Position numbers and translations under genes: made by a program
Shown: positions 1 to 64,000 of the stretch, in pieces
How the letters are laid out: each line of letters opens with the position of its first letter
Position numbering within the stretch: position 1 is the stretch's first letter
Source of the DNA: Candidatus Thiodiazotropha sp. (ex Codakia rugifera)
GTDB taxonomy: Bacteria; Pseudomonadota; Gammaproteobacteria; Chromatiales; Chromatiaceae
DNA: 64,000 nt
NCBI GenBank assembly: GCA_025656675.1
Contig: JAHXHN010000003.1
Location: 372,001-436,000 of the forward strand
Direction of reading: 5' to 3'
Notes under the pieces: model-generated
What the model was told of the DNA's origin: nothing
Seen by the model: only the letters and a program-made list of their open reading frames with translations
Database searches by the model: none

Positions 1-4
1 CGTA

Positions 5-34
5 TTTGTGTTAATTCGCGTTCATTTGCGGTCA
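5..34. repeat. Three imperfect 10-bp direct repeats
   Basis: Three consecutive decamers of the form TTYGYGTTMA/TTTGCGGTCA follow one another with a 10-base period at the left edge, just beyond the stop of the first gene. Only three copies are visible because the window starts here, so the array may extend leftward. No function can be assigned. Confidence 0.35.
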
Positions 35-52
35 ATTTTCTAATCTATTGCG

Positions 53-346
53 CTATTCTTCACTCTCTCGCTTGACCTTGCCGATTCTTGAGATAGGAAC
101 TGTTTTCGTCTTTGGGGGTTCATCAGTGAAATAGGGGCGTTCTTGAACCTTTCTGCCACTATCATCGGCCAGCTCCTTTTCACGTGCAGTGATCAGACCT
201 AAACAGCTACGAATATCCTGTATTGTCTGATCCGACAGGGGATGCCTCAGGCCCTTATGTTCGGGGGTTACTTCACGCACGATAGTGGTTAGCAGCTTGC
301 GCATCACCATCATGATTTCCTGCTCTTTCTTAGATTCTTGGTTCAT
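53..346 (-). CDS. Small conserved hypothetical protein (97 aa)
   Basis: A soluble, charged 97-residue protein without signal peptide or membrane segment. The central stretch (about residues 35-60, with RHPLSDQTIQDIRSCLGLI) looks conserved, and the C-terminal third is basic and low in complexity. From memory, similar short proteins occur near ligA in other gammaproteobacteria and are sometimes labelled segregation/condensation protein A, but no ScpA domain is visible, so I do not adopt that name. The ATG is preceded by GGAAAA. It lies 78 bp beyond the ligA stop on the same strand and could be the last gene of the smc-zipA-ligA run. Function unknown. Confidence 0.6.
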   Translation of the reverse strand: MNQESKKEQEIMMVMRKLLTTIVREVTPEHKGLRHPLSDQTIQDIRSCLGLITAREKELADDSGRKVQERPYFTDEPPKTKTVPISRIGKVKRESEE

Positions 347-424
347 TGATTTTCCATGGGACCCTGGTATGGGTTGGTGAAACTAGCATGATAGCTGTGT
401 GGAATAAACGGGCAACCTGAAACG

Positions 425-3300
<2,876 letters not shown>

Positions 3301-3303
3301 GGG

Positions 3304-6300
3304 CTATAATGCGGCGAGTTGTGCCGCCTCCTCCACATCGACAGTAACCAAACGAGAAACACCCGGCTCATACATGGTGACTCCGGAAAGCTGATTGGCG
3401 ATCTCCATGGTGATCTTATTATGGGTGATGAATATGAATTGTACCTGATCCGACATAGCCTTCACCATATCGCAAAAACGTCCAACATTGGCATCATCCA
3501 ATGGCGCATCGACCTCGTCAAGCATACAGAATGGTGCCGGGTTGAGTTGAAAAATCGCAAATACCAGGGCCACTGCAGTGAGCGCCTTCTCACCACCGGA
3601 TAAGAGGTGAATATTGGTATTGCGCTTGCCCGGTGGGCGGGCCATTACCGTGACACCCGTATCCAGCAGATCCTCACCCGTCAGTTCCAGATAAGCGTGT
3701 CCACCCCCAAATAAACGAGGGAAAAGCTCTTTGATACCCGAGTTGACCTTATCGAACGTCTCCTTGAAACGGGTACGAGTCTCACGGTCTATTTTTCGTA
3801 TAGCATTCTCCAGGGTCTCCAGAGATCGAGTGATGTCCTCATCCTGCTCATCCAGGTATTTTAACCGTTCAGACTGTTCCTGAAACTCATCAATGGCCGC
3901 CAGATTGATCGGACCCAGGCGTTGAATACGAGAAGACAGACGCTCAACCTGCTCCTGCCATGCATCCTCATTGGCCTCTTCAGCCATGGTCTTGAAAAGC
4001 TCCTGGGCATCCAATCCACCTTCATGCAACTGCTCCTGCAAAGTCTTGCAACGAACACTGATTTCCTGGCTCTGCAGTCGTGCCTGATTGAGACGGTCAC
4101 GCCGCTCCTGAACTTGCTGTTCCGCTTTGTGGCGCTCCTGTTCCATTTCACGCAACCGGCCATCCACATCCTCTAGCCCCCGACGGACTTCATTCAACTC
4201 CTTGTCAACAGATGTCCGCTCTGTCAGCTTTTGATTCAGCATCGTGACCTGCTGCTGCAGAGGAGCCTCACTGCTTTCCAATGTGGCGTTCAGCTCATCA
4301 CGCCTTTGTGACATTTGAGTCAACTGACTACGGGTGCGTTCAAGACTCTGTGTCAGTGAAGTATGTGCGGTGCGCATCGATTCAACCTGCAGGGCCACTT
4401 GATGGGTGGAAGAGCGCTGATTGTTGAGACGTTCCCTGGCCCCAGATAGATGCTGACGCAACTCATCCCGCTCTATGACCAATGACTCACGGCGGCTGCC
4501 CAGCGTTTCAATAGCCTCCAAGGCCGCATGCAGGCGTTGACGCGTCTCCTCCATCAACTCGTGATCTGCGCTTATCTGTTCCGCAATCTCTTTCTGTTCG
4601 TGCTGAAGCTGTTCACGCCGTTGACGCAGGTGATCTGCTCGGGTGCGTTTACCACTCAAACCGGCTCGGATTTCAGAAAGCACCCGATTGACCTGATTGA
4701 AGCCTGCTTGTGCCTGTTCTCTGGTCTGTTCGGACTGCTTCAGCGCCTCTCTTCCTTGTTCCAGACTCTCCGAAAGTCCGGCAACCCGCTCCTCCTGCTC
4801 CTGTAGGATCAGTTTAAGGTGGCGGATCTCCTCTTCACGCGCCAATACGCCTGCACTCTCATCGGACTCACGGGTAATTCTCAGCCAATGTCGGCCAAGC
4901 CAGATTCCATCAGGTGTGACCAGTGATTCCCCAGGCTGCAGTGTATGGCGCTGATGCATGGCTGTCTGCAGATCCTCGGCCAGTTTAACACCGCCCAGCA
5001 GACTCTGGAGATTCAAAGGTGCATCGACTTTGGATAACAGGTAGTGACTGGCTGATCGTGTATCGCGTTCATCAGCGACACGGGTATCCCAAAAGGTCAA
5101 AGCGCCCTTTTGCAATTGCGAAAGTGGTTCCTGCAGTTGATTCAGATCGTCGACACAGACCGCCTGCAGGTGGAATCCCAGCACCACTTCAACCGCCTGC
5201 TGCCAGCGAGGTTCCACCTTGAGTTGTTGAGCAAGACGTCTGGCCGATTTTAATTGACTGTTTTCCAGCCACTGAGCGGCTTCACTACCCTGTTTTCCAA
5301 GCGCTGCCTGTTGCAGGGCTTCAAGTGAGGCCAGGCGTCCTTTTTTAGACTGAAAATCCGCTCTTGCCTGGTCCAACTGATTGGTGTGTTGGTGATTGTT
5401 CTCTCGTTGTTGATTAATCAGCGCTACCGATTTAGCAAGCTGTCCATGCAGGGTCTCTACCTCTGCCATTTGTGCAGCTTCATTGGACTCCAGTTCAGCA
5501 ATCTCGCTCAACAGACGGCTGTCGTCAAGACGACCCAACTCCTCATCGAGGCGTTGCAGTCGACGTTCCAGATTACCGCCCTGCTGTTCCAGATGGTTGA
5601 TTCGGGTACGTTCTACCTGTGCGGTCTGGGCCGGTTCTGCTGCCTGTTGATTGAACTGATCCCATTCACTCTGCCAGGTTTGCATGGCCTGCTCTGCCTG
5701 TGACAAAGCCTCAATCAATTGTGTTTCTTGACGACGCGCCTCATCGAGTTTCGGCTGCTCCTGCTGCAGATTGTTGTTCAAATCTGACAACCGCCCCTCG
5801 TCCTGAGCGCGATGGGCCTCGGATTCCTGCAATGCATGTTCGACTTGCTCAAGATCCTGTTGCTGCTGACGTTGTGAATCCCGGGCGAACTGGATTGCCT
5901 GTTCCAATCCACTGATCTCTGCACCCAGTCCATAGAATCGCCCCTGCACCTCGTTAAACTGATCATTCACTTCTGTGTGCTTTTCCCGGTCAGTTTCGAT
6001 CTCCGATTCCAGCTTGCGCTGCTCAGCAACAGCTGACTCGAGACGGTTCTGCAATTCTGCGATTTTACGCTCCCGCTGTTGCAACTCCTCATCCAGGGTA
6101 CGCCAACGCAAGGCCAGCAACTCGGCCTTGACCTGCCGCTCATGCTGTTTCAACGCCTGATACTTTTCAGCAGTAGCCGCCTGACGCTTTAAGTGTTGCA
6201 GTTGTTTGGCCACCTCTTCGCGCAGATCGGTCAGACGCTCCAGGTTTTCCCGGGTATGGCGAATACGGTTTTCAGTCTCCCGGCGACGCTCTTTGTATTT

Positions 6301-6813
6301 TGAGATACCTGCCGCCTCTTCCAGGAAGCTGCGTAGATCTTCCGGACGCGCCTCTATCAAGCGTGAGATCATACCCTGCTCGATGATGGAGTAACTGCGT
6401 GGTCCAAGACCGGTACCCAGGAAGAGATCGGTAATATCCCTGCGACGGCAGCGTACACTATTCAGATAGTAGAGAGACTGGCCATCTCTCGATACCAGAC
6501 GTTTTACGGAGATCTGATTGTATTGTGCGTATTGACCGCCAGCCTTACCCTCAGCATTGTCAAAAAGCAGTTCAATGGTCGCTGTGCCTACAGGTTTGCG
6601 TACACTCGAACCATTAAAGATGACATCCGCCATTGATTCGCCACGCAACATTTTGGCCGAGCTTTCGCCCATGACCCAACGGACGGCATCGATGACATTG
6701 GATTTTCCACATCCGTTTGGCCCAACGATACCTACCAGATTGCTTGGGATCGGTACAGTAGTTGGATCGACGAACGACTTAAACCCGGCGAGCTTGATTT
6801 TCTCCAGACGCAT
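3304..6813 (-). CDS. smc: Chromosome segregation ATPase SMC
   Basis: Structural-maintenance-of-chromosomes ATPase that compacts and helps segregate the chromosome, normally with ScpA and ScpB. The 1169-residue protein has the N-terminal Walker A (GPNGCGKSN, about residues 32-40), a first long coiled coil, a hinge (about 500-680), a returning coiled coil, then the signature LLSGGEKALTA and Walker B MLDEVDAPLDD at the C-terminal head. It is the first gene of the leftward smc-zipA-ligA run. The ATG lies about 160 bp from queF, which is divergent. Confidence 0.97.
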   Translation of the reverse strand: MRLEKIKLAGFKSFVDPTTVPIPSNLVGIVGPNGCGKSNVIDAVRWVMGESSAKMLRGESMADVIFNGSSVRKPVGTATIELLFDNAEGKAGGQYAQYNQISVKRLVSRDGQSLYYLNSVRCRRRDITDLFLGTGLGPRSYSIIEQGMISRLIEARPEDLRSFLEEAAGISKYKERRRETENRIRHTRENLERLTDLREEVAKQLQHLKRQAATAEKYQALKQHERQVKAELLALRWRTLDEELQQRERKIAELQNRLESAVAEQRKLESEIETDREKHTEVNDQFNEVQGRFYGLGAEISGLEQAIQFARDSQRQQQQDLEQVEHALQESEAHRAQDEGRLSDLNNNLQQEQPKLDEARRQETQLIEALSQAEQAMQTWQSEWDQFNQQAAEPAQTAQVERTRINHLEQQGGNLERRLQRLDEELGRLDDSRLLSEIAELESNEAAQMAEVETLHGQLAKSVALINQQRENNHQHTNQLDQARADFQSKKGRLASLEALQQAALGKQGSEAAQWLENSQLKSARRLAQQLKVEPRWQQAVEVVLGFHLQAVCVDDLNQLQEPLSQLQKGALTFWDTRVADERDTRSASHYLLSKVDAPLNLQSLLGGVKLAEDLQTAMHQRHTLQPGESLVTPDGIWLGRHWLRITRESDESAGVLAREEEIRHLKLILQEQEERVAGLSESLEQGREALKQSEQTREQAQAGFNQVNRVLSEIRAGLSGKRTRADHLRQRREQLQHEQKEIAEQISADHELMEETRQRLHAALEAIETLGSRRESLVIERDELRQHLSGARERLNNQRSSTHQVALQVESMRTAHTSLTQSLERTRSQLTQMSQRRDELNATLESSEAPLQQQVTMLNQKLTERTSVDKELNEVRRGLEDVDGRLREMEQERHKAEQQVQERRDRLNQARLQSQEISVRCKTLQEQLHEGGLDAQELFKTMAEEANEDAWQEQVERLSSRIQRLGPINLAAIDEFQEQSERLKYLDEQDEDITRSLETLENAIRKIDRETRTRFKETFDKVNSGIKELFPRLFGGGHAYLELTGEDLLDTGVTVMARPPGKRNTNIHLLSGGEKALTAVALVFAIFQLNPAPFCMLDEVDAPLDDANVGRFCDMVKAMSDQVQFIFITHNKITMEIANQLSGVTMYEPGVSRLVTVDVEEAAQLAAL

Positions 6814-6926
6814 GGGCGGCTAAGATACACCAAAGAGGGTGATTATTACAGGGGACAGTTCAATTTTTTACACTTTAACTAATGATTATAAGTTATTGTT
6901 TTTATTTGAATATAAAAGTCATGCTT

Positions 6927-6953
6927 TTGACCGGGCACAGGCTCACGTATAAT
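6927..6953 (+). promoter_or_regulatory. Probable sigma-70 promoter of queF
   Basis: TTGACC at 6927-6932 and a perfect TATAAT at 6948-6953 are separated by 15 bp (16 if TTTGAC is taken as the -35). The predicted start near 6960 leaves a very short leader before the queF ATG at 6986, so a preQ1 riboswitch has no room here. Confidence 0.55.
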
Positions 6954-6985
6954 TCCCGGCCATTTGACTGATGAGTGAAGAAACC

Positions 6986-7375
6986 ATGCCCAGCCAACCA
7001 AGCAAAGATCTGGAAACGTTTGATAATCCCCAGCCTGAAAGAGACTATACCATCCGTATTCATATCCCGGAGTTTACCTGCCTCTGCCCCAAGACCGGCC
7101 AGCCGGACTTTGCCGAGATGACCCTGGAGTACGTGCCTGACAAACGCTGCGTTGAGTTGAAGGCATTGAAGATGTATGTCTGGTCTTTTCGCGACCAGGG
7201 TGCATTCCATGAAGCGGTTACCAATGAAATCCTGAGTGACCTGGTCGGTGCAACCCAACCTCGTTATATGCGACTGACAGCCGAATTCAATGTCCGCGGC
7301 GGTATTTACACCACCGTAGTCGTCGATCACAGGGCTGAGGGCTGGACCCCTCCCCCACCTGTATCCGTACCCTGA
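6986..7375 (+). CDS. queF: 7-cyano-7-deazaguanine reductase QueF (short form)
   Basis: NADPH-dependent nitrile reductase that converts preQ0 to preQ1 in queuosine biosynthesis. The sequence shows the catalytic cysteine context [11 protein letters not shown] (the second Cys is the expected thioimide nucleophile) and the QueF signature [21 protein letters not shown] chose the ATG at 6986 rather than 6971: it gives 129 residues, the usual length of the short subfamily; it is preceded by GTGAAG; and the predicted transcript starts near 6960. The upstream ATG would add five residues. It stands alone, divergent from smc, with the sugar kinase 32 bp downstream. Confidence 0.93.
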
Positions 7376-7407
7376 ATGAACGGGCATGTTTCCATACCGA
7401 TGCTGAA

Positions 7408-8700
7408 TTGCCCAGTACGCACTTGAAAATTTTTATTGGCATTGATCTAGGCACTTCAGGCTGTCGCGCCATTGCCATCGATAACACCGGTACAGTCAAA
7501 TCTGTCATGACCAGCCCCTTACCGTTGTCGGTTGGGAAAAAGCCAGGGCAGCGTCAGCAGGAACCTGAACACTGGTGGCAAGCTGTCATCAAGCTGTTGC
7601 GCAAGATCAGTGAAGCTTGCAGTAACCACTCGATTGCAGCGATCGCTGTGGATGGCACCTCCTCGACATTGCTACTCAGTGACCGCCATGGGAATCCGGT
7701 CACCCCGGCATTGATGTACAACGACAGCCGCAGCCGGGAGTCACTGAGTACGTTGAAAAAGTGGGCACCCGAGGGAAGCCCGGTACTCAACGCAAACTCA
7801 AGCTTGGCCAAGCTGCTTCATCTGCGACAAAACCTATCCACAAACCACTACCTCGCCCTCCATCAAGCTGACTGGATCATAGGCAAGCTGTGCGGTAACT
7901 TTTCTGTCAGTGACGAAAACAATGCACTGAAGTTGGGCTATGATCCGATTCGACGGGAGTGGCCTGCCTGGATGGATGCATTGGCCATCCCACAGCAAAC
8001 CCTGCCAAAGGTTGTACCCAGTGCCACGATCATTGGTCGGCTCAGCCAACAGGCAGCCACAGTCACCCATCTGAAATGCGGCATCCCGATCGTTGCCGGC
8101 ACGACGGACAGCAATGCCGCTTTCATTGCCGCCGGTGCAGTAGAGATGGGTGATGCAGTTACCTCTCTCGGCAGCACACTGGTATTGAAGATCCTCTCTG
8201 ACAAACCGGTGTTTGCAGCTGAATACGGTGTTTACAGTCACCGGTTGGGTGAACAATGGTTAGTCGGTGGCGCTTCCAACAGCGGTGGTGCCGTGCTGAG
8301 TCACTACTTCACTGATACTGAGATAGTGTCACTGACCCAAGATCTGCAACCGGACAAACCCACTGGCCTCAACTACTACCCTTTACTGCAACCTGGTGAG
8401 CGTTTTCCCATCAGCGATGCCGATTATTCCCCGCGACTACTGCCTAGACCCGAGAGCGACCTGCTCTTCTTTCAGGGAATATTGGAAGGTATCGCCAGTA
8501 TTGAAAACGAAGGCTATCGATTGCTGCAACGTCTGGGTGCACCGAAACCCCAACGTATCATTTCAATGGGGGGTGGTGCCTTCAATGAACCCTGGCGAAA
8601 GATGCGGGAACAGATAATGGGTATCCCAGTGGTTAGAGCCAACCAACAAGAGGCAGCTTACGGCACTGCACTGCTGGCAATGAAAAGTATCGTTAAATAA
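7408..8700 (+). CDS. FGGY-family carbohydrate kinase
   Basis: ATP-dependent sugar kinase of the hexokinase/actin fold. The N-terminal phosphate-binding motif IGIDLGTSGCRAIAID, the second-domain motif AGTTDSNAAF (about residue 230) and the phosphate-2 region VTSLGSTLVLK are visible. At 430 residues it is shorter than XylB (about 485) and resembles the compact D-ribulokinase/xylulokinase-like group (SePSK type), so the pentulose substrate is a guess. No sugar transporter or isomerase gene is adjacent. The only reasonable in-frame starts are TTG codons (7408 or 7423); neither has a good ribosome binding site. It ends 120 bp before the DUF2235 gene. Confidence 0.8.
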   Translation: MPSTHLKIFIGIDLGTSGCRAIAIDNTGTVKSVMTSPLPLSVGKKPGQRQQEPEHWWQAVIKLLRKISEACSNHSIAAIAVDGTSSTLLLSDRHGNPVTPALMYNDSRSRESLSTLKKWAPEGSPVLNANSSLAKLLHLRQNLSTNHYLALHQADWIIGKLCGNFSVSDENNALKLGYDPIRREWPAWMDALAIPQQTLPKVVPSATIIGRLSQQAATVTHLKCGIPIVAGTTDSNAAFIAAGAVEMGDAVTSLGSTLVLKILSDKPVFAAEYGVYSHRLGEQWLVGGASNSGGAVLSHYFTDTEIVSLTQDLQPDKPTGLNYYPLLQPGERFPISDADYSPRLLPRPESDLLFFQGILEGIASIENEGYRLLQRLGAPKPQRIISMGGGAFNEPWRKMREQIMGIPVVRANQQEAAYGTALLAMKSIVK

Positions 8701-8746
8701 CCTTCTCTAATGTATGGATGAACAAAGACGCATGAAACGCTGAACG

Positions 8747-8760
8747 AGTGACAATTCACT
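8747..8760. promoter_or_regulatory. Inverted repeat upstream of the DUF2235-MBL-CHAT cassette
   Basis: AGTGA-caat-TCACT is a perfect 5-bp inverted repeat in the 120-bp gap before the DUF2235 gene. It may be an operator, but no clear -35/-10 pair could be placed around it. Confidence 0.25.
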
Positions 8761-8820
8761 GACCCTGGTCTATATATTGAATCTAATAAGAATTTAATAT
8801 TTGACCATGGAGCAGGCGCA

Positions 8821-9978
8821 ATGCGAAGAATCATTATATGTCTCGACGGAACCTGGGCCAGCCCCGACAACCTGGTGGAACGAGGCGACGGTTCAGAGGT
8901 TCACAAACCGTCCAATATACTCAAGACTTACCGGGCTGTGATGCCAAGATCCGAAGATCGGATCGACCAGATCTCATACTACGATGAAGGCGTGGGAGCC
9001 TTATCCGCCCAACGGGGTCTTCGCAACAAGGCGCTTGCAAAACTCGATTCACTGCTGGGTGGAGCATGGGGTGCAGGATTTGAGCAGAACATCGAGTCTG
9101 CATATAGCTTCATCGTCGGCAACAAACTGCCTGACGATGAAATTTTTGTATTTGGTTTCAGCCGAGGTGCTGGTCAGGCACGCAGTCTGTGCCGTTTCAT
9201 CGACTGGATGGGCGGCACCCTACAGAAACCGGATGCCTATTTTATTCCGGACTTTTTCAAGCACTACATCGAGACTGAAGCGGCCGAGGGGGCTGCCCAG
9301 CAATTCATGGATCAGCTGATTGCCACAGGTAAAAAGATTGCACCTCCAAACCCAACACGGGTCCGGTTTCTGGGTGTCTACGATACTGTACTGGCGCTGG
9401 GTTCCCGGTTACGCGCCGATTTTGATAACGATAAGAGAACCACGGCCCCCGGCCTGAGCTTCCATGTGGGGGAAAAGCCTCCCAAGATCGTCTCTGTGGC
9501 AAGACAGGCTCTCGCCATCGACGAACGTCGTACTGACTTCCGACCTGAAATCTGGCGAGGCGCCCATCCAGATCAATCGGTTGAACAGCGCTGGTTTCCC
9601 GGGGTACACACCAGTATTGGTGGAGGCTACGCAAATGATGGGCTTGCCAACGGGGCGCTGCGTTGGATGATCGAGGCCGCTGAACAGGAGGGTCTCGCTG
9701 TCGACAAGAAATTTCTCAGTTTCTATCGACCCTGGTTTGGTGATGAACGCAATGAGTCCTACACCGGCTTTATGAAGCTTCGTGGTTGGATAAGCAGCCT
9801 CAAAGGTGAAAGTGGAGATCGTGACCTGCTGGCCAGTGCCAGCTTTGCCGGACTGGATGTTCACGAGACGGCACTCAAGCTGCTCGCACATGACGACTCC
9901 TATCGACCGAAGAACCTGCTGGCACTGATTCGCAGCCGCCCTGACCTGGTTTCCCAACTGCCGACAGGCATTGTCTAA
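8821..9978 (+). CDS. DUF2235 alpha/beta-hydrolase (putative phospholipase/lipase)
   Basis: A predicted serine hydrolase of the DUF2235 family, whose characterised members include Tle1-type phospholipases. The 385-residue protein opens with the family motif IIICLDGTWASPDN. It has the nucleophile elbow GFSRGAG (Ser114), and VYDTV (Asp188) and PGVHTSIGGGY (His263) are plausible triad partners. No signal peptide or membrane helix is seen, so it is likely cytoplasmic unless exported by a dedicated system. The ATG follows GGAGCAGGCGC. It is the first gene of a same-strand cassette with the MBL-fold and CHAT genes (72-bp gap, then a 4-nt overlap). No VgrG, PAAR or T6SS adaptor gene is nearby, so a secreted-toxin role is not supported by context. 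Confidence 0.82.
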   Translation: MRRIIICLDGTWASPDNLVERGDGSEVHKPSNILKTYRAVMPRSEDRIDQISYYDEGVGALSAQRGLRNKALAKLDSLLGGAWGAGFEQNIESAYSFIVGNKLPDDEIFVFGFSRGAGQARSLCRFIDWMGGTLQKPDAYFIPDFFKHYIETEAAEGAAQQFMDQLIATGKKIAPPNPTRVRFLGVYDTVLALGSRLRADFDNDKRTTAPGLSFHVGEKPPKIVSVARQALAIDERRTDFRPEIWRGAHPDQSVEQRWFPGVHTSIGGGYANDGLANGALRWMIEAAEQEGLAVDKKFLSFYRPWFGDERNESYTGFMKLRGWISSLKGESGDRDLLASASFAGLDVHETALKLLAHDDSYRPKNLLALIRSRPDLVSQLPTGIV

Positions 9979-10050
9979 CCTTGCTACTGGCCCGCCGTTA
10001 ATCCCCGCTGGCTTCTATCAAGAAAACAATACGATAAGGGATGACACGAT

Positions 10051-11151
10051 ATGTTCCGACTTGAGGTGCTCCCTGCACGCTACGGTGATTGTATATGGAT
10101 TGAATACAGCGAAAACCCGGTACGGCGCATGTTGATCGACGGCGGTGCACCCGGTGTCTATAAAAAGGCGCTCAAACCAAGGCTCAAACAACTCCCAGAT
10201 ACTGACCGGGAGTTTGAACTGCTTGTCATCACCCATGTCGACTACGACCATATCCGCGGCATCATCGAACTGGCCCATGATGACAGTATGCCCTTCAAGG
10301 CCAAAGATGTCTGGTTCAACGGCTATAGGCACCTTCCTAAAAAGGATAACCCTGAAGTCCTGGCAGGCAAACACGGCGAGGAACTTACCGACTTGCTGTT
10401 GAAGAATGGCAACAGCTGGAATAGCCAGGGATTCGATGGCAATGCTGTTGTCATTCCGGATGATGGGAATCTGCCACAAATCAAATTCGATGGAGATCTA
10501 ACAGTAACCCTGATGGGGCCGACGATTCCGATGCTCGCGGATCTACGCAAAGATTGGGAGCACTCCTGTAAAGATATCCGTATCACCCCAGAGGAGTTGG
10601 AAGAGGCACGCAGAGAAGGTCGATACAAAACCCTCGGCGGTAAAGAGGTGGCAACAACCAAGCCGGAACGCCCCGATATTGAACAACTATTGAGGACCGA
10701 TTTTGAGGAAGACCCTTCTTCCGCGAATGGAAGCAGTATCGCACTGCTTGTTGAATACCAGGGTTATAGGGTGCTACTCGCCGGTGATGCCCATCCGAGC
10801 ACGCTGGTCAAATCGATCGATCGCTTGGGAGAGGAGAAACTGAAACTTGATGTCTGCAAGCTACCCCACCACGGCAGTCGGGGAAGTGTTAGCGCTGCAT
10901 TGATCAAACGTCTGGATTGCAAACGCTACATCTTCTCCTCGAACGGCGATCAATTCTACCACCCCCATCCCGAGGCAGTGGCGCGAGTCATCGAGTATGG
11001 TGGAGATCAACCGAAGCTGCTGTTCAACTACCATACCGACGAAACTGACATCTGGGACGACGATCTGCTGCGTAACGCCTATGGCTATGAAACGGTATAC
11101 CCGGATGGTGAGAAAGGTGGGATTGTGATTGAGAAAGGTGGCGACAAATGA
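10051..11151 (+). CDS. Metallo-beta-lactamase-fold hydrolase (ComEC-like MBL domain)
   Basis: A 366-residue soluble metal-dependent hydrolase. The metal-binding motif THVDYDHIRG (His62, Asp64, Asp66, His67) is intact. Later ligands are visible in AGDAHPS (Asp246), LPHHGSRG (His273/274) and FYHPHPEAV (His304/306), the pattern of the MBL domain of ComEC-like proteins. A charged insertion of about 90 residues (150-225) separates the two halves. Substrate unknown: nuclease or phosphodiesterase activity is possible for this fold. The stop overlaps the start of the CHAT gene (ATGA), implying translational coupling and a functional link. There are no ComEC membrane domains, so this is not a competence channel. 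Confidence 0.85.
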   Translation: MFRLEVLPARYGDCIWIEYSENPVRRMLIDGGAPGVYKKALKPRLKQLPDTDREFELLVITHVDYDHIRGIIELAHDDSMPFKAKDVWFNGYRHLPKKDNPEVLAGKHGEELTDLLLKNGNSWNSQGFDGNAVVIPDDGNLPQIKFDGDLTVTLMGPTIPMLADLRKDWEHSCKDIRITPEELEEARREGRYKTLGGKEVATTKPERPDIEQLLRTDFEEDPSSANGSSIALLVEYQGYRVLLAGDAHPSTLVKSIDRLGEEKLKLDVCKLPHHGSRGSVSAALIKRLDCKRYIFSSNGDQFYHPHPEAVARVIEYGGDQPKLLFNYHTDETDIWDDDLLRNAYGYETVYPDGEKGGIVIEKGGDK

Positions 11152-13085
11152 AGTCAACCTTAGTTGAATTTGCCCGCTTTAAACATTTAGGGACAGGTAT
11201 TCTGAGGAAGGGTGACGAGTATTTGCGAACGGTCATTGACCACCCGGTGCAGCAGGTCTGCATGGGCATTGACCAATTGCCTTTCAACAAACTGATGCAT
11301 GAGCTGCGCTATGAAAACGATTCCGAGGAAGCACGCATCGATGCACTGGGTACACTTTCAGCGTTGGTCACAGATCTTCTGCAAAGACATGATGATCACA
11401 AGGATATAACGGACCGGCTCGATGCGCTCAATAAAAAATACCGGGGCGATCCGGTTGCGTTATCAAAGCACATCATGGAACTCCTGCAACATCATGACAA
11501 TGGCAACAGGATGGTGGATGGTCCTCTGCTGAAAGAGATCAAAAAGGGTTGCAACGCACTTCAGCAAATCGATCTGGTAGCCAATGCCACTGAACTCTCA
11601 GCACTTCCCTTCGAAGCGGCCTTGTCAGATGATGGTATACCCCTGTTTCGAAGCGGAGAGGGCGTTGTATTGACCCGACGGGTACGCGGTGATTTCAACG
11701 AGAGCCCGGCTCATTGGCCTGTCACGCCACGCGTCCTTTTTGTCTGGTCTGCAGCAGGTGGAGAGGTACCTTACAAAGAACACCGTGAAGTCCTGCTCGA
11801 AGCACTCAAACCCTGGTTGCCACCAGGTGATCTTGAATCGGTTTTTGTTGAGATCGGTAATGCCAAACGCAGACAGATCGAACAAGTTACCAGAGATGGG
11901 GGATTCACCCATTTCCACCTGCTGGCCCATGGCCAGCGCCTGAAGGATGAGAATGACCAACGGTTTGGTATTGCATTGAATCATCCCATTGAAGGTGCCG
12001 ATGTGGTAACACCCGAACAGCTTTCAGAAACACTGACGGGGATTCGCAGCAGTGCTGCGGTCGTTACCCTGGCTGCCTGTGACGCAGGTAATCAAACCGA
12101 CGTCATCAATCCTGAAAAAAGCCTCGCACACATACTCCATACTTCTGGCTTTCCAGTCGTTGTGGCCTCACAACTGCCCTTGACAATAAAAGGTTCAAAT
12201 ATCCTTGTGCAACGCTTCTATGACGACCTTTTCGAGGGCCTTGATGTACGAGAGGCACTCCATCGCACCCGGGTTGAGCTCTATGAAAAGGAGGAAGCAG
12301 GACACGATTGGGTCAGCCTGGTGGGTTATGTACAGCTACCTGAAGGCTATACCCATTTTTTAGAGTCAGTTAGGCTGAAGTCCCACCTCAGCTCACTTAT
12401 GAATCTCCGTGATCGGGCCGAGGCGCTGGCAGAAACCGGTGCCAGCCGTGATGATTTTTTTGCCATTGGGTCAGATCTCAAGCGACAGATCAACACACTC
12501 AACAATCTACTGTTACAGACAAAAAACAAGAAGGCGCTGAATGAGAATCTTGGCCTTCTTGGGAGCGCTGAAAAGCGCCTGGCTGAATTACTTTTTAGAC
12601 ATTTAGGGGATGAAACAAGCAAACAGGCATCGCGCCAAGCACTGGATCGTGCCTGCAATTGGTATAGACAGGCATTCGATGCCAATCCCTCCCACCACTG
12701 GAGTGGGGTTCAGTACCTCGCTTTGCACGCTGCCCTCACGGGCGAGGTGGATATTCAAAAGTGGAAGACTGCTTATCGTGCCGCAGAGGTTGATCGTATC
12801 CGCCCGACTGAATACTGGGCACAGGGCTCCTTGGCTGAACTCGCGCTGCTGAGTCAGTTAATTGGCGTATCGACTGACGAGACAGCTGAGTTCTATCTAC
12901 TAGAGATGAAGGCGCGGTTTGAGTATGTTACGTCAATAAAGCCCAATGCAGATAAACCATTCCAATCCACGGAGCTGCAACTAAGACGATACATAGATTG
13001 GTGGCTACCTGTTAACGGTTTTTTCTCAGGTGCTCCAGATCTCGTTCAACAAGCCAGGAAGCTGGTTGAGTTACTCGTGGAATAA
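11148..13085 (+). CDS. CHAT-domain (caspase-like) protease with helical C-terminus
   Basis: A predicted cysteine peptidase of the caspase/CHAT class. In the 645-residue protein, an N-terminal helical region (1-140) precedes the CHAT domain (about 140-400). The catalytic dyad is intact: His261 in HLLAHGQ and Cys311 in TLAACDAGN, followed by the conserved VVVASQLPLT strand and a VRFYDDLFEG-like helix. The C-terminal part (about 480-590) is rich in short helices and resembles the TPR-like TRAFs-binding/DUF4071 domain found with other CHAT proteins; that resemblance is from memory. No signal peptide. Translation is coupled to the MBL gene by a 4-nt overlap. CHAT proteases often act as proteolytic switches in bacterial conflict systems; the target here is unknown. 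Confidence 0.85.
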   Translation: MKSTLVEFARFKHLGTGILRKGDEYLRTVIDHPVQQVCMGIDQLPFNKLMHELRYENDSEEARIDALGTLSALVTDLLQRHDDHKDITDRLDALNKKYRGDPVALSKHIMELLQHHDNGNRMVDGPLLKEIKKGCNALQQIDLVANATELSALPFEAALSDDGIPLFRSGEGVVLTRRVRGDFNESPAHWPVTPRVLFVWSAAGGEVPYKEHREVLLEALKPWLPPGDLESVFVEIGNAKRRQIEQVTRDGGFTHFHLLAHGQRLKDENDQRFGIALNHPIEGADVVTPEQLSETLTGIRSSAAVVTLAACDAGNQTDVINPEKSLAHILHTSGFPVVVASQLPLTIKGSNILVQRFYDDLFEGLDVREALHRTRVELYEKEEAGHDWVSLVGYVQLPEGYTHFLESVRLKSHLSSLMNLRDRAEALAETGASRDDFFAIGSDLKRQINTLNNLLLQTKNKKALNENLGLLGSAEKRLAELLFRHLGDETSKQASRQALDRACNWYRQAFDANPSHHWSGVQYLALHAALTGEVDIQKWKTAYRAAEVDRIRPTEYWAQGSLAELALLSQLIGVSTDETAEFYLLEMKARFEYVTSIKPNADKPFQSTELQLRRYIDWWLPVNGFFSGAPDLVQQARKLVELLVE

Positions 13086-13148
13086 AAACCCTGTTTGGTA
13101 CAGCTATATATAATTGTTGTCTCGTTTAAGTATTCAGCTGTTGATACA

Positions 13149-14300
13149 TCATCCCACTAAATAACGATCCAGCCCCTTCACCGAACTGTCACGCAACAGA
13201 TAGCTACTGCGATTACTGCGACGTGATCGCTGTCCATCCAGACTGACCGAGACAGGTTGTCGTTCCAGGATACACAACCGGCGACTCAGGCAATCCGCAC
13301 GCCAACGGGGTGAGGCCTTTTTGGCACGCTCCTCTACAGCAATACGGGTCAGGGTGAATTCATCGGCAGGCTGCTCGGCGACAACACGTCTCTTTATTGC
13401 ATGGTGGGCCTTGCTCAGACTCCCCTGCTGCACCCCCATGTCGTAGAGTGCGGCAAGACAGCGTAGATTGTTGATCGGAATGGATGATACACCCCTGAGG
13501 AAGGCCAGTGCGGACATCAGCAGTTTGCCATACTTATCGTAGGCGTAACGCAGCATCACTTCGCGGAATAGCTTCTCTCTCCCTACTGCCTGCAGATAAC
13601 CCTTCCAGGGCTGCGAAAAGCCATGCTTACCCGTTCCCGTGCTCAAGCCATCGGCCCAGATTATTGCCTTTTTACGTGACCCGTCCAGGACTTCCCAGAA
13701 AATCAAATAGTCGTCTTTGTTTTCAAAACAACGCTGCAAACGACGTTCGTCTTCACCGCGCATACGCCGAAACAGCTCTTGCAGGGTACCTGATTTCAGA
13801 TTGCATTGAATCGGACCGAACGAGAGACCGGCAAGATCAAAATTGCCCGTCACCTCCTGGTAGGGATCACCCCTGGTTTCAAATGCAGCTGTCACTTTCA
13901 TACCGCAGTCGAAGGCAACTTTAGGTGCAATATAAGGAAGCTGACTCGGATGATGCATCTCCAGATAGAGGTTGTTCCCGTTGCGATTGCAGCGACTGAA
14001 ATAGTCCAGCCTGACGAGCTTTTGCGCCTCTTTTTCGAGAGTGGATGGATCATTTGCCGTGATCACGATACAGAGGCCATCGTCACCAGGCTGATAGGCT
14101 GTTGCAGGCCTTTCAGGATCGATTTCAATCGGCATTGAAAAATTATCCCGTAAAATTTGCAACCCTGCCACCAGCTCTCTATGCACCCGGATTTTTCCAT
14201 TCGCCCGGATGAACTCTTTGAGCAGGAAATTGGGTGTAAGGTATGCGGTGGATTTACCTCCAATGATAAAGTTTTCCTCAAGCTGAATTGAATTCGCCAT
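13149..14300 (-). CDS. Peptidase M15-like / GH46-like fusion protein
   Basis: A 383-residue protein convergent with the CHAT cassette. The N-terminal part has the peptidase-M15-like opening LTPNFLLKEFIRANGKIRVH and ends in LYLEMH, but the usual SGYR and His/Asp zinc motifs are degenerate, so this half may only bind. From about residue 130, AFETRGDP followed by GNFDLAGLSFGPIQCNLKSG resembles the catalytic region of GH46/lysozyme-fold enzymes, with Glu in AFE as a possible acid. The fold suggests action on peptidoglycan or chitosan-like glycan. No signal peptide is visible. I chose the ATG at 14300 because AAGGAGG lies 5-7 nt upstream; a longer reading to 14366 lacks such a site. Phage-like or effector origin is possible. 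Confidence 0.55.
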   Translation of the reverse strand: MANSIQLEENFIIGGKSTAYLTPNFLLKEFIRANGKIRVHRELVAGLQILRDNFSMPIEIDPERPATAYQPGDDGLCIVITANDPSTLEKEAQKLVRLDYFSRCNRNGNNLYLEMHHPSQLPYIAPKVAFDCGMKVTAAFETRGDPYQEVTGNFDLAGLSFGPIQCNLKSGTLQELFRRMRGEDERRLQRCFENKDDYLIFWEVLDGSRKKAIIWADGLSTGTGKHGFSQPWKGYLQAVGREKLFREVMLRYAYDKYGKLLMSALAFLRGVSSIPINNLRCLAALYDMGVQQGSLSKAHHAIKRRVVAEQPADEFTLTRIAVEERAKKASPRWRADCLSRRLCILERQPVSVSLDGQRSRRSNRSSYLLRDSSVKGLDRYLVG

Positions 14301-14419
14301 AATGCCTCCTTGTTGCTCGATCTTATAATCATTAACAGAGTCCTGAACCAGGCCTTGGCTCGGCATAGGTGACTATGAATAATTATTGTTGGTCAAATTA
14401 TTTATTCAAGCTATGGCAC

Positions 14420-14869
14420 TTACCCATCTTCCTGATTAATCCCTCCAAATTTTAATAAAACTCTCAGCTGTCGTCTCTGTTCATGAGGCAAAGCATCTTC
14501 GAACAATACCATTGTCGGTGAAAGCCATCCCTGCTTGAGATCGAAGCGTAAAAGTATCAACCAGGGGGTAACGACGCTATCCGTTCGGATCTTAGCGTTT
14601 AATCGTCGTCCATCACCCATGGTTAATCGGGATCTGCCATCATGTTCTATTCTTGCCTTGAGGATATGATTACGATTGCTTCTTTGAGATTGTCGATGTG
14701 AATATAAAATATACATTGCCAAAAACAATAGCAGCAGTAACTTATGTAACAGTATCAGGGGAGCGAAGAGTGTGACCAGCAATGCCAGCGTATGGGTGGT
14801 CAACTGCCAGATATAAAGTTTTTGCGAAGGTTTGGGCAGCAGTGTGACCGCTTGTATCTTTCCCCGCAT
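14420..14869 (-). CDS. YgfX (CptA)-like membrane protein
   Basis: A 149-residue protein with two adjacent hydrophobic helices (about residues 22-55) followed by a soluble tail containing WLILLRFDL and a closing RRQLRVLLKF segment. This architecture resembles YgfX/CptA, a small inner-membrane protein linked to SdhE and, in E. coli, reported to affect cytoskeletal proteins. The usual partner gene sdhE is not adjacent, so the call rests on protein features alone. The start at 14869 is well supported by AAGGAGGTGG upstream. Confidence 0.5.
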   Translation of the reverse strand: MRGKIQAVTLLPKPSQKLYIWQLTTHTLALLVTLFAPLILLHKLLLLLFLAMYILYSHRQSQRSNRNHILKARIEHDGRSRLTMGDGRRLNAKIRTDSVVTPWLILLRFDLKQGWLSPTMVLFEDALPHEQRRQLRVLLKFGGINQEDG

Positions 14870-14947
14870 TGGTACCACCTCCTTGTGGTATATCGATGGT
14901 TTGTATATTCCTGTAAATTCAACCTTGTGAGCAGTAGACTGGCATAT

Positions 14948-14968
14948 TGGTGGGGCCCTGCCCCACCA
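14948..14968. other. Perfect 9-bp inverted repeat between EF-hand and ygfX-like genes
   Basis: TGGTGGGGC-CCT-GCCCCACCA forms a very stable 9-bp stem with a 3-nt loop in the 176-bp gap. It has no T-run on either strand, so it is not a classic intrinsic terminator. It may stabilise the 3' end of the EF-hand mRNA or act as an attenuator. Confidence 0.5.
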
Positions 14969-15045
14969 CAGATAGCCAGCTGATAGACATACACAGACAA
15001 GTTATCTTATACCGATTGGCAATTGCAATCGATCAGCGTGCTTAG

Positions 15046-15627
15046 TTATCGGTTACGCTGCCGTCTATGCGCCGCCTGGGCAGCTGTAAACTCATCCGGT
15101 GTTACCTGACCATCTCGATCCCTATCGATCGCGTTAAAGGTGGGTGCGTTACCCAGATTCCTCATCATATAGCCCTGGCTTGCCCGCTCAGCGATACGCT
15201 TAGCACGGGCCTGGTCAAGCTCTTCCTGAATCAGTACGCCATCTTGGTTTAAATCGAAATCGCCAAATGTCGGCATATTACGCCCCAGCCCCATACCACC
15301 GCGCTTGCCACTTCGGTTCATCATCATCCTGTTGTGCTGACCTGATAGGAGCTCTTTCTGGCTAAGCTGACCATCATCATTACTATCAAAGTATTGGAAC
15401 TTAGGGCTGGTTGCCAGCCCCCGCATCGGACCACCCTGATTGATTCTAGCTGATCGCCTCTGGGCATGTACCGTCTCAAATTCCTGCCTGCTGATGGAAC
15501 CGTTCCCATCAACATCAAAAGTTTCGAATGGAATTGGCCCAGGCGATGTCAGCGGAGTTTGTGCAGTGACCCATCCAGGAATCACTAACATCATTCCCAG
15601 TACCAGGGTTATGTTCAGCTTCTTCAT
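15046..15627 (-). CDS. Secreted EF-hand calcium-binding protein
   Basis: A 193-residue exported protein with an N-terminal signal peptide (MKKLNITLVLGMMLVIPGWVTA). Four canonical EF-hand loops can be read: DVDGNGSISRQE, DSNDDGQLSQKE, DLNQDGVLIQEE and DRDRDGQVTPDE. Methionine/arginine-rich linkers lie between them. It probably binds Ca2+ in the periplasm; no partner or enzyme domain is visible. The ATG at 15627 was preferred to an upstream in-frame TTG because it follows GAGG at a normal distance and starts the signal peptide directly. It stands alone, with 390 bp upstream to the next gene. Confidence 0.85.
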   Translation of the reverse strand: MKKLNITLVLGMMLVIPGWVTAQTPLTSPGPIPFETFDVDGNGSISRQEFETVHAQRRSARINQGGPMRGLATSPKFQYFDSNDDGQLSQKELLSGQHNRMMMNRSGKRGGMGLGRNMPTFGDFDLNQDGVLIQEELDQARAKRIAERASQGYMMRNLGNAPTFNAIDRDRDGQVTPDEFTAAQAAHRRQRNR

Positions 15628-16017
15628 GGCTGCAATCCTCAATAACGACGTGTTTTAGAATCACTCCCTGATCCCTCTCACTCAACTTTAGGATACCCGC
15701 CTTGGTATCCGCCTATCTTCAGTCTAGAGTGGCAGCCTTAACTCACGCTGAAAATAAGTAAAAATACAGCCGTGTTTATGGCTGAATAATAATTGAGATG
15801 GCACATAATGATAGCATTTTTTTAATTATCCGAAGGGCTTTTGGTACGGCAAGGCCACACCCTACAAATAAGCAACCACAGTATTAATCGGTAACATTTT
15901 TAGGTTACCGGGTTAATATTTATGTTATTTGGAGAGAATTGAATCTGAGTCGGTGATTATATCCTTGCAATCAACACATTTTACCCATTCGCTTTTGAGA
16001 AGAGCCAAGCATTTCAG
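15628..16017. other. Intergenic region with two hairpin-forming repeats
   Basis: 390 bp between the EF-hand gene and the end of the GGDEF/EAL gene. Two inverted repeats are visible: GGATACC-cgcctt-GGTATCC at 15691-15710, about 65 bp upstream of the EF-hand start, and CGGTAAC-8 nt-GTTACCG at 15889-15910. Neither has an adjacent T-run. No gene could be supported. Confidence 0.5.
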
Positions 16018-18105
16018 TCAGACCACTGCCCTGTCCATAGTCAGATTCTGTTTTAGATAATCGGTAAAGCGATCAAACGGCATCGGCCGACCAAACAGGT
16101 AACCCTGTGCATAGTCACAACCGCTGTCACGTAAAAACTGCCACTGCTGATCTGTCTCGACCCCTTCCGCCACCACTTCAAGACCGAGGTGATGGGCCAT
16201 CGCAATAATCGCCTCGCATAGGGCGGCATCTTCAGGATCACTGGTGACATCACGCACAAAAGAGCGGTCGATCTTGATCTTGTCAACAGGGAAACGCTTC
16301 AGGTAGCTCAACGAAGAGTAACCTGTTCCAAAGTCATCAATGGCAATACCTATACCCTGTTCCCGCAATTTGCCTAGCCGTGCCCCAGGCTCCCTGTGTT
16401 CATCCATAAACACACTCTCTGTAATCTCGAAAAAAAGACGGGATGCCAGGTGTGGCTGGTTGTTGAGGATGTCTAGGATCTTTCGAGTGAAACCCTTCAT
16501 TTGAAACTGGACGATTGAGACGTTAACCGATAGCTTTTGCAACACCAATCCGGCATGATCCCATTTCGCCAGATCAGCAGCCGCCTTTTTCAGCACCCAA
16601 TCACCTATTGGGACAATCAGACCACTCTCTTCAGCCAAAGGGATAAATTCATTGGGTCCTATCAGGCCCAACTCTGGAGACTCCCAGCGTATCAATGCCT
16701 CAGCACCGATCAGGTTGCCATCGGAAGCAGTAAGGATTGGCTGGTAATGGAGTTCAAACTCATCACGTTTCAATGCACGCCGTAACGCTGCCTCCAGGGT
16801 GACGCGTCCACCGGCTTCTTTATTCATCTCCCAAGTGAAGTAACGGAAAGTATTCCGTCCTTCCGCCTTGGCCCTGTACATGGCGGTGTCAGCATTCTGT
16901 AACAGCATCCCAGGATTCTCGCCATCATGGGGAAAGATGGTGATACCAATACTGGCGGAGAGTTGGGCCTCTTGTCCATCCATTTCGAACGGACGTGACA
17001 GTGATGTCAATATCGTACCGGCAACCATCGTGGCCGACATGCCATCGACAACTTCAGGTAAAATGATCGTGAACTCATCACCGCCCAGGCGAGAAACTGT
17101 ATCCATATCTCTCACACAGCCCTGCAGACGTTTTGCAGCTTCCTGCAACAGAAGATCACCAACCGCATGACCCAAGGTATCATTGACATCTTTGAAACGA
17201 TCAAGATCAATGAAAAGCAGTGCCAGTTTGTGTTCATGCCGCCGTGCATAGGCAAGGGCACGATCCAATCGGTCCATAAACAGACTCCGGTTGGAAAGTC
17301 CGGTCAGGGAATCGAAGTTAGCCTGATGCCAGATCTGTCCCTCGTAGTTTTTACGCTCTTGAATACGTTGTTGGCTTCGTTTTCCAATCAACCACACACC
17401 CACAACACCGACTCCCCAGATCATGCTGAGGGCAACCAAAAAATTCCGCTTGCGGCTGTTGGTCACAGAAAGATAGCCGGCAAGAGGCACTGAGACGCCG
17501 ACGCCACCGCGAATAGATCCCTTGGTGAAACCTTGATGACCGTGGCACTTCAGACAACCCTCAGTAGTTACCATGGGGCGTATCAAGCGCAAAAAAGGAG
17601 CTTCATTGATCTCGGTTACCTCGAAACGTTCAACTTCTCCCAGCTCAAATGCCTTGAGCGCCTCCCTCTCCCACTCATCTGGCGCATTCTCAGGATTGAG
17701 CGGGTTGAGACTGGTAATTCTCCCTTTCACGCCATACAGTTCGTTATAGTCGTCCATCATCTGTCGCAGCATGAAGGCTGGATTCATCAATGTCAGCCGG
17801 CGTCCCGAAGACGTCACCAAATCACGTTCAGAAATATGGCTTAAATAGGGACTTGGCTGAGTATGCTCACTGACAGGAACATAGATACCGCCATGTTTGG
17901 TGGCCCATACACGAAATGCCTGGTCCTTATTGAAGTTGGCTACCGCCTCTTGCCGTGCCAACTCCAACATTTCAGTATCTTCATTTCTCAGTAGCCAGAG
18001 CAGTAGGAAAAGTATCAACAGGGTCCACACACCCAGCACTATCCACATTTGGATGTGCAATCGCCTTTCGTCATTCTGAAAATTGGGAAAGAGTCTATTT
18101 ACCAT
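16018..18105 (-). CDS. Heme-sensor GGDEF/EAL protein with DUF3365 (Tll0287-like) domain
   Basis: A 695-residue membrane protein predicted to make or degrade cyclic di-GMP. One N-terminal helix (about 20-41) is followed by a periplasmic DUF3365-type domain with a covalent-heme motif CLKCH (Cys184, Cys187, His188), then a second helix (about 222-240). Next come a GGDEF domain with intact GGDEF at 341-345 and an EAL domain with intact EAL at 469-471 and DDFGTGYSSL. Both catalytic motifs look functional, so the net output cannot be told. The heme suggests sensing of redox state or a diatomic gas. It appears monocistronic, 221 bp from the porin gene. Confidence 0.9.
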   Translation of the reverse strand: MVNRLFPNFQNDERRLHIQMWIVLGVWTLLILFLLLWLLRNEDTEMLELARQEAVANFNKDQAFRVWATKHGGIYVPVSEHTQPSPYLSHISERDLVTSSGRRLTLMNPAFMLRQMMDDYNELYGVKGRITSLNPLNPENAPDEWEREALKAFELGEVERFEVTEINEAPFLRLIRPMVTTEGCLKCHGHQGFTKGSIRGGVGVSVPLAGYLSVTNSRKRNFLVALSMIWGVGVVGVWLIGKRSQQRIQERKNYEGQIWHQANFDSLTGLSNRSLFMDRLDRALAYARRHEHKLALLFIDLDRFKDVNDTLGHAVGDLLLQEAAKRLQGCVRDMDTVSRLGGDEFTIILPEVVDGMSATMVAGTILTSLSRPFEMDGQEAQLSASIGITIFPHDGENPGMLLQNADTAMYRAKAEGRNTFRYFTWEMNKEAGGRVTLEAALRRALKRDEFELHYQPILTASDGNLIGAEALIRWESPELGLIGPNEFIPLAEESGLIVPIGDWVLKKAAADLAKWDHAGLVLQKLSVNVSIVQFQMKGFTRKILDILNNQPHLASRLFFEITESVFMDEHREPGARLGKLREQGIGIAIDDFGTGYSSLSYLKRFPVDKIKIDRSFVRDVTSDPEDAALCEAIIAMAHHLGLEVVAEGVETDQQWQFLRDSGCDYAQGYLFGRPMPFDRFTDYLKQNLTMDRAVV

Positions 18106-18326
18106 GTATCCAGCGTCACTGCCTGTTCTAGTAGACTAAGTACAAATTCATTGATTGATATATAGAAAATATCGGCCTGACCAGCACCAACTTTAACGCT
18201 AGGCTGCATATCCCGTATGGGGTGCAACCAAACCCATGTTGGTAGGATATTCAGTGGTTAATTTTACCTATATTTCATGGTGTTATAGATAAAAGGAAGT
18301 AACTGATTATTAGGCCTTTCTCACTG

Positions 18327-19454
18327 TTAAAATTCGATTGTTACCTTCGCACTGACTGTGTGTACATGCTGTATGGGAATATCATCATCAAGTTCTATGT
18401 CAAAGGATCCTGCCTCGAATTGTCCATGTAAGTATTCCAGTGTCAGACTGGCATGCTTACCTTCATAGCGAGTAACAGCCAATCCATACTGATATTTCGG
18501 TGCATCGGCTAATTCACGGCTCTCCTCAAAGCGAATTGCCAGCTCGAATTGAGACTTCGGAAAAAAGTATGCTAATTCAGCATTCCATGCCATCGGTCGG
18601 TTTTGATGTTTTTCCAGTTCCCGAAAATAATCTGTAGCGGTAACCAGTTCGAATGAGAATTCAAACTGTTTACTGACCAGTAGTAGATAACCGCTAATAC
18701 CTGAGACACGATCTGTGTAGCGGTCGTCCTCCTCTTCAAGCAGACGCTCATCCGCATCTGCAAGATCGGATTGATAGCTCAAACCAAATGAGAAACTGTC
18801 TGTCGGCCAGGCTTCGAATCCAACAGCCCAGTCCCACTCTTTCGCGTCATTACCCAGCGCTGTTGCCCGGCCCCGATAGAGTGCGAGGGAGAGATCAAAC
18901 TCATCACTGGGTCCATAGGTAAGGATTGCGGTTTTTCTGGATCGGGTCTCTCCAAACTCCAGCAAAGGACCACTCACAAAATGGCTGAAATAGACACCAA
19001 ATGGTGTGTATTGCTTACCCAGGCTCAACTCCCAAGGTTCATATTCAAAGGTTAAAATGGCCTCATCAGCAACAAATTTGTCTAGATCGGTATCGTATTC
19101 GACGATCACCTCAGCCTCTGCCAGAGCGAACAGATCTGCAATCAGTCCCAGCTGTAATGTTGCATTACTCTCGCTGGCCTTGATATTGGGATGTCGTTCC
19201 CGTGGATCAAACCTTTCAGAGAGGACTTCACCTTCCAATAGACCCGAAAGTGTAAGCCAGGGAGTAATCTCTCTCTGCAGACCCGCTTCACGCTGTTCAT
19301 CTCGTGTACGGTAGATCCTGGCTGAATCTGCCTGGTCTGATGGGATCTCCGTATGTACATCATCATCACTCTCATCAGCGAAACCATACGAAATAACCAT
19401 TGCCAGGATTAGAAAGAGAAATCCGGATGAAAAACCATGGTCACTCTGAAACAT
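18327..19454 (-). CDS. LbtU-family outer-membrane porin
   Basis: A 375-residue outer-membrane protein with signal peptide (residues 1 to about 26) and a C-terminal phenylalanine (VTIEF), as usual for beta-barrel proteins. Alternating amphipathic strands run throughout, with motifs such as LSLGKQYTPFGVYFSHFVSG and LSYQSDLADAD. The overall pattern matches LbtU-type porins, named for the Legionella legiobactin-siderophore receptor; substrate is not implied here. The region before the barrel (about 30-60) is acidic and may form a short coil. The ATG follows AGGA. Its promoter must lie in the 527-bp region shared with the divergent secreted-protein gene. Confidence 0.65.
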   Translation of the reverse strand: MFQSDHGFSSGFLFLILAMVISYGFADESDDDVHTEIPSDQADSARIYRTRDEQREAGLQREITPWLTLSGLLEGEVLSERFDPRERHPNIKASESNATLQLGLIADLFALAEAEVIVEYDTDLDKFVADEAILTFEYEPWELSLGKQYTPFGVYFSHFVSGPLLEFGETRSRKTAILTYGPSDEFDLSLALYRGRATALGNDAKEWDWAVGFEAWPTDSFSFGLSYQSDLADADERLLEEEDDRYTDRVSGISGYLLLVSKQFEFSFELVTATDYFRELEKHQNRPMAWNAELAYFFPKSQFELAIRFEESRELADAPKYQYGLAVTRYEGKHASLTLEYLHGQFEAGSFDIELDDDIPIQHVHTVSAKVTIEF

Positions 19455-19981
19455 GCAGATGAATTCCTAAGGGTTTTGCTGAATCACAAAATCAATTGAA
19501 ACTTGTAATCGATCATCCCGCAAGCCAGTAGTGTGGTTAAGTAGTCAAATAAACGTAGGACATTTGTTCTATAGATGGCTGCTATTCAATGAACCACTAA
19601 TATTCCACCATCGCGACGTCTATGTTGTTAAGCTGATCTGACTCGCTGTCCTCTCTTCCCGGATCTCAGGGCTCTGTTTATTTTATTCTTATTTTCAATA
19701 TGTTAAGCCTTACTCCTCCTAACATACAACATCCATTCTATAGTCCGATCACTACCCATCACTTAAATTTTCACTCATTCACTGCTGTATCACGTGACAT
19801 GTTTGTTCACTACAGACCAGTGAGTATTTCAATTGTGACTTATTTGCTGAATAAACAGATCTGAATAGTGTGAGGAGAATTGAAATGAAATATCTAGATA
19901 CCAGGTAATGATTCCTGATCGTTATCAATCGAGATGAGAACCACCAACCAAAGAATAGATTCAATAAATCGGGAGTAGATT
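19455..19981. other. 527-bp divergent intergenic region
   Basis: Separates the porin gene (left) from the secreted acidic protein gene (right), so it should hold both promoters. Visible signals are a CACGTG-centred palindrome near 19791, the inverted repeat TCACT-7 nt-AGTGA near 19807-19823, and a seven-codon open frame with a strong ribosome binding site at 19885-19908. No confident -35/-10 pairs were placed. Confidence 0.4.
19885..19908 (+). other. Possible leader peptide MKYLDTR
   Basis: An ATG at 19885 preceded by TGAGGAGAATTGAA, a near-ideal ribosome binding site, opens a seven-codon frame ending in TAA at 19906-19908, 74 bp before the ATG of the secreted protein. The strength of the site for so short a frame is what draws attention; it may be a regulatory leader or chance. 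Confidence 0.3.
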
Positions 19982-21091
19982 ATGAAACACACACTGCTGA
20001 TGGGCACATTGGTTTTCTCTGTGTCATCACTCTTTTTCGCAACGACACTATTCGCACAGGAGGATGGCCGATCACCCTGCGAAAGGACCGCAAATCAAAT
20101 GTTCCAGGCGTGTAAATCCGATGTTGTAGATGACTACAAAACCACCCTGGCGAATTGTACCAATCTGGCACTACGCAGTGAACGTGTGGCCTGCCGTGAC
20201 GAGGCAAAACTGGTACGGATGGAGGAGGCAGCGTTTTGCGGTGATCAGCGCGATGCTCGAACGGATGCCTGTGAGATTCTAGATGAGGAGCGTTATGACG
20301 CTGATCCCCTACTCGATCCAGCCATCGTCTTTGTCGATCCTGATGATGTCGATCACTCAACAGCAAACCCCTATGTATCAGTTGTCGCTGGTCATACCTA
20401 TGTGCTGCGGGCTGGTGAAGAAGATGAAGAAACTGTGATCGTTCACGTTACTGAAGAGTCTCGTGAGATACAGGGGGTACGCTGTCGGGTTGTCGCAGAT
20501 GCCGTTGTGATTGCTGAAGAAGATGAAGAGGATGGTGGTATTGAATATATAGCTGTGGAGATCACCGATGACTGGTTCGCCCAGGACATAGACGGCAATG
20601 TCTATTATTGCGGTGAAATTTCACGCAATTTTGAGGATGACGTTCTGGTTGATGTGGACGGTTCCTTTGAATCAGGCAGGGAGTTTGCCAAAGCAGGCGT
20701 GTTGATGATGGCATTGCCAACAGTAGGGCTTGCACACAGGCAGGAGTTTTCTCTGGGTGAAGCCGAAGATATCGTTCAATACCTTGATCTGGCAGCTGTG
20801 CCCAGCGTGGAGAATGAGCGTTTTCCCTGTGCCGACGCCGGTGGCTGTCTGATGACATTTGACTTTGCACCACTCGAACCTGAATCCACAGAAAATAAGT
20901 ACTATATTCCAGGTATCGGCTTTGTCCTCGCAGAAGCAATGGAAGATGGTGTATTAACCGGTGAACGGGAAGCACTGGTCTGTGTCGGTGAATCTCTTGA
21001 TATTCTTGAGGATCCGCAATGCGAGATCGAGGATCCGGAAGAGCTGCTTGAGGCGTTGTGCGAACGCTCTCCTGACGCTTTTTGTGAATAG
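19982..21091 (+). CDS. Secreted acidic cysteine-containing protein, function unknown
   Basis: A 369-residue exported protein with a clear signal peptide (MKHTLLMGTLVFSVSSLFFA...FAQ). The N-terminal 90 residues after cleavage carry several Cys (contexts CERTANQMFQAC, NCTNL, ACRDE, FCGDQ, DACE) and probably form disulfides. From about residue 120 the pattern NPYVSVVAGHTYVLR ... DDWFAQDIDGNVYYCGE ... RQEFSLGEAEDI ... KYYIPGIGFV matches a widespread, uncharacterised extracytoplasmic domain whose members usually read GNVWYFGE. The protein is very acidic throughout. The ATG has GGGAGTAG upstream. It probably works with the membrane LuxR-type regulator encoded 131 bp downstream, but this is inferred only from position. 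Confidence 0.7.
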   Translation: MKHTLLMGTLVFSVSSLFFATTLFAQEDGRSPCERTANQMFQACKSDVVDDYKTTLANCTNLALRSERVACRDEAKLVRMEEAAFCGDQRDARTDACEILDEERYDADPLLDPAIVFVDPDDVDHSTANPYVSVVAGHTYVLRAGEEDEETVIVHVTEESREIQGVRCRVVADAVVIAEEDEEDGGIEYIAVEITDDWFAQDIDGNVYYCGEISRNFEDDVLVDVDGSFESGREFAKAGVLMMALPTVGLAHRQEFSLGEAEDIVQYLDLAAVPSVENERFPCADAGGCLMTFDFAPLEPESTENKYYIPGIGFVLAEAMEDGVLTGEREALVCVGESLDILEDPQCEIEDPEELLEALCERSPDAFCE

Positions 21092-21149
21092 TATATGAGA
21101 AAGCGTTAAGAGCCAATTACACTGATCGACCTGATCGTATAGCGTTAAT

Positions 21150-21180
21150 ACGAGCATGGTTGCAGAACGGCCATGCTCGT
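21150..21180. other. Perfect 10-bp hairpin between secreted-protein and LuxR genes
   Basis: ACGAGCATGG and CCATGCTCGT flank an 11-nt loop. There is no T-run after it on the plus strand, so it is not a standard terminator. It may separate expression of the two genes (processing or stabilising hairpin) or serve as an operator. Confidence 0.55.
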
Positions 21181-21222
21181 TGACGTGATGGCACAAAACA
21201 TTTCATCCGAGCAATAGATATC

Positions 21223-21771
21223 ATGAACAGCTATCTAAAAAGAATGGGGCATTGGAGCAGTATATTGGTCATCGTGGCCGGTAGCATCTTGCTTATTGCA
21301 CTGGAAATATTTGAGGACCCTGACCTGACTCTCGGTGAGATACTCATCGAGATGATTCAACCAACGCTGATCGTCATCATCGCGGTGGGTATGGTACGTC
21401 TAACCGAGCAATTCAATATTCAACACGAAACACAGATGTTGCTGATTAAAGATCTTGAAACAGCACGTATCGAGGGTATGCAATGGCGAAGTGGCATGAG
21501 TGACCTGATCAAGGGATTGAGTCAAGGTATCGCCAGACAATTCAATCAATGGGCGTTAACTGCTGCAGAACGTGAAGTGGGCTTGTTGATATTGAAGGGA
21601 ATGAGTTATAAGGAGATTGCCATTATGCGTGATGTGAGCGAGAAGACGGTCAGACAACAGGCCCATTCAATTTATCGTAAGGCAAAGTTGAGTGGTCGGG
21701 CTGCCCTTTCCGCTTACTTTCTGGAAGATCTACTGTTACCCGCAACCTCCAGTGTTTATCATGAATCCTGA
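21223..21771 (+). CDS. Membrane-anchored LuxR-type HTH regulator
   Basis: A 182-residue protein with two N-terminal hydrophobic helices (about residues 11-28 and 42-60), a short coiled linker, and a C-terminal LuxR/GerE helix-turn-helix (about 113-172: LTAAEREVGLLILKGMSYKEI ... VSEKTVRQQAHSIYRKAKLSG). It likely regulates transcription while tethered to the inner membrane, sensing an envelope signal through the membrane part; no receiver or ligand domain is present. The ATG has no strong ribosome binding site. Same strand as the upstream secreted protein. Target genes unknown; the pair itself is a plausible target. Confidence 0.75.
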   Translation: MNSYLKRMGHWSSILVIVAGSILLIALEIFEDPDLTLGEILIEMIQPTLIVIIAVGMVRLTEQFNIQHETQMLLIKDLETARIEGMQWRSGMSDLIKGLSQGIARQFNQWALTAAEREVGLLILKGMSYKEIAIMRDVSEKTVRQQAHSIYRKAKLSGRAALSAYFLEDLLLPATSSVYHES

Positions 21772-21804
21772 TAGGTTGCTTTGGACTATCATGCATACGG
21801 TTCG

Positions 21805-23295
21805 CTATTGTTCAAATTCCTGACGTAGTCGAAGCTGCAATACCTTTGCCTGCTTAAAGGCTTCCTTGATCATCAGACGTTGTGTTGAACTGAACTCGGA
21901 CGGATTGACCCGGTTGATTTCATCATAATCCCCGCCTGCCAATTGTCGTTGCATTCGAATGCGCTGGATCAGATCAAATGCCTCAATCGAGGCAGCAGTA
22001 TCAGCTGGAGACCGATTCATCTTAGGTGCGGCTGCGCGCAGACGTTCGGTCGTATTGGTTGACCAGACACCATGCTTAAGCGCCCAAATACGTGCAGCGT
22101 CAATAAACAATCGTGCACCACGTTTCTTCATATCAATGGTATGTGGATAACGATTTCCGCCATCATAGGCAAACCTTCCAAACAATCCCAAAGATGGTGA
22201 GCAGCTCAATGCCTCTGTTGCAAGTGCGTGAAGAAAGCGTGGATGCTCGGGAGGTTTTGGTAACAACCAATTGTGCAGCTCATCCACCAATTCATCCTGA
22301 CCATACAGGGGACGAAAATCAAAGAATATTGTGGCACTCAATAAGGATTTGGGATCTGGCGTGGATAACCAATGTTGAAATCGATCGCGCCATTCCCTCA
22401 CCGACAGGCATAACTGCGGATTACCGGCCATGATATCACCATGACACAGTGCGAAACCACAACGGTCCAGTGCCTTATTAACTGCCTTGGCAAAGGGTAT
22501 CAGGGCTGCACGTATGAGTGGTGTATCCTCTTCGTTGTCAGGCATAAAAATCAGACCATTGTCCTGATCTGTCGCAAATGTCTGCTCAAGTCTTCCCTCC
22601 GATCCAAATACCATCCAACACCAAGAGACAGGTGGCAGGTCAAATTCATCGGCGATCAGTTCAATCACGCGAATACTGAGCAGATCATTGAGTCCTGACA
22701 TCCATTGACACAATGCCTCAACAGCCATGCCATTGACGAACAGCTCACGACCCCGTTGCCGAATCGCTTCGGCTGCTTTTGCCATGCTGTCGACATTACC
22801 GGCATGTTCAATGTTGCTAATCAGGGTTTCCGCCCCTCCTTCACGAAACCCCGGCAGATCTGAATGGGATAACAGATTGAATAGGCGACCATCGGGTTCA
22901 AGCAGTACCAGGTGACTCAGTCTACTACGCGTCAATGCAACCTTTGCCCGATGAGCAGGTGCATCGACCGGTAACGATATAGGCGCGGCTGTCATGTAGG
23001 CGATGACCGGTTCATTCATATCGGCACGTTTCAGGGTGATAGCGTCGATCAAATCACGCAAGGTAACAATACCCAGAGGATTTTCTCGATGTTCTGCGAT
23101 CACGCCTGCCTGGACATCATCTCTGTTGAGTTCAAACAAGGCATCACGGAGTGTCGTTTCAGGACTTATGATCAAGGGTTCGTTTTTGGTAAGCTCACGT
23201 AACGGAATATCACCCACACCTGCACCAGCAAAGGGGGATCGAAACTCGGCAAGGGGCTTCGGTGGTCTGGGAGGTTGTGGTGGTGTCGGCATCAT
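21805..23295 (-). CDS. CBS-domain / DUF294 nucleotidyltransferase-like protein
   Basis: A 496-residue cytoplasmic signalling protein. Two CBS repeats (about 25-150) are followed by the DUF294 nucleotidyltransferase-like region with FGSEGRLEQTFATDQDNG (about 230-250) and the DUF294 C-terminal region containing FFDFRPLYG. The cyclic-nucleotide-binding domain often found at the N-terminus is absent; a proline-rich stretch takes its place. The family is commonly encoded beside symporters or symporter-kinase fusions, as here, and may bind adenine nucleotides. I chose ATG 23295, which has GGAGAG 7 nt upstream, over the in-frame GTG at 23313 that overlaps the response-regulator stop. Confidence 0.85.
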   Translation of the reverse strand: MMPTPPQPPRPPKPLAEFRSPFAGAGVGDIPLRELTKNEPLIISPETTLRDALFELNRDDVQAGVIAEHRENPLGIVTLRDLIDAITLKRADMNEPVIAYMTAAPISLPVDAPAHRAKVALTRSRLSHLVLLEPDGRLFNLLSHSDLPGFREGGAETLISNIEHAGNVDSMAKAAEAIRQRGRELFVNGMAVEALCQWMSGLNDLLSIRVIELIADEFDLPPVSWCWMVFGSEGRLEQTFATDQDNGLIFMPDNEEDTPLIRAALIPFAKAVNKALDRCGFALCHGDIMAGNPQLCLSVREWRDRFQHWLSTPDPKSLLSATIFFDFRPLYGQDELVDELHNWLLPKPPEHPRFLHALATEALSCSPSLGLFGRFAYDGGNRYPHTIDMKKRGARLFIDAARIWALKHGVWSTNTTERLRAAAPKMNRSPADTAASIEAFDLIQRIRMQRQLAGGDYDEINRVNPSEFSSTQRLMIKEAFKQAKVLQLRLRQEFEQ

Positions 23296-23309
23296 GACAA
23301 TCTCTCCAG

Positions 23310-23684
23310 TCACTCCTGTGACTTTAGTAGCTTATTAACCATGTTGACCAGATCATGGGTTGAAAAAGGTTTGGTGATGTATGCGTCAGCACCCAATGAA
23401 ACGCCTTTCTTGATTTCCGCTTCACGCCCTTTAGCACTCAACATCAGTATGGGCAACCCGGATAATGTTGGGTCAGCACGTATCTCGCTACACACCTCAA
23501 AGCCGTTTTTACGTGGCATCATGACATCCAGAATCAGTAGGTCGGGTGTAGTCTCGGAAAGCAGCTCCAACGCTGTCTGCCCATCATTGGCCGTTGCCAC
23601 CTGATAACCCTCGCGCTTCATCAGATATTCCACTGACAGTACGATATTCGGCTCGTCATCCACGATCAGAATCTTTTTCGGCAT
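23310..23684 (-). CDS. Receiver-only (CheY-like) response regulator
   Basis: A 124-residue stand-alone REC domain: acidic pair in ILIVDDEPN, phosphoacceptor Asp53 in LLILDVMMP, then MLSAKGREAE (Ser/Thr switch) and the conserved Lys in AYITKPF. It has no output domain, so it probably passes phosphate on or acts by binding. The start at 23684 has GGAGAG just upstream and overlaps the end of the symporter-kinase gene by 29 nt. That kinase is its obvious partner; the DUF294 protein follows immediately and may be the downstream effector. Confidence 0.9.
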   Translation of the reverse strand: MPKKILIVDDEPNIVLSVEYLMKREGYQVATANDGQTALELLSETTPDLLILDVMMPRKNGFEVCSEIRADPTLSGLPILMLSAKGREAEIKKGVSLGADAYITKPFSTHDLVNMVNKLLKSQE

Positions 23685-26427
23685 GAGTCTCTCCGGGAGG
23701 TAATGCGTCATTCTGTTTTTTGGGTATCGCAAAGGTAAAGATAGCACCATTCTCAGAGCCGCTTTCAGCCCAGAGCCTACCCCCTAGATGTTCAATAATC
23801 TTTTTACTGATGGGTAAACCCAAGCCGGTGCCTATCGGCTTGTTGCCTGTGCTACCAGCCTGGCGAAATTTCTCGAAGATATTCGGCAGCTCTTCTACAG
23901 CAATACCGGTACCATTATCAGCTACACTGACCTCGTATCGATCATGATAGGAATGCAGACCCACACAAACGATGCCAGACTTCTCTGAAACGAATTTATT
24001 GGCATTCGACAGTAGGTTGACCAGAACCTGCATCAGACGATCCCTATCACCTGTTACCATGCATGCACTGCTGGGTGTCTCGCGAATGACCTGGGTTCCA
24101 CGTTCCGCAAAAAGCTGCTCAGTGGAGGCCAAGGCCTGATCGACGACCTCCAGAAGATCCACATCCTCCGCATTCCAGTCAGCTCGTCCGGACTCTATCT
24201 TGGCAAGATCCAACACCTGGTTAACCAGTCTTGACAGCCGTTTAGTCTCACTTACGATGATTCCCAGAAAACGTCGCCGCTCATTGAGCTCAATTTCCGG
24301 GTCATCATTCAAAATTTCAGAAAATGCACGGATCGATGCAAGTGGAGTCCGTAATTCATGAGTGACAGATGACATGAAATCGTCCTTTACCCGGTCAAGC
24401 TCTTGCAAGCGCTCATTGGCCTCCTTCAGTTCCCGGGTGGCTGCCTCCAATTCCTGTGATTTCTTTTCCAGTTCATGACTATAGGCACGAATCTGCGATG
24501 CCTCATCCAGAATATTAAGTACCTCATCCATGCCCAATGACTCTTCAGCGGTAACCGATGAGACCATAACCCGGGCAGATGCACTGCCAATTGCACCAGC
24601 CAGCAAGGTTTCTGCGAAATGGACGGTCTCGGCATCTGCCGGCAATTGCTTGATATTCTGGATCTTGCGTCGAGTGGCATAGGCCTGAAATACCGCTTGA
24701 GCCCGCTTGGCACCCAGGAATCTTTCTGCAAGATGGAGTAATTCGTCAATCTCAGCAGTACCCCGCCATAATCCTGCACCCAGGAACCGTTGGTGTTTCA
24801 AGGCATCAACGAACAGTGTGGCCTGCGTCGCTTCATTCACCCGGGGGGTTCGCCAGAATGAAAATAAAATATAGGCACCGATATTGAGGGTCATGCTCCA
24901 GAACAGGCAATGCGTGATTTCATTCAGTCCTGTCAAGCCAAACAGGGCCTGCGGTTTCAGTAACTCGATGCCGAAAGGTCCGTCTTCAAGCAAACCGACC
25001 GGTAACCAACCCGATTTGGCAAATGATGGCAGCAACAAGGTGTAGATCCATATGCTAAAGCCTGTCAACAGTCCAGCCAGGGCACCGTCACGGGTGCCAC
25101 CCCGCCAATAGAGACCAATGATCATTGCAGGGGCGAATTGAGCAACTGCGGAAAAACTGATCAGACCGATACTGACCAACGCATAGGCCTCACCGGCAAG
25201 ACGAAAATACAAGAAGCCCAGTAACAGGATTAGGAGAATTGCGCCACGTCGTATCCGTAACAGTAATTGGCTCAGGTCAGCATTTGGCGGTATCTGTTTC
25301 CAACGTCTTAACAATCCTGGCATGACCAGGTCGTTACAAACCATCGTAGACAATGCGATGGTCTCTACAATCACCATTCCGGTTGCTGCAGACAACCCGC
25401 CAAGAAAAGCAAGCAGCGTCAGCGTGCTCTGATGATAGGCCATGGGAAGCGTCAGAACGAATGTGTCAGCATCCACTTCATCACCGACAAAGGTCAATTG
25501 GCCGGCAAGTGCAATCGGAATGACAAAGATATTGATCAGAAACAGATAGAGTGGAAACAGCCATATGGCTCGTCGCAAATGGTGTTCACTACTGTTCTCG
25601 ACGACGGCGACCTGAAACTGGCGTGGCAACATCATTACGGCAAGTGCTGATAACAGGGTCAGTGAAAACCAGTTTTCGTACCCATCCATACCATCCACAA
25701 TCAGTGGATTGAGTATGCCCGCCGCTTCAGCCTTGTCAAACAGATCAGCGAACCCGTCGTGCAATTGAAAGGTTACGAACAACCCCACCGCAAGAAAGGC
25801 AACCAGTTTAACAATGGACTCAAACGCAATAGCTGCCACCATGCCTTCGTGACGTTCACTGGCGTCCAGATGACGGGTTCCAAACAGAATAGTGAACAGT
25901 GCCAATAACAATGCAACATACAGCGTAGTATCCTGTAACAGAGGCAGGGAGTCGGTGGCACCCGGCATGGTGACTTCCGGGTAGGTCAGAAGTATCGTAA
26001 AACTGCGTGAGATCGCCTTCAATTGCAGGGCGATGTAGGGGACTATGCCTAGTACGGCAATAATCGTCACTATACCGCCCAACAGATGACTTTTTCCGTA
26101 CCGCGAAGCGATGAAGTCGGCAATAGAAGTGATGCGCTGGCTTTTGCTTACACGTACCATCTTCAGTAGCAAAGTACCCCATAGCGCAGCTATCAGAGTC
26201 GGCCCCAGGTAGATCGGAAGAAACCCGACTCCAGTCGCCGCAGCCCGGCCGACGCTGCCGTAAAAAGTCCATGCGGTACAGTACACGGCCAAGGAAAGTG
26301 CGTAGATCGTAGCATTTGAAATGACAGAACGATTTTGATCGGCGCGTCGGTCTGCCCAGTAGGCGATCGCAAACAGCATGCCCAGGTAGCCAAGTGAGAG
26401 GACAACGATAAGTGTAGTTGTCATCAT
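23656..26427 (-). CDS. Sodium:solute symporter-histidine kinase fusion
   Basis: A 923-residue protein. About residues 1-500 are a 12-13 helix sodium:solute symporter (SSS family) module, with motifs such as AVYCTAWTFYGSVGRAA and YRKSHLLGG-like loop. A linker helix/coiled coil (about 640-680) follows, then a HisKA domain (THELRTPL, His690) and a HATPase domain (DNGTGIAVEELPNIFEKF, GTGLGLPISKKI). This is the CrbS/MxtR-like architecture in which a transporter-like module senses or moves a substrate, in known cases acetate-type carbon sources. It is encoded downstream of a 66-residue membrane protein and overlaps the receiver gene, which supports a single operon. Confidence 0.93.
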   Translation of the reverse strand: MMTTTLIVVLSLGYLGMLFAIAYWADRRADQNRSVISNATIYALSLAVYCTAWTFYGSVGRAAATGVGFLPIYLGPTLIAALWGTLLLKMVRVSKSQRITSIADFIASRYGKSHLLGGIVTIIAVLGIVPYIALQLKAISRSFTILLTYPEVTMPGATDSLPLLQDTTLYVALLLALFTILFGTRHLDASERHEGMVAAIAFESIVKLVAFLAVGLFVTFQLHDGFADLFDKAEAAGILNPLIVDGMDGYENWFSLTLLSALAVMMLPRQFQVAVVENSSEHHLRRAIWLFPLYLFLINIFVIPIALAGQLTFVGDEVDADTFVLTLPMAYHQSTLTLLAFLGGLSAATGMVIVETIALSTMVCNDLVMPGLLRRWKQIPPNADLSQLLLRIRRGAILLILLLGFLYFRLAGEAYALVSIGLISFSAVAQFAPAMIIGLYWRGGTRDGALAGLLTGFSIWIYTLLLPSFAKSGWLPVGLLEDGPFGIELLKPQALFGLTGLNEITHCLFWSMTLNIGAYILFSFWRTPRVNEATQATLFVDALKHQRFLGAGLWRGTAEIDELLHLAERFLGAKRAQAVFQAYATRRKIQNIKQLPADAETVHFAETLLAGAIGSASARVMVSSVTAEESLGMDEVLNILDEASQIRAYSHELEKKSQELEAATRELKEANERLQELDRVKDDFMSSVTHELRTPLASIRAFSEILNDDPEIELNERRRFLGIIVSETKRLSRLVNQVLDLAKIESGRADWNAEDVDLLEVVDQALASTEQLFAERGTQVIRETPSSACMVTGDRDRLMQVLVNLLSNANKFVSEKSGIVCVGLHSYHDRYEVSVADNGTGIAVEELPNIFEKFRQAGSTGNKPIGTGLGLPISKKIIEHLGGRLWAESGSENGAIFTFAIPKKQNDALPPGETHAEKDSDRG

Positions 26428-26443
26428 GACACCTAATGAGAAG

Positions 26444-26644
26444 CTATGGCTTTTTACCCTCGACCATCCAAGCGGCCAAGAGGATCAATGCCAGCCAGAT
26501 GCCAAAGATATAGAGATAGCTGATGGGATATCCGGCCCACTCAGTCGTCTTGTCGAATAGGGTCAAAATTGGCGAAAAATAGAACAGTAGTCCTAACAGG
26601 GACACGCCAACCAATCGTTGTCGGGTGCGGATCGAACGGTTCAT
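26444..26644 (-). CDS. Small two-helix membrane protein
   Basis: A 66-residue protein with two hydrophobic segments (about residues 10-28 and 42-60) and basic N-terminus MNRSIRTRQR. The ATG follows AGGA. It ends 16 nt before the symporter-kinase gene and is the likely first gene of that operon. Similar short membrane proteins often accompany SSS-type symporters, but I cannot assign a family or function. Confidence 0.7.
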   Translation of the reverse strand: MNRSIRTRQRLVGVSLLGLLFYFSPILTLFDKTTEWAGYPISYLYIFGIWLALILLAAWMVEGKKP

Positions 26645-26883
26645 AGACTGGGTCCTGATCGTGCAAAAGATACTATGGATAACAGCAGTTATGTCACTTT
26701 CAAGAACTGGTTTTTATTTCTACTAGATATCCACAGTATATGTCAGTTTTCCGATTGTGAAGAAGAATCGTCTGGATGTGGGCTTTTAGATTAGCCGGCT
26801 GGCCGTTTTACAGGTGATACGAATTGTATTGATTATTATTTATTTATGAACAGTGTTTCATCAAATAATAATTTCTGAAAAGG

Positions 26884-28224
26884 TCACAAATGATTCAAAA
26901 CAACACGAACCCTAAGCCCATGAAGTTCAGGTGAACGATCGAATTCTATTTGCCCGTTGTAGAGTTGGACCACATCATAAACGATAGCCAACCCTAATCC
27001 ATGGCCTTCTATATTCTCATCCAAGCGACTGCCACGTTGAGTCAATCGCAGTACATCCTCATCCACGAGGCCATGACCGTCATCTTCAACAGAAATAACT
27101 AATTGGTTGATACCCGATATGCTGCAATACACCCTACCTTCTGCCCATTTACAGGCGTTATCCAGGAGATTACCAAGTAACTCCAGAATATCTTCCCGAT
27201 CTCCAAATGGCTGCTGATCACTCGACACAGACTGGGTGAATTGCAACCGCTTCTCGTGATAGATTTGTTTTAAGACATCCAATAAGTCCTGCAGATCGCT
27301 ATGCGCATCAAATCTTTGACTCATGGTGCCAACACCCGCCAGGCGGGCACGCTTTAACTCTCTATCAATCAGTAATCGTATTCGTTCAACCTGTTGGCTT
27401 GCCTGTCTACTTTCAGTCTTGTATTCAACCAATAGTTGCTTGTCTATATAGCGGGTTAGAAGATTGAGTGGTCCCTTGAGAGCATGTGCAAGATTACCCA
27501 GGGCGTTGCGTGATCGTTCATTGCGTCTTGAGAGTAGCTGTAGCAGATGATTCACTTCCCTGACCAATGGTGTCATTTCACTCGGCACATCTTCACGCAA
27601 CAGTTTCTCCTGTCCCGAAGAGAGACTTTTTACATCCTCTCTCAAGGGTTTGAGTCGGTGAAATGCCTGACGCACGACCACACCCTGTACAGCCAGCAAT
27701 ATCACAAGACTTACCAATGCCAGCAATGCAAAGTTACGTAAAAAAAGATCACGTTGCATTTTTATCGGCATTAAATCTTCTGCTACAGCCACTGTCAGAT
27801 CCATTCCCTGCTTTTTAAAGCCAACAACCCAAATCAATAACTGCTGTTTTTCAGGTCCATGCAGGTAGAGGCGTTTACTCTTACCGACTTCCATTGAGGG
27901 TATCTGAAGTTTAAAATCCCAGAGTGAACGTGAGGTTATCTCACGTCCATTCGACTGACGAATAAGATAGTAATGTCCGGAATAGGGGCGAAGGTAGATC
28001 TGATTGATACGCGCAGGTCTTACCTTGAGATGTTGTTTTTTTAAAACGATCGCACCCAACAATGCTTCACCATCGTGTTCCAACCTGGATGCAATGAAAT
28101 CTTCAGTGAGATCTTCGATTGATCTCGCTCCAAACAACCATAACAATCCCATCAATATGATGAGGCTGATTGCCAAACCAATATGCAGGCGATGCTCAAG
28201 GGAATTAAGTCTCAACACCGACAT
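26884..28224 (-). CDS. Sensor histidine kinase (PhoQ/QseC class)
   Basis: A 446-residue inner-membrane kinase: helix 1 (about 13-32), a periplasmic sensor domain (about 33-160), helix 2 (about 163-183), HAMP-like linker, dimerisation/phosphoacceptor region LGNLAHALKGPLN (His248), and HATPase with NLLDNACKWA, VEDDGHGL and GHGLGLAIVYDV. Its start overlaps the regulator gene by 20 nt. As the last gene of the cytochrome-PepSY-regulator operon it probably senses an envelope, redox or metal-related signal; the ligand is unknown. Confidence 0.92.
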   Translation of the reverse strand: MSVLRLNSLEHRLHIGLAISLIILMGLLWLFGARSIEDLTEDFIASRLEHDGEALLGAIVLKKQHLKVRPARINQIYLRPYSGHYYLIRQSNGREITSRSLWDFKLQIPSMEVGKSKRLYLHGPEKQQLLIWVVGFKKQGMDLTVAVAEDLMPIKMQRDLFLRNFALLALVSLVILLAVQGVVVRQAFHRLKPLREDVKSLSSGQEKLLREDVPSEMTPLVREVNHLLQLLSRRNERSRNALGNLAHALKGPLNLLTRYIDKQLLVEYKTESRQASQQVERIRLLIDRELKRARLAGVGTMSQRFDAHSDLQDLLDVLKQIYHEKRLQFTQSVSSDQQPFGDREDILELLGNLLDNACKWAEGRVYCSISGINQLVISVEDDGHGLVDEDVLRLTQRGSRLDENIEGHGLGLAIVYDVVQLYNGQIEFDRSPELHGLRVRVVLNHL

Positions 28225-28873
28225 AGATATAGCCTTGTCCGCGACGGGTTTCTATGACTTGACTCCCCAATTTATCACGCAAGCGTCGAATATAAACCTC
28301 GATCAGATTGCTGTCACGGTCGAAGTCCTGTTCGTATACATGCTCAGTAAGACGGGTTTTTGAGAGTATTTTGCCTTTGTTCAATATTAAACAACGCAAC
28401 AGTCTAAACTCAGTGCCGGTGAGTTCGAGTCGCTGCTGAGATGGGAGTATCACCTGCTGCCGCTCTTCATCGAGCTCCAGCCCGCCTGACTTCAGTCGAT
28501 TTCCAACCATTTCATGACTGCGCCGAATCAATGCTTGAAGCCGTACTACAAGCTCTTCCACATGAAAAGGCTTACCCAAATAGTCATCAGCTCCAGCCTT
28601 GAATCCAGCGACTCTTTCATGCCAGGCATCACGGGCTGTCAGAATAATCACCGGTGTATGATTGTCTCTCGACCGCCAATTCCGCAGAACCTCAATACCA
28701 GATCGAGTTGGCAAGCCTAAATCCAAAACAATGAGATCATATGCCATCTCATCGCCCATGAACTCTGCTTCAACACCCTCTTTTGCAAGATCCACCGCAA
28801 ATCCTTGCTGCTCAAGATCGTGTCTTAACGAAGTGGAGAGTAGTTCGTCATCTTCAACCAGCAGTAGACGCAA
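28205..28873 (-). CDS. OmpR/PhoP-type response regulator
   Basis: A 222-residue regulator with an N-terminal receiver (LLLVEDDE, phosphoacceptor Asp51 in IVLDLGLP, Lys in YLGKPFHVEEL) and a C-terminal winged helix (LELTGTEFRLLRCLILN ... LIEVYIRRLRDKLG). The start is TTG at 28873, preceded by a strong TTGGAGGAT site lying inside the end of the PepSY gene; the two genes are only 3 nt apart. Cognate to the kinase downstream. It likely controls its own operon, which begins with the cytochrome genes. Confidence 0.92.
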   Translation of the reverse strand: MRLLLVEDDELLSTSLRHDLEQQGFAVDLAKEGVEAEFMGDEMAYDLIVLDLGLPTRSGIEVLRNWRSRDNHTPVIILTARDAWHERVAGFKAGADDYLGKPFHVEELVVRLQALIRRSHEMVGNRLKSGGLELDEERQQVILPSQQRLELTGTEFRLLRCLILNKGKILSKTRLTEHVYEQDFDRDSNLIEVYIRRLRDKLGSQVIETRRGQGYIYVGVET

Positions 28874-28876
28874 TGG

Positions 28877-29179
28877 TCAATCCTCCAACTCTCGTTTGAG
28901 AATTTCACCGCTGGCTGCATCGACCTTGAACTCCCACACAGCACCCTGTTTATCGAGTATTTCTATCTCATACAGATAGAGGCCATCTTCGTGTTCAAAC
29001 TCCACTTCAAGGACTCGGCCGGATTGCTCTGCTTGAATGACCTGTAAAAGTTCTTGCAAGGGCAGAATGCGACCAGATTCTGTTAACTGTCGCGCCTCTT
29101 GATAACCCTCATCGGCCAATAACAAGGCTGTCGTCATGAAAAAAAAGAGCGGCCATAGTCGTGTTGGAAACTTGCTCAT
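28877..29179 (-). CDS. PepSY-domain periplasmic protein
   Basis: A 100-residue exported protein: signal peptide (about residues 1-22), then one PepSY-like domain (LPLQELLQVIQAEQSGRVLEVEFE ... GAVWEFKVDAASGEILKRE). PepSY proteins are small periplasmic modulators, often encoded beside two-component systems and cytochrome b561 genes. The gene sits between the diheme cytochrome and the regulator in one operon. It may tune the sensor kinase or bind a metal; this is inference. Confidence 0.85.
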   Translation of the reverse strand: MSKFPTRLWPLFFFMTTALLLADEGYQEARQLTESGRILPLQELLQVIQAEQSGRVLEVEFEHEDGLYLYEIEILDKQGAVWEFKVDAASGEILKRELED

Positions 29180-29182
29180 CGA

Positions 29183-29758
29183 CTAATCATCCCATTGCCC
29201 GATACCCGGTATATTGATTTCGTTCTCCTCATAGGAACCCTGCATTGCTTTGGTATGGCAGGTATCGCAGTTACTGAAAGAGATCTTCTCACCATTGCCA
29301 TCCAATATTCGAGCGGGTATTTCGTTGTGTTCGTGTTTAAAAAAAGCTGTTTCGGTGATACGTTGCGGTGATGGCACATAGCGTAGAGACCACATCACTT
29401 TATTGGGTATCTCCCGATCGACAACATCCGCAGCGTTTACACTAAGATAACTCAATAATCGCGCATTATCCTCTTCACTCAGCTCCGCGTTTTCACCAAA
29501 ATGATCATCCAGATTGGTCATCATTGTCTGCCAGGACACTGCTGGGAGAAAACCCGGTTGAAAGGGAAAATGACAACTTCCGCACTCGTCCTGATAGCGT
29601 TGGCTCTCCTGGTTGTTATAGACCATAAAATCCGGTTTAAACCAGCGGGAATAGAATCTTTCACCTCTCTCATCATCACGATCGGCCATTGCCACTCCAG
29701 CACCCAAAACTGTCAGGCTAGCCAAAAGAAAGAATAACCAATATAACCGTACTTTCAT
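29183..29758 (-). CDS. Diheme cytochrome c (DHC type)
   Basis: A 191-residue exported electron carrier with signal peptide (MKVRLYWLFFLLASLTVLGAGVAMA) and two heme motifs, CGSCH near the N-terminus and CDTCH near the C-terminus. This matches the diheme cytochrome c of SHP operons, the proposed electron donor to SHP. ATG 29758 was chosen because GAGGAGAAG lies just upstream and it begins the signal peptide. The longer in-frame reading overlaps the SHP-like gene. It lies between that gene and the PepSY gene. Confidence 0.88.
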   Translation of the reverse strand: MKVRLYWLFFLLASLTVLGAGVAMADRDDERGERFYSRWFKPDFMVYNNQESQRYQDECGSCHFPFQPGFLPAVSWQTMMTNLDDHFGENAELSEEDNARLLSYLSVNAADVVDREIPNKVMWSLRYVPSPQRITETAFFKHEHNEIPARILDGNGEKISFSNCDTCHTKAMQGSYEENEINIPGIGQWDD

Positions 29759-29772
29759 ATCTCTTCTCCTCG

Positions 29773-30171
29773 TCAATATTGTTGTAAGTAGCGTAGAAAA
29801 TCACCTTTCTCCTGCGCAGTGCATACTCTTCCCCATGTCCATTTACAGTTTCTCTTGAACCATTTCTCTATCTTTTTCGGATCCTTAAAGCGTTGCGGGT
29901 TAACAGAAGGCGCCATCGGCTCGATACGCTTGCCCGTCTTTGCATGTCGACCAACCTTGGTCAGATCCGCCCCATGGCAATCACTACAACGCCTTATCTG
30001 ACTGCTTTTTGCATGAACGACAGTTCGATCCCAGGCAACGCCGCCCTGCTCTGCTGTAAATGGCCCTGCACCTTTGGCTTGATATTGATCGATCAGCTCC
30101 TCCATAGCACCTGCCTGGAGTAAAAACGGGGTGTAAAGCAGCAACAGAAAATATGTGGATGTAATCTTCAT
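29773..30171 (-). CDS. SHP-like monoheme cytochrome (DUF1924)
   Basis: A 132-residue exported cytochrome with signal peptide (to about residue 22). It has heme motif CSDCH and a downstream segment FKRNCKWTWGRVC that matches the region of sphaeroides heme protein supplying the unusual axial Asn ligand and a Cys pair. SHP proteins bind oxygen or nitric oxide when reduced; that activity is inferred from the family. It lies between the cytochrome b561 gene and the diheme cytochrome gene, as in known SHP operons. Confidence 0.85.
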   Translation of the reverse strand: MKITSTYFLLLLYTPFLLQAGAMEELIDQYQAKGAGPFTAEQGGVAWDRTVVHAKSSQIRRCSDCHGADLTKVGRHAKTGKRIEPMAPSVNPQRFKDPKKIEKWFKRNCKWTWGRVCTAQEKGDFLRYLQQY

Positions 30172-30191
30172 CTCAATCTTTACCTTTATGA

Positions 30192-30755
30192 TTAGCCCTG
30201 CTTCGTACCTGTAATCATTGACCGCACCAGATTTTCCCTATGAACGAGAGAGCCAAATGCCACGCCCGCCAAATGAATCACCACAAGTAGAAGGGTGAGA
30301 TTGGCAAAAAACTCATGGACCTCTTCAAAAAACTCACTGCCATAAGATGATTGAGAGAAGAGCAAGCCTGCCATTGGACCTGCCCCGGTGGCGCCGTAGG
30401 CGAGTAAACCGGTAAAGCTGGTTATCAGGAGCGTAACCAACAAGGCAAGGATCATTGCACCACCGGCAGGGTTGTGACCGATGGTACGCTTCGCCCGTAA
30501 ATGCCGCAGATCCTGCAGATAGCTGATAACACTGGCAGGCGACTTCACAAAATCACTGAATCGAGCATAGCGAGTCCCAAACACACCCCATAGGAGACGA
30601 AACAGCACCAGTGAGGCAATGACATAGCCAGCATAGGCATGTAAATTCATCCATTCGTCTTCTGTCAGCCAAGCAATTGCAAATGCACCTACCAGGGTCC
30701 AGTGAAACAACCGGACCAGCGGATCCCATACCTTGATTTCATGTTCATTGTTCAT
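30192..30755 (-). CDS. Cytochrome b561 (membrane electron carrier)
   Basis: A 187-residue four-helix membrane protein with the prokaryotic b561/Ni-hydrogenase cytochrome-b pattern: VWDPLVRLFHWTLVGAFA at the N-terminus, and further His in HAYAGYV, HEFFANL and IHLAG that can ligate b hemes. It probably carries electrons between the quinone pool and the diheme cytochrome/SHP pair. First gene of the six-gene leftward operon ending at 26884. The ATG has AGGGAAAAG upstream. Confidence 0.88.
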   Translation of the reverse strand: MNNEHEIKVWDPLVRLFHWTLVGAFAIAWLTEDEWMNLHAYAGYVIASLVLFRLLWGVFGTRYARFSDFVKSPASVISYLQDLRHLRAKRTIGHNPAGGAMILALLVTLLITSFTGLLAYGATGAGPMAGLLFSQSSYGSEFFEEVHEFFANLTLLLVVIHLAGVAFGSLVHRENLVRSMITGTKQG

Positions 30756-30901
30756 CGCTTTTCCCTCATTTATCTCAATTTGAGAGAAAGCATGGCAGAA
30801 GGAAATGAAATGAAGCTGAAAACCGACAGCCCGGACAGATCAAGATGACCTGTGCTACTGGACCACACCCACACTGATTCAGGCTATTGGTTAGATAAAG
30901 A

Positions 30902-30936
30902 GGAAAAATAAAAAAAGTGTGAGCGAAGCGAACACT
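30902..30936 (-). terminator. Second intrinsic terminator after the hydrogenase operon
   Basis: On the minus strand AGTGT and ACACT close a small GC-containing hairpin (30936-30916) followed by a T-rich run with one A (30916-30902). It lies directly behind the stronger terminator at 30944-30978. Confidence 0.55.
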
Positions 30937-30943
30937 AAAACTC

Positions 30944-30978
30944 AAAAAAAAAAGCCTCTACCCATTCAGGCAGAGGCT
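30944..30978 (-). terminator. Intrinsic terminator of the hydrogenase operon
   Basis: On the minus strand AGCCTCT and AGAGGCT form a hairpin (30978-30953) followed by ten Ts (30953-30944), 26 nt after the large-subunit stop. It separates the hydrogenase transcript from the cytochrome operon that begins at 30755. Confidence 0.9.
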
Positions 30979-31004
30979 AAATTATCGGTGAGGGAATTGG
31001 ACTT

Positions 31005-32726
31005 TCAGGTCACTTTTAGCTGCAACATCTCCTCACCGTCTTCATCAGAGAGATGAACGGCACAAGCGATACAAGGATCAAAACTGTGTATGGTCCTGAG
31101 AATCTCCACCGGCTGTTTTACATCCGCTAGCTGGTGATTGTCCTGTAACGCGGCCTCGTATGCGCCGGCCTGTCCCGTACTGTCCCGGGGACCTGCATTC
31201 CAGGTACTGGGGACCACGGCCTGGTAATTGGCAATCTTGCCATCCTCGATGACGATCCAGTGCCCCAGGGCACCCCGTGGTGCCTCCATGAAACCAACAC
31301 CCTTACACTGCTTGGGCCAAGTAGCAGGCTCCCACAATGTTTCATTGAAAGTCCGGGTATCGCCTGCTTTGATGTTGGCGATCAACTGGTCATACCAGCC
31401 CTGCATGGCATCGGCTAGGATTTTGGTTTCAAGGGTTCTTGCGGCAGTCCTGCCTAAGGTTGAGAAAAGTGCCCGAGCCGGTAAATCCAATTTACTCAGG
31501 GTCATGTTGACCAATTCCTTGGTCTGCTCATGTCCCTTGGCATACATCATCAGGACACGCGCCAAAGGCCCCACTTCAACAGATTTGCCCTTCCATCTTG
31601 GCGCTTTTAACCAGGAGTAGGACTCATCCACATTCAGATGTTCATAAGGTGGTTCAGGGCCTGTGTAGTTAAGTGTCGTTTCACCCTCATAGGGGTGCAG
31701 TCCCTGCGCCTTACCTCCGGTATAGTCATACCATGAGTGGGATATGTGTTCCTGAATCTCTTCAGCACTGTTCAGATCCAGTGGATGTACGGTAGAGAGG
31801 TCCCGATCGAGGATAACCCCGCTTGGGAAAAAGAAACTGTCGGGATCATCCATCGATGTGCCTGGCAGATCGCCATAACACATGAAATTACCCAATCCTT
31901 CACCACGCTCACCCCAATCCTTGTAGAAGCCAGCTATAGCCAGGGTGTCAGGTACATAGACCTGATCTGTAAATTCACGCATCTTGTTGATGACATTCTG
32001 CACCTGAGACAGCTTCTTGCTATTGATGGCAGAGTCAGAGTTAAGATCGATGGCAGATGCAACACCACCCACTACGAAATTGGGGTGGGGATTCTTACCA
32101 CCAAAGATGGTATGCAGCTTGACAACATCCCGTTGCCAGTCAAGGGCCTCTAAATAGTGAGCAACCGCCATCAGATTGGCTTCCGGCGGTAATTTGTAGA
32201 CTGAATGCCCCCAATAGGCCTTGGCAAAAATGCCTAACTGCCCCGCCTCGACAAAACCTTTCAGTTTCCTTTTTACATCCGAAAAATAACCAGGAGAGGC
32301 CTTTGGCCAGTTGCTGATAGATTGGGCAAGTGTTGCAGTCTGTCCTGGGTCTGCAGAGAGTGCTGACACCACATCTACCCAATCAAGTGCATGTAGATGA
32401 TAGAAGTGCATCACATGATCATGTATATACTGGGCGCCGATCATCAAATTACGGATCAGCTGGGCATTTGCAGGAATAGGATAGTTGAGGGCATCCTCCA
32501 CTGAACGTACCGATGCGATACCATGTACTAAAGTGCAGACACCACAGATACGTTGAGCGAAAGCCCAGGCATCACGAGGATCTCTGCCTTTGAGTATGAT
32601 CTCGATGCCACGAACCATGGTGCCTGAGGAATAGGCACTGGCTATCTGATCGCCCTCCATCTGAGCCTCGATGCGCAGATGGCCTTCGATTCTTGTGATG
32701 GGATCAACGACGATTCTGTCACTCAT
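31005..32726 (-). CDS. hynL: [NiFe]-hydrogenase large subunit (Isp-type, group 1e)
   Basis: Catalytic subunit carrying the Ni-Fe(CN)2CO centre, oxidising H2. The 573-residue protein has the N-terminal ligand motif RICGVCTLVHG (Cys61, Cys64) and the C-terminal motif DPCIACAVH (Cys552, Cys555, His558). The last 15 residues after His558 are expected to be removed by the maturation protease encoded upstream. The gene order small subunit-isp1-isp2-large subunit matches the Hyn/Isp hydrogenases of purple sulfur bacteria such as Thiocapsa and Allochromatium. Last gene before tandem terminators. Confidence 0.95.
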   Translation of the reverse strand: MSDRIVVDPITRIEGHLRIEAQMEGDQIASAYSSGTMVRGIEIILKGRDPRDAWAFAQRICGVCTLVHGIASVRSVEDALNYPIPANAQLIRNLMIGAQYIHDHVMHFYHLHALDWVDVVSALSADPGQTATLAQSISNWPKASPGYFSDVKRKLKGFVEAGQLGIFAKAYWGHSVYKLPPEANLMAVAHYLEALDWQRDVVKLHTIFGGKNPHPNFVVGGVASAIDLNSDSAINSKKLSQVQNVINKMREFTDQVYVPDTLAIAGFYKDWGERGEGLGNFMCYGDLPGTSMDDPDSFFFPSGVILDRDLSTVHPLDLNSAEEIQEHISHSWYDYTGGKAQGLHPYEGETTLNYTGPEPPYEHLNVDESYSWLKAPRWKGKSVEVGPLARVLMMYAKGHEQTKELVNMTLSKLDLPARALFSTLGRTAARTLETKILADAMQGWYDQLIANIKAGDTRTFNETLWEPATWPKQCKGVGFMEAPRGALGHWIVIEDGKIANYQAVVPSTWNAGPRDSTGQAGAYEAALQDNHQLADVKQPVEILRTIHSFDPCIACAVHLSDEDGEEMLQLKVT

Positions 32727-32771
32727 TTTCTCTCGTCTCCTAACGGTACGATAAAGCCGTACTCAGTGGGG

Positions 32772-34043
32772 CTACTCACTTTTCTCATCAACCAGATGTT
32801 CCGCAATCATCTCCGTCAACCCCACTACGGGAATCTCCATGCGGTACTCTTCAAGACCCTCTTCAATGATCAGTCTGCAATTTGCGCAGGCCGTGACCAG
32901 GGTGTCTACATTCAGTTCGTCCAATTGGGATTTCTTGCGTTTGAATACCTTGATACGCAACTCTTCGGCTCGCTCATTGGCACTGACACCGCCGCCACCG
33001 CCACAGCACCAGTTCATCTCTCTGGGATCCTGCATATCGACAAAGTTACTGGCTACCATATTGAGCAGATTGCGTGGTGGCTCCAACACACCACCCTTTC
33101 GCACGATCTGACAAGGATCATGAAAGGTCAGACGATCATCTTCCATACCCTCCGTCTTTAAGCGGCCACTGGCACGCAACTCATCCAGCAGTTCCAGGAT
33201 ATGAACGACCTTAAAGTTATAGGGACGACCAATGAGATTGGGGCCTTCCCAACGGATTGCAGTATAGGCATGTCCGCACTCAGGACTGATGACATACTTC
33301 ACTTTTAATTTATCAGCAGCGACCACGACCCGGTTGACGAGTTCTCTCGCGATATCGGACGACCCGATCTGTATACCGGAATTGGTGGCTTCAAAAGCTT
33401 CGGAGCTGATTGTCCAAGTCACACCGGCCTGTTTAAAGATACGGGCCAAAGCCTCCATATATTCTGGAAAGTTCATGATCTCCATGGAAGAGAGCAGCGC
33501 CATGTAGTCGACGCCCTCGACATCGACAGGAATCGTCAATCCGGTATCGGCCTCAATGTGCTTGATTTGTGCTGCTAGTGCGGGATATTTAACACCCATG
33601 GGACTACCAATGGTGATAGCTCTGCGACTTGCACCTTTGATACCCTCCGGTGCATAGCCTGCTGCAACAAATCCCTCTCTGGCACGCCTGATCATATAGC
33701 TGATATCGTTACCTACCGGACAGACCATGGAGCATCGCCCACACAAAGTACATGCATCGTAGACCAGCGGTTCCCATGCTTCGAGCAGTTCATCGGTGAC
33801 GGGCTTACTCATCCCTAGCAGCGATTTCAGCTTGCCCCATAGGGTATACTCCTGCTCCCAAACGCGACGAAAAGGCTCCAGCTTATTGATTGGTGTATAC
33901 TTGGGATCACCAGTCTCGGTATAGAAGAGACAGGCTTCAGCACACATACCGCAGTTCACACAACTTGAGAAGAAGGATGCAATCGGTGCATTCATCTGCT
34001 CACGAAAGGCATTCAGGCCTCTTTCAATTGTTGCCTTGCTCAT
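32772..34043 (-). CDS. isp2: Isp2, HdrD-like Fe-S protein of the hydrogenase
   Basis: A 423-residue cytoplasmic iron-sulfur protein, resembling heterodisulfide reductase subunit D and DsrK. Two ferredoxin-type [4Fe-4S] sites lie near the N-terminus (Cys28/31/34/38 in CVNCGMCAEAC, and Cys98/101/104/108 in CTLCGRCSMVC). Two CCG-type regions follow, with SPECGHAY, FHDPCQ, NWCCGGGGG and CANCR. With Isp1 it is thought to link the hydrogenase to the quinone pool or to cytoplasmic sulfur metabolism; direction is unknown here. It overlaps isp1 by 4 nt and lies 45 bp before the large-subunit gene. Confidence 0.92.
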   Translation of the reverse strand: MSKATIERGLNAFREQMNAPIASFFSSCVNCGMCAEACLFYTETGDPKYTPINKLEPFRRVWEQEYTLWGKLKSLLGMSKPVTDELLEAWEPLVYDACTLCGRCSMVCPVGNDISYMIRRAREGFVAAGYAPEGIKGASRRAITIGSPMGVKYPALAAQIKHIEADTGLTIPVDVEGVDYMALLSSMEIMNFPEYMEALARIFKQAGVTWTISSEAFEATNSGIQIGSSDIARELVNRVVVAADKLKVKYVISPECGHAYTAIRWEGPNLIGRPYNFKVVHILELLDELRASGRLKTEGMEDDRLTFHDPCQIVRKGGVLEPPRNLLNMVASNFVDMQDPREMNWCCGGGGGVSANERAEELRIKVFKRKKSQLDELNVDTLVTACANCRLIIEEGLEEYRMEIPVVGLTEMIAEHLVDEKSE

Positions 34044-34702
34044 GACTGAACTCCTCTGCGACCTGCCATGGCACCGTTATACCAGCGAGCAAAGATAAAG
34101 GTGAAGGCATGCATCAGCTTGGTAAAAGGAAATACCACCATCAATAATTCCACGCTGAGGATATGCAATCCCAGTACCAGCGGATAGGGATCGATCATTC
34201 GATGATAAGCCAGATAACCGGTCAACATCGGCAGAAATGTCACTAACCATGTGAGGTAATCTTCAGGCCCGCTGAGAAACTGCTTTACCGGATGACTCAA
34301 GCGACTGAAAAGCATTGCCAACAGGGTGACAATCGTTACGGCTGCTACCGCATCGATCAGGTTACTGGCTATCCCTGGCCAACTGAGACCCAGTGTGGCA
34401 TTGATCAATTCAATATGCGGTACAAACAGAAACAGGGTGATGAAGAAGCCGATATGCCAGATATAGCCACCCACAACAGTGAATGGGGAACGCTTGAACG
34501 AACCTTGCTCCGGTAGAGTTCGAGTCATTAGGGTCCGCAATCCTGCACCCAGCTCCGCACCTCTAGGCTCCGAGTGGTCGGGTTTACGCCCCAGTATCAG
34601 AACCTCAAGCAGACGGATTAAAATGCCAATCAAAAAGACGACCAATGCGATATCAAAGCCTGGTCCCCTCACCCACAAAAGAAAGTCCATTGGTGTACTC
34701 AT
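34040..34702 (-). CDS. isp1: Isp1, NarI-like cytochrome b of the hydrogenase
   Basis: A 220-residue membrane protein with about five hydrophobic helices and a NarI/DsrM-like pattern (GGYIWHIGFFITLFLFVPH for helix 2; HILSVELLMVVFPFTKLMH near the end), supplying His ligands for b hemes. It anchors the periplasmic hydrogenase dimer and passes electrons to Isp2 or quinone. It overlaps both neighbours by 4 nt (small subunit upstream, isp2 downstream), so the block is tightly coupled. Confidence 0.92.
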   Translation of the reverse strand: MSTPMDFLLWVRGPGFDIALVVFLIGILIRLLEVLILGRKPDHSEPRGAELGAGLRTLMTRTLPEQGSFKRSPFTVVGGYIWHIGFFITLFLFVPHIELINATLGLSWPGIASNLIDAVAAVTIVTLLAMLFSRLSHPVKQFLSGPEDYLTWLVTFLPMLTGYLAYHRMIDPYPLVLGLHILSVELLMVVFPFTKLMHAFTFIFARWYNGAMAGRRGVQS

Positions 34703-35805
34703 GATTGCTTATCCAAGTCGTCTATAGTTACGGTCTCATGCGCTGAAGCTGCCTTGGACTGCTTGTTACGATTGATTGCGCCGGCAGCCGCACCAAGCGC
34801 TACACCGGCACCTGCAACATAGGCAGCTTGTCGGGTGATATCGCTGTCAGGTATTGAGAGTGCATTATAGAAACCGCCGGCATCCCAAAAGTTGGGTTCG
34901 GAACATCCTAAACAGCCATGACCCGACTCAACAGGCCAGCTGGCACCTTGGTTCCATTTTGTGGTGGCGCATGCGTTATAGGTCATTGGCCCCTTGCAGC
35001 CCAGCCGATAGAGACACCATCCCTTACGCGCGCCTTCATCATCGAAGGTTTCAGCAAACAGTCCCTTGTCATAGAATGGACGACGGTAGCATCGGTCGTG
35101 AATACTCTTGCCGAAAAAGACCATTGGCCTCCCAAGACTATCCAACTCAGGGAGCGAACCGAAAGTTAAAAAGTGGGCCAGTACACCAGTGATGACTGTA
35201 GGGATAGGTGGACAACCGGATACATTGACAACCGGCTTATCCTTAACGATATCTGAGACCGAAACAGCGCCGGTTGGATTGGGGCTGGCCTGGGGAAGTC
35301 CACCAAAAGCGGCACAGGTTCCTACCGCAACCACCGCAGCCGCACCGGCAACCGTCTCTTCCAGCATCTGCAGATTACTGATACCGGCTATTGCAGAGTA
35401 GCCCGGATTACCCAGTGGGATGGAGCCGTCTACCACAACGATATACTGACCTTCATTCTCATGCATTGCCGCTTCACGAGCTGCTTCGGCAGCGGCACCA
35501 GAAGCGACTTGCAAGGTATGATGATAGTCGAGTGAAATGTGGTCGAAGATAAGGTTCTCGACACTGGGTGAGTGGCTGCGTGTCAGGGATTCGGTACAGC
35601 CGGTACACTCCTGAAATGAGAGCCAGATAACCGAGGGTCGCTTCGCCTTCTCAAGCGATGCAGCAATAGCAGGCGCCATTGCGGGAGGCAGTGCCATCAA
35701 TGAGGCAGTGGCGCTACAGAATTTCAGGAAACCCCGCCTCGATACGCCCCTTTCACGTAAACTCTCTCCAAGAGTTTTACCGATACGTTTGAGTTCTTCT
35801 GCCAT
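34699..35805 (-). CDS. hynS: [NiFe]-hydrogenase small subunit, Tat-exported
   Basis: Electron-transfer subunit with three Fe-S clusters. The 368-residue protein has a twin-arginine signal SRRGFLK at residues 22-28 followed by a hydrophobic stretch, proximal-cluster cysteines from CTGC (Cys67, Cys70), and later cluster motifs VGTCAAFGG, VSGCPPIPT and DRCYRRP, LGCKGP and CLGCSEPNFWD. The Tat signal shows a periplasmic location for the dimer. ATG 35805 was chosen over the GTG one codon earlier because GGGAGGAG lies 7 nt upstream. Confidence 0.95.
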   Translation of the reverse strand: MAEELKRIGKTLGESLRERGVSRRGFLKFCSATASLMALPPAMAPAIAASLEKAKRPSVIWLSFQECTGCTESLTRSHSPSVENLIFDHISLDYHHTLQVASGAAAEAAREAAMHENEGQYIVVVDGSIPLGNPGYSAIAGISNLQMLEETVAGAAAVVAVGTCAAFGGLPQASPNPTGAVSVSDIVKDKPVVNVSGCPPIPTVITGVLAHFLTFGSLPELDSLGRPMVFFGKSIHDRCYRRPFYDKGLFAETFDDEGARKGWCLYRLGCKGPMTYNACATTKWNQGASWPVESGHGCLGCSEPNFWDAGGFYNALSIPDSDITRQAAYVAGAGVALGAAAGAINRNKQSKAASAHETVTIDDLDKQS

Positions 35806-35827
35806 CACTACTCCTCCCGTAAAGGAT

Positions 35828-36262
35828 TTAACAGGCGAAATTCTCTGAGTTTAGCTGTCTATTAAGCCTGATGATTGAATCTGAGATATCCTCAGGTTGA
35901 GACTGGACGATCTCGGGCACACGGTTGATCTCGATGTTCAAGGCAATACGTTCACCCTCGGCATTGTAATGATCAATCACCCAGACACCGGGATAGAGTG
36001 TCTCGCAGATAGTACTCTTTCCCAAGGACTGAAGTTCAATGCTGATCTCACCACAGCCGAGCTGTCTTAACAGCGCTTCCTCATCCCCGGGACCGAATGG
36101 GATGGATCGCAGATCGATCGTGGTTGTCTCTCCCTTCTCGTGGAGACGTTTCAGCCCATGCAATACCTCATGCATAATTGGCAGCGCATTAGAATGATTG
36201 ATGACTGGGTCAGGATCATCCCTCTCCTCAACCCGTACAACGATGTCTCGCAGCTTTTGCAT
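35828..36262 (-). CDS. HupH-like hydrogenase expression/formation protein
   Basis: A 144-residue protein resembling the C-terminal domain of HupH/HoxQ-type hydrogenase assembly proteins, with LPIMHEVLHGLKRLHEKGE, IDLRSIPFGPGDEEAL and ETLYPGVWVIDHYNAEGE. These proteins help small-subunit maturation before Tat export. It lies 22 bp upstream of the small-subunit gene. The start is uncertain: ATG 36262 is used, but a GTG three codons earlier is possible; neither has a good ribosome binding site. Confidence 0.82.
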   Translation of the reverse strand: MQKLRDIVVRVEERDDPDPVINHSNALPIMHEVLHGLKRLHEKGETTTIDLRSIPFGPGDEEALLRQLGCGEISIELQSLGKSTICETLYPGVWVIDHYNAEGERIALNIEINRVPEIVQSQPEDISDSIIRLNRQLNSENFAC

Positions 36263-36391
36263 CACGAACACTGATAATTTGGGCTTATAAAAAGAATATC
36301 ACTAAATACTGATGGTGGTGCTGATCTGGATCATAATTAGGTATTGAAATCCTGTTTCTAGTGCTTTTTGTTCATCAAAATGATGATTGCA

Positions 36392-36874
36392 TCAGTCAGT
36401 CAAGACACCCCATGTTTTCAGTATTGAGACGATTTCAGATATCCCTTTCTCTATTGCCGGCTCAACGGCTTCACTCAGTGTTTCGCCCCAATCCAGATTC
36501 TCCGGCTCTATACCTACCAGGCAGCGTTGATCCGGCAGAGTGTCTGATAGGCGCGCAATATCAATCAAATCACCCAGGCTCACTTCATGGACACTGGCAC
36601 GGTTACCTTTCAGGTAACTATCCATCTGCTGATTGTGGAAGACCTGCAATGTGCCAGGTTTCTCTCCCATACGTGCCGCATCCACTACAATTAATCCATC
36701 AGCTCTCGCGATCGGTTCCGCAAGGGTAAAACTGAGCGTACCCCCATCCAGATACTCAACGCCCGCAATCTTGCCGGTCTGTTGCTGCATTCGATCAACC
36801 AGCTGAACGCCTATACCCTCGTCACTTAACAGGGTATTACCAATACCTAGGATTAACACAGATTCGATTGACAA
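36392..36874 (-). CDS. hupD: Hydrogenase maturation protease (HupD/HybD family)
   Basis: Endopeptidase that removes the C-terminal tail of the large subunit once nickel is inserted. The 160-residue protein shows LILGIGNTLLSDEGIG (Glu nickel ligand), YLDGGTL (Asp ligand) and SVHEVSL (His ligand), the three expected nickel-sensing residues. It starts with TTG at 36874, supported by AAGGAG nine nt upstream; no in-frame ATG exists nearby. It is the first gene of the leftward hydrogenase run and is divergent from hypC across 131 bp. Confidence 0.9.
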   Translation of the reverse strand: MSIESVLILGIGNTLLSDEGIGVQLVDRMQQQTGKIAGVEYLDGGTLSFTLAEPIARADGLIVVDAARMGEKPGTLQVFHNQQMDSYLKGNRASVHEVSLGDLIDIARLSDTLPDQRCLVGIEPENLDWGETLSEAVEPAIEKGISEIVSILKTWGVLTD

Positions 36875-36902
36875 AAGCGTACTCCTTGCGAGAATGAAAC
36901 CA

Positions 36903-36920
36903 TTCGGATCAGTATCCGAA
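36903..36920. promoter_or_regulatory. 18-bp inverted repeat in the hupD/hypC divergent promoter region
   Basis: TTCGGAT-cagt-ATCCGAA is a perfect 7-bp inverted repeat, placed between the divergent structural and hyp operons. Six As follow on the plus strand; no T-run follows on either strand in the transcribed direction, so it reads as an operator rather than a terminator. A second, weaker pair AAAGGG/CCCTTT lies at 36946-36973 before hypC. Confidence 0.45.
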
Positions 36921-37005
36921 AAAACACGGTTTCCGGTTAATGACCAAAGGGAAGAGTCAGCCCCCTCCCCTTTGATCCCTATAAGCTAACAATGAAGGTT
37001 ATACC

Positions 37006-37248
37006 ATGTGTCTGGGCATACCCATGCAGATAAAAAAAATCGACGGCTTTACTGCTCACTGTGAGGCAAAAGGCATACAGCGGGAAGTGAGTCTCTTCAT
37101 GCTGCAGCATGAAGCGCTAAAGCCTGACGATTTTGTCGTCGTTCATGTCGGGTATGCGATTCAGAAGGTCACCCCCCAGGAGGCACGCTCGGCCTGGGAG
37201 ATCTATGACGAAATGTTAGCGAAGATGGATACCCCGCCCGATGCATGA
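37006..37248 (+). CDS. hypC: Hydrogenase assembly chaperone HypC
   Basis: An 80-residue chaperone that works with HypD to assemble the Fe(CN)2CO unit and delivers it to the large subunit. It begins with the invariant MCLGIP, whose Cys2 is functional after Met removal. The ATG has GAAGGT upstream. Its end overlaps hypA by 8 nt. First gene of hypC-A-B-D. Confidence 0.95.
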   Translation: MCLGIPMQIKKIDGFTAHCEAKGIQREVSLFMLQHEALKPDDFVVVHVGYAIQKVTPQEARSAWEIYDEMLAKMDTPPDA

Positions 37249-37615
37249 ACTCTCGGTCTGTCAGGCTATGCTGACACAGGTCGAGGAGATTGCACAACGG
37301 GAGCATGCTGCGCAAGTGACCCGCATCCTAATACACATCGGTCCTCTCTCTGGCGTGGTACCTGAGTTGCTTCAGCAAGCATTTACCGTTGCCCGAGCAG
37401 GTAGTGTGGCTGCGAATGCCGACTTGGATACGGAGCTGCAGTCAATACGTATTCGCTGCCAGCAGTGTGGCGCAGAATGCGATACAGTGGCCAATAGGCT
37501 GATCTGTTGTGAATGCGGCGACTTTCGAACACAACTCATCAGTGGCGACGAACTCCTGCTTGCCCGTGTTGAGCTGATACGTGACCCTGAGGTGGAAGGA
37601 ACCGGCGACAATTAA
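37241..37615 (+). CDS. hypA: Hydrogenase nickel-insertion protein HypA
   Basis: A 124-residue nickel chaperone. It starts MHELSV, with His2 as nickel ligand, and has a four-cysteine zinc site in CQQCGAEC and CCECG (about residues 71-91). It works with HypB to insert nickel into the large subunit. It overlaps hypC and is 24 bp from hypB. Confidence 0.95.
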   Translation: MHELSVCQAMLTQVEEIAQREHAAQVTRILIHIGPLSGVVPELLQQAFTVARAGSVAANADLDTELQSIRIRCQQCGAECDTVANRLICCECGDFRTQLISGDELLLARVELIRDPEVEGTGDN

Positions 37616-37639
37616 CAATGACACTAGGAGCAATCTCAT

Positions 37640-38464
37640 ATGTGTGACACATGCGGCTGTAATATCACCGATGGAAACCGGCATCTGATTGAAGAGGGTG
37701 GAAAGCACGCTCATACGGATGATGGCAGTGTAGCCGTGGAAGTCCTGCAAAATCTCCTTAGTGCTAACGATCATCAGGCTGCTCATAATCGTGAGCACTT
37801 TGATCGTCATCAACTGCTTGCAATCAATCTGATGTCCTCTCCCGGAAGTGGTAAAACCCGGTTACTCGAAACAACCATCGACACGCTTAAGAAGCGTTAC
37901 CGAATAGGTGTTATTGAAGGTGATCTAGAAACAGAAAATGATGCACAACGCATACGTAATAAAGGGGTAGAGGCGATACAGATCACTACCGGGACGGCTT
38001 GTCATCTTGATGCCCACATGATTCATCATGCACTGCACCAGATGAATCTGGATGAGTTGGATATCTTGTTTATTGAGAATGTTGGTAATCTGGTCTGTCC
38101 CGCCAGCTTCGACCTGGGTCAGCATCTCAACATCACCCTCCTGTCTGTCACAGAAGGTGATGACAAACCAGCAAAATACCCTGTCATCTTCCGTGCAGCA
38201 GATCATGTACTGATCACTAAATCGGATCTGCTGGCGGTGCTGGATGATTTCAGTACGGAAAAGGCTGAGCAGGCTGTACGTCACCTGGCTGTGGATGCAC
38301 CAGTCACATTGACTTCTGCAAAAAACGGGGAGGGTTTTGAATCCTGGTTAACCTGGCTTGACGAACAGGTTCAAAAACAGGCGGAAAGACGTACCAAAGG
38401 TAAAACCGCCCACCCAAAACTGCAGCCGGACGGGATCCATATGCATGCTCAAGGCACACGATAA
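37640..38464 (+). CDS. hypB: Hydrogenase nickel-insertion GTPase HypB
   Basis: A 274-residue SIMIBI-class GTPase that drives nickel insertion. It opens with a cysteine nickel site MCDTCGC (Cys2, 5, 7). A short linker with only a few His follows, so no histidine-rich nickel-storage tract is present. The P-loop SSPGSGKT is at residues 66-73, with ENVGNLVCPASFD and ITKSDLL (NKxD-like) later. The ATG follows AGGAGCAATCTC. The C-terminal 30 residues are basic and His-containing. hypD starts 116 bp downstream. Confidence 0.95.
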   Translation: MCDTCGCNITDGNRHLIEEGGKHAHTDDGSVAVEVLQNLLSANDHQAAHNREHFDRHQLLAINLMSSPGSGKTRLLETTIDTLKKRYRIGVIEGDLETENDAQRIRNKGVEAIQITTGTACHLDAHMIHHALHQMNLDELDILFIENVGNLVCPASFDLGQHLNITLLSVTEGDDKPAKYPVIFRAADHVLITKSDLLAVLDDFSTEKAEQAVRHLAVDAPVTLTSAKNGEGFESWLTWLDEQVQKQAERRTKGKTAHPKLQPDGIHMHAQGTR

Positions 38465-38580
38465 CCCTGTTGTCATCACATACATCTGTCGCAGTGATCG
38501 TCAAAAATACCCACCGCGGACACAGCATGATTCATCGGGTTTCTTTGCACACTCTTCGTTATTAAGGTACCGGGTCAATC

Positions 38581-39690
38581 ATGTCAATCAGTGCAAAAAC
38601 ATGGCTGCAGCAGTTGCATGGGTTACCACTGGACAGGCCTGTAAAGGTAATGAACGTGTGTGGTGGGCATGAGCGCTCCATCACCCAAGCCGGTCTGCGC
38701 AGCGCCTTGCCAGCTCAGATTGAACTTATTCCCGGTCCCGGCTGCCCGGTATGTGTCTGTCCTGAAGAGGATGTCTACCAGGCAATACAACTCGCCTTAC
38801 ATGAGCCGGTCACTCTCGTGGCATTTGGTGACATGCTACGCGTACCGGTGAATGTTGCCAAAGGGAAGCCCCGCTCCCTTCATCAGGCCCATGCTGCTGG
38901 AGCGGATATTCGACCAATCGCATCACCACTCGAAGCACTACAGATCGCTCAGGCATCACCACAGAGAGAAGTGGTTTTTTTTGCAGCCGGATTCGAAACA
39001 ACCATCGCGCCCGTTGCCTCATTACTTGTTGAGGGTATTCCGAAGAATCTCTCTATCCTGCTATCCGGTCGTTTGACTTGGCCGGCAGTCTCGCTGTTGT
39101 TGAGTGGCGAGGCGCCTGGATTCAATGCCCTGGTTGCTCCCGGTCATGTCGCTACCGTGATGGGGCCTGAAGAGTGGTCGTTTATTGTAGAGCAACACCA
39201 TATCCCTGCGGCAGTTGCCGGTTTCACGACAGAGAGTCTGTTGGCCGCCACTTACTCAGTCATCAGACAATATCTGGATAAACGGATCTTTCTTGATAAC
39301 TGTTACCCTGAACTGGTCAGGCCAGGTGGAAACCCAAGTGCCAGAGCGCATCTGAATCAAGCGTTGGATGTGGTCGATGCCAACTGGCGTGGCATCGGCA
39401 TCATCCCCGATTCGGGATACGCCTTAAATAGGGACCATGCCCATTCGGATGCACGAAAACGTTTTCCGGATTATGCCATCTCTGAACGTATGCGGGCTGG
39501 CATGATGCCTCCTGGCTGTGACTGCTCTGAGGTGGTTCTCGGTCGAAAATACCCGAATCAGTGCCGACTCTATGGTGAAGCATGCACCCCGAGATCACCG
39601 ATCGGTCCCTGCATGGTTTCAGATGAAGGTGCCTGCCGCATCTGGTGGAGTGGTGGGATCCGGAATCACAAAGTGTCACTTACGGACTGA
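38581..39690 (+). CDS. hypD: Hydrogenase maturation protein HypD
   Basis: A 369-residue [4Fe-4S] scaffold protein on which the Fe(CN)2CO group is built with HypC. Visible motifs are NVCGGHERSI (cyanide-related Cys), PGPGCPVCVCPEEDV, AAGFETTIAP, GFTTESLL, and the C-terminal cluster Cys residues in PPGCDCSEV, CRLYGEACTP and CMVSDEGACR. It is last in the hyp operon here; hypE and hypF are not found within the window. Confidence 0.95.
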   Translation: MSISAKTWLQQLHGLPLDRPVKVMNVCGGHERSITQAGLRSALPAQIELIPGPGCPVCVCPEEDVYQAIQLALHEPVTLVAFGDMLRVPVNVAKGKPRSLHQAHAAGADIRPIASPLEALQIAQASPQREVVFFAAGFETTIAPVASLLVEGIPKNLSILLSGRLTWPAVSLLLSGEAPGFNALVAPGHVATVMGPEEWSFIVEQHHIPAAVAGFTTESLLAATYSVIRQYLDKRIFLDNCYPELVRPGGNPSARAHLNQALDVVDANWRGIGIIPDSGYALNRDHAHSDARKRFPDYAISERMRAGMMPPGCDCSEVVLGRKYPNQCRLYGEACTPRSPIGPCMVSDEGACRIWWSGGIRNHKVSLTD

Positions 39691-39921
39691 TCCCCCAGAT
39701 TGGTTCATTTCTACCGGTTTTTTAACTGACATGGTTTCGATCCTTGAGATGGATATACCGATAATTAACATTAATTATCTTATATAACTTATTTATATTT
39801 TTATTAATATATTTATGTATATAAAATTTAACTGTACTTCCATCTGACTTACAGACAACTGTTACCCCGTTACAGTTATTTGTCTCAATAGACCCCACAC
39901 CCAGCTATACCATTATGCTAT
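39691..39921. other. AT-rich intergenic region with bulged hairpin
   Basis: Holds a 71-nt stretch (39761-39831) with only four G/C bases, and directly after it an inverted repeat AGACAA...CTGT/ACAG...TTGTCT (39853-39885) interrupted by a four-base bulge. It sits between the end of hypD and the YiiX-type gene and probably carries the promoter of the latter. No gene or terminator is supported. Confidence 0.4.
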
Positions 39922-40950
39922 TTGAAACTCACCCACTATAAATACGGTCTATACTGGCTAGAATACACACTATTTTACTGGGTTATAAGGATGCGTAGAA
40001 TCGGGCAGAAAATCATGCAGTGGATCACTGATTGGTTGACCAAAGAAGGCCCACCTTCTACCTCTCCTCTTTGTGATTTCAATCGACTTAGCTACGAACT
40101 CAGGCCGGGCGATGTCCTGTTGGTGGAGGGCCGCAGCCGGGTCAGCAATGTCATCAAGACTATTACTCAAAGTACCTGGACCCACTCAGCGCTCTTCATC
40201 GGACGCATTTACGATATCCGCGACCCACAACTGCAACAACGGGTGCGCATGGCCTACCAGGGCGATCTCGGCGAACAGTTAATGGTCGAGGCTTTGTTGG
40301 GTGAAGGTACGATCATCGCCCCGGTATCCAAATACCGCAAGGATCATCTGCGTATCTGCCGACCCACCGGTCTGGAGCCCGTCGATGCCCATAAGGTGGT
40401 GGCACATGCCATTCAGCATATCGGGTTTGACTACGATGTGCGCCACCTGCTTGATCTAGCCCGGTTCTTCTTTCCCTGGACCATACTCCCCAGACGTTGG
40501 CGATCGAGTCTATTTGAACACAATGCCGGATCACCGACACGAGCAGTCTGCTCCTCACTGTTGGCATCCGCTTTCAACAGTGTCAACTTTCCCATACTGC
40601 CATTCATCGATCGTGATGAAGACGGCAGTCTACGTTTCTTTAAACGCAATCCTCGCCTTTTCACACCAAAGGATTTCGACTACTCACCCTATTTCGACAT
40701 TATCAAGTATCCCTTCCTCGGCCTCGACGACCTGGGTGTCTACCGTCGACTCCCCTGGTGTGACGAGACCATCCTCTACAATGATGATGAACGTGCTTTC
40801 GTTGCAGCCACGAAAGGTGATGGCATACCCTGCCTCGATGATCGGACACTGTTCGGCTTGAAATCGAAAAAGGAACAGGCAAAACAACATGATGATCAGG
40901 ATGAGGAGATCCAACATCCAGTACAAAATACCCTGCGGGAGGCAGACTAA
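39922..40950 (+). CDS. YiiX/YebB-type papain-like hydrolase
   Basis: A protein of up to 342 residues with the circularly permuted NlpC/P60 (YiiX, peptidase C92) pattern. LRPGDVLLVEGRSRVSN leads to the catalytic His in STWTHSALFIG, and the Cys lies in RAVCSSLLASAF about 120 residues later. Such enzymes act on amide or ester bonds, some on acyl-lipids. The longest frame starts with TTG at 39922 and includes a hydrophobic N-terminus (GLYWLEYTLFYWVI); ATG 39991 and ATG 40015 are alternatives, so the start is uncertain. Its TAA overlaps the fadE ATG (TAATG), implying coupled expression with fatty-acid genes. Confidence 0.7.
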   Translation: MKLTHYKYGLYWLEYTLFYWVIRMRRIGQKIMQWITDWLTKEGPPSTSPLCDFNRLSYELRPGDVLLVEGRSRVSNVIKTITQSTWTHSALFIGRIYDIRDPQLQQRVRMAYQGDLGEQLMVEALLGEGTIIAPVSKYRKDHLRICRPTGLEPVDAHKVVAHAIQHIGFDYDVRHLLDLARFFFPWTILPRRWRSSLFEHNAGSPTRAVCSSLLASAFNSVNFPILPFIDRDEDGSLRFFKRNPRLFTPKDFDYSPYFDIIKYPFLGLDDLGVYRRLPWCDETILYNDDERAFVAATKGDGIPCLDDRTLFGLKSKKEQAKQHDDQDEEIQHPVQNTLREAD

Positions 40951-43433
40951 TGACGCTGCTTGGACTCTTGTTACTCATGGTGACCTTGTGGGGACTGGCT
41001 TATGGATCTGCACGTGCCATCGTTTGGATAGTGTTGCCACCGGTATTACTCATCAGTTTGCAACTGGCAAACCTGCTAACACCCGCCTGGACGATCCCGT
41101 TATGGGGGTTATTTGCAATTACGCTCTTCTTCTACCAGATGCCAGAACAACGTCGGCAATGGATCACTCAACCTTTGTTAAACGCTTTTCGGAAAGTGAT
41201 GCCATCGATGTCGACAACAGAGAAGGAAGCACTGAACGCGGGAAACGTCTGGTGGGACGGTGAACTCTTTTCCGGTCAGCCCAACTGGAGACAACTGCTG
41301 CGTCAAACACCATGCCACTTGACTGAACGTGAGCAGGCATTCCTTGATGGTCCGGTACAGCACCTCTGCGAAAGACTCGATGATTGGCATATCACCCATC
41401 AACAAAAGGATCTGCCCACTGAAATCTGGGACTTCATCAAGCAATCCGGATTGTTTGGCATGATTATTCCGGAATCCTATGGGGGGCTCGGTTTTTCCGC
41501 TTATGCTCACTCACAGGTAGTGATGAAGATCGCCAGCCGAAGCATCACAGCGGCAGTCACGGTGATGGTACCCAACTCACTGGGACCGGCAAAACTGCTA
41601 CTTCAATACGGTACTGATGCCCAGAAAGAACAATACCTTAAAAAGCTGGCCAGCGGTGAAGCGGTCCCCTGCTTTGCCCTCACCAACCCACAGGCTGGTA
41701 GTGATGCCGGTGCGATACCGGATCTAGGTGTGGTCACTCATGGCCAATATCAGGGAAAACAGGTGCTGGGTATCCGGCTCAACTGGGAAAAACGCTATAT
41801 CACCCTGGCTCCTGTGGCGACCCTGATCGGCCTGGCTTTCAAGCTCGAGGATCCGCAGGGTCTACTGGGCGATGATCCTCAACCTGGAATTACGGTCGCT
41901 CTCATACCCCGTGATACCCCCGGGATAGCGATTGGGGATCGACACATGCCTCTCGATATTCCATTCCAGAACGGCCCGATCACAGGAAAAGATGTCTTTA
42001 TCCCGATCGATTGGGTGATGGGAGGTGTAGAGGGTGTGGGTAAAGGTTGGCAAATGCTGGTCGAGTCCCTCTCTGAGGGGCGGGGTATCTCTCTGCCAGC
42101 ACTCTCTACAGGGGCAGGAAAACAGGCAAGCCGTTACACGGGTGCCTATGCCGCAGTTCGCAGCCAATTCGGCCAGCCCATCGGCCACTTCGAAGGTGTG
42201 GAAGAGGCTCTTGCAAGAATTGGCGGCTTGACCTATCAAATGGATGCGGCAAGAAAACTGACCCTCAGCGCCCTCGACAGCGGTGAATCGCCATCAGTTA
42301 TCTCCGCCATCATCAAGTATCACCTCACGGAACGTTATCGTCTTGCTATCAATGACGCCATGGATATTCAGGGAGGCAGTGGTATCTGTCTTGGGCCTGA
42401 TAACCTGATTGGCAGAGCTTACCAGGCTATTCCCATCGCCATCACGGTTGAAGGCGCCAATATCCTGACCCGGAGTATGATCATCTTCGGTCAGGGAGCG
42501 ATTCGGTCCCATCCCTATGTTCTGAAAGAGTTCGAGGCGGCAGAGAACCCGGATTCGCAAGCTTCGTTGATTCAGTTTGATCAAGCACTGTTCAACCACA
42601 TTGGCTTCGTAGTGACCAATTTTGCACGTACATGCTGGTTGGGTATTACTCATGGCTGGCTCTCCGAGAGTCCGAAACGCGGACCCTCACGTCGCTATTT
42701 CCAGCGTCTCAACTGGATGTCTGCAGGGTTTGCCCTGACCACCGATATTGCCCTCATGACCCTGGGAGGCTCACTCAAACGAAAAGAGCGCCTATCTGCC
42801 AGGCTGGGGGACATACTGAGTAACCTCTATATCGCCAGCGCCAGCCTAAAACGTTATATCGAAGAGGGTGAACGTCAGGATGATCTCCCTTTGATGCAAT
42901 GGGCTCTGGATGATTCACTCTATCGTATCCAACATGCTTTACGTGGCTTGTTACGCAATATGCCGTTTCGCCCTCTAGCCTGGTTACTGCGCATAGTTAT
43001 TTTTCCGACCGGACTCCCTTTCCACAAACCCACAGACCATCTCGATCATCAGGTTGCGCGTCTCCTGTTGAGTCCCAATGAGGTACGAGAGCGGCTTACC
43101 CAGGGCATCTATACCACAGAAGACCAAAAGCAGCGTGTAGGTCAGTTGGAACAGGCTCTATTTGCCGTCACGGCCGCTGCTCCCCATGAAAAAACACTAC
43201 GTCGTGCCAAGCGGGCCGGCCAACTTAAATCGCGCGGTATGCGGAACTTGATTAAGGAGGCAGTCACACTCGGCATCTTGAGTGATAGTGACAGAGTAGC
43301 TCTGGATGAGGCCGAACGTTTACGTAATCAGGTCATCCAGGTCAATGCCTTTGAAAGATTAAGCAATGCTACAGCGGGTAAGCAGAGAGAGACTGCAAGG
43401 ATCGCCAAAGTCAACGAGCTGGGTGCTGCATGA
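40950..43433 (+). CDS. fadE: Acyl-CoA dehydrogenase, FadE type
   Basis: First oxidation step of fatty-acid beta-oxidation, transferring electrons via FAD to ETF. The 827-residue length and layout match E. coli FadE: two N-terminal membrane helices (about 1-60), a dehydrogenase core with PESYGGLGFSAYAHSQ, ALTNPQAGSDAGAIPD and NDAMDIQGGSGICLGP, then the long DUF1974-type C-terminal extension. It follows the YiiX-type gene with a 1-nt overlap and precedes the acyl-CoA synthetase by 52 bp. Confidence 0.93.
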   Translation: MTLLGLLLLMVTLWGLAYGSARAIVWIVLPPVLLISLQLANLLTPAWTIPLWGLFAITLFFYQMPEQRRQWITQPLLNAFRKVMPSMSTTEKEALNAGNVWWDGELFSGQPNWRQLLRQTPCHLTEREQAFLDGPVQHLCERLDDWHITHQQKDLPTEIWDFIKQSGLFGMIIPESYGGLGFSAYAHSQVVMKIASRSITAAVTVMVPNSLGPAKLLLQYGTDAQKEQYLKKLASGEAVPCFALTNPQAGSDAGAIPDLGVVTHGQYQGKQVLGIRLNWEKRYITLAPVATLIGLAFKLEDPQGLLGDDPQPGITVALIPRDTPGIAIGDRHMPLDIPFQNGPITGKDVFIPIDWVMGGVEGVGKGWQMLVESLSEGRGISLPALSTGAGKQASRYTGAYAAVRSQFGQPIGHFEGVEEALARIGGLTYQMDAARKLTLSALDSGESPSVISAIIKYHLTERYRLAINDAMDIQGGSGICLGPDNLIGRAYQAIPIAITVEGANILTRSMIIFGQGAIRSHPYVLKEFEAAENPDSQASLIQFDQALFNHIGFVVTNFARTCWLGITHGWLSESPKRGPSRRYFQRLNWMSAGFALTTDIALMTLGGSLKRKERLSARLGDILSNLYIASASLKRYIEEGERQDDLPLMQWALDDSLYRIQHALRGLLRNMPFRPLAWLLRIVIFPTGLPFHKPTDHLDHQVARLLLSPNEVRERLTQGIYTTEDQKQRVGQLEQALFAVTAAAPHEKTLRRAKRAGQLKSRGMRNLIKEAVTLGILSDSDRVALDEAERLRNQVIQVNAFERLSNATAGKQRETARIAKVNELGAA

Positions 43434-43485
43434 ATGTCAAACTATTCCATCCCGATACAGGATGGGCTAAGTTAGGGGGTGTGTA

Positions 43486-45351
43486 ATGTTACTCTTTAAT
43501 AGCGCTCACCAAAATGAGCCCATCGAAACCACCGTTGATCCAGAAAATGATAACAATGAAAATAGCATGAATAAACCTAATACAGATTTGATACGTCTAA
43601 AACATGCCGATACCCTTGCAGGTGTCTTTCAGGAACGCGTCAAACGTACACCTGATGCCATCGCGTACATCCAGTACCAGGAAGAGAGTGATACTTGGGA
43701 GAAAACCAGTTGGCGGGAAATGGAGCAACTGGTATCACGTTGGCAAGCCGCATTTCGCAATGAAGACCTTCGACCGGGGGATCGGGTCGCTTTAATACTG
43801 CGAAATTGCCGTGAATGGGTCATATTCGACCTGGCAGCACAAGGATTGGGCCTGGTTACGGTTCCCCTTTACACCAATGATCGTCCAGAGAACATTGGTT
43901 ACATCATGCAGGATGCCGGGGTGCGCCTGTTACTCCTTGAAAATGACGAACAGTGGCAGGAACTTCAGCAGATACGCAACCAGCTTGCCGGTCTGAACCG
44001 TATCGTCACCATGCAACGGGTCGATCCCATGGGACTTCAGCCCCGCTTGGTTACGCTTGAGGATTGGCTGCCTGATCAAAGCAACAATAATTTACAAGTA
44101 GTGGATATTCCAAGTGAGAGCCTGGCCACCATTGTCTATACCTCCGGCACAACAGGTCGCTCGAAAGGTGTCATGTTGAGTCACCGAAACATACTGTGGG
44201 ACATCGATAGTGGTGTTGAAGTTATCCACATCTATCCTACAGACACCTTTCTCTCCTTTCTGCCCTTGTCGCATACTTTGGAGCGAACGGTTGGTTACTA
44301 CCTGGCTATGGTTTCCGGGGCCACCACCGCCTATGCACGCTCTATCCCGCAACTAGGTGAAGATCTTCAGATTATCAAGCCCACCATTCTAGTTTCCGTA
44401 CCCCGTATCTTTGAACGGGTGTATTCCAAGATACAGGAAAAACTGGAGAGTGACTCCGCCATCGCCCGTACAATTTTCAACCTGGCTGTAGAGACCGGCT
44501 GGCAGCATTTTGAGTATCAACATCAACGCGTCTCCTGGTCGCCTAAATTTTTACTGTGGCCCCTGCTGGAAAAAATGGTTGCCAGTAAGATTCAGGATAA
44601 ATTGGGTGGACGACTGCGTATTGCTGTCTCGGGTGGTGCACCACTCTCTCCGAATATAGCCAAGGTCTTTATTGGCCTGGGGGTTCCAATTTTGCAGGGT
44701 TTTGGTCTGACTGAGACCAGCCCGATCATATCCGCCAATACCCATGAAAAGAATATCCCTGCCAGCGTCGGTACCCCCTTTCCCGGTATAGAGGTCAAAA
44801 TCAGTGAACACGATGAACTGCTGTGTCGAGCTCCCAATGTCATGATGGGTTACTGGAACAATCGCCATGCCACAGCTGATGTAATCGATAAAGAGGGCTG
44901 GTTCCATACCGGTGACAAAGCAAAAATCGAAGATGGCTTTATCTTTATAACCGGACGTTTAAAAGAGATCATTGTAATGGCCAATGGCGAAAAGGTACCA
45001 CCAGCAGACATGGAGATGTGTATCGCTATGGATGCCCTATTTGAACAGGTACTGATTGTTGGCGAAGGCAAACCCTACTTATGCGCTATGGTTGTCCTTA
45101 ATCCGGAGAATGCCCAGATGCAGGGTTTTGATCCCACCAATCTCAGTGAACAACAGGAACAGGAATTGCTGAAACGCATGAATAATCATCTCGATAACTT
45201 TCCCGGTTACGCAAAGATCATCCATATGGCTGTTATCCCGGAACCATGGAATGTAGAGAATGGACTGATGACACCGACCCTTAAACTACGTCGCAGTAAA
45301 ATCCTGAAGCAGTATGAAGAGCAGTTTGACGCGATGTATGTCGGGCATTGA
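43486..45351 (+). CDS. Long-chain acyl-CoA synthetase (AMP-forming)
   Basis: Activates fatty acids to acyl-CoA with ATP. The 621-residue protein has the AMP-binding P-loop IVYTSGTTGRSKGVMLSH (about residues 214-231), GFGLTETSPIIS, the motif GWFHTGDKAKIEDGF, and the FACS/Lys region GRLKEIIVMANGEKVPP. Its length and motifs fit the FadD15/ACSL-like subfamily rather than E. coli FadD. The first 27 residues are acidic; ATG 43567 is an alternative start without a good ribosome binding site. Third gene of the fatty-acid run. Confidence 0.92.
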   Translation: MLLFNSAHQNEPIETTVDPENDNNENSMNKPNTDLIRLKHADTLAGVFQERVKRTPDAIAYIQYQEESDTWEKTSWREMEQLVSRWQAAFRNEDLRPGDRVALILRNCREWVIFDLAAQGLGLVTVPLYTNDRPENIGYIMQDAGVRLLLLENDEQWQELQQIRNQLAGLNRIVTMQRVDPMGLQPRLVTLEDWLPDQSNNNLQVVDIPSESLATIVYTSGTTGRSKGVMLSHRNILWDIDSGVEVIHIYPTDTFLSFLPLSHTLERTVGYYLAMVSGATTAYARSIPQLGEDLQIIKPTILVSVPRIFERVYSKIQEKLESDSAIARTIFNLAVETGWQHFEYQHQRVSWSPKFLLWPLLEKMVASKIQDKLGGRLRIAVSGGAPLSPNIAKVFIGLGVPILQGFGLTETSPIISANTHEKNIPASVGTPFPGIEVKISEHDELLCRAPNVMMGYWNNRHATADVIDKEGWFHTGDKAKIEDGFIFITGRLKEIIVMANGEKVPPADMEMCIAMDALFEQVLIVGEGKPYLCAMVVLNPENAQMQGFDPTNLSEQQEQELLKRMNNHLDNFPGYAKIIHMAVIPEPWNVENGLMTPTLKLRRSKILKQYEEQFDAMYVGH

Positions 45352-45553
45352 CGCTGCTCGGAAGATAGCATTCACCCTATTGCATCCTGGCTGTTAATCG
45401 GGCAAAGGCTGGGGTCCGGGAAATTCAGTATTTCACTGGATGGCTGCACACGCTAAAAATGATCATTGTTGATTATCGCAACAGTCATACCCGCCATACA
45501 GGGTGCCGGCAGGGCCACTCTCTGCATGATCAAAGATGAAGATAGGCTTAATA

Positions 45554-48004
45554 TTATCGTGCATTAAAATCATCTAAAGAAACCGGTCCACTACAATAAT
45601 AGCCCTGATATTCCTGAACACCCGCCTGATTAAGCCACTGCAGCTGCTCCATTCGTTCAACACCCTCAGCGACCACGTTCAGATTCATGACTCTGGCCAT
45701 TGCAATCAGCGCTGTGCATATACCAATGGCATAGTTATCAGTAGGAATGTCCTTGATAAAGCTATAGTCCAGCTTGAGGCTGTCAATATCAAAATCCCGG
45801 AGATAGGTAAATGTGGAATACCCTGTGCCGAAATCGTCTACAGCAATGCGAACACCCAGCTTTTTCAGACTTCGTACGACATTTCTACTCAACTCAATGT
45901 CATCAACCAAACTGCTCTCGGTAATCTCCAGCTCCAGTCGACAAGGATCAAAGCCCGTTTTTGTCAAGATAGATTCTACCCGACTGGAAAAATCGCCTTG
46001 ATTGAACTGGTGAATGGAAACATTAACATTCAAACGCAATAGTTGATCTGTTGAATGATCATTGGAGAGCATATCGAGACAAGCTCTCTCCAGTATCCAA
46101 TCCCCCAATTCAATGATCAGGCCGGAATTTTCCAGAAATGGGAGAAACTCTGAAGGTTCCAAAATACCGCGACGGGGGTTATCCCAACGTAGCAATGCTT
46201 CCATCGAGATGGGAGTGTTCGATTGAGTATCAACTACCGGCTGATAGAGCAGATGAAAACTTTTTGACTCCAAGGCCTCAATCAATTCATTCTCAAGCTG
46301 TAAAACGCCATCTTCATTGGCACCTAAGAGGTGGCTATAGACACAGTACTGCCCACGGCCGCTTCTTTTTGCCTGATACATGGCCATATCCGCCTTTTGC
46401 ACCAGGCTACCAAGATCATCTTTGGCAAATGGATAGAAAACTATTCCAATACTACAACCGATGTAGAGCTTTCTACCCTCAATCTCGAAGGGTTCTTTTA
46501 TGGTCTCAATAATAGTTTTCGCAATATTAATACCATCGTGAATAGATTTGATCTGCTCAGCAATTACAGTAAATTCATCACCACCCAATCGTGCGACAGT
46601 GTCACCTAAGCGAAGCATTTTTTTAAGCCTCAAAGCGGCCTCTTTCAGTAGACGATCACCTGCCAGATGCCCAAGACTATCGTTAACCTTCTTAAACTGG
46701 TCAAGATCGATAAACATTAAAGCGATCAGGTATTCACCTCGCTCAGCTTGCTCCATCGCATGCTTAAGACGGTCACGAAATAGCTGTCGATTTGGTAAAT
46801 TGGTGAGGCCGTCATACTGTGCAAGATAACGAATATGTTCCTCATTTCTTCGACGTTCACTGACATCCTGTGCAACACATATGATCTGCTTTGGCATGCC
46901 CTTTAATTTAAGATAGGCGCCTGATAATGAGACAAGTATCTGTTGACCGTCCGCTGTTATATATCGAGCATCCATACTGTCTGCCTCTTCTTCCATGACC
47001 AGCGATAGCCATTTTTCTACACGCTCACCATCCTTTCTATCAATCAATTCAAGGTAAGGTTTGTTTTCCAACTGATCTCTGGCAAAACCCAACATCTCAG
47101 AGGCCGCCGCGTTGACCATCAAGATCATTCCCTGTTCGGAGATGACAATTAATACATCCCGCATGTTATTGAGAATATCGTTCAGGTATTGACGTGACAC
47201 TGTGGTACTGGAAAGGTCTCTACTCATACGATTGAAGGCATGGATCAATTGTCCGAGTTCATCCTGGCGGTTTTTTGGCAACTCAATACCGTAATCTCCC
47301 TGACCCACACGAACAACATACTCTGACAACTGACGAATAGGAGATACCAGCCGTCTGGATATAAATGCGGCCAAAAACAAACCGAGAATAAGTAAAAAAA
47401 GAGTAACGAGAACGGTTAGATATCGTCCTTGCCGCTCAAACTCCGATATCAGATTGGTCAGGCGATCTGTCATTTTCACCGTATTGATCAATTGATCTTT
47501 TCTGGATAGACCAACACTCACCCATCCCAATAGCTCATCAGCAATAAATATGGGAGAGATAATCTCCATGGCACTCTGTGACTCCATTATCAGAGGTGTT
47601 GTTTCCATTGATATCCAGCCAAGGATCTCTTGATTTTCAAGGTGTGTACCATATTCACCCAGCACCTCTGTCCCATCGTGGACAATCACACCTTCAGGAT
47701 CGATTACCATGACATGGTGTATATCATCCAGTTGGGCAATACTCTGCAACAATTGCAAAATAGCCAGCATATCAAAATCGTATAGCGGATTAGCCAGGTC
47801 CTGGCTGAGAATCTTACTTAAGGTTCGAAGACGTTTGGTGGCTTCACCATGCAACGCTTCACTCATGGTGTTAGTACTGGTATTTTTGATAGTCGTAAAG
47901 AGATCGCGTGACTGAAAGAAAAACAATGCCGCGAGAATAACAGCCACAAACACAATGCCGCCTCCAATGGCAACTGTATAACGAAACTGCAGATTCTTAG
48001 TCAT
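45554..48004 (-). CDS. Membrane sensor GGDEF/EAL protein with HAMP and PAS
   Basis: An 816-residue c-di-GMP enzyme. Helix 1 (about 9-30), a periplasmic sensing region (about 31-190), helix 2 (about 197-217), HAMP (SRRLVSPIRQLSEYV), PAS (about 275-390), GGDEF with intact GGDEF at 474-478, and EAL with intact EAL at 602-604 and DDFGTGYSTF. Both activities may be present. The start is 6 nt after the PhnD-like gene on the same strand, so the periplasmic binding protein may feed its ligand state to this sensor. Confidence 0.92.
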   Translation of the reverse strand: MTKNLQFRYTVAIGGGIVFVAVILAALFFFQSRDLFTTIKNTSTNTMSEALHGEATKRLRTLSKILSQDLANPLYDFDMLAILQLLQSIAQLDDIHHVMVIDPEGVIVHDGTEVLGEYGTHLENQEILGWISMETTPLIMESQSAMEIISPIFIADELLGWVSVGLSRKDQLINTVKMTDRLTNLISEFERQGRYLTVLVTLFLLILGLFLAAFISRRLVSPIRQLSEYVVRVGQGDYGIELPKNRQDELGQLIHAFNRMSRDLSSTTVSRQYLNDILNNMRDVLIVISEQGMILMVNAAASEMLGFARDQLENKPYLELIDRKDGERVEKWLSLVMEEEADSMDARYITADGQQILVSLSGAYLKLKGMPKQIICVAQDVSERRRNEEHIRYLAQYDGLTNLPNRQLFRDRLKHAMEQAERGEYLIALMFIDLDQFKKVNDSLGHLAGDRLLKEAALRLKKMLRLGDTVARLGGDEFTVIAEQIKSIHDGINIAKTIIETIKEPFEIEGRKLYIGCSIGIVFYPFAKDDLGSLVQKADMAMYQAKRSGRGQYCVYSHLLGANEDGVLQLENELIEALESKSFHLLYQPVVDTQSNTPISMEALLRWDNPRRGILEPSEFLPFLENSGLIIELGDWILERACLDMLSNDHSTDQLLRLNVNVSIHQFNQGDFSSRVESILTKTGFDPCRLELEITESSLVDDIELSRNVVRSLKKLGVRIAVDDFGTGYSTFTYLRDFDIDSLKLDYSFIKDIPTDNYAIGICTALIAMARVMNLNVVAEGVERMEQLQWLNQAGVQEYQGYYCSGPVSLDDFNAR

Positions 48005-48010
48005 GCCAGG

Positions 48011-48940
48011 CTAGAGCGCTTGATCAACTACGTCCACTATATGGCGTAGGTTATATATGGAATCTATTTGATCGCTACTCAATTTGTCGAATTTTTTCGT
48101 TCTCTGATACGCATGCAGGACAGATACACCATGCGGGTCAGTACCTGCGTGCAATAGGATTTCTTCAAGACGCTTACGAATGACTGGATCAATATCCTGG
48201 CGCACCATTTCAACTGCGCGTATTATTGAGGGGGTACGTAAAAAGATAGAAAAATTTGTTCGATATTTTGAGGGAAGATGATCCTCCTTGTCCCAATCCA
48301 GGTTACTAAAAGCGCCTGCATCGACGATACCCTTATCTACCAGGGTTGCAATATTGATCTCTTCCCTCGCAAAAACAAAACCGACCCTATCGGCTGGCGG
48401 TTTTTCTCTGATGCTACTCAGTTTAATTAATCTCAATCCCTTTTCTAACATGGCGTTGACGGGCAGGTAAAAGGCTGATGTAGAAGCAGGATCCTCAAGT
48501 GCGATAACCTTCCCCCTCAGATCTTCCAATTTATTAATATTTGATTGTTTTCGTGAAAAAAATACAGAGTGGTATTCAGGGACACCTTTTTTCCATTTTC
48601 GCAGCAGTATTTCTGCTCCACTTTTGTCGTGTAAATATGCGGCGGCAATGGGTGTTTCGGTCACCCAATCCACTTCACCTCTACGTACCATATCGGCCAG
48701 CTGTTCCTTACTCCTGGCCATCCTGATCTTGGCCTTTCTAATACCTATGTCATGCATTCTCTTAACTACATACTTCACCATAGGCTTAAGGTATCGATAG
48801 TGTTTTTTTGGATTATGGCTGATTTTTCCTATCACAAGGGTTTGGGGATCTTTTGAGCCTGCATGGGTTTGCAATGCCGCCACAGAACATCCGAGCATCA
48901 GCAGCAGGAGCAACCCTTTGCTAAAAGTCCCATGCCTCAT
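48011..48940 (-). CDS. PhnD-like periplasmic substrate-binding protein
   Basis: A 309-residue exported binding protein of the phosphate/phosphite/phosphonate (PhnD) class. The signal region ends in LLMLGC, a possible but imperfect lipobox. It is followed by LVIGKISHNPKKHYRYLKPMVKYV, VDWVTETPIAAAYL and VIALEDPASTSAFYLPVNAML, typical of the fold. No ABC permease or ATPase gene is next to it, which argues for a sensing role with the downstream GGDEF/EAL protein rather than transport. The gene abuts the porin gene without a gap. Confidence 0.82.
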   Translation of the reverse strand: MRHGTFSKGLLLLLMLGCSVAALQTHAGSKDPQTLVIGKISHNPKKHYRYLKPMVKYVVKRMHDIGIRKAKIRMARSKEQLADMVRRGEVDWVTETPIAAAYLHDKSGAEILLRKWKKGVPEYHSVFFSRKQSNINKLEDLRGKVIALEDPASTSAFYLPVNAMLEKGLRLIKLSSIREKPPADRVGFVFAREEINIATLVDKGIVDAGAFSNLDWDKEDHLPSKYRTNFSIFLRTPSIIRAVEMVRQDIDPVIRKRLEEILLHAGTDPHGVSVLHAYQRTKKFDKLSSDQIDSIYNLRHIVDVVDQAL

Positions 48941-50254
48941 TCAGAAATCTGCCTGAGCCCTGAACTGGATTAAAGTCGGCTCATCCTCACCATTCACATC
49001 ACCATCTGCATCGGCAAAAATATCGTTCTCCACAATGATGTAATTTGCCATAAAACGAACTTGAGGATTGAGATACCAATTGATACCTAAGGTAATATTG
49101 TCACTCGATCCACCTTCAATCCCAGCATCGTTAAGATCCAGTGTGCTATAACGGGCTGCCAACTCTACAGCACCGTAGTCATTGAGCGGTCTAATACGTC
49201 CGAATCGGCCTGATCTCTGTTTATAGTGGCGGCTCTCACCTGTCAAAAACCAACTCCCCTGAAGGTACCAACCACTGAAACCAGGGTTTTCATGTTCGTC
49301 ACGTTCCAAAAGTGCTTGAATCCATTCACCTTGGAATGAAACTGACCCCGATACCCACGCCCCCTCTAAACCAAACAGGGTTATGGAATCGCTCATGTTT
49401 AGTTTTCCGGTATCCAGATAACGTATATCGGTTAGATGAGATTCAGGGCGGGAATCAAAACGAAATTCCTGCTCATCATCTATTTTTCTATAGCTTGCGG
49501 CCAATCCCATGTGTACCACCGATCGTTGGTCAGCTAAGGGTGCGTAAGTCAATCGTCCTGTAGCTCCCCACCCTTCATCACCTTCATCATCCGCATCATC
49601 ATTATAGTCATCGCCAAATAGTCCTACAGTAATGGTGGTCTGCTCACCCACCCAGTTCATCCCAAACCCCAGACTTCGCCCAGGCGCCATAGCATTGGGT
49701 AATGCTCGTTCCATGAATGTAAGATACTTTTTACTGGTCATCTCCTCCAGACTGAAAGGCTCCTTAAAATGGCCGATGGTGTAACGCCAGGGATAGTTGG
49801 CATCGTATGCAAACCAGGCATCTTTGATATCCGCTTCTCCATCGGAAAAATCGATACTCAATTCATAGATAAAATCAGCATAAAACCGCCCTTCCAAATC
49901 CAATCGGATATCACGCAGTTCTGAGCCATTACCCAGGGTGTTTTTGTCCTCACTATAGACTGCTGCATCAACGATAATCCTACCGCCAAGTTGAAATGAA
50001 AATTCACCGTCATTGGTCGTGAATTCAACGCCACCTTTTGTCGATATCATGACATCCTGAGGTTGCGATGTGTCGTAAGCACCTGATAGTCCATCATTCT
50101 GTAAGGCAACTGTTTCACTCTGATGCTGTTGCAAAAAGCGATTACCGCTTGTCTGTGGGTCATGATCCACTGCATGAGGTATCAATACATTTTGATGCCC
50201 GAATAGCACTGAAGAGAAACAGCTGAATAACAGCATTAATATTATTTTTTTCAT
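48941..50254 (-). CDS. Phosphate-selective-type (OprP/OprO-like) porin
   Basis: A 437-residue outer-membrane beta-barrel protein with signal peptide (MKKIILMLLFSCFSSVLFG) and terminal Phe (QFRAQADF). GVEFTTNDGEFSFQLGGRIIVDA, DIRLDLEGRFYADFIYELSIDF, and GHFKEPFSLEEMTSKKYLTFMERALPNA are characteristic of OprP/OprO-like porins. ATG 50254 was chosen because it opens the signal peptide and overlaps the tatD stop (ATGA); the frame extends eight codons further inside tatD. First gene of the porin-PhnD-GGDEF/EAL group. Confidence 0.85.
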   Translation of the reverse strand: MKKIILMLLFSCFSSVLFGHQNVLIPHAVDHDPQTSGNRFLQQHQSETVALQNDGLSGAYDTSQPQDVMISTKGGVEFTTNDGEFSFQLGGRIIVDAAVYSEDKNTLGNGSELRDIRLDLEGRFYADFIYELSIDFSDGEADIKDAWFAYDANYPWRYTIGHFKEPFSLEEMTSKKYLTFMERALPNAMAPGRSLGFGMNWVGEQTTITVGLFGDDYNDDADDEGDEGWGATGRLTYAPLADQRSVVHMGLAASYRKIDDEQEFRFDSRPESHLTDIRYLDTGKLNMSDSITLFGLEGAWVSGSVSFQGEWIQALLERDEHENPGFSGWYLQGSWFLTGESRHYKQRSGRFGRIRPLNDYGAVELAARYSTLDLNDAGIEGGSSDNITLGINWYLNPQVRFMANYIIVENDIFADADGDVNGEDEPTLIQFRAQADF

Positions 50255-51060
50255 GAATGGCCGTTGACCTTTAAGCATGCCTGATTTTTAGCCAGTGGAA
50301 AGCACTGGTGGAAATTGGTGGTTGTCTGATCGGCAATGGCATCAAACTCCAGACCTTTCAACTGCGCCACGCATTCCGCAACATGTTGAACATGCATGGG
50401 TTGATTGGGTTTACCTCGATGAGGTACCGGTGTCAAATAGGGAGAGTCGGTCTCTATCAACAGTCGATCCATTGGCACCTGTTTTACCACTTCCCGTAAC
50501 TCCACAGCATTCTTAAACGTGATAATGCCGGAAAATGACACATAGAATCCCATCTCCAAGGCCTGCGCTGCCATCGGCCAATCCTCTGTAAAGCAGTGCA
50601 TCACACCGCCAATCTCATCGGCTCCCTCCTCTCGCATGATTTGGAGGGTATCTGATTTGGCATCCCTGGTATGAATAATCAGTGGCTTTTTGGCCGCTTT
50701 TGCAGCATGGATATGTTGGCGAAATCGTTCCCGTTGCCAATCGAGATCACCCTCTCCATGAAAATAGTCGAGACCAGTCTCACCGATCGCAACGACCTTA
50801 TGGGTATGGGATAATTCGAGTAATTCTTCAACAGAGGGTTCTCGACGCTCTTTATCATTGGGATGTACACCAACCGATATCGAAATCTGTGGGAAACCCG
50901 CGACCAGGGCCACCATTGCAGGCCAGGATTCCAGATCAATGGATACACATAGCATATGGCTGATTCCACTATCGAGTGTGCGGGTCACAAAGCTTGCAAA
51001 GTCTCCTCCAAATGGTTCAAGGGAGATACGATCAAGATGGCAGTGGGAATCGACTAGCAT
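50251..51060 (-). CDS. TatD-family metal-dependent DNase
   Basis: A 269-residue TIM-barrel hydrolase of the TatD/YcfH group. It starts with the metal motif DSHCHLD and has SVGVHPND, GETGLDYF, IIHTRDA, GGVMHCFTEDW and LLIETDSPYL. Family members show 3'-5' exonuclease activity on DNA. In many Gammaproteobacteria it follows tmk-holB-pilZ, as here. It overlaps the porin start by 4 nt, so the porin group may be partly co-transcribed with this housekeeping run. Confidence 0.93.
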   Translation of the reverse strand: MLVDSHCHLDRISLEPFGGDFASFVTRTLDSGISHMLCVSIDLESWPAMVALVAGFPQISISVGVHPNDKERREPSVEELLELSHTHKVVAIGETGLDYFHGEGDLDWQRERFRQHIHAAKAAKKPLIIHTRDAKSDTLQIMREEGADEIGGVMHCFTEDWPMAAQALEMGFYVSFSGIITFKNAVELREVVKQVPMDRLLIETDSPYLTPVPHRGKPNQPMHVQHVAECVAQLKGLEFDAIADQTTTNFHQCFPLAKNQACLKVNGHS

Positions 51061-51210
51061 GCTCAGAGCCTATTTAATTTCGCTATAGAGGATTGGAAGC
51101 GTTTGATTGTACATGTCTGTTACGATTCAGGACCAATGAACGTATATCTGACGGATACAGTTCACCACCTGTGTCTGCAGATTCAGGTAGTCGCCAGTAT
51201 TGTGTCTACA

Positions 51211-51558
51211 TTAGAGGGTATGCGTAGGACGGTCTGACTTCAATGCGCCAGCAAGATAGGTCTCAATCTTATTACGTGCAGCACCACCGTCTTGATCGCT
51301 GAACTGTACACCTATACCAGCTGCCCTGTTCCCTTCTGCTCCCACAGGCGTGATCCAGATTATTTTTCCAGCTACTGGCAAACGCTCAGCTTCATCCATC
51401 AGCGTCAATAACATAAAGACTTCGTCACCGAGCCTATACTGCTTAGTCGTGGGTATAAACAGTCCGCCAAATTCGACAAACTGCATGTAGGCTGCATACA
51501 AGGCGTTTTTATCCTTGATGGTAAGCGAGAGAATACCTTGTTTGGGTCCACCAGCCAT
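51211..51558 (-). CDS. pilZ: PilZ-domain type IV pilus protein
   Basis: A 115-residue PilZ-fold protein (GILSLTIKDKNALYAAYMQFVEFGGLF, then FMLLTLMDEAERLPVAGKIIW and GIGVQF). The RxxxR c-di-GMP binding motif of canonical PilZ domains is not present, as in the Pseudomonas/Xanthomonas PilZ needed for type IV pili. It lies between holB and tatD, the conserved location. It starts 20 nt before the holB stop boundary with its own ATG. Confidence 0.88.
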   Translation of the reverse strand: MAGGPKQGILSLTIKDKNALYAAYMQFVEFGGLFIPTTKQYRLGDEVFMLLTLMDEAERLPVAGKIIWITPVGAEGNRAAGIGVQFSDQDGGAARNKIETYLAGALKSDRPTHTL

Positions 51559-51577
51559 ACAATACCTAATCTTCTAT

Positions 51578-52585
51578 CTATGCCGCCTGTACAAAACAGG
51601 TATGCCAATCGATAAGTAGTTTTTCCAGCATCAGTTGCGGGTTCAAATTACTGTCCAGCAAACCCCTTGCCTGATAAACCTGGAGCAGATAGCCCTGCAA
51701 TACGCTAGAGTTTAACTTGTCGGCCGTATTCTGCAAAGCTTGAGAATGATCCTGGTTGAAGAGTGGTACGGCATTCCCGCCCTCCTTCAGACGGATGAGA
51801 TCAATCACCCACCCCGTCAGCCATTCCAGCAGCAACCCCCTGTCAAAGGCGGTCCACTGTCGGGCCAGACTGACCGGGTCCCGATGCTCTTCACCACCAA
51901 TCCCCAGAAAGCCACTCAACATCGCCTCACGGGCCTGTAGTAGTTCAGCACTATCCAGCTTCAGTGCCTTCAGTGGTGCACCGTTGGCAAGTGAGAGCAA
52001 TATCCCGGGTTCGGCGTGAGGTACCTTTTCAGCTAACCAGGCGATCGATTGCTGCCTGTCAGGGGAGTGAAACACCACTTTCTGGCAACGGCTCCTGATT
52101 GTGGGAAGTAGTCTGGTGGGCTGATCGGTCAACAGCAGAATCACTGTCCCTGGTGCAGGTTCCTCCAGGGTCTTTAACAGACTATTGGCAGCGGCATTAT
52201 TCATACGATGAGCCGGCTGTATGATAATGATTTTGTTACCACCCGAATACGAGGTCAATGAGGCTCCGGCGGTAAGCCTGCGGATCGCTTCAACCTTGAT
52301 CTCTCCACTTTTGCTCCCCTCATCCGGTTTGAGCCACTGGAAGTCGGGGTGGATAAAACTGCTCATCAACTGGCAGTGTCGACAAATACCGCAGGGATAG
52401 CCTTGGTTATCTTTATCAGGACACAGGCAGGATTGTGCAAAACTGAGTGCGAACTGTTCTTTTCCTAACCCGGGAGGTCCTGAGAGCAGTAAGGCATGAG
52501 GCAATCGCCCCTGCGTGTTGGCCTGTTGCAGGTGGTGCCACTGCTCCATCTGCCAAGGCAGAGGATGGTAATCTGTCTCATCCAC
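51578..52585 (-). CDS. holB: DNA polymerase III subunit delta'
   Basis: Clamp-loader subunit. About 335 residues with an AAA+ fold: a degenerate P-loop region LLSGPPGLGKEQFAL, a four-cysteine zinc site (CLCPDKDN...CGICRHC), sensor-1-like LLLTDQPTRLLPTIRSRCQ with the SRC motif. The start is uncertain. I use GTG 52585, which overlaps the tmk stop and gives the usual N-terminus (YHPLPWQ); the frame stays open 25 codons further inside tmk. Confidence 0.9.
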   Translation of the reverse strand: MDETDYHPLPWQMEQWHHLQQANTQGRLPHALLLSGPPGLGKEQFALSFAQSCLCPDKDNQGYPCGICRHCQLMSSFIHPDFQWLKPDEGSKSGEIKVEAIRRLTAGASLTSYSGGNKIIIIQPAHRMNNAAANSLLKTLEEPAPGTVILLLTDQPTRLLPTIRSRCQKVVFHSPDRQQSIAWLAEKVPHAEPGILLSLANGAPLKALKLDSAELLQAREAMLSGFLGIGGEEHRDPVSLARQWTAFDRGLLLEWLTGWVIDLIRLKEGGNAVPLFNQDHSQALQNTADKLNSSVLQGYLLQVYQARGLLDSNLNPQLMLEKLLIDWHTCFVQAA

Positions 52586-53237
52586 TGAGATTTTCCAGAT
52601 AGCCCTGAATAACTTCAGCGATCTGATCCTGTACCAGCTGTAAGCTTGGCGAAGCGTCAATCACCCGTACCCTATCCGGCTCCCTGGCAGCGATTTGTAA
52701 ATACCCGGTTCTGACCTTCTCAAAAAAGAGCTGTGCTTCACTTTCGAACCGGTCCGGATCTGAACGCTTACCTGCACGTTCCAATCCTCTCTCGACGGGT
52801 AGATCAAGCAGTAGTGTTAGATCGGGACGCAGTGCGCCCTGTACAAACTGCTGTAGGGTCGCAATACGTTCTGCAGATATACCACGTCCAGCCCCTTGAT
52901 AGGCAAAACTGGCATCGGTAAAACGATCGCAAAGCACCCACTTACCCTGCTCCAGCGCCGGGAGAATCTTATGCTGTAGATGTTCGGCACGCGCCGCAAA
53001 CATCAACAGCAACTCCGTGTCATCTGCCATGCCGGTATGTTTGTGTCCCAATAACAGCTCACGAATCGCTTCACCGAGTGGTGTTCCACCGGGTTCACGT
53101 GTAAACAGCACCGACTTGCCGGCCGCCTCCAGGAGTGACTGTATAAAGGCCAGGTTACTGCTTTTCCCCGCGCCTTCACCACCTTCGACGGTGATGAAGC
53201 ATCCTCTTCCAGAGGTTTTTGTGATTGTCTTTGTCAT
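52578..53237 (-). CDS. tmk: Thymidylate kinase
   Basis: Phosphorylates dTMP to dTDP. The 219-residue protein has P-loop EGGEGAGKSS, the DR(F/Y) motif CDRFTDASFAYQGAGRG and the LID-type region ERGLERAGKRSDPDRFE. It overlaps mltG upstream by 4 nt (ATGA) and holB downstream by 8 nt. Confidence 0.96.
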   Translation of the reverse strand: MTKTITKTSGRGCFITVEGGEGAGKSSNLAFIQSLLEAAGKSVLFTREPGGTPLGEAIRELLLGHKHTGMADDTELLLMFAARAEHLQHKILPALEQGKWVLCDRFTDASFAYQGAGRGISAERIATLQQFVQGALRPDLTLLLDLPVERGLERAGKRSDPDRFESEAQLFFEKVRTGYLQIAAREPDRVRVIDASPSLQLVQDQIAEVIQGYLENLSG

Positions 53238-54232
53238 CGCTTCAACAGGTACTTGCGTACTGCCTTATTATGTTCCTCCAGTGTCGCAGAGAAGGTGTGT
53301 CCACCATCTCCGGTTGCAACAAAATAGAGTGTTTTACCCGCTTCCGGATGAAGCGCCGCTTCAATCGCCGCACCACTTGGCATGGCAATGGGTGTGGGTG
53401 TCAGCCCTTTATGGACATAGGTGTTATAGGGCGTGTCTCGAGATAAATCCTTCTTGCGTATATTGCCTTTATAGCGATCACCCATTCCATAGATTACCGT
53501 GGGATCAGTCTGCAGAAGCATGCCGCGATTGAGGCGACGAACAAAAACCCCGGCGATCTTCCCACGTTCTTCAGGAATGCCTGTTTCACGCTCGATGATG
53601 GAGGCCAGAATGAGCGCCTCGTAGGGGCTCTTCAGGGGGAGCTCTTTTTCCCGCTTTTGCCAAGCCTGCGCCAATGTATCCTCCATGCGGCGGTAGGCTC
53701 GTCTCAGAAAGTCTACGTCAGTGGTGCCAAGCGGAAAATGGTAGGTGTCTGGATAGAAACGCCCTTCCGGGTGTAGATCGTCCAATCCCAGGTGTTGCAT
53801 AATCTGTTCATTCGCAACATCTTCAAGGGTATGGGTCAGATCTGGGTTACGTCTAACGGCAGCCATCATCTGTTTGAATGTCCAGCCTTCGATGATGGTC
53901 AAGGCGTGTTGTACTACCCGTGCAGAGGTCAGAATCTCTAGCAGTATCGAGGGCGTCGTCCCTTCCGGTAAATGATATTCGCCAGCCTTCAGCTCACTGG
54001 CCTGTCCACTCCAGCGTGCCATAAACCTCAACAGTAAGGGTTTATCGAGTATTTCCCGTTGCTGAAGATCATCCGCCACTCCCCTGATAGTCATGCCCGG
54101 TTGAAGTAGGTAGCTGACCCCCTCTTGTGGCAGTGCAAGCGGTTTATTGATGAACCCATCATACTCCATCCACCCCCAGGCCAGGAGAATGCTGACAGCA
54201 AATATCGCGATACCGAGCAGACGATTAAACAT
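53234..54232 (-). CDS. mltG: Endolytic murein transglycosylase MltG
   Basis: Inner-membrane enzyme that cleaves nascent peptidoglycan strands. The 332-residue protein has one N-terminal helix (about 4-22), a LysM-like region (GVSYLLQPGMTIRGVADDL), and the catalytic YceG domain with LASIIERETG (catalytic Glu) and DPTVIYGMGDRYKGN ... YNTYVHKGLTPTPIAMPS. It lies between pabC and tmk as in E. coli. Confidence 0.95.
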   Translation of the reverse strand: MFNRLLGIAIFAVSILLAWGWMEYDGFINKPLALPQEGVSYLLQPGMTIRGVADDLQQREILDKPLLLRFMARWSGQASELKAGEYHLPEGTTPSILLEILTSARVVQHALTIIEGWTFKQMMAAVRRNPDLTHTLEDVANEQIMQHLGLDDLHPEGRFYPDTYHFPLGTTDVDFLRRAYRRMEDTLAQAWQKREKELPLKSPYEALILASIIERETGIPEERGKIAGVFVRRLNRGMLLQTDPTVIYGMGDRYKGNIRKKDLSRDTPYNTYVHKGLTPTPIAMPSGAAIEAALHPEAGKTLYFVATGDGGHTFSATLEEHNKAVRKYLLKR

Positions 54233-54277
54233 AGCGCCATTCTACTGGAAAAATAGCCTGGATGAACCGTACATAGG

Positions 54278-55096
54278 TCAAAGAGCCGACCTGAGGATCT
54301 CAGCAACTGTCTGGTGTAGTCTTTGTGGAATCTTCTCAATGTTAAAACGCCGCTGATCCAGGATTGCCACAGGACAGATTCCCATCAGGGAATTGGTCAC
54401 AAAAAGCGCATCGGCCTGTTGAAAATCATCAAGTACCAGGTCGGTGATTTGTACCGGAAGAGCGAGTTGTTCTGCCTGTTCTATCACCAATTCTCTTACA
54501 ACGCCGGAGATACCCGCCTGACTGAGATCCGGTGTCAGGATTGTTTCACCCTGAATCATGAAGAGATTTGACTGAGTACCGGAAATCACCCTTTCCCTGT
54601 CATCCAGCATCAGGCTTTCAGCAATCGCTGGATCCTGCCACTCACTACGGGCCAAAACCTGTTCCAGACGGTTAAGGTGCTTTAGTCCGGCCAACTGCCT
54701 GTTTAGACTGACCCTGGTATGGCAGATGCCTAAGCGGATACCTTTGGCGAACCACTCATGAGGATATTCTGGCCAGGGATGAAGGGTGAGAATGCGTCGC
54801 GGATCAGTTGATAGCGGGGGTCTGTATCCCCTGCCCCCACTGCCGCGGGTCAATATTATTTTTAAAACGGCACGCTCATGACAGGCGCACAGGGAGAGTG
54901 CTTCCTGTTTGAGTAATTGCTTGTCGGAGGGAGGAAAGCCAAGTACCTGCTCTCCTCGAGAGAGACGCGCCATATGACGCTGCCACAGTCCCGGTTGCCC
55001 ATTAATGACTGCGAGGGTCTCAAACAGGCCATCACCATACTGCAAACCACGATCCGAGAGTGGAACCTGATCACCGGGAATGCCGTTAATCAGCAA
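54278..55096 (-). CDS. pabC: Aminodeoxychorismate lyase PabC
   Basis: PLP-dependent enzyme that forms p-aminobenzoate for folate. The 272-residue protein has the class-IV aminotransferase pattern: LINGIPGDQVPLSDRGLQYGDGLFE near the N-terminus, the PLP Lys in LAGLKHLNRLEQVLAR, and ERVISGTQSNLFMI. It lies between fabF and mltG, 13 bp after fabF. Confidence 0.93.
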   Translation of the reverse strand: MLINGIPGDQVPLSDRGLQYGDGLFETLAVINGQPGLWQRHMARLSRGEQVLGFPPSDKQLLKQEALSLCACHERAVLKIILTRGSGGRGYRPPLSTDPRRILTLHPWPEYPHEWFAKGIRLGICHTRVSLNRQLAGLKHLNRLEQVLARSEWQDPAIAESLMLDDRERVISGTQSNLFMIQGETILTPDLSQAGISGVVRELVIEQAEQLALPVQITDLVLDDFQQADALFVTNSLMGICPVAILDQRRFNIEKIPQRLHQTVAEILRSAL

Positions 55097-55109
55097 AGAG
55101 CATCCAGCG

Positions 55110-56351
55110 TCAGATTAACCGACGAAATGCAAGCGTTCCATTGGTACCGCCAAATCCAAATGAGTTGGATATCACCACATCCAGCTTCATTTCTCTTGCG
55201 CTATTGGGCACATAGTCAAGATCACAAGCTGGATCCTGGTTTTCCAGGTTAATCGTGGGTGGTACCACTTGATTGTAGAGCGCCAGAATTGTAAATACTG
55301 CCTCAGCACCACCCGCGGCACCCAACATATGGCCGGTCATCGATTTTGTAGAACTGACACACAGCTTATGAGCATGATCACCGAATGCACGCTTTACAGC
55401 CATGGTTTCGGCCACATCGCCAGCCGGGGTAGAGGTACCATGGGCGTTGATGTAATCAACTTCCTGCAAATTGATACCACCATCCTTGAGCGCCAACTCC
55501 ATGCACTTTGCAGCCCCAGAACCATCGACTGACGGGGCTGTCATATGATAGGCATCGGAATTCATGCCCATCCCAGCCAACTCGGCATAGATTTTCGCAC
55601 CGCGCGCCTTAGCCTGCTCATACTCTTCCAGCACAACCACGCCGGCTCCGTCACTCAGCACAAATCCATCTCGATCCTTGTCCCAAGGACGACTGGCGGC
55701 CTGAGGATCATCATTACGACGAGAGAGCGCTCGTGCAGCGGCAAAGCCACCCAGGCCGACAGGTGATGTTGCCATTTCAGCACCACCGGCGATCATCACA
55801 TCAGTACGACCATGACGTATCATCATCCCCGCCTCGGCGATACTGTGAGCGCCGCTACTGCATGCAGAAACAATAGAGTAGTTAGGCCCTTTCAATCCAT
55901 ACATGATCGAGAGATTGCCGGACACCATATTGATAATACTGGAGGGTACAAAAAAAGGTGAAATCTTTCGCGGACCACCATCCAGGTAGGACTGATAGCT
56001 GTTTTCGATACCCGTGATTCCACCAATACCTGAACCGATCAGAACACCGATACGCTCTGCATTGTCATCAGTTACTTCCAACCCCGCATCCTTGATCGCC
56101 TGAATACCTGCTGCAAGACCGTAATGGATAAACTTATCCATCTTCTTGGCTTCTTTCTTCGGGATGTAGTCAGTGATTTCGAAATCGTAGATCGGACCAC
56201 CAAATTGGGTCGTGAATGTTCCAACATCGAAGTGGGTAATTGGTTGGATACCGCTTTTACCGGCCAATATATTGTCCCACGAAGTAGGAATATCCAGTCC
56301 AACAGGCGCTACCATGCCTAATCCAGTAACGACAACCCTTCTTGCAGTCAT
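55110..56351 (-). CDS. fabF: 3-oxoacyl-ACP synthase II FabF
   Basis: Elongating condensing enzyme of fatty-acid synthesis. The 413-residue protein has active-site Cys164 in [12 protein letters not shown] and the two His in [11 protein letters not shown] and [15 protein letters not shown], the full C-H-H triad. It follows acpP, separated by an intrinsic terminator. Confidence 0.97.
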
Positions 56352-56390
56352 GTAAGACTACCCCCAAATATCAGTGGTATTGCTGAAAAG

Positions 56391-56429
56391 CAAAAAGGCC
56401 GCACCCCATTCCGCAGAGCTTGGCGGCCT
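56391..56429 (-). terminator. Intrinsic terminator after acpP
   Basis: On the minus strand AGGCCGC (56429-56423) pairs with GCGGCCT (56402-56396), followed by TTTTT and a T-rich tail. It lies 25 nt after the acpP stop, before fabF, so it should limit read-through and allow acpP to be expressed well above fabF. Confidence 0.85.
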
Positions 56430-56453
56430 GATTATAAAAACTTAGCGTCCGGA

Positions 56454-56687
56454 TTAACTGTGCGCGTTGATGTAATTGACGGCCAACTGCACAGTTGTAA
56501 TCTTTTCAGCCTCTTCGTCAGGAATCTCGGTTTCGAATTCCTCTTCGAGTGCCATCACCAACTCCACTGTGTCGAGAGAGTCTGCGCCAAGATCATCAAC
56601 GAAGGAGGCTTCGAGAGTCACTTCTTCATCTTTAACGCCCAGTTGTTCTACGACAATTTTACGAACTCGTTCTACGACATCGCTCAT
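56454..56687 (-). CDS. acpP: Acyl carrier protein
   Basis: A 77-residue acidic carrier that holds growing acyl chains on a phosphopantetheine arm at Ser37 ([10 protein letters not shown]). The start at 56687 is set by AGAGGAAA upstream and by the standard [12 protein letters not shown] opening; the frame stays open 46 codons further but that stretch is not ACP-like. It lies between fabG and fabF, followed by a terminator. Confidence 0.97.
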
Positions 56688-56813
56688 GTTATTAATTTCC
56701 TCTGAATTAACCGTCGGCCTCAAAAGGACCGATGCGGTATTGTAGTAACAAAAAACACTCGAGAAAAGCGCAATCCTCAGATGAGTCCTAGACTGCTTAA
56801 TCTGTATTAAATC

Positions 56814-56819
56814 ATTATA
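56814..56819 (-). promoter_or_regulatory. Possible acpP promoter -10 box
   Basis: A perfect TATAAT on the minus strand about 127 bp upstream of the acpP ATG. The hexamer 17 bp upstream (TAATAT) is a poor -35, so the call relies on the -10 box and on the palindrome lying directly upstream. Confidence 0.35.
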
Positions 56820-56846
56820 TAACATTAAGTTACAGAATATTATTAA

Positions 56847-56860
56847 TGTAATTCATTACA
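56847..56860. promoter_or_regulatory. Palindrome TGTAAT-TC-ATTACA upstream of acpP
   Basis: A perfect 6-bp inverted repeat with a 2-bp spacer, between fabG and the possible acpP -10 box. The position suits an activator or repressor site; it does not match the FadR or FabR consensus as I know them. Confidence 0.4.
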
Positions 56861-56881
56861 AGATATCACATACTCTTCACA

Positions 56882-57625
56882 TCAACTCATGTACATTCCA
56901 CCATTAACATGGAGTGTCTCACCCGTTATGTAGCGTCCAGTTTGCCCCGCTAGGAACAGGACAGCATTGGCAATATCATCTGGCAAACCCAATTTCTGCA
57001 ATGGAATACTCTGCTCAAGACTCTTACGTTGCACCTCGGGAAGCTCGTTTGTCATATCTGTCTCGATAAAGCCAGGCGCGACAGAATTAACAGTAATGCC
57101 TCTTGAGCCCACCTCTCGAGCCAACGAACGGGTAAAGCCGTGGATACCGGCCTTGGCGGCAGCATAGTTGGTCTGCCCGGCATTCCCCATCGCACCCACA
57201 ACAGACGAGATATTGATGATGCGTCCTTTACGCGCCTTCATCATGCCACGCAATACCGCCTTACTGAGTCGAAAGACTGATGACAAGTTTGTATTGATAA
57301 TACTCTCCCACTCATCATCCTTCATACGCATCAGGAGATTGTCCCGGGTAATCCCAGCGTTATTGACTAAGATGGTCGGATTGCCAAAATCTTTGGAGAC
57401 TGCCCCGATAAGGGCATCGATTGAACCACTTTCTACGACATCCAATACCATGCCACTGCCTTTATAACCTGCTGCCTGCATCCGTTGCGTGATCGCTTGC
57501 GCCCCCTTTTCCGAGGTCGCAGTCCCGATCACGGTTGCACCTGCCTCAGCCAGTGTATCAGCAATGGCGGCACCTATCCCACGACTGGCCCCGGTAACCA
57601 GGGCGAGCTCATTTTCCAGACTCAT
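56882..57625 (-). CDS. fabG: 3-oxoacyl-ACP reductase FabG
   Basis: NADPH-dependent reductase of fatty-acid elongation. The 247-residue SDR protein has TGASRGIG at the cofactor site, NNAG, and the catalytic Ser/Tyr/Lys region ISSVVGAMGNAGQTNYAAAK. Its start overlaps the fabD stop by 4 nt. Confidence 0.97.
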   Translation of the reverse strand: MSLENELALVTGASRGIGAAIADTLAEAGATVIGTATSEKGAQAITQRMQAAGYKGSGMVLDVVESGSIDALIGAVSKDFGNPTILVNNAGITRDNLLMRMKDDEWESIINTNLSSVFRLSKAVLRGMMKARKGRIINISSVVGAMGNAGQTNYAAAKAGIHGFTRSLAREVGSRGITVNSVAPGFIETDMTNELPEVQRKSLEQSIPLQKLGLPDDIANAVLFLAGQTGRYITGETLHVNGGMYMS

Positions 57626-58563
57626 CTCATTGCCTCCAAAGTTTGATTCAGGCTTTTTGTATCGAATATCGGCATCCCTGTGAGACCACGGTCGATTCTC
57701 TTGGTCAAACCGGCAAGCACTTTACCAGGACCTGCTTCCAACACATTCGTACACCCTGATGCTGCCATCTTTTGCACGGTTTCTGCCCAACGCACCGGAC
57801 TGTACAACTGCGCAGTGAGGAGATCACGAATAGAGCCGGCATCACTTGCCTGTTCCACATTGACATTGTGTAAAACGGGAATGGATGGAGAGGAAATGGA
57901 TATCGTGCTCAATTGCGCTTGTAAACGTTCTGCAGCTGGTTTCATCAGTGCACAGTGAGACGGTACGCTGACAGGTAAAGGCAGGGCTCGTTTAGCACCT
58001 GCAGCCTTGGCAAGTTCACAGGCACGATCGACTGCACGTTTATCACCGGCTATAACGACTTGGCCCGGCGAGTTGAAATTGACGGCTTCGACAACTTCAC
58101 CCGATGCCGCAGCGGTGCAGACCTCTTTTACGCTGTCATCATCGAGTCCGAGGATGGCCGCCATACCACCACTACCTTCCGGTACTGCCTCCTGCATAAA
58201 GCGTCCACGCTCAGAGACAAGTTTGACAGCATCGGTAAATTCGATTGCCCCTGCACAAACCAGTGCCGAATACTCGCCCAGGCTATGGCCTGCCATGAGC
58301 TTAGGCTTGGCACCACCCTGTTCCTGCCAGACACGCCACACGGATACACCGGCAGCAAGCATTGCTGGCTGGGTCTTTGTGGTTTGATTCAATGCCTCTA
58401 CCGGACCATTTTGGGTCAAACTCCAGAGATCATAACCCAATGTATCAGCAGCCTCGGTGAAGGTCTGGCTTATAATGGGATGGGCCTCTGCAAGTGCGCT
58501 CAACATACCGATGGATTGAGAGCCTTGACCTGGAAAGACGATACTGAATGAAGAGTTACTCAT
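57622..58563 (-). CDS. fabD: Malonyl-CoA:ACP transacylase FabD
   Basis: Transfers malonyl groups from CoA to ACP. The 313-residue protein has FPGQGSQ at the N-terminus, nucleophile Ser in AGHSLGEYSALV, and the catalytic His in VSVPSHCALM. I chose ATG 58563 over an in-frame TTG two codons earlier. It overlaps fabG and lies 18 nt after fabH. Confidence 0.97.
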   Translation of the reverse strand: MSNSSFSIVFPGQGSQSIGMLSALAEAHPIISQTFTEAADTLGYDLWSLTQNGPVEALNQTTKTQPAMLAAGVSVWRVWQEQGGAKPKLMAGHSLGEYSALVCAGAIEFTDAVKLVSERGRFMQEAVPEGSGGMAAILGLDDDSVKEVCTAAASGEVVEAVNFNSPGQVVIAGDKRAVDRACELAKAAGAKRALPLPVSVPSHCALMKPAAERLQAQLSTISISSPSIPVLHNVNVEQASDAGSIRDLLTAQLYSPVRWAETVQKMAASGCTNVLEAGPGKVLAGLTKRIDRGLTGMPIFDTKSLNQTLEAMR

Positions 58564-58581
58564 ATACAAGCCGCTACAAGA

Positions 58582-59550
58582 TTAGAATTTTGCGAGCACG
58601 GAGCCCCAGGTGAACCCGCCACCAAAAGCCTCCATTAGGATGGTTTCGCCCCGCTTGATTCGGCCGTCTCTAACAGCCACATCCAGGGCCAAAGGAACGG
58701 ATGCCGCTGACGTGTTTCCATGCTCATCAACTGTTACAACAACACGATCCATCGGGGTTTGTAATTTTTTCGCTGTGGCATTGATGATTCTTATATTGGC
58801 CTGATGGGGGATCAGCCAGTCGATATCAGATTTTTCCATGCCATTTGCGGCCAGTGTCTCGTCGACGATACGACCTAAGGTAGTCACAGCAACCTTGAAA
58901 ACCTCATGGCCCCGCATTTCCACATACGCCGATCCCTGCTGTAGTTCACTATAACCCCGTGAGATACCGGACGGTACACGCAACAGGCTCTCATAGGCAC
59001 CATCCGCATGCAGATGTGTCGAGATAATACCTGGTTCATCACTGGCCTCGATGACAACAGCACCGGCACCATCACCAAATAACACACAGGTATTTCGATC
59101 ATTCCAGTCAAGGATACGGGAGAAGGTTTCAGCACCCACCACCAGGGCCCGCTTGGAGGACCCGGTACGTACGAATTTATCAGCCACACCGAGTGCGTAC
59201 ACGAAACCTGTGCAAACAGCCTGGATATCGAACGCGGCTGGACCGCGAATACCCAGTCTGGCCTGCAGCAGACAGGCGGTGCTGGGAAATACCTGATCAG
59301 CCGTGGTCGTGGCTACAACGATCAAATCGATATCGCTCGGCTTAAGGCCAGCCATATCTATTGCATTACGGGCTGCCTTTTCTGCCAGATCACAGGTATA
59401 TTCACCCTCTTCTGCAATGTGGCGTTTGCGGATACCTGTACGCTCGAAAATCCACTGATCAGTGGTATCAACGATTTTTTCCAGATCTTTGTTGGTCAGT
59501 ATTTTTTCAGGCAGATAGCCACCTGTACCTGTGATACGCGAGTAGATCAC
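58582..59550 (-). CDS. fabH: 3-oxoacyl-ACP synthase III FabH
   Basis: Initiating condensing enzyme, joining acetyl-CoA and malonyl-ACP. The 322-residue protein has Cys113 in [13 protein letters not shown], His in [11 protein letters not shown] and Asn in [12 protein letters not shown], the expected C-H-N triad. It overlaps the plsX stop by 4 nt. Confidence 0.97.
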
Positions 59551-60569
59551 GCGATTTCCTTTTTTTCCATATGAGTTTTAACCTGCTCTGCAATACGTCG
59601 CGGGACATCACTCGAAACTTCTTTACGTGCGATACTGATGGCATTCATGAATGCTAACTTATCAGCACCGCCATGACTTTTGATCACAATCCCACGCAGC
59701 CCTAACAGGCTGGCGCCATTGTAACGTCTGTGATCGATACGTTTACGAAAAGCCTTTAATACTGGCATAGCAAGTAATCCTGCCAGCTTTGTGAGTGGGT
59801 TTTTCGTAAATTCCAACTTGATGAAGTGGCTAATCATCTTCGCAACACCTTCACTGCTCTTGAGGGCGATATTGCCGACAAAGCCGTCCGAAACAACGAC
59901 ATCAGTACCCCCCTGGTAGATGTCATCACCTTCCACATAACCCACATAGTTGAGTGAACTTTGTGTTAGCAGTTCATGGGCACCTTTGACCTGCTCGTTA
60001 CCCTTTATCTCCTCCTGGCCGATGTTCAACAATCCAATCTTAGGGTTGGCGATATCTGTTACCGCAGCAACGGTCTCACTACCCATGACGGCAAACTGGA
60101 ATAGATGTTCGGCGCTGCAATCCACATTGGCACCAAGATCCAGCATAAAAGTCTGGCCCTTAATCGATGGTAAAGCGGAAATAATTGCGGGTCGGTCGAT
60201 ATTCGGCAGCATCTTCAACACAAAACGCGATGTCGCCATCAAAGCACCTGTATTGCCTGCGCTAACGCAGGCATTGGCCTCACCAGACTTAACCAGATTG
60301 ATAGCAACCCGCATGGATGAGTCCTTCTTGTTTCGCAGCGCCCTAGAGGGTAACTCATCCATGGCAACTGTTTCAGACGCATGTTTGACGTGCAGTCGTT
60401 CACCGAACGGGTGATGTCCCAGCTTTTTCTTTATCTTATCCTGATCGCCGACCAGGACTAGCACGGTCTCCTTGTCCCATCTGAGATATTCCAGGGCGGC
60501 AGGTATGACGACATCCACGCCGATATCCCCTCCCATAGCATCCAAAGAGATTGTAACTGGCTTGCTCAT
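59547..60569 (-). CDS. plsX: Phosphate acyltransferase PlsX
   Basis: Forms acyl-phosphate from acyl-ACP at the start of phospholipid synthesis. The 340-residue protein shows [18 protein letters not shown] at the N-terminus, [18 protein letters not shown], and [11 protein letters not shown] near the end. The gene lies between rpmF and fabH; a long hairpin occupies the rpmF-plsX gap. Confidence 0.96.
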
Positions 60570-60587
60570 GCGTTATTGAATCGCCCA

Positions 60588-60637
60588 TATATGAAAGAAC
60601 CCGTCAAAGGAGAATATCCTGTACGGGTTTTCATATA
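60588..60637. other. Long imperfect hairpin in the rpmF-plsX gap
   Basis: TATATGAAA-ga-ACCCGT pairs with ACGGGT-TTTCATATA: 15 base pairs with one 2-nt bulge, enclosing a 18-nt loop. It sits between the rpmF stop and plsX start, without a T-run on the minus strand. It may be an RNA processing or stability element that sets the rpmF to plsX ratio. Confidence 0.55.
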
Positions 60638-60659
60638 GAAAAAAAGGAGGTTAGGGAGA

Positions 60660-60839
60660 TCACTCGCCCTTGGTATTAACTACCTTACGGCCTTTGTAGA
60701 AGCCATCTGCAGACACGTTGTGACGCAGATGGGTTTCACCTGAAGTGGAATCGATTGAGAGTGTCTCATTCGTCAAGGCATCGTGAGCGCGACGCATGCC
60801 ACGTCTGGAGGGAGTCTTTCTGCTTTTTTGAACAGCCAT
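60660..60839 (-). CDS. rpmF: Ribosomal protein bL32
   Basis: A 59-residue basic ribosomal protein, read directly from the sequence: it begins [20 protein letters not shown] and continues through [20 protein letters not shown]. The cysteines of the zinc-binding form of L32 are absent, so this is the C-minus type. The ATG is preceded by GGAGATCAGCC. It lies between yceD and plsX, the usual position. Confidence 0.96.
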
Positions 60840-60874
60840 GGCTGATCTCCTGAATATTTTTTACGTTAACCAAA

Positions 60875-61402
60875 TTAATGCTTGTCTCGCTTGAGTTCAG
60901 CTAGAACTGCAAACGGGTTTTCTCGCTCTTGTTCGCTGCTCTCTATCGGCATCTCGTCGGACGTTGCCAACAGGGATGCAGGACAGATTCCTGAGTCATG
61001 CATCGCCACTTGAGGCAATGCCAGAAGCAGCTCATCTTCAATCAAATCCGTGAAAGCCACCTGTTCCTCTTCAACCAGACAGGGATCCAACGATTCGGGC
61101 AGCAGTCCAGCCTCATCCAATCCTCGGATGAAAACCTGAGACAGGCGGATATCGATCGGCAGAATCACCTCTTCGAGACACCGCTGACACTGTAATGACA
61201 ACGCCGTCTTAAGCCAACCGCTGAGCATTGCCCGCCGTTGCGGATCACGGCTGAAAATCAGCTCGAAATGGACCACTCCAGCAGGATTCAGCAAGCACGC
61301 ACTCAGCCTTAGCAAGGCATCCATAGGAAGTTGGCCGCTGAACGTTTTACCGAGATCAGCGCAACGCCATGGATCCAATCGATCTGGAAAGCGCTTCGAC
61401 AT
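60875..61402 (-). CDS. yceD: YceD (DUF177) protein, probable 23S rRNA accumulation factor
   Basis: A 175-residue cytoplasmic protein of the DUF177 family, with the Cys pair LQCQRCLEEV and the acidic C-terminal segment FTDLIEDELLLALP...VAMHDSGIC typical of it. The E. coli homologue is linked to 23S rRNA accumulation. It is the first gene of the leftward rpmF-plsX-fab run. Confidence 0.92.
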   Translation of the reverse strand: MSKRFPDRLDPWRCADLGKTFSGQLPMDALLRLSACLLNPAGVVHFELIFSRDPQRRAMLSGWLKTALSLQCQRCLEEVILPIDIRLSQVFIRGLDEAGLLPESLDPCLVEEEQVAFTDLIEDELLLALPQVAMHDSGICPASLLATSDEMPIESSEQERENPFAVLAELKRDKH

Positions 61403-61429
61403 AAGCGCGCAATCATATTATGAGTAGTA

Positions 61430-61454
61430 CATCCATGTCAAAATGACTTGGATG
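61430..61454. other. Inverted repeat between oadB and yceD
   Basis: CATCCATGTCA and TGACTTGGATG form a stem of ten pairs with one mismatch and a 3-nt loop. It lies after the oadB stop and before yceD on the minus strand. No strong T-run follows it, so termination is possible but not clear. Confidence 0.4.
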
Positions 61455-61480
61455 CACGCATGTAGTGCCCCATACAGGAA

Positions 61481-62620
61481 TTAGCCACCGACCAGGGCAA
61501 GCAGGATACCGGCCGCTACTGCGGATCCGATAACACCAGCCACGTTGGGCCCCATGGCATGCATGAGTAAGAAATTATGGTGATTGGTTTCAAGGCCAAC
61601 CTTATTGACCACACGAGCCGCCATCGGCACTGCAGAGACGCCTGCAGCCCCAATCAGAGGATTAACTTTGCCTCCGGTGACCCGATACATGATCTTGCCC
61701 ATAATGACGCCAGTCGCTGTCCCTATACAGAAAGCAAATGCACCTAATGCTAAGATGCCCAGGGTTTCTACGGTGAGAAACTTATCTGCTGAAAGCTTTG
61801 AACCGACAGCCAGCCCCAAAAAGATCGTTACAATGTTGATAATCTCGTTCTGGGATGCATGACTCAAGCGTTCAACAACGCCGCACTCTCTCAATAAATT
61901 GCCAAAGGTAAGCATACCGATCAGTGGCGCAGCCGATGGGAGGAAAATTGCGCATAGTAGTAATACCGCAAACGGAAACAGGATCTTTTCCAACTTGGTG
62001 ACATGGCGCAGTTGCTGCATCACCACATTCCGCTCGGTTTCGGTGGTCAGCAATCGCATGATCGGTGGTTGGATTATCGGTACCAATGCCATGTACGAGT
62101 AGGCGGCAACCGCAATTGCACCCAGTAAATCGGGGGACAGCCTCGAAGCCAGGAAGATAGCTGTGGGACCATCAGCACCCCCAATGATCGCAATTGCAGA
62201 GGCGTCCGCCAATGAAAAATCGAAGCCGGGTATAAAATTGAGTGCCAATGCTCCCAACAGGGTGACAAATATGCCAAATTGCGCAGCAGCACCCAAAATC
62301 AGGGTCCATGGCATGGCAATAAGGGCACCAAAGTCGGTCAGTGCACCAACCCCCATGAAAATCAGCAGTGGAAATACACCGGTTTCTATACCGACTTGAT
62401 AGATATAGCCTAACAGTCCCTCACTACCACCGATATCTGCCAGCGGAATGTTACTCAGAATGGCACCAAATCCAATTGGCACCAGTAGCAATGGTTCGAA
62501 CTTTTTGACAATCGCAAGATAGATCAATAGCGAGCCGACACACATCATCAGCACCTGACCCCATTCCAGATTGGCTATCCCGGTGGACTGCCATAGTGGT
62601 TCAAAGCCAAATTCAATCAT
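61481..62620 (-). CDS. oadB: Sodium-translocating decarboxylase subunit beta (OadB type)
   Basis: Membrane subunit that couples decarboxylation of carboxybiotin to Na+ export. The 379-residue protein has nine or more hydrophobic helices, the conserved [17 protein letters not shown] region with its essential Asp, and [18 protein letters not shown] near the end. ATG 62620 was chosen because GAGGA lies upstream; the frame extends 12 codons further without a better site. It follows oadA by 59 bp. Confidence 0.95.
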
Positions 62621-62679
62621 CCAAAAATCCTCAGTTGAACACCGTGAGGGGTGCACTAATGGTGGTACAGGGGTTCATA

Positions 62680-64000
62680 TCAGGACAGACTCAACAGGGG
62701 TGATCCTACCTGAACCGCTTCGCCCTCTTTCACCAGCACCTGGGCGACTGTTCCTCCTGAACTGGCACGCACTTCTGTCTCCATTTTCATCGCTTCGAGC
62801 ACCATCACAACATCACCCGCAGCCACCTGGTCTCCGACTGCCACCTTGATAGCATGGATATTACCGGATAGTGGGGCAGCCACGGTTGCACCACCACTCG
62901 ATGCAACAGCTGTTTCAGGAGCTGGTGTAGATGCTTGAGCAATATCTGTCACAGCACCGGCAGAAGAGACTTTGACATTGTATGTGACGCCATTGACCTC
63001 AACCTGATAGGACTCAGGTCCACTGCTGACCGGTGTAGCAGGCGCAGGTGCTTGGGGCTGGGCAGGCACCGGTTGCTCAATACCAGGAGCCGGCTCAAAG
63101 GCATCGGGATTATCACGGTTTTTGAGGAATTTAAGGCCTACTTGCGGAAAGAGAGCGTAGATAAGAACATCATCAACCTCATCTGCAGCCACTTTAATAC
63201 CATGCTCTTCGACCAATCCATGGAACTCTGCAGTGAGACTATCCATCTCATCATCGAGTAGATCAGCAGGACGACAAGTAACAGGTTCCGCTCCCGGCTC
63301 GAGGACTTTAGCCTGGAGTTCACTGTCAACTGGAGCCGGTGTAGCGCCATACTCGCCTTTCAGAACGCCTTCTGTCTCTTTGGCAATGGTTTTGTAACGC
63401 TCGCCCATCAAGACATTGATCACTGCCTGGGTACCGACGATCTGCGAGGTCGGAGTAACCAGTGGAATGTATCCCAGATCCTTCCGTACCTTGGGAATCT
63501 CTTCGAGAACCTGATCCAATTTGTCGCTTGCACCCTGTTCCCTCAGCTGATTTTCCATATTGGTCAGCATGCCACCAGGCACTTGTGCCACCAGGATGCG
63601 GGAATCAACACCCTTCAGTGAACCCTCAAATTTGGCGTATTTTTTCCTTACTTCACGAAAATAGCCGGCTATCTCTTCCAATAAATTGAGATCAAGCCCG
63701 GTATCACGATCACTCTCTTGCAATACAGCAACCACCGATTCGGTAGCCGAGTGGCCATAGGTCATACTCATCGCAGAGATGGAAGTATCAACCATATCAA
63801 TGCCTGCTTCAGCCACCTTGATATTGGTCGCAGTGCTCATGCCGGTCGTGGCATGGCTATGCATAGCGATCGGGATTGAGATAGACTCCTTCAAACGGGT
63901 CACCAACTCATAGCCGAGATAGGGGTTCAGCAGACCCGCCATGTCCTTGATGCAGATAGAGTGGCAGCCCATCTCTTCCAGACGCTTACCCATATCGAGC
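62680..64000 (-). CDS. oadA: Oxaloacetate decarboxylase alpha subunit (partial, 5' end outside window)
   Basis: Biotin-dependent carboxyltransferase subunit; the window holds its C-terminal 440 residues. Visible in order: the end of the carboxyltransferase TIM barrel (CIKDMAGLLNPYLG, MHSHATTGM), the conserved PYC/OADA domain (VAQVPGGMLTNMENQL, VTPTSQIVGTQAV), a Pro/Ala-rich hinge, and a C-terminal biotinyl domain with the biotin-attachment motif EAMKMETE. The reading frame is open to the right edge, so the start lies beyond 64000. The beta subunit follows; a gamma subunit would be expected upstream, outside the window. Confidence 0.94.
   Translation of the reverse strand, partial: LDMGKRLEEMGCHSICIKDMAGLLNPYLGYELVTRLKESISIPIAMHSHATTGMSTATNIKVAEAGIDMVDTSISAMSMTYGHSATESVVAVLQESDRDTGLDLNLLEEIAGYFREVRKKYAKFEGSLKGVDSRILVAQVPGGMLTNMENQLREQGASDKLDQVLEEIPKVRKDLGYIPLVTPTSQIVGTQAVINVLMGERYKTIAKETEGVLKGEYGATPAPVDSELQAKVLEPGAEPVTCRPADLLDDEMDSLTAEFHGLVEEHGIKVAADEVDDVLIYALFPQVGLKFLKNRDNPDAFEPAPGIEQPVPAQPQAPAPATPVSSGPESYQVEVNGVTYNVKVSSAGAVTDIAQASTPAPETAVASSGGATVAAPLSGNIHAIKVAVGDQVAAGDVVMVLEAMKMETEVRASSGGTVAQVLVKEGEAVQVGSPLLSLS

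Follow-up and report, generated by a model that had tools for sequence, protein, structure and literature searches.

The locus lies in a 64,000-nt stretch of DNA from Candidatus Thiodiazotropha sp. (ex Codakia rugifera), referred to here as the window, and consists of three open reading frames on the forward strand (Table 1), encoding a DUF2235 hydrolase, an MBL-fold protein and a CHAT protease. The gap between the first two genes is 72 nt, and the MBL and CHAT genes share 4 nt. A sequence-only reading of the window had described three intact same-strand genes carrying a Ser114/Asp188/His263 triad, an HxDxDH metal site and a His261/Cys311 dyad; these gene calls were reproduced with the same coordinates, and all of the residues are present in the sequence and in the alignments. 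Compared with the nearest relative (G001), dN/dS was 0.068 for DUF2235, 0.064 for MBL and 0.081 for CHAT (0.049 and 0.114 for SMC and a sugar kinase, respectively, as comparison genes), from which it follows that the three cassette proteins are maintained. The cassette site is bordered by SMC, QueF and the sugar kinase on one side and by an unnamed gene and a CptA-like gene on the other. The convergent neighbour at 13149-14366 had no match in Pfam, NCBIfam or PADLOC, and its best PDB match reached only E 0.16. Promoter and terminator scans yielded numbers about those of chance.

Table 1. Features of the cassette, in window coordinates; cleavage sites, sensor and activator roles are predictions.
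Feature	Position	Strand	Size or residues	Evidence or detail
DUF2235 (Tle1-like) alpha/beta hydrolase, optional predicted lipase companion	8821..9978	+	385 aa	PF09994, E 5.9e-64
DUF2235 triad codons	9160-9162; 9382-9384; 9607-9609	+	Ser114; Asp188; His263	
MBL-fold gated pro-nuclease (predicted)	10051..11151	+	366 aa	PADLOC, NCBIfam, structure model
Gating insertion 1	10330..10386	+	94-112	predicted cleavage after Leu104 (codon 10360-10362), V-L-A-G-K
Gating insertion 2	10546..10716	+	166-222	predicted cleavage after Leu195 (codon 10633-10635), T-L-G-G-K
CHAT protease with TPR-S, predicted activator of MBL	11148..13085	+	645 aa	PF12770 and PF20308
CHAT domain	11520..12317	+	125-390	His261 11928-11930, Cys311 12078-12080
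TPR-S domain, predicted sensor	12417..12725	+	424-526	PF20308, E 3e-12, above its cut-off

The third protein combines a CHAT domain (PF12770, E 3.8e-23) with a TPR-S domain that follows it, and dyad and TPR-S together are features of CHAT-TPR-S proteases. The TPR-S domain did not figure in the sequence-only reading. His261 and Cys311 were found in all 81 aligned CHAT proteins, window included; a regular expression recovered the Cys in 64 of 80, and the alignment recovered it in all. A PDB search with the CHAT profile returned no chain at an E-value of 0.01 or less. TPR-S was reportedly predicted by Burroughs and Aravind in 2020 to sense NAD+-derived signals.

Among 22 genomes of the same genus, the cassette occurs in 10. 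In all 10 carriers (the window and nine others) the MBL gene lies directly upstream of CHAT, with the 4 nt overlap in nine and an overlap of 10 nt in one ORF call. DUF2235 lies upstream in eight carriers, one of which has just a fragment of it where the contig ends, and is missing in G015 and G021. A TIR-DUF2235 fusion is located just downstream in G003 and G015, a NACHT-FGE gene is found in G019, and CHAT is broken in two carriers, by a stop in G005 and by a split in G011. The gene content of the carriers thus identifies MBL-CHAT as the core, and the lipase-like and NLR-like genes around it vary from carrier to carrier. Regarding the non-carriers, the expected side of SMC was inspected in 11 of 12 (G008 left out), three of the 11 stretches being under 5 kb, and showed the sugar kinase in 11/11 and cassette genes in 0/11. 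Among a further 120 relatives, a CHAT relative turned up in a single genome, where its partner is a phosphoesterase. The sequence-only reading had named two findings that would speak against it, a vertically inherited core locus and rare adjacency of the genes; the restricted occurrence in the genus and among the further relatives rules out the former, and MBL-CHAT adjacency is strong.

An alignment of CHAT proteins was scanned against 84,980 named species genomes, which yielded 103 relatives, the best 80 of which were kept and underlie the locus counts that follow. Each of these 80 has an effector-type gene near CHAT, always within 404 nt and in 78 cases within 300. The partner is a calcineurin-like phosphoesterase in 56 loci, an MBL protein in 14, a member of a gasdermin-like family in nine, and a phosphoesterase together with a gasdermin-like protein in one. 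The gasdermin-like family is unnamed and about 240 aa in size; its assignment rests on a model with a gasdermin fold, and its profile found no match in the PDB sequence search. Seven of the 14 MBL loci belong to Thiodiazotropha, and in six of the 14 (L051, L072, L073, L077, L104 and L107) CHAT and MBL form one ORF. On the CHAT tree, built by a quick method with SH-aLRT support only, the MBL partner label changes four times, at least three of these changes being forced by well-supported branches. This recurrence and the adjacency in all 10 same-genus carriers together indicate that the pairing of MBL with CHAT exceeds chance. TIR-profile matches (E under 1e-5; home-made profile from five sequences) were obtained in 10 of the 80 loci, namely in six of the 10 loci with a gasdermin-like partner versus two of the 56 with a phosphoesterase, a distribution that fits, rather than demonstrates, the sensing of NAD+-derived signals by TPR-S.

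The same design recurs in Nitrospirota, Actinomycetota, Acidobacteriota and Bradyrhizobium, which bears on the possibility that the cassette belongs to a Thiodiazotropha programme for symbiosis or stress that has nothing to do with phage and uses the same protease-effector chemistry. Such a programme would agree with the fixed site in carriers, the low dN/dS and the fact that the relatives are clam symbionts; however, both this wide occurrence and the presence of the cassette in fewer than half of the same-genus genomes, with a broken CHAT in two, speak against it, and it is considered unlikely.

The DUF2235 protein carries the Tle1-like catalytic domain, and its triad is kept in 7/7 aligned DUF2235 proteins. 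The closest solved structures are T6SS Tle1-type proteins (6sjl, E 8.5e-07), and no PADLOC model matched it at E up to 0.1. DUF2235 is present in 46 of 150 sampled genomes of the phylum. It was found in nine of the 14 MBL-type loci (six from Thiodiazotropha, as well as L072, L073 and L103) and in none of the 66 others, 14 of which have less than 4 kb of sequence on one side of CHAT. Fisher's test of this association gave p 8.6e-9 by locus and p 5.6e-4 by lineage (3/7 vs 0/66), the 66 non-MBL loci being counted singly in the latter and not collapsed into lineages. The gene order is DUF2235-MBL-CHAT in the window, DUF2235-CHAT-MBL in L103, and a fused CHAT-MBL followed by DUF2235 in L072 and L073. 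The three-gene set, which had been put forward as a unit, therefore does not hold as a fixed system, since DUF2235 is dispensable (missing upstream in two of the 10 carriers and from five of the 14 MBL loci) and the order varies; the constant part is MBL-CHAT, and DUF2235 is an optional companion to it.

Lipase genes also lie near gated MBLs of other types (L027, L029, L114 and L115, with patatin in L027, L114 and L115 and DUF2235 at one Bradyrhizobium caspase locus). According to passages of PMC9612521, phospholipase genes adjoin some gasdermin operons, and in passages of PMC7159879 the caspase genes of another conflict system are described as always adjoining an alpha/beta hydrolase gene, which is the same pairing. 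Given the intact triad, the patatin and DUF2235 genes near other gated MBLs and the phospholipases beside gasdermin operons, DUF2235 is probably an arm that attacks membrane lipid, a presumed substrate, possibly under control of the protease. The cassette also provides a likely intracellular setting for DUF2235, which is familiar chiefly from phospholipase effectors that are secreted. The intact triad and the recurrence of lipases would also suit an arrangement in which the lipase is the true effector, killing by hydrolysis of membrane lipid, and CHAT and MBL regulate or process it. This is distinctly improbable: MBL-CHAT occurs without any DUF2235 in G021, L051, L077, L104 and L107, and no mark of the kind described below for MBL was seen in seven aligned DUF2235 proteins, where the sole repeated Leu-small triplet sits in the family core; a Leu-Gly mark in DUF2235 was accordingly rejected.

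The MBL protein matched Lactamase_B (PF00753, E 3.1e-10) and contains the metal motif H62-V-D64-Y-D66-H67, with D246, H273 and H304 invariant in 14 aligned sequences. Its PADLOC matches were LmuA (8.2e-70), RTasMBL (2e-45) and Avs1a (9.9e-43); the NCBIfam Avs1a model scored 219.9 bits, far below its cut-off of 420. A structure model based on 14 sequences reached a pLDDT of 83.7, and the best PDB match of this model in Foldseek was the ComEC domain 9ic4 (E 2.3e-14). In the main text of PMC12799240, such MBLs are described as proenzymes with two gating insertions that are unlocked by a neighbouring protease: a trypsin domain cuts HamM after Ile118 and Ile218, once in each gating loop, to yield a DNase, and in Canu a caspase activates CanC, whose two insertions each hold a conserved Gly. 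The features of this group were all found in the window protein, namely a ComEC-like fold with metal residues, two predicted disordered insertions and a conserved residue in each. Its placement with the gated antiphage pro-nucleases HamM, Avs1a and CanC is thus supported; after cleavage it would be expected to act as a DNase. The second Foldseek match, a pneumococcal phosphorylcholine esterase (E 4.3e-11), means that DNA is not the sole possible substrate, and given the breadth of the MBL fold it would allow a phosphodiesterase whose targets are lipid, wall or small molecules, in a cassette that attacks the envelope with two hydrolases, a reading made very doubtful by the better ComEC nuclease-type match, by PDB sequence matches at E up to 0.1 that are all competence/ComEC proteins, and by PADLOC relatives that are antiphage MBLs, two assayed members of which, HamM and CanC, act as nucleases according to the main text of PMC12799240.

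Segments of the MBL model with a pLDDT under 50 are confined to residues 99-105, 176-187 and 190-203. Both insertions are accordingly predicted to be disordered, and both carry a conserved Leu-small mark, at L104 in the first and at L195 in the second. In the insertion-1 alignment column, Leu occurs in 14/14 CHAT-linked MBLs; nine caspase-linked MBLs have Leu in two, Phe in four, Tyr in two and Met in one, and five trypsin-type MBLs have Ile in three, Met in one, Thr in one and Leu in none. Regarding the partner proteases, C14 was found by Pfam in the three caspases tested, and a trypsin domain in four of the five partners of trypsin-type MBLs, the L145 partner showing only an ABC-3C domain. 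At the level of these alignment columns, the putative insertion-1 mark changes with the type of partner protease. In insertion 2, Leu-Gly is found at L195-G196 in 13 of the 14 CHAT-linked MBLs (L077 lacks the mark); eight of the nine caspase-linked proteins do not align in these columns, nor do the trypsin-type MBLs, and a similar mark in both insertions of the caspase-linked proteins was judged by eye. The insertion-1 mark of the window protein is Leu-Ala, not Leu-Gly. The insertions of eight non-redundant CHAT-linked MBLs contain 14 LG dipeptides against a shuffled mean of 6.4, with five of 2000 shuffles as high, for a motif that was spotted by inspection, first in these same CHAT-linked MBLs.

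Similar Leu-Gly marks, less uniform than in MBL, occur in variable segments of the partner effectors of other types. In the gasdermin-like tails, the strict mark is present in only 6/10, a count that the best of 2000 shuffles also reached. In the phosphoesterases, 55 of 57 of which were used (L083 and L096 were dropped by a length rule; 23 entered the non-redundant test), the number of marks is variable, some having one. Passages of PMC9612521 place the cleavage of bacterial gasdermins after Leu (or Arg); in the one that was tested, the Leu and the Gly next to it were essential.

The interpretation favoured here, with a probability of roughly 0.7, is that of a protease-gated suicide module in which CHAT unlocks the MBL nuclease and DUF2235 is an optional second arm. 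At rest, the nuclease would be blocked by its two disordered loops. A signal of stress or infection, probably read by TPR-S, would activate CHAT, which would cut each loop after Leu before a small residue (L104 and L195); the freed MBL would degrade DNA, leading to death or arrest of the cell and stopping the phage at the cell's own expense, while DUF2235 would probably act on membrane lipid. This reading draws support from the conflict genes that relatives carry at this site (NACHT-FGE in G019, TIR-DUF2235 in both G003 and G015), and the occurrence of the CHAT family beside a gasdermin-fold family supports a death-type protease. The logic of conflict or programmed death, which the sequence-only reading had proposed, is well supported by an MBL from a gated antiphage family and by CHAT relatives beside predicted effectors, including one with a gasdermin fold; cleavage and a role against phage are predictions. 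Its further statement that the triplet is not a named system stands for the exact gene set, but the mechanism class, protease-activated nucleases, was published in November 2025 (PMC12799240). No description of CHAT paired with an MBL or with a phosphoesterase turned up in a literature search that covered the main text of PMC12799240, where the word CHAT is absent; fig. S2 in the supplement of that paper may already contain a CHAT clade.

A wider proposal, for which the odds appear about even, is that CHAT-TPR-S is a general bacterial death switch for at least three unrelated locked effectors, i.e., the MBL nuclease, the calcineurin-like phosphoesterase and the gasdermin-like pore former, each freed at a similar Leu-Gly type mark that lies in a loop or tail predicted to be disordered; in the nuclease version, the lipase (DUF2235, sometimes TIR-fused) would be an added membrane arm. 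If so, the cut mark would be a portable tag that recruits new effectors. If the protease-gated reading of the cassette is right, a short mark in a disordered segment could serve to find further locked effectors beside caspase-fold proteases, and the origin of effector choice in caspase-type proteases would become testable in bacteria. For the MBL protein itself, two exact cut sites are predicted.

Among known systems, T6SS Tle1 phospholipases share the catalytic domain and triad of DUF2235; in the window the protein sits in a protease-nuclease cassette, and no T6SS gene was found by Pfam among the eight neighbours tested. Craspase TPR-CHAT (Csx29) resembles the cassette in combining a CHAT protease with TPRs; unlike in Craspase, no Cas gene was found by Pfam among the same neighbours. 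The nuclease-protease pairs of Hachiman, AVAST, Lamassu and DRT (HamM, Avs1a and others) have an MBL homologue that is cut within these two insertions, but their trypsin domain is fused to the core defence protein. No HamA, STAND, SMC or RT partner was detected among the neighbours tested, and membership in AVAST type 1, Lamassu or Hachiman was rejected, as no trypsin-fused STAND, LmuA or HamA protein is encoded by the eight neighbours (Pfam) and the Avs1a score falls below the cut-off. Canu (KaeCanABC), as described in the main text of PMC12799240, likewise pairs a protease of caspase fold with a gated MBL whose two disordered insertions each bear a mark containing Gly; Canu differs in having a C14 caspase (CanA), an Ig-like domain, CanB and a downstream CanC, whereas the cassette has CHAT, TPR-S and an MBL upstream or fused. 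The cassette was not assigned to Canu, given its CHAT protease, its upstream MBL and the lack of a CanB-like gene between or beside MBL and CHAT. A separate canu-like locus exists in this genome, about 75 kb before the window. With the cassette, the recently reported group of nucleases activated by proteases gains a CHAT-TPR-S class. The caspase-fold protease and the Leu-Gly cleavage logic are also features of those bacterial gasdermin operons that contain caspase-like or CHAT proteases; their effector is a pore former and that of the cassette a predicted MBL nuclease. Through the CHAT family, relatives of which adjoin the gasdermin-fold family, the nuclease pairs are tied to the gasdermin logic of bacteria.

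In the best 80 of 103 CHAT relatives, the CHAT-TPR-S protein was adjoined by a calcineurin-like phosphoesterase at 56 loci. These phosphoesterases carry a long, variable insertion with many Leu-Gly marks (predicted cut sites) and are probably gated effectors of a second kind. Other CHAT proteases, in mostly Bacteroidota hosts, adjoin a family of approximately 240 aa (L040-L045, L048, L049, L055 and L100), which had no match below 0.01 in Pfam, was modeled with a gasdermin fold, and shows a Leu-Gly mark followed by a disordered acidic tail.

The unnamed gene convergent to the cassette was found in 8/10 cassette carriers of the genus versus 0/9 non-carriers searched; its start resembles wall peptidases by eye, without Pfam support. 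Its position is occupied in G019, a related genome, by a NACHT-FGE protein directly following CHAT. In two relatives CHAT is directly followed by a TIR-DUF2235 fusion.

Features and their locations (L, loci; C3, contig of the window's own genome, G000)
Feature	Location
Unnamed convergent gene	window 13149-14366
Calcineurin-like phosphoesterases (two examples)	L026:9556-11088; L014:5114-6571
Gasdermin-like family (example)	L041:7159-7905
TIR-DUF2235 fusions	L018:11107-12513; L021:6636-8042
NACHT-FGE protein (G019)	L023:6060-9128
Canu-like locus	L113:4521-8280 (= G000:C3 ~292520-296280)
Agrobacterium plasmid locus	L142:1907-9195
Bradyrhizobium plasmid locus	L029:3241-8083

A locus like Canu, the published caspase-nuclease system (PMC12799240), lies elsewhere in the same genome, outside the window, and encodes a C14 caspase, a 439-aa protein and an MBL protein with an LmuA-type match. 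The Agrobacterium plasmid carries a caspase, a hypothetical protein, an MBL protein and then a CHAT protein; opposite these lie a TIR protein, another caspase and a metallophosphoesterase. On the Bradyrhizobium plasmid, DUF2235, caspase, hypothetical and MBL genes form a single row with transposases on both sides, which places the lipase companion (DUF2235) in a caspase-type locus as well.
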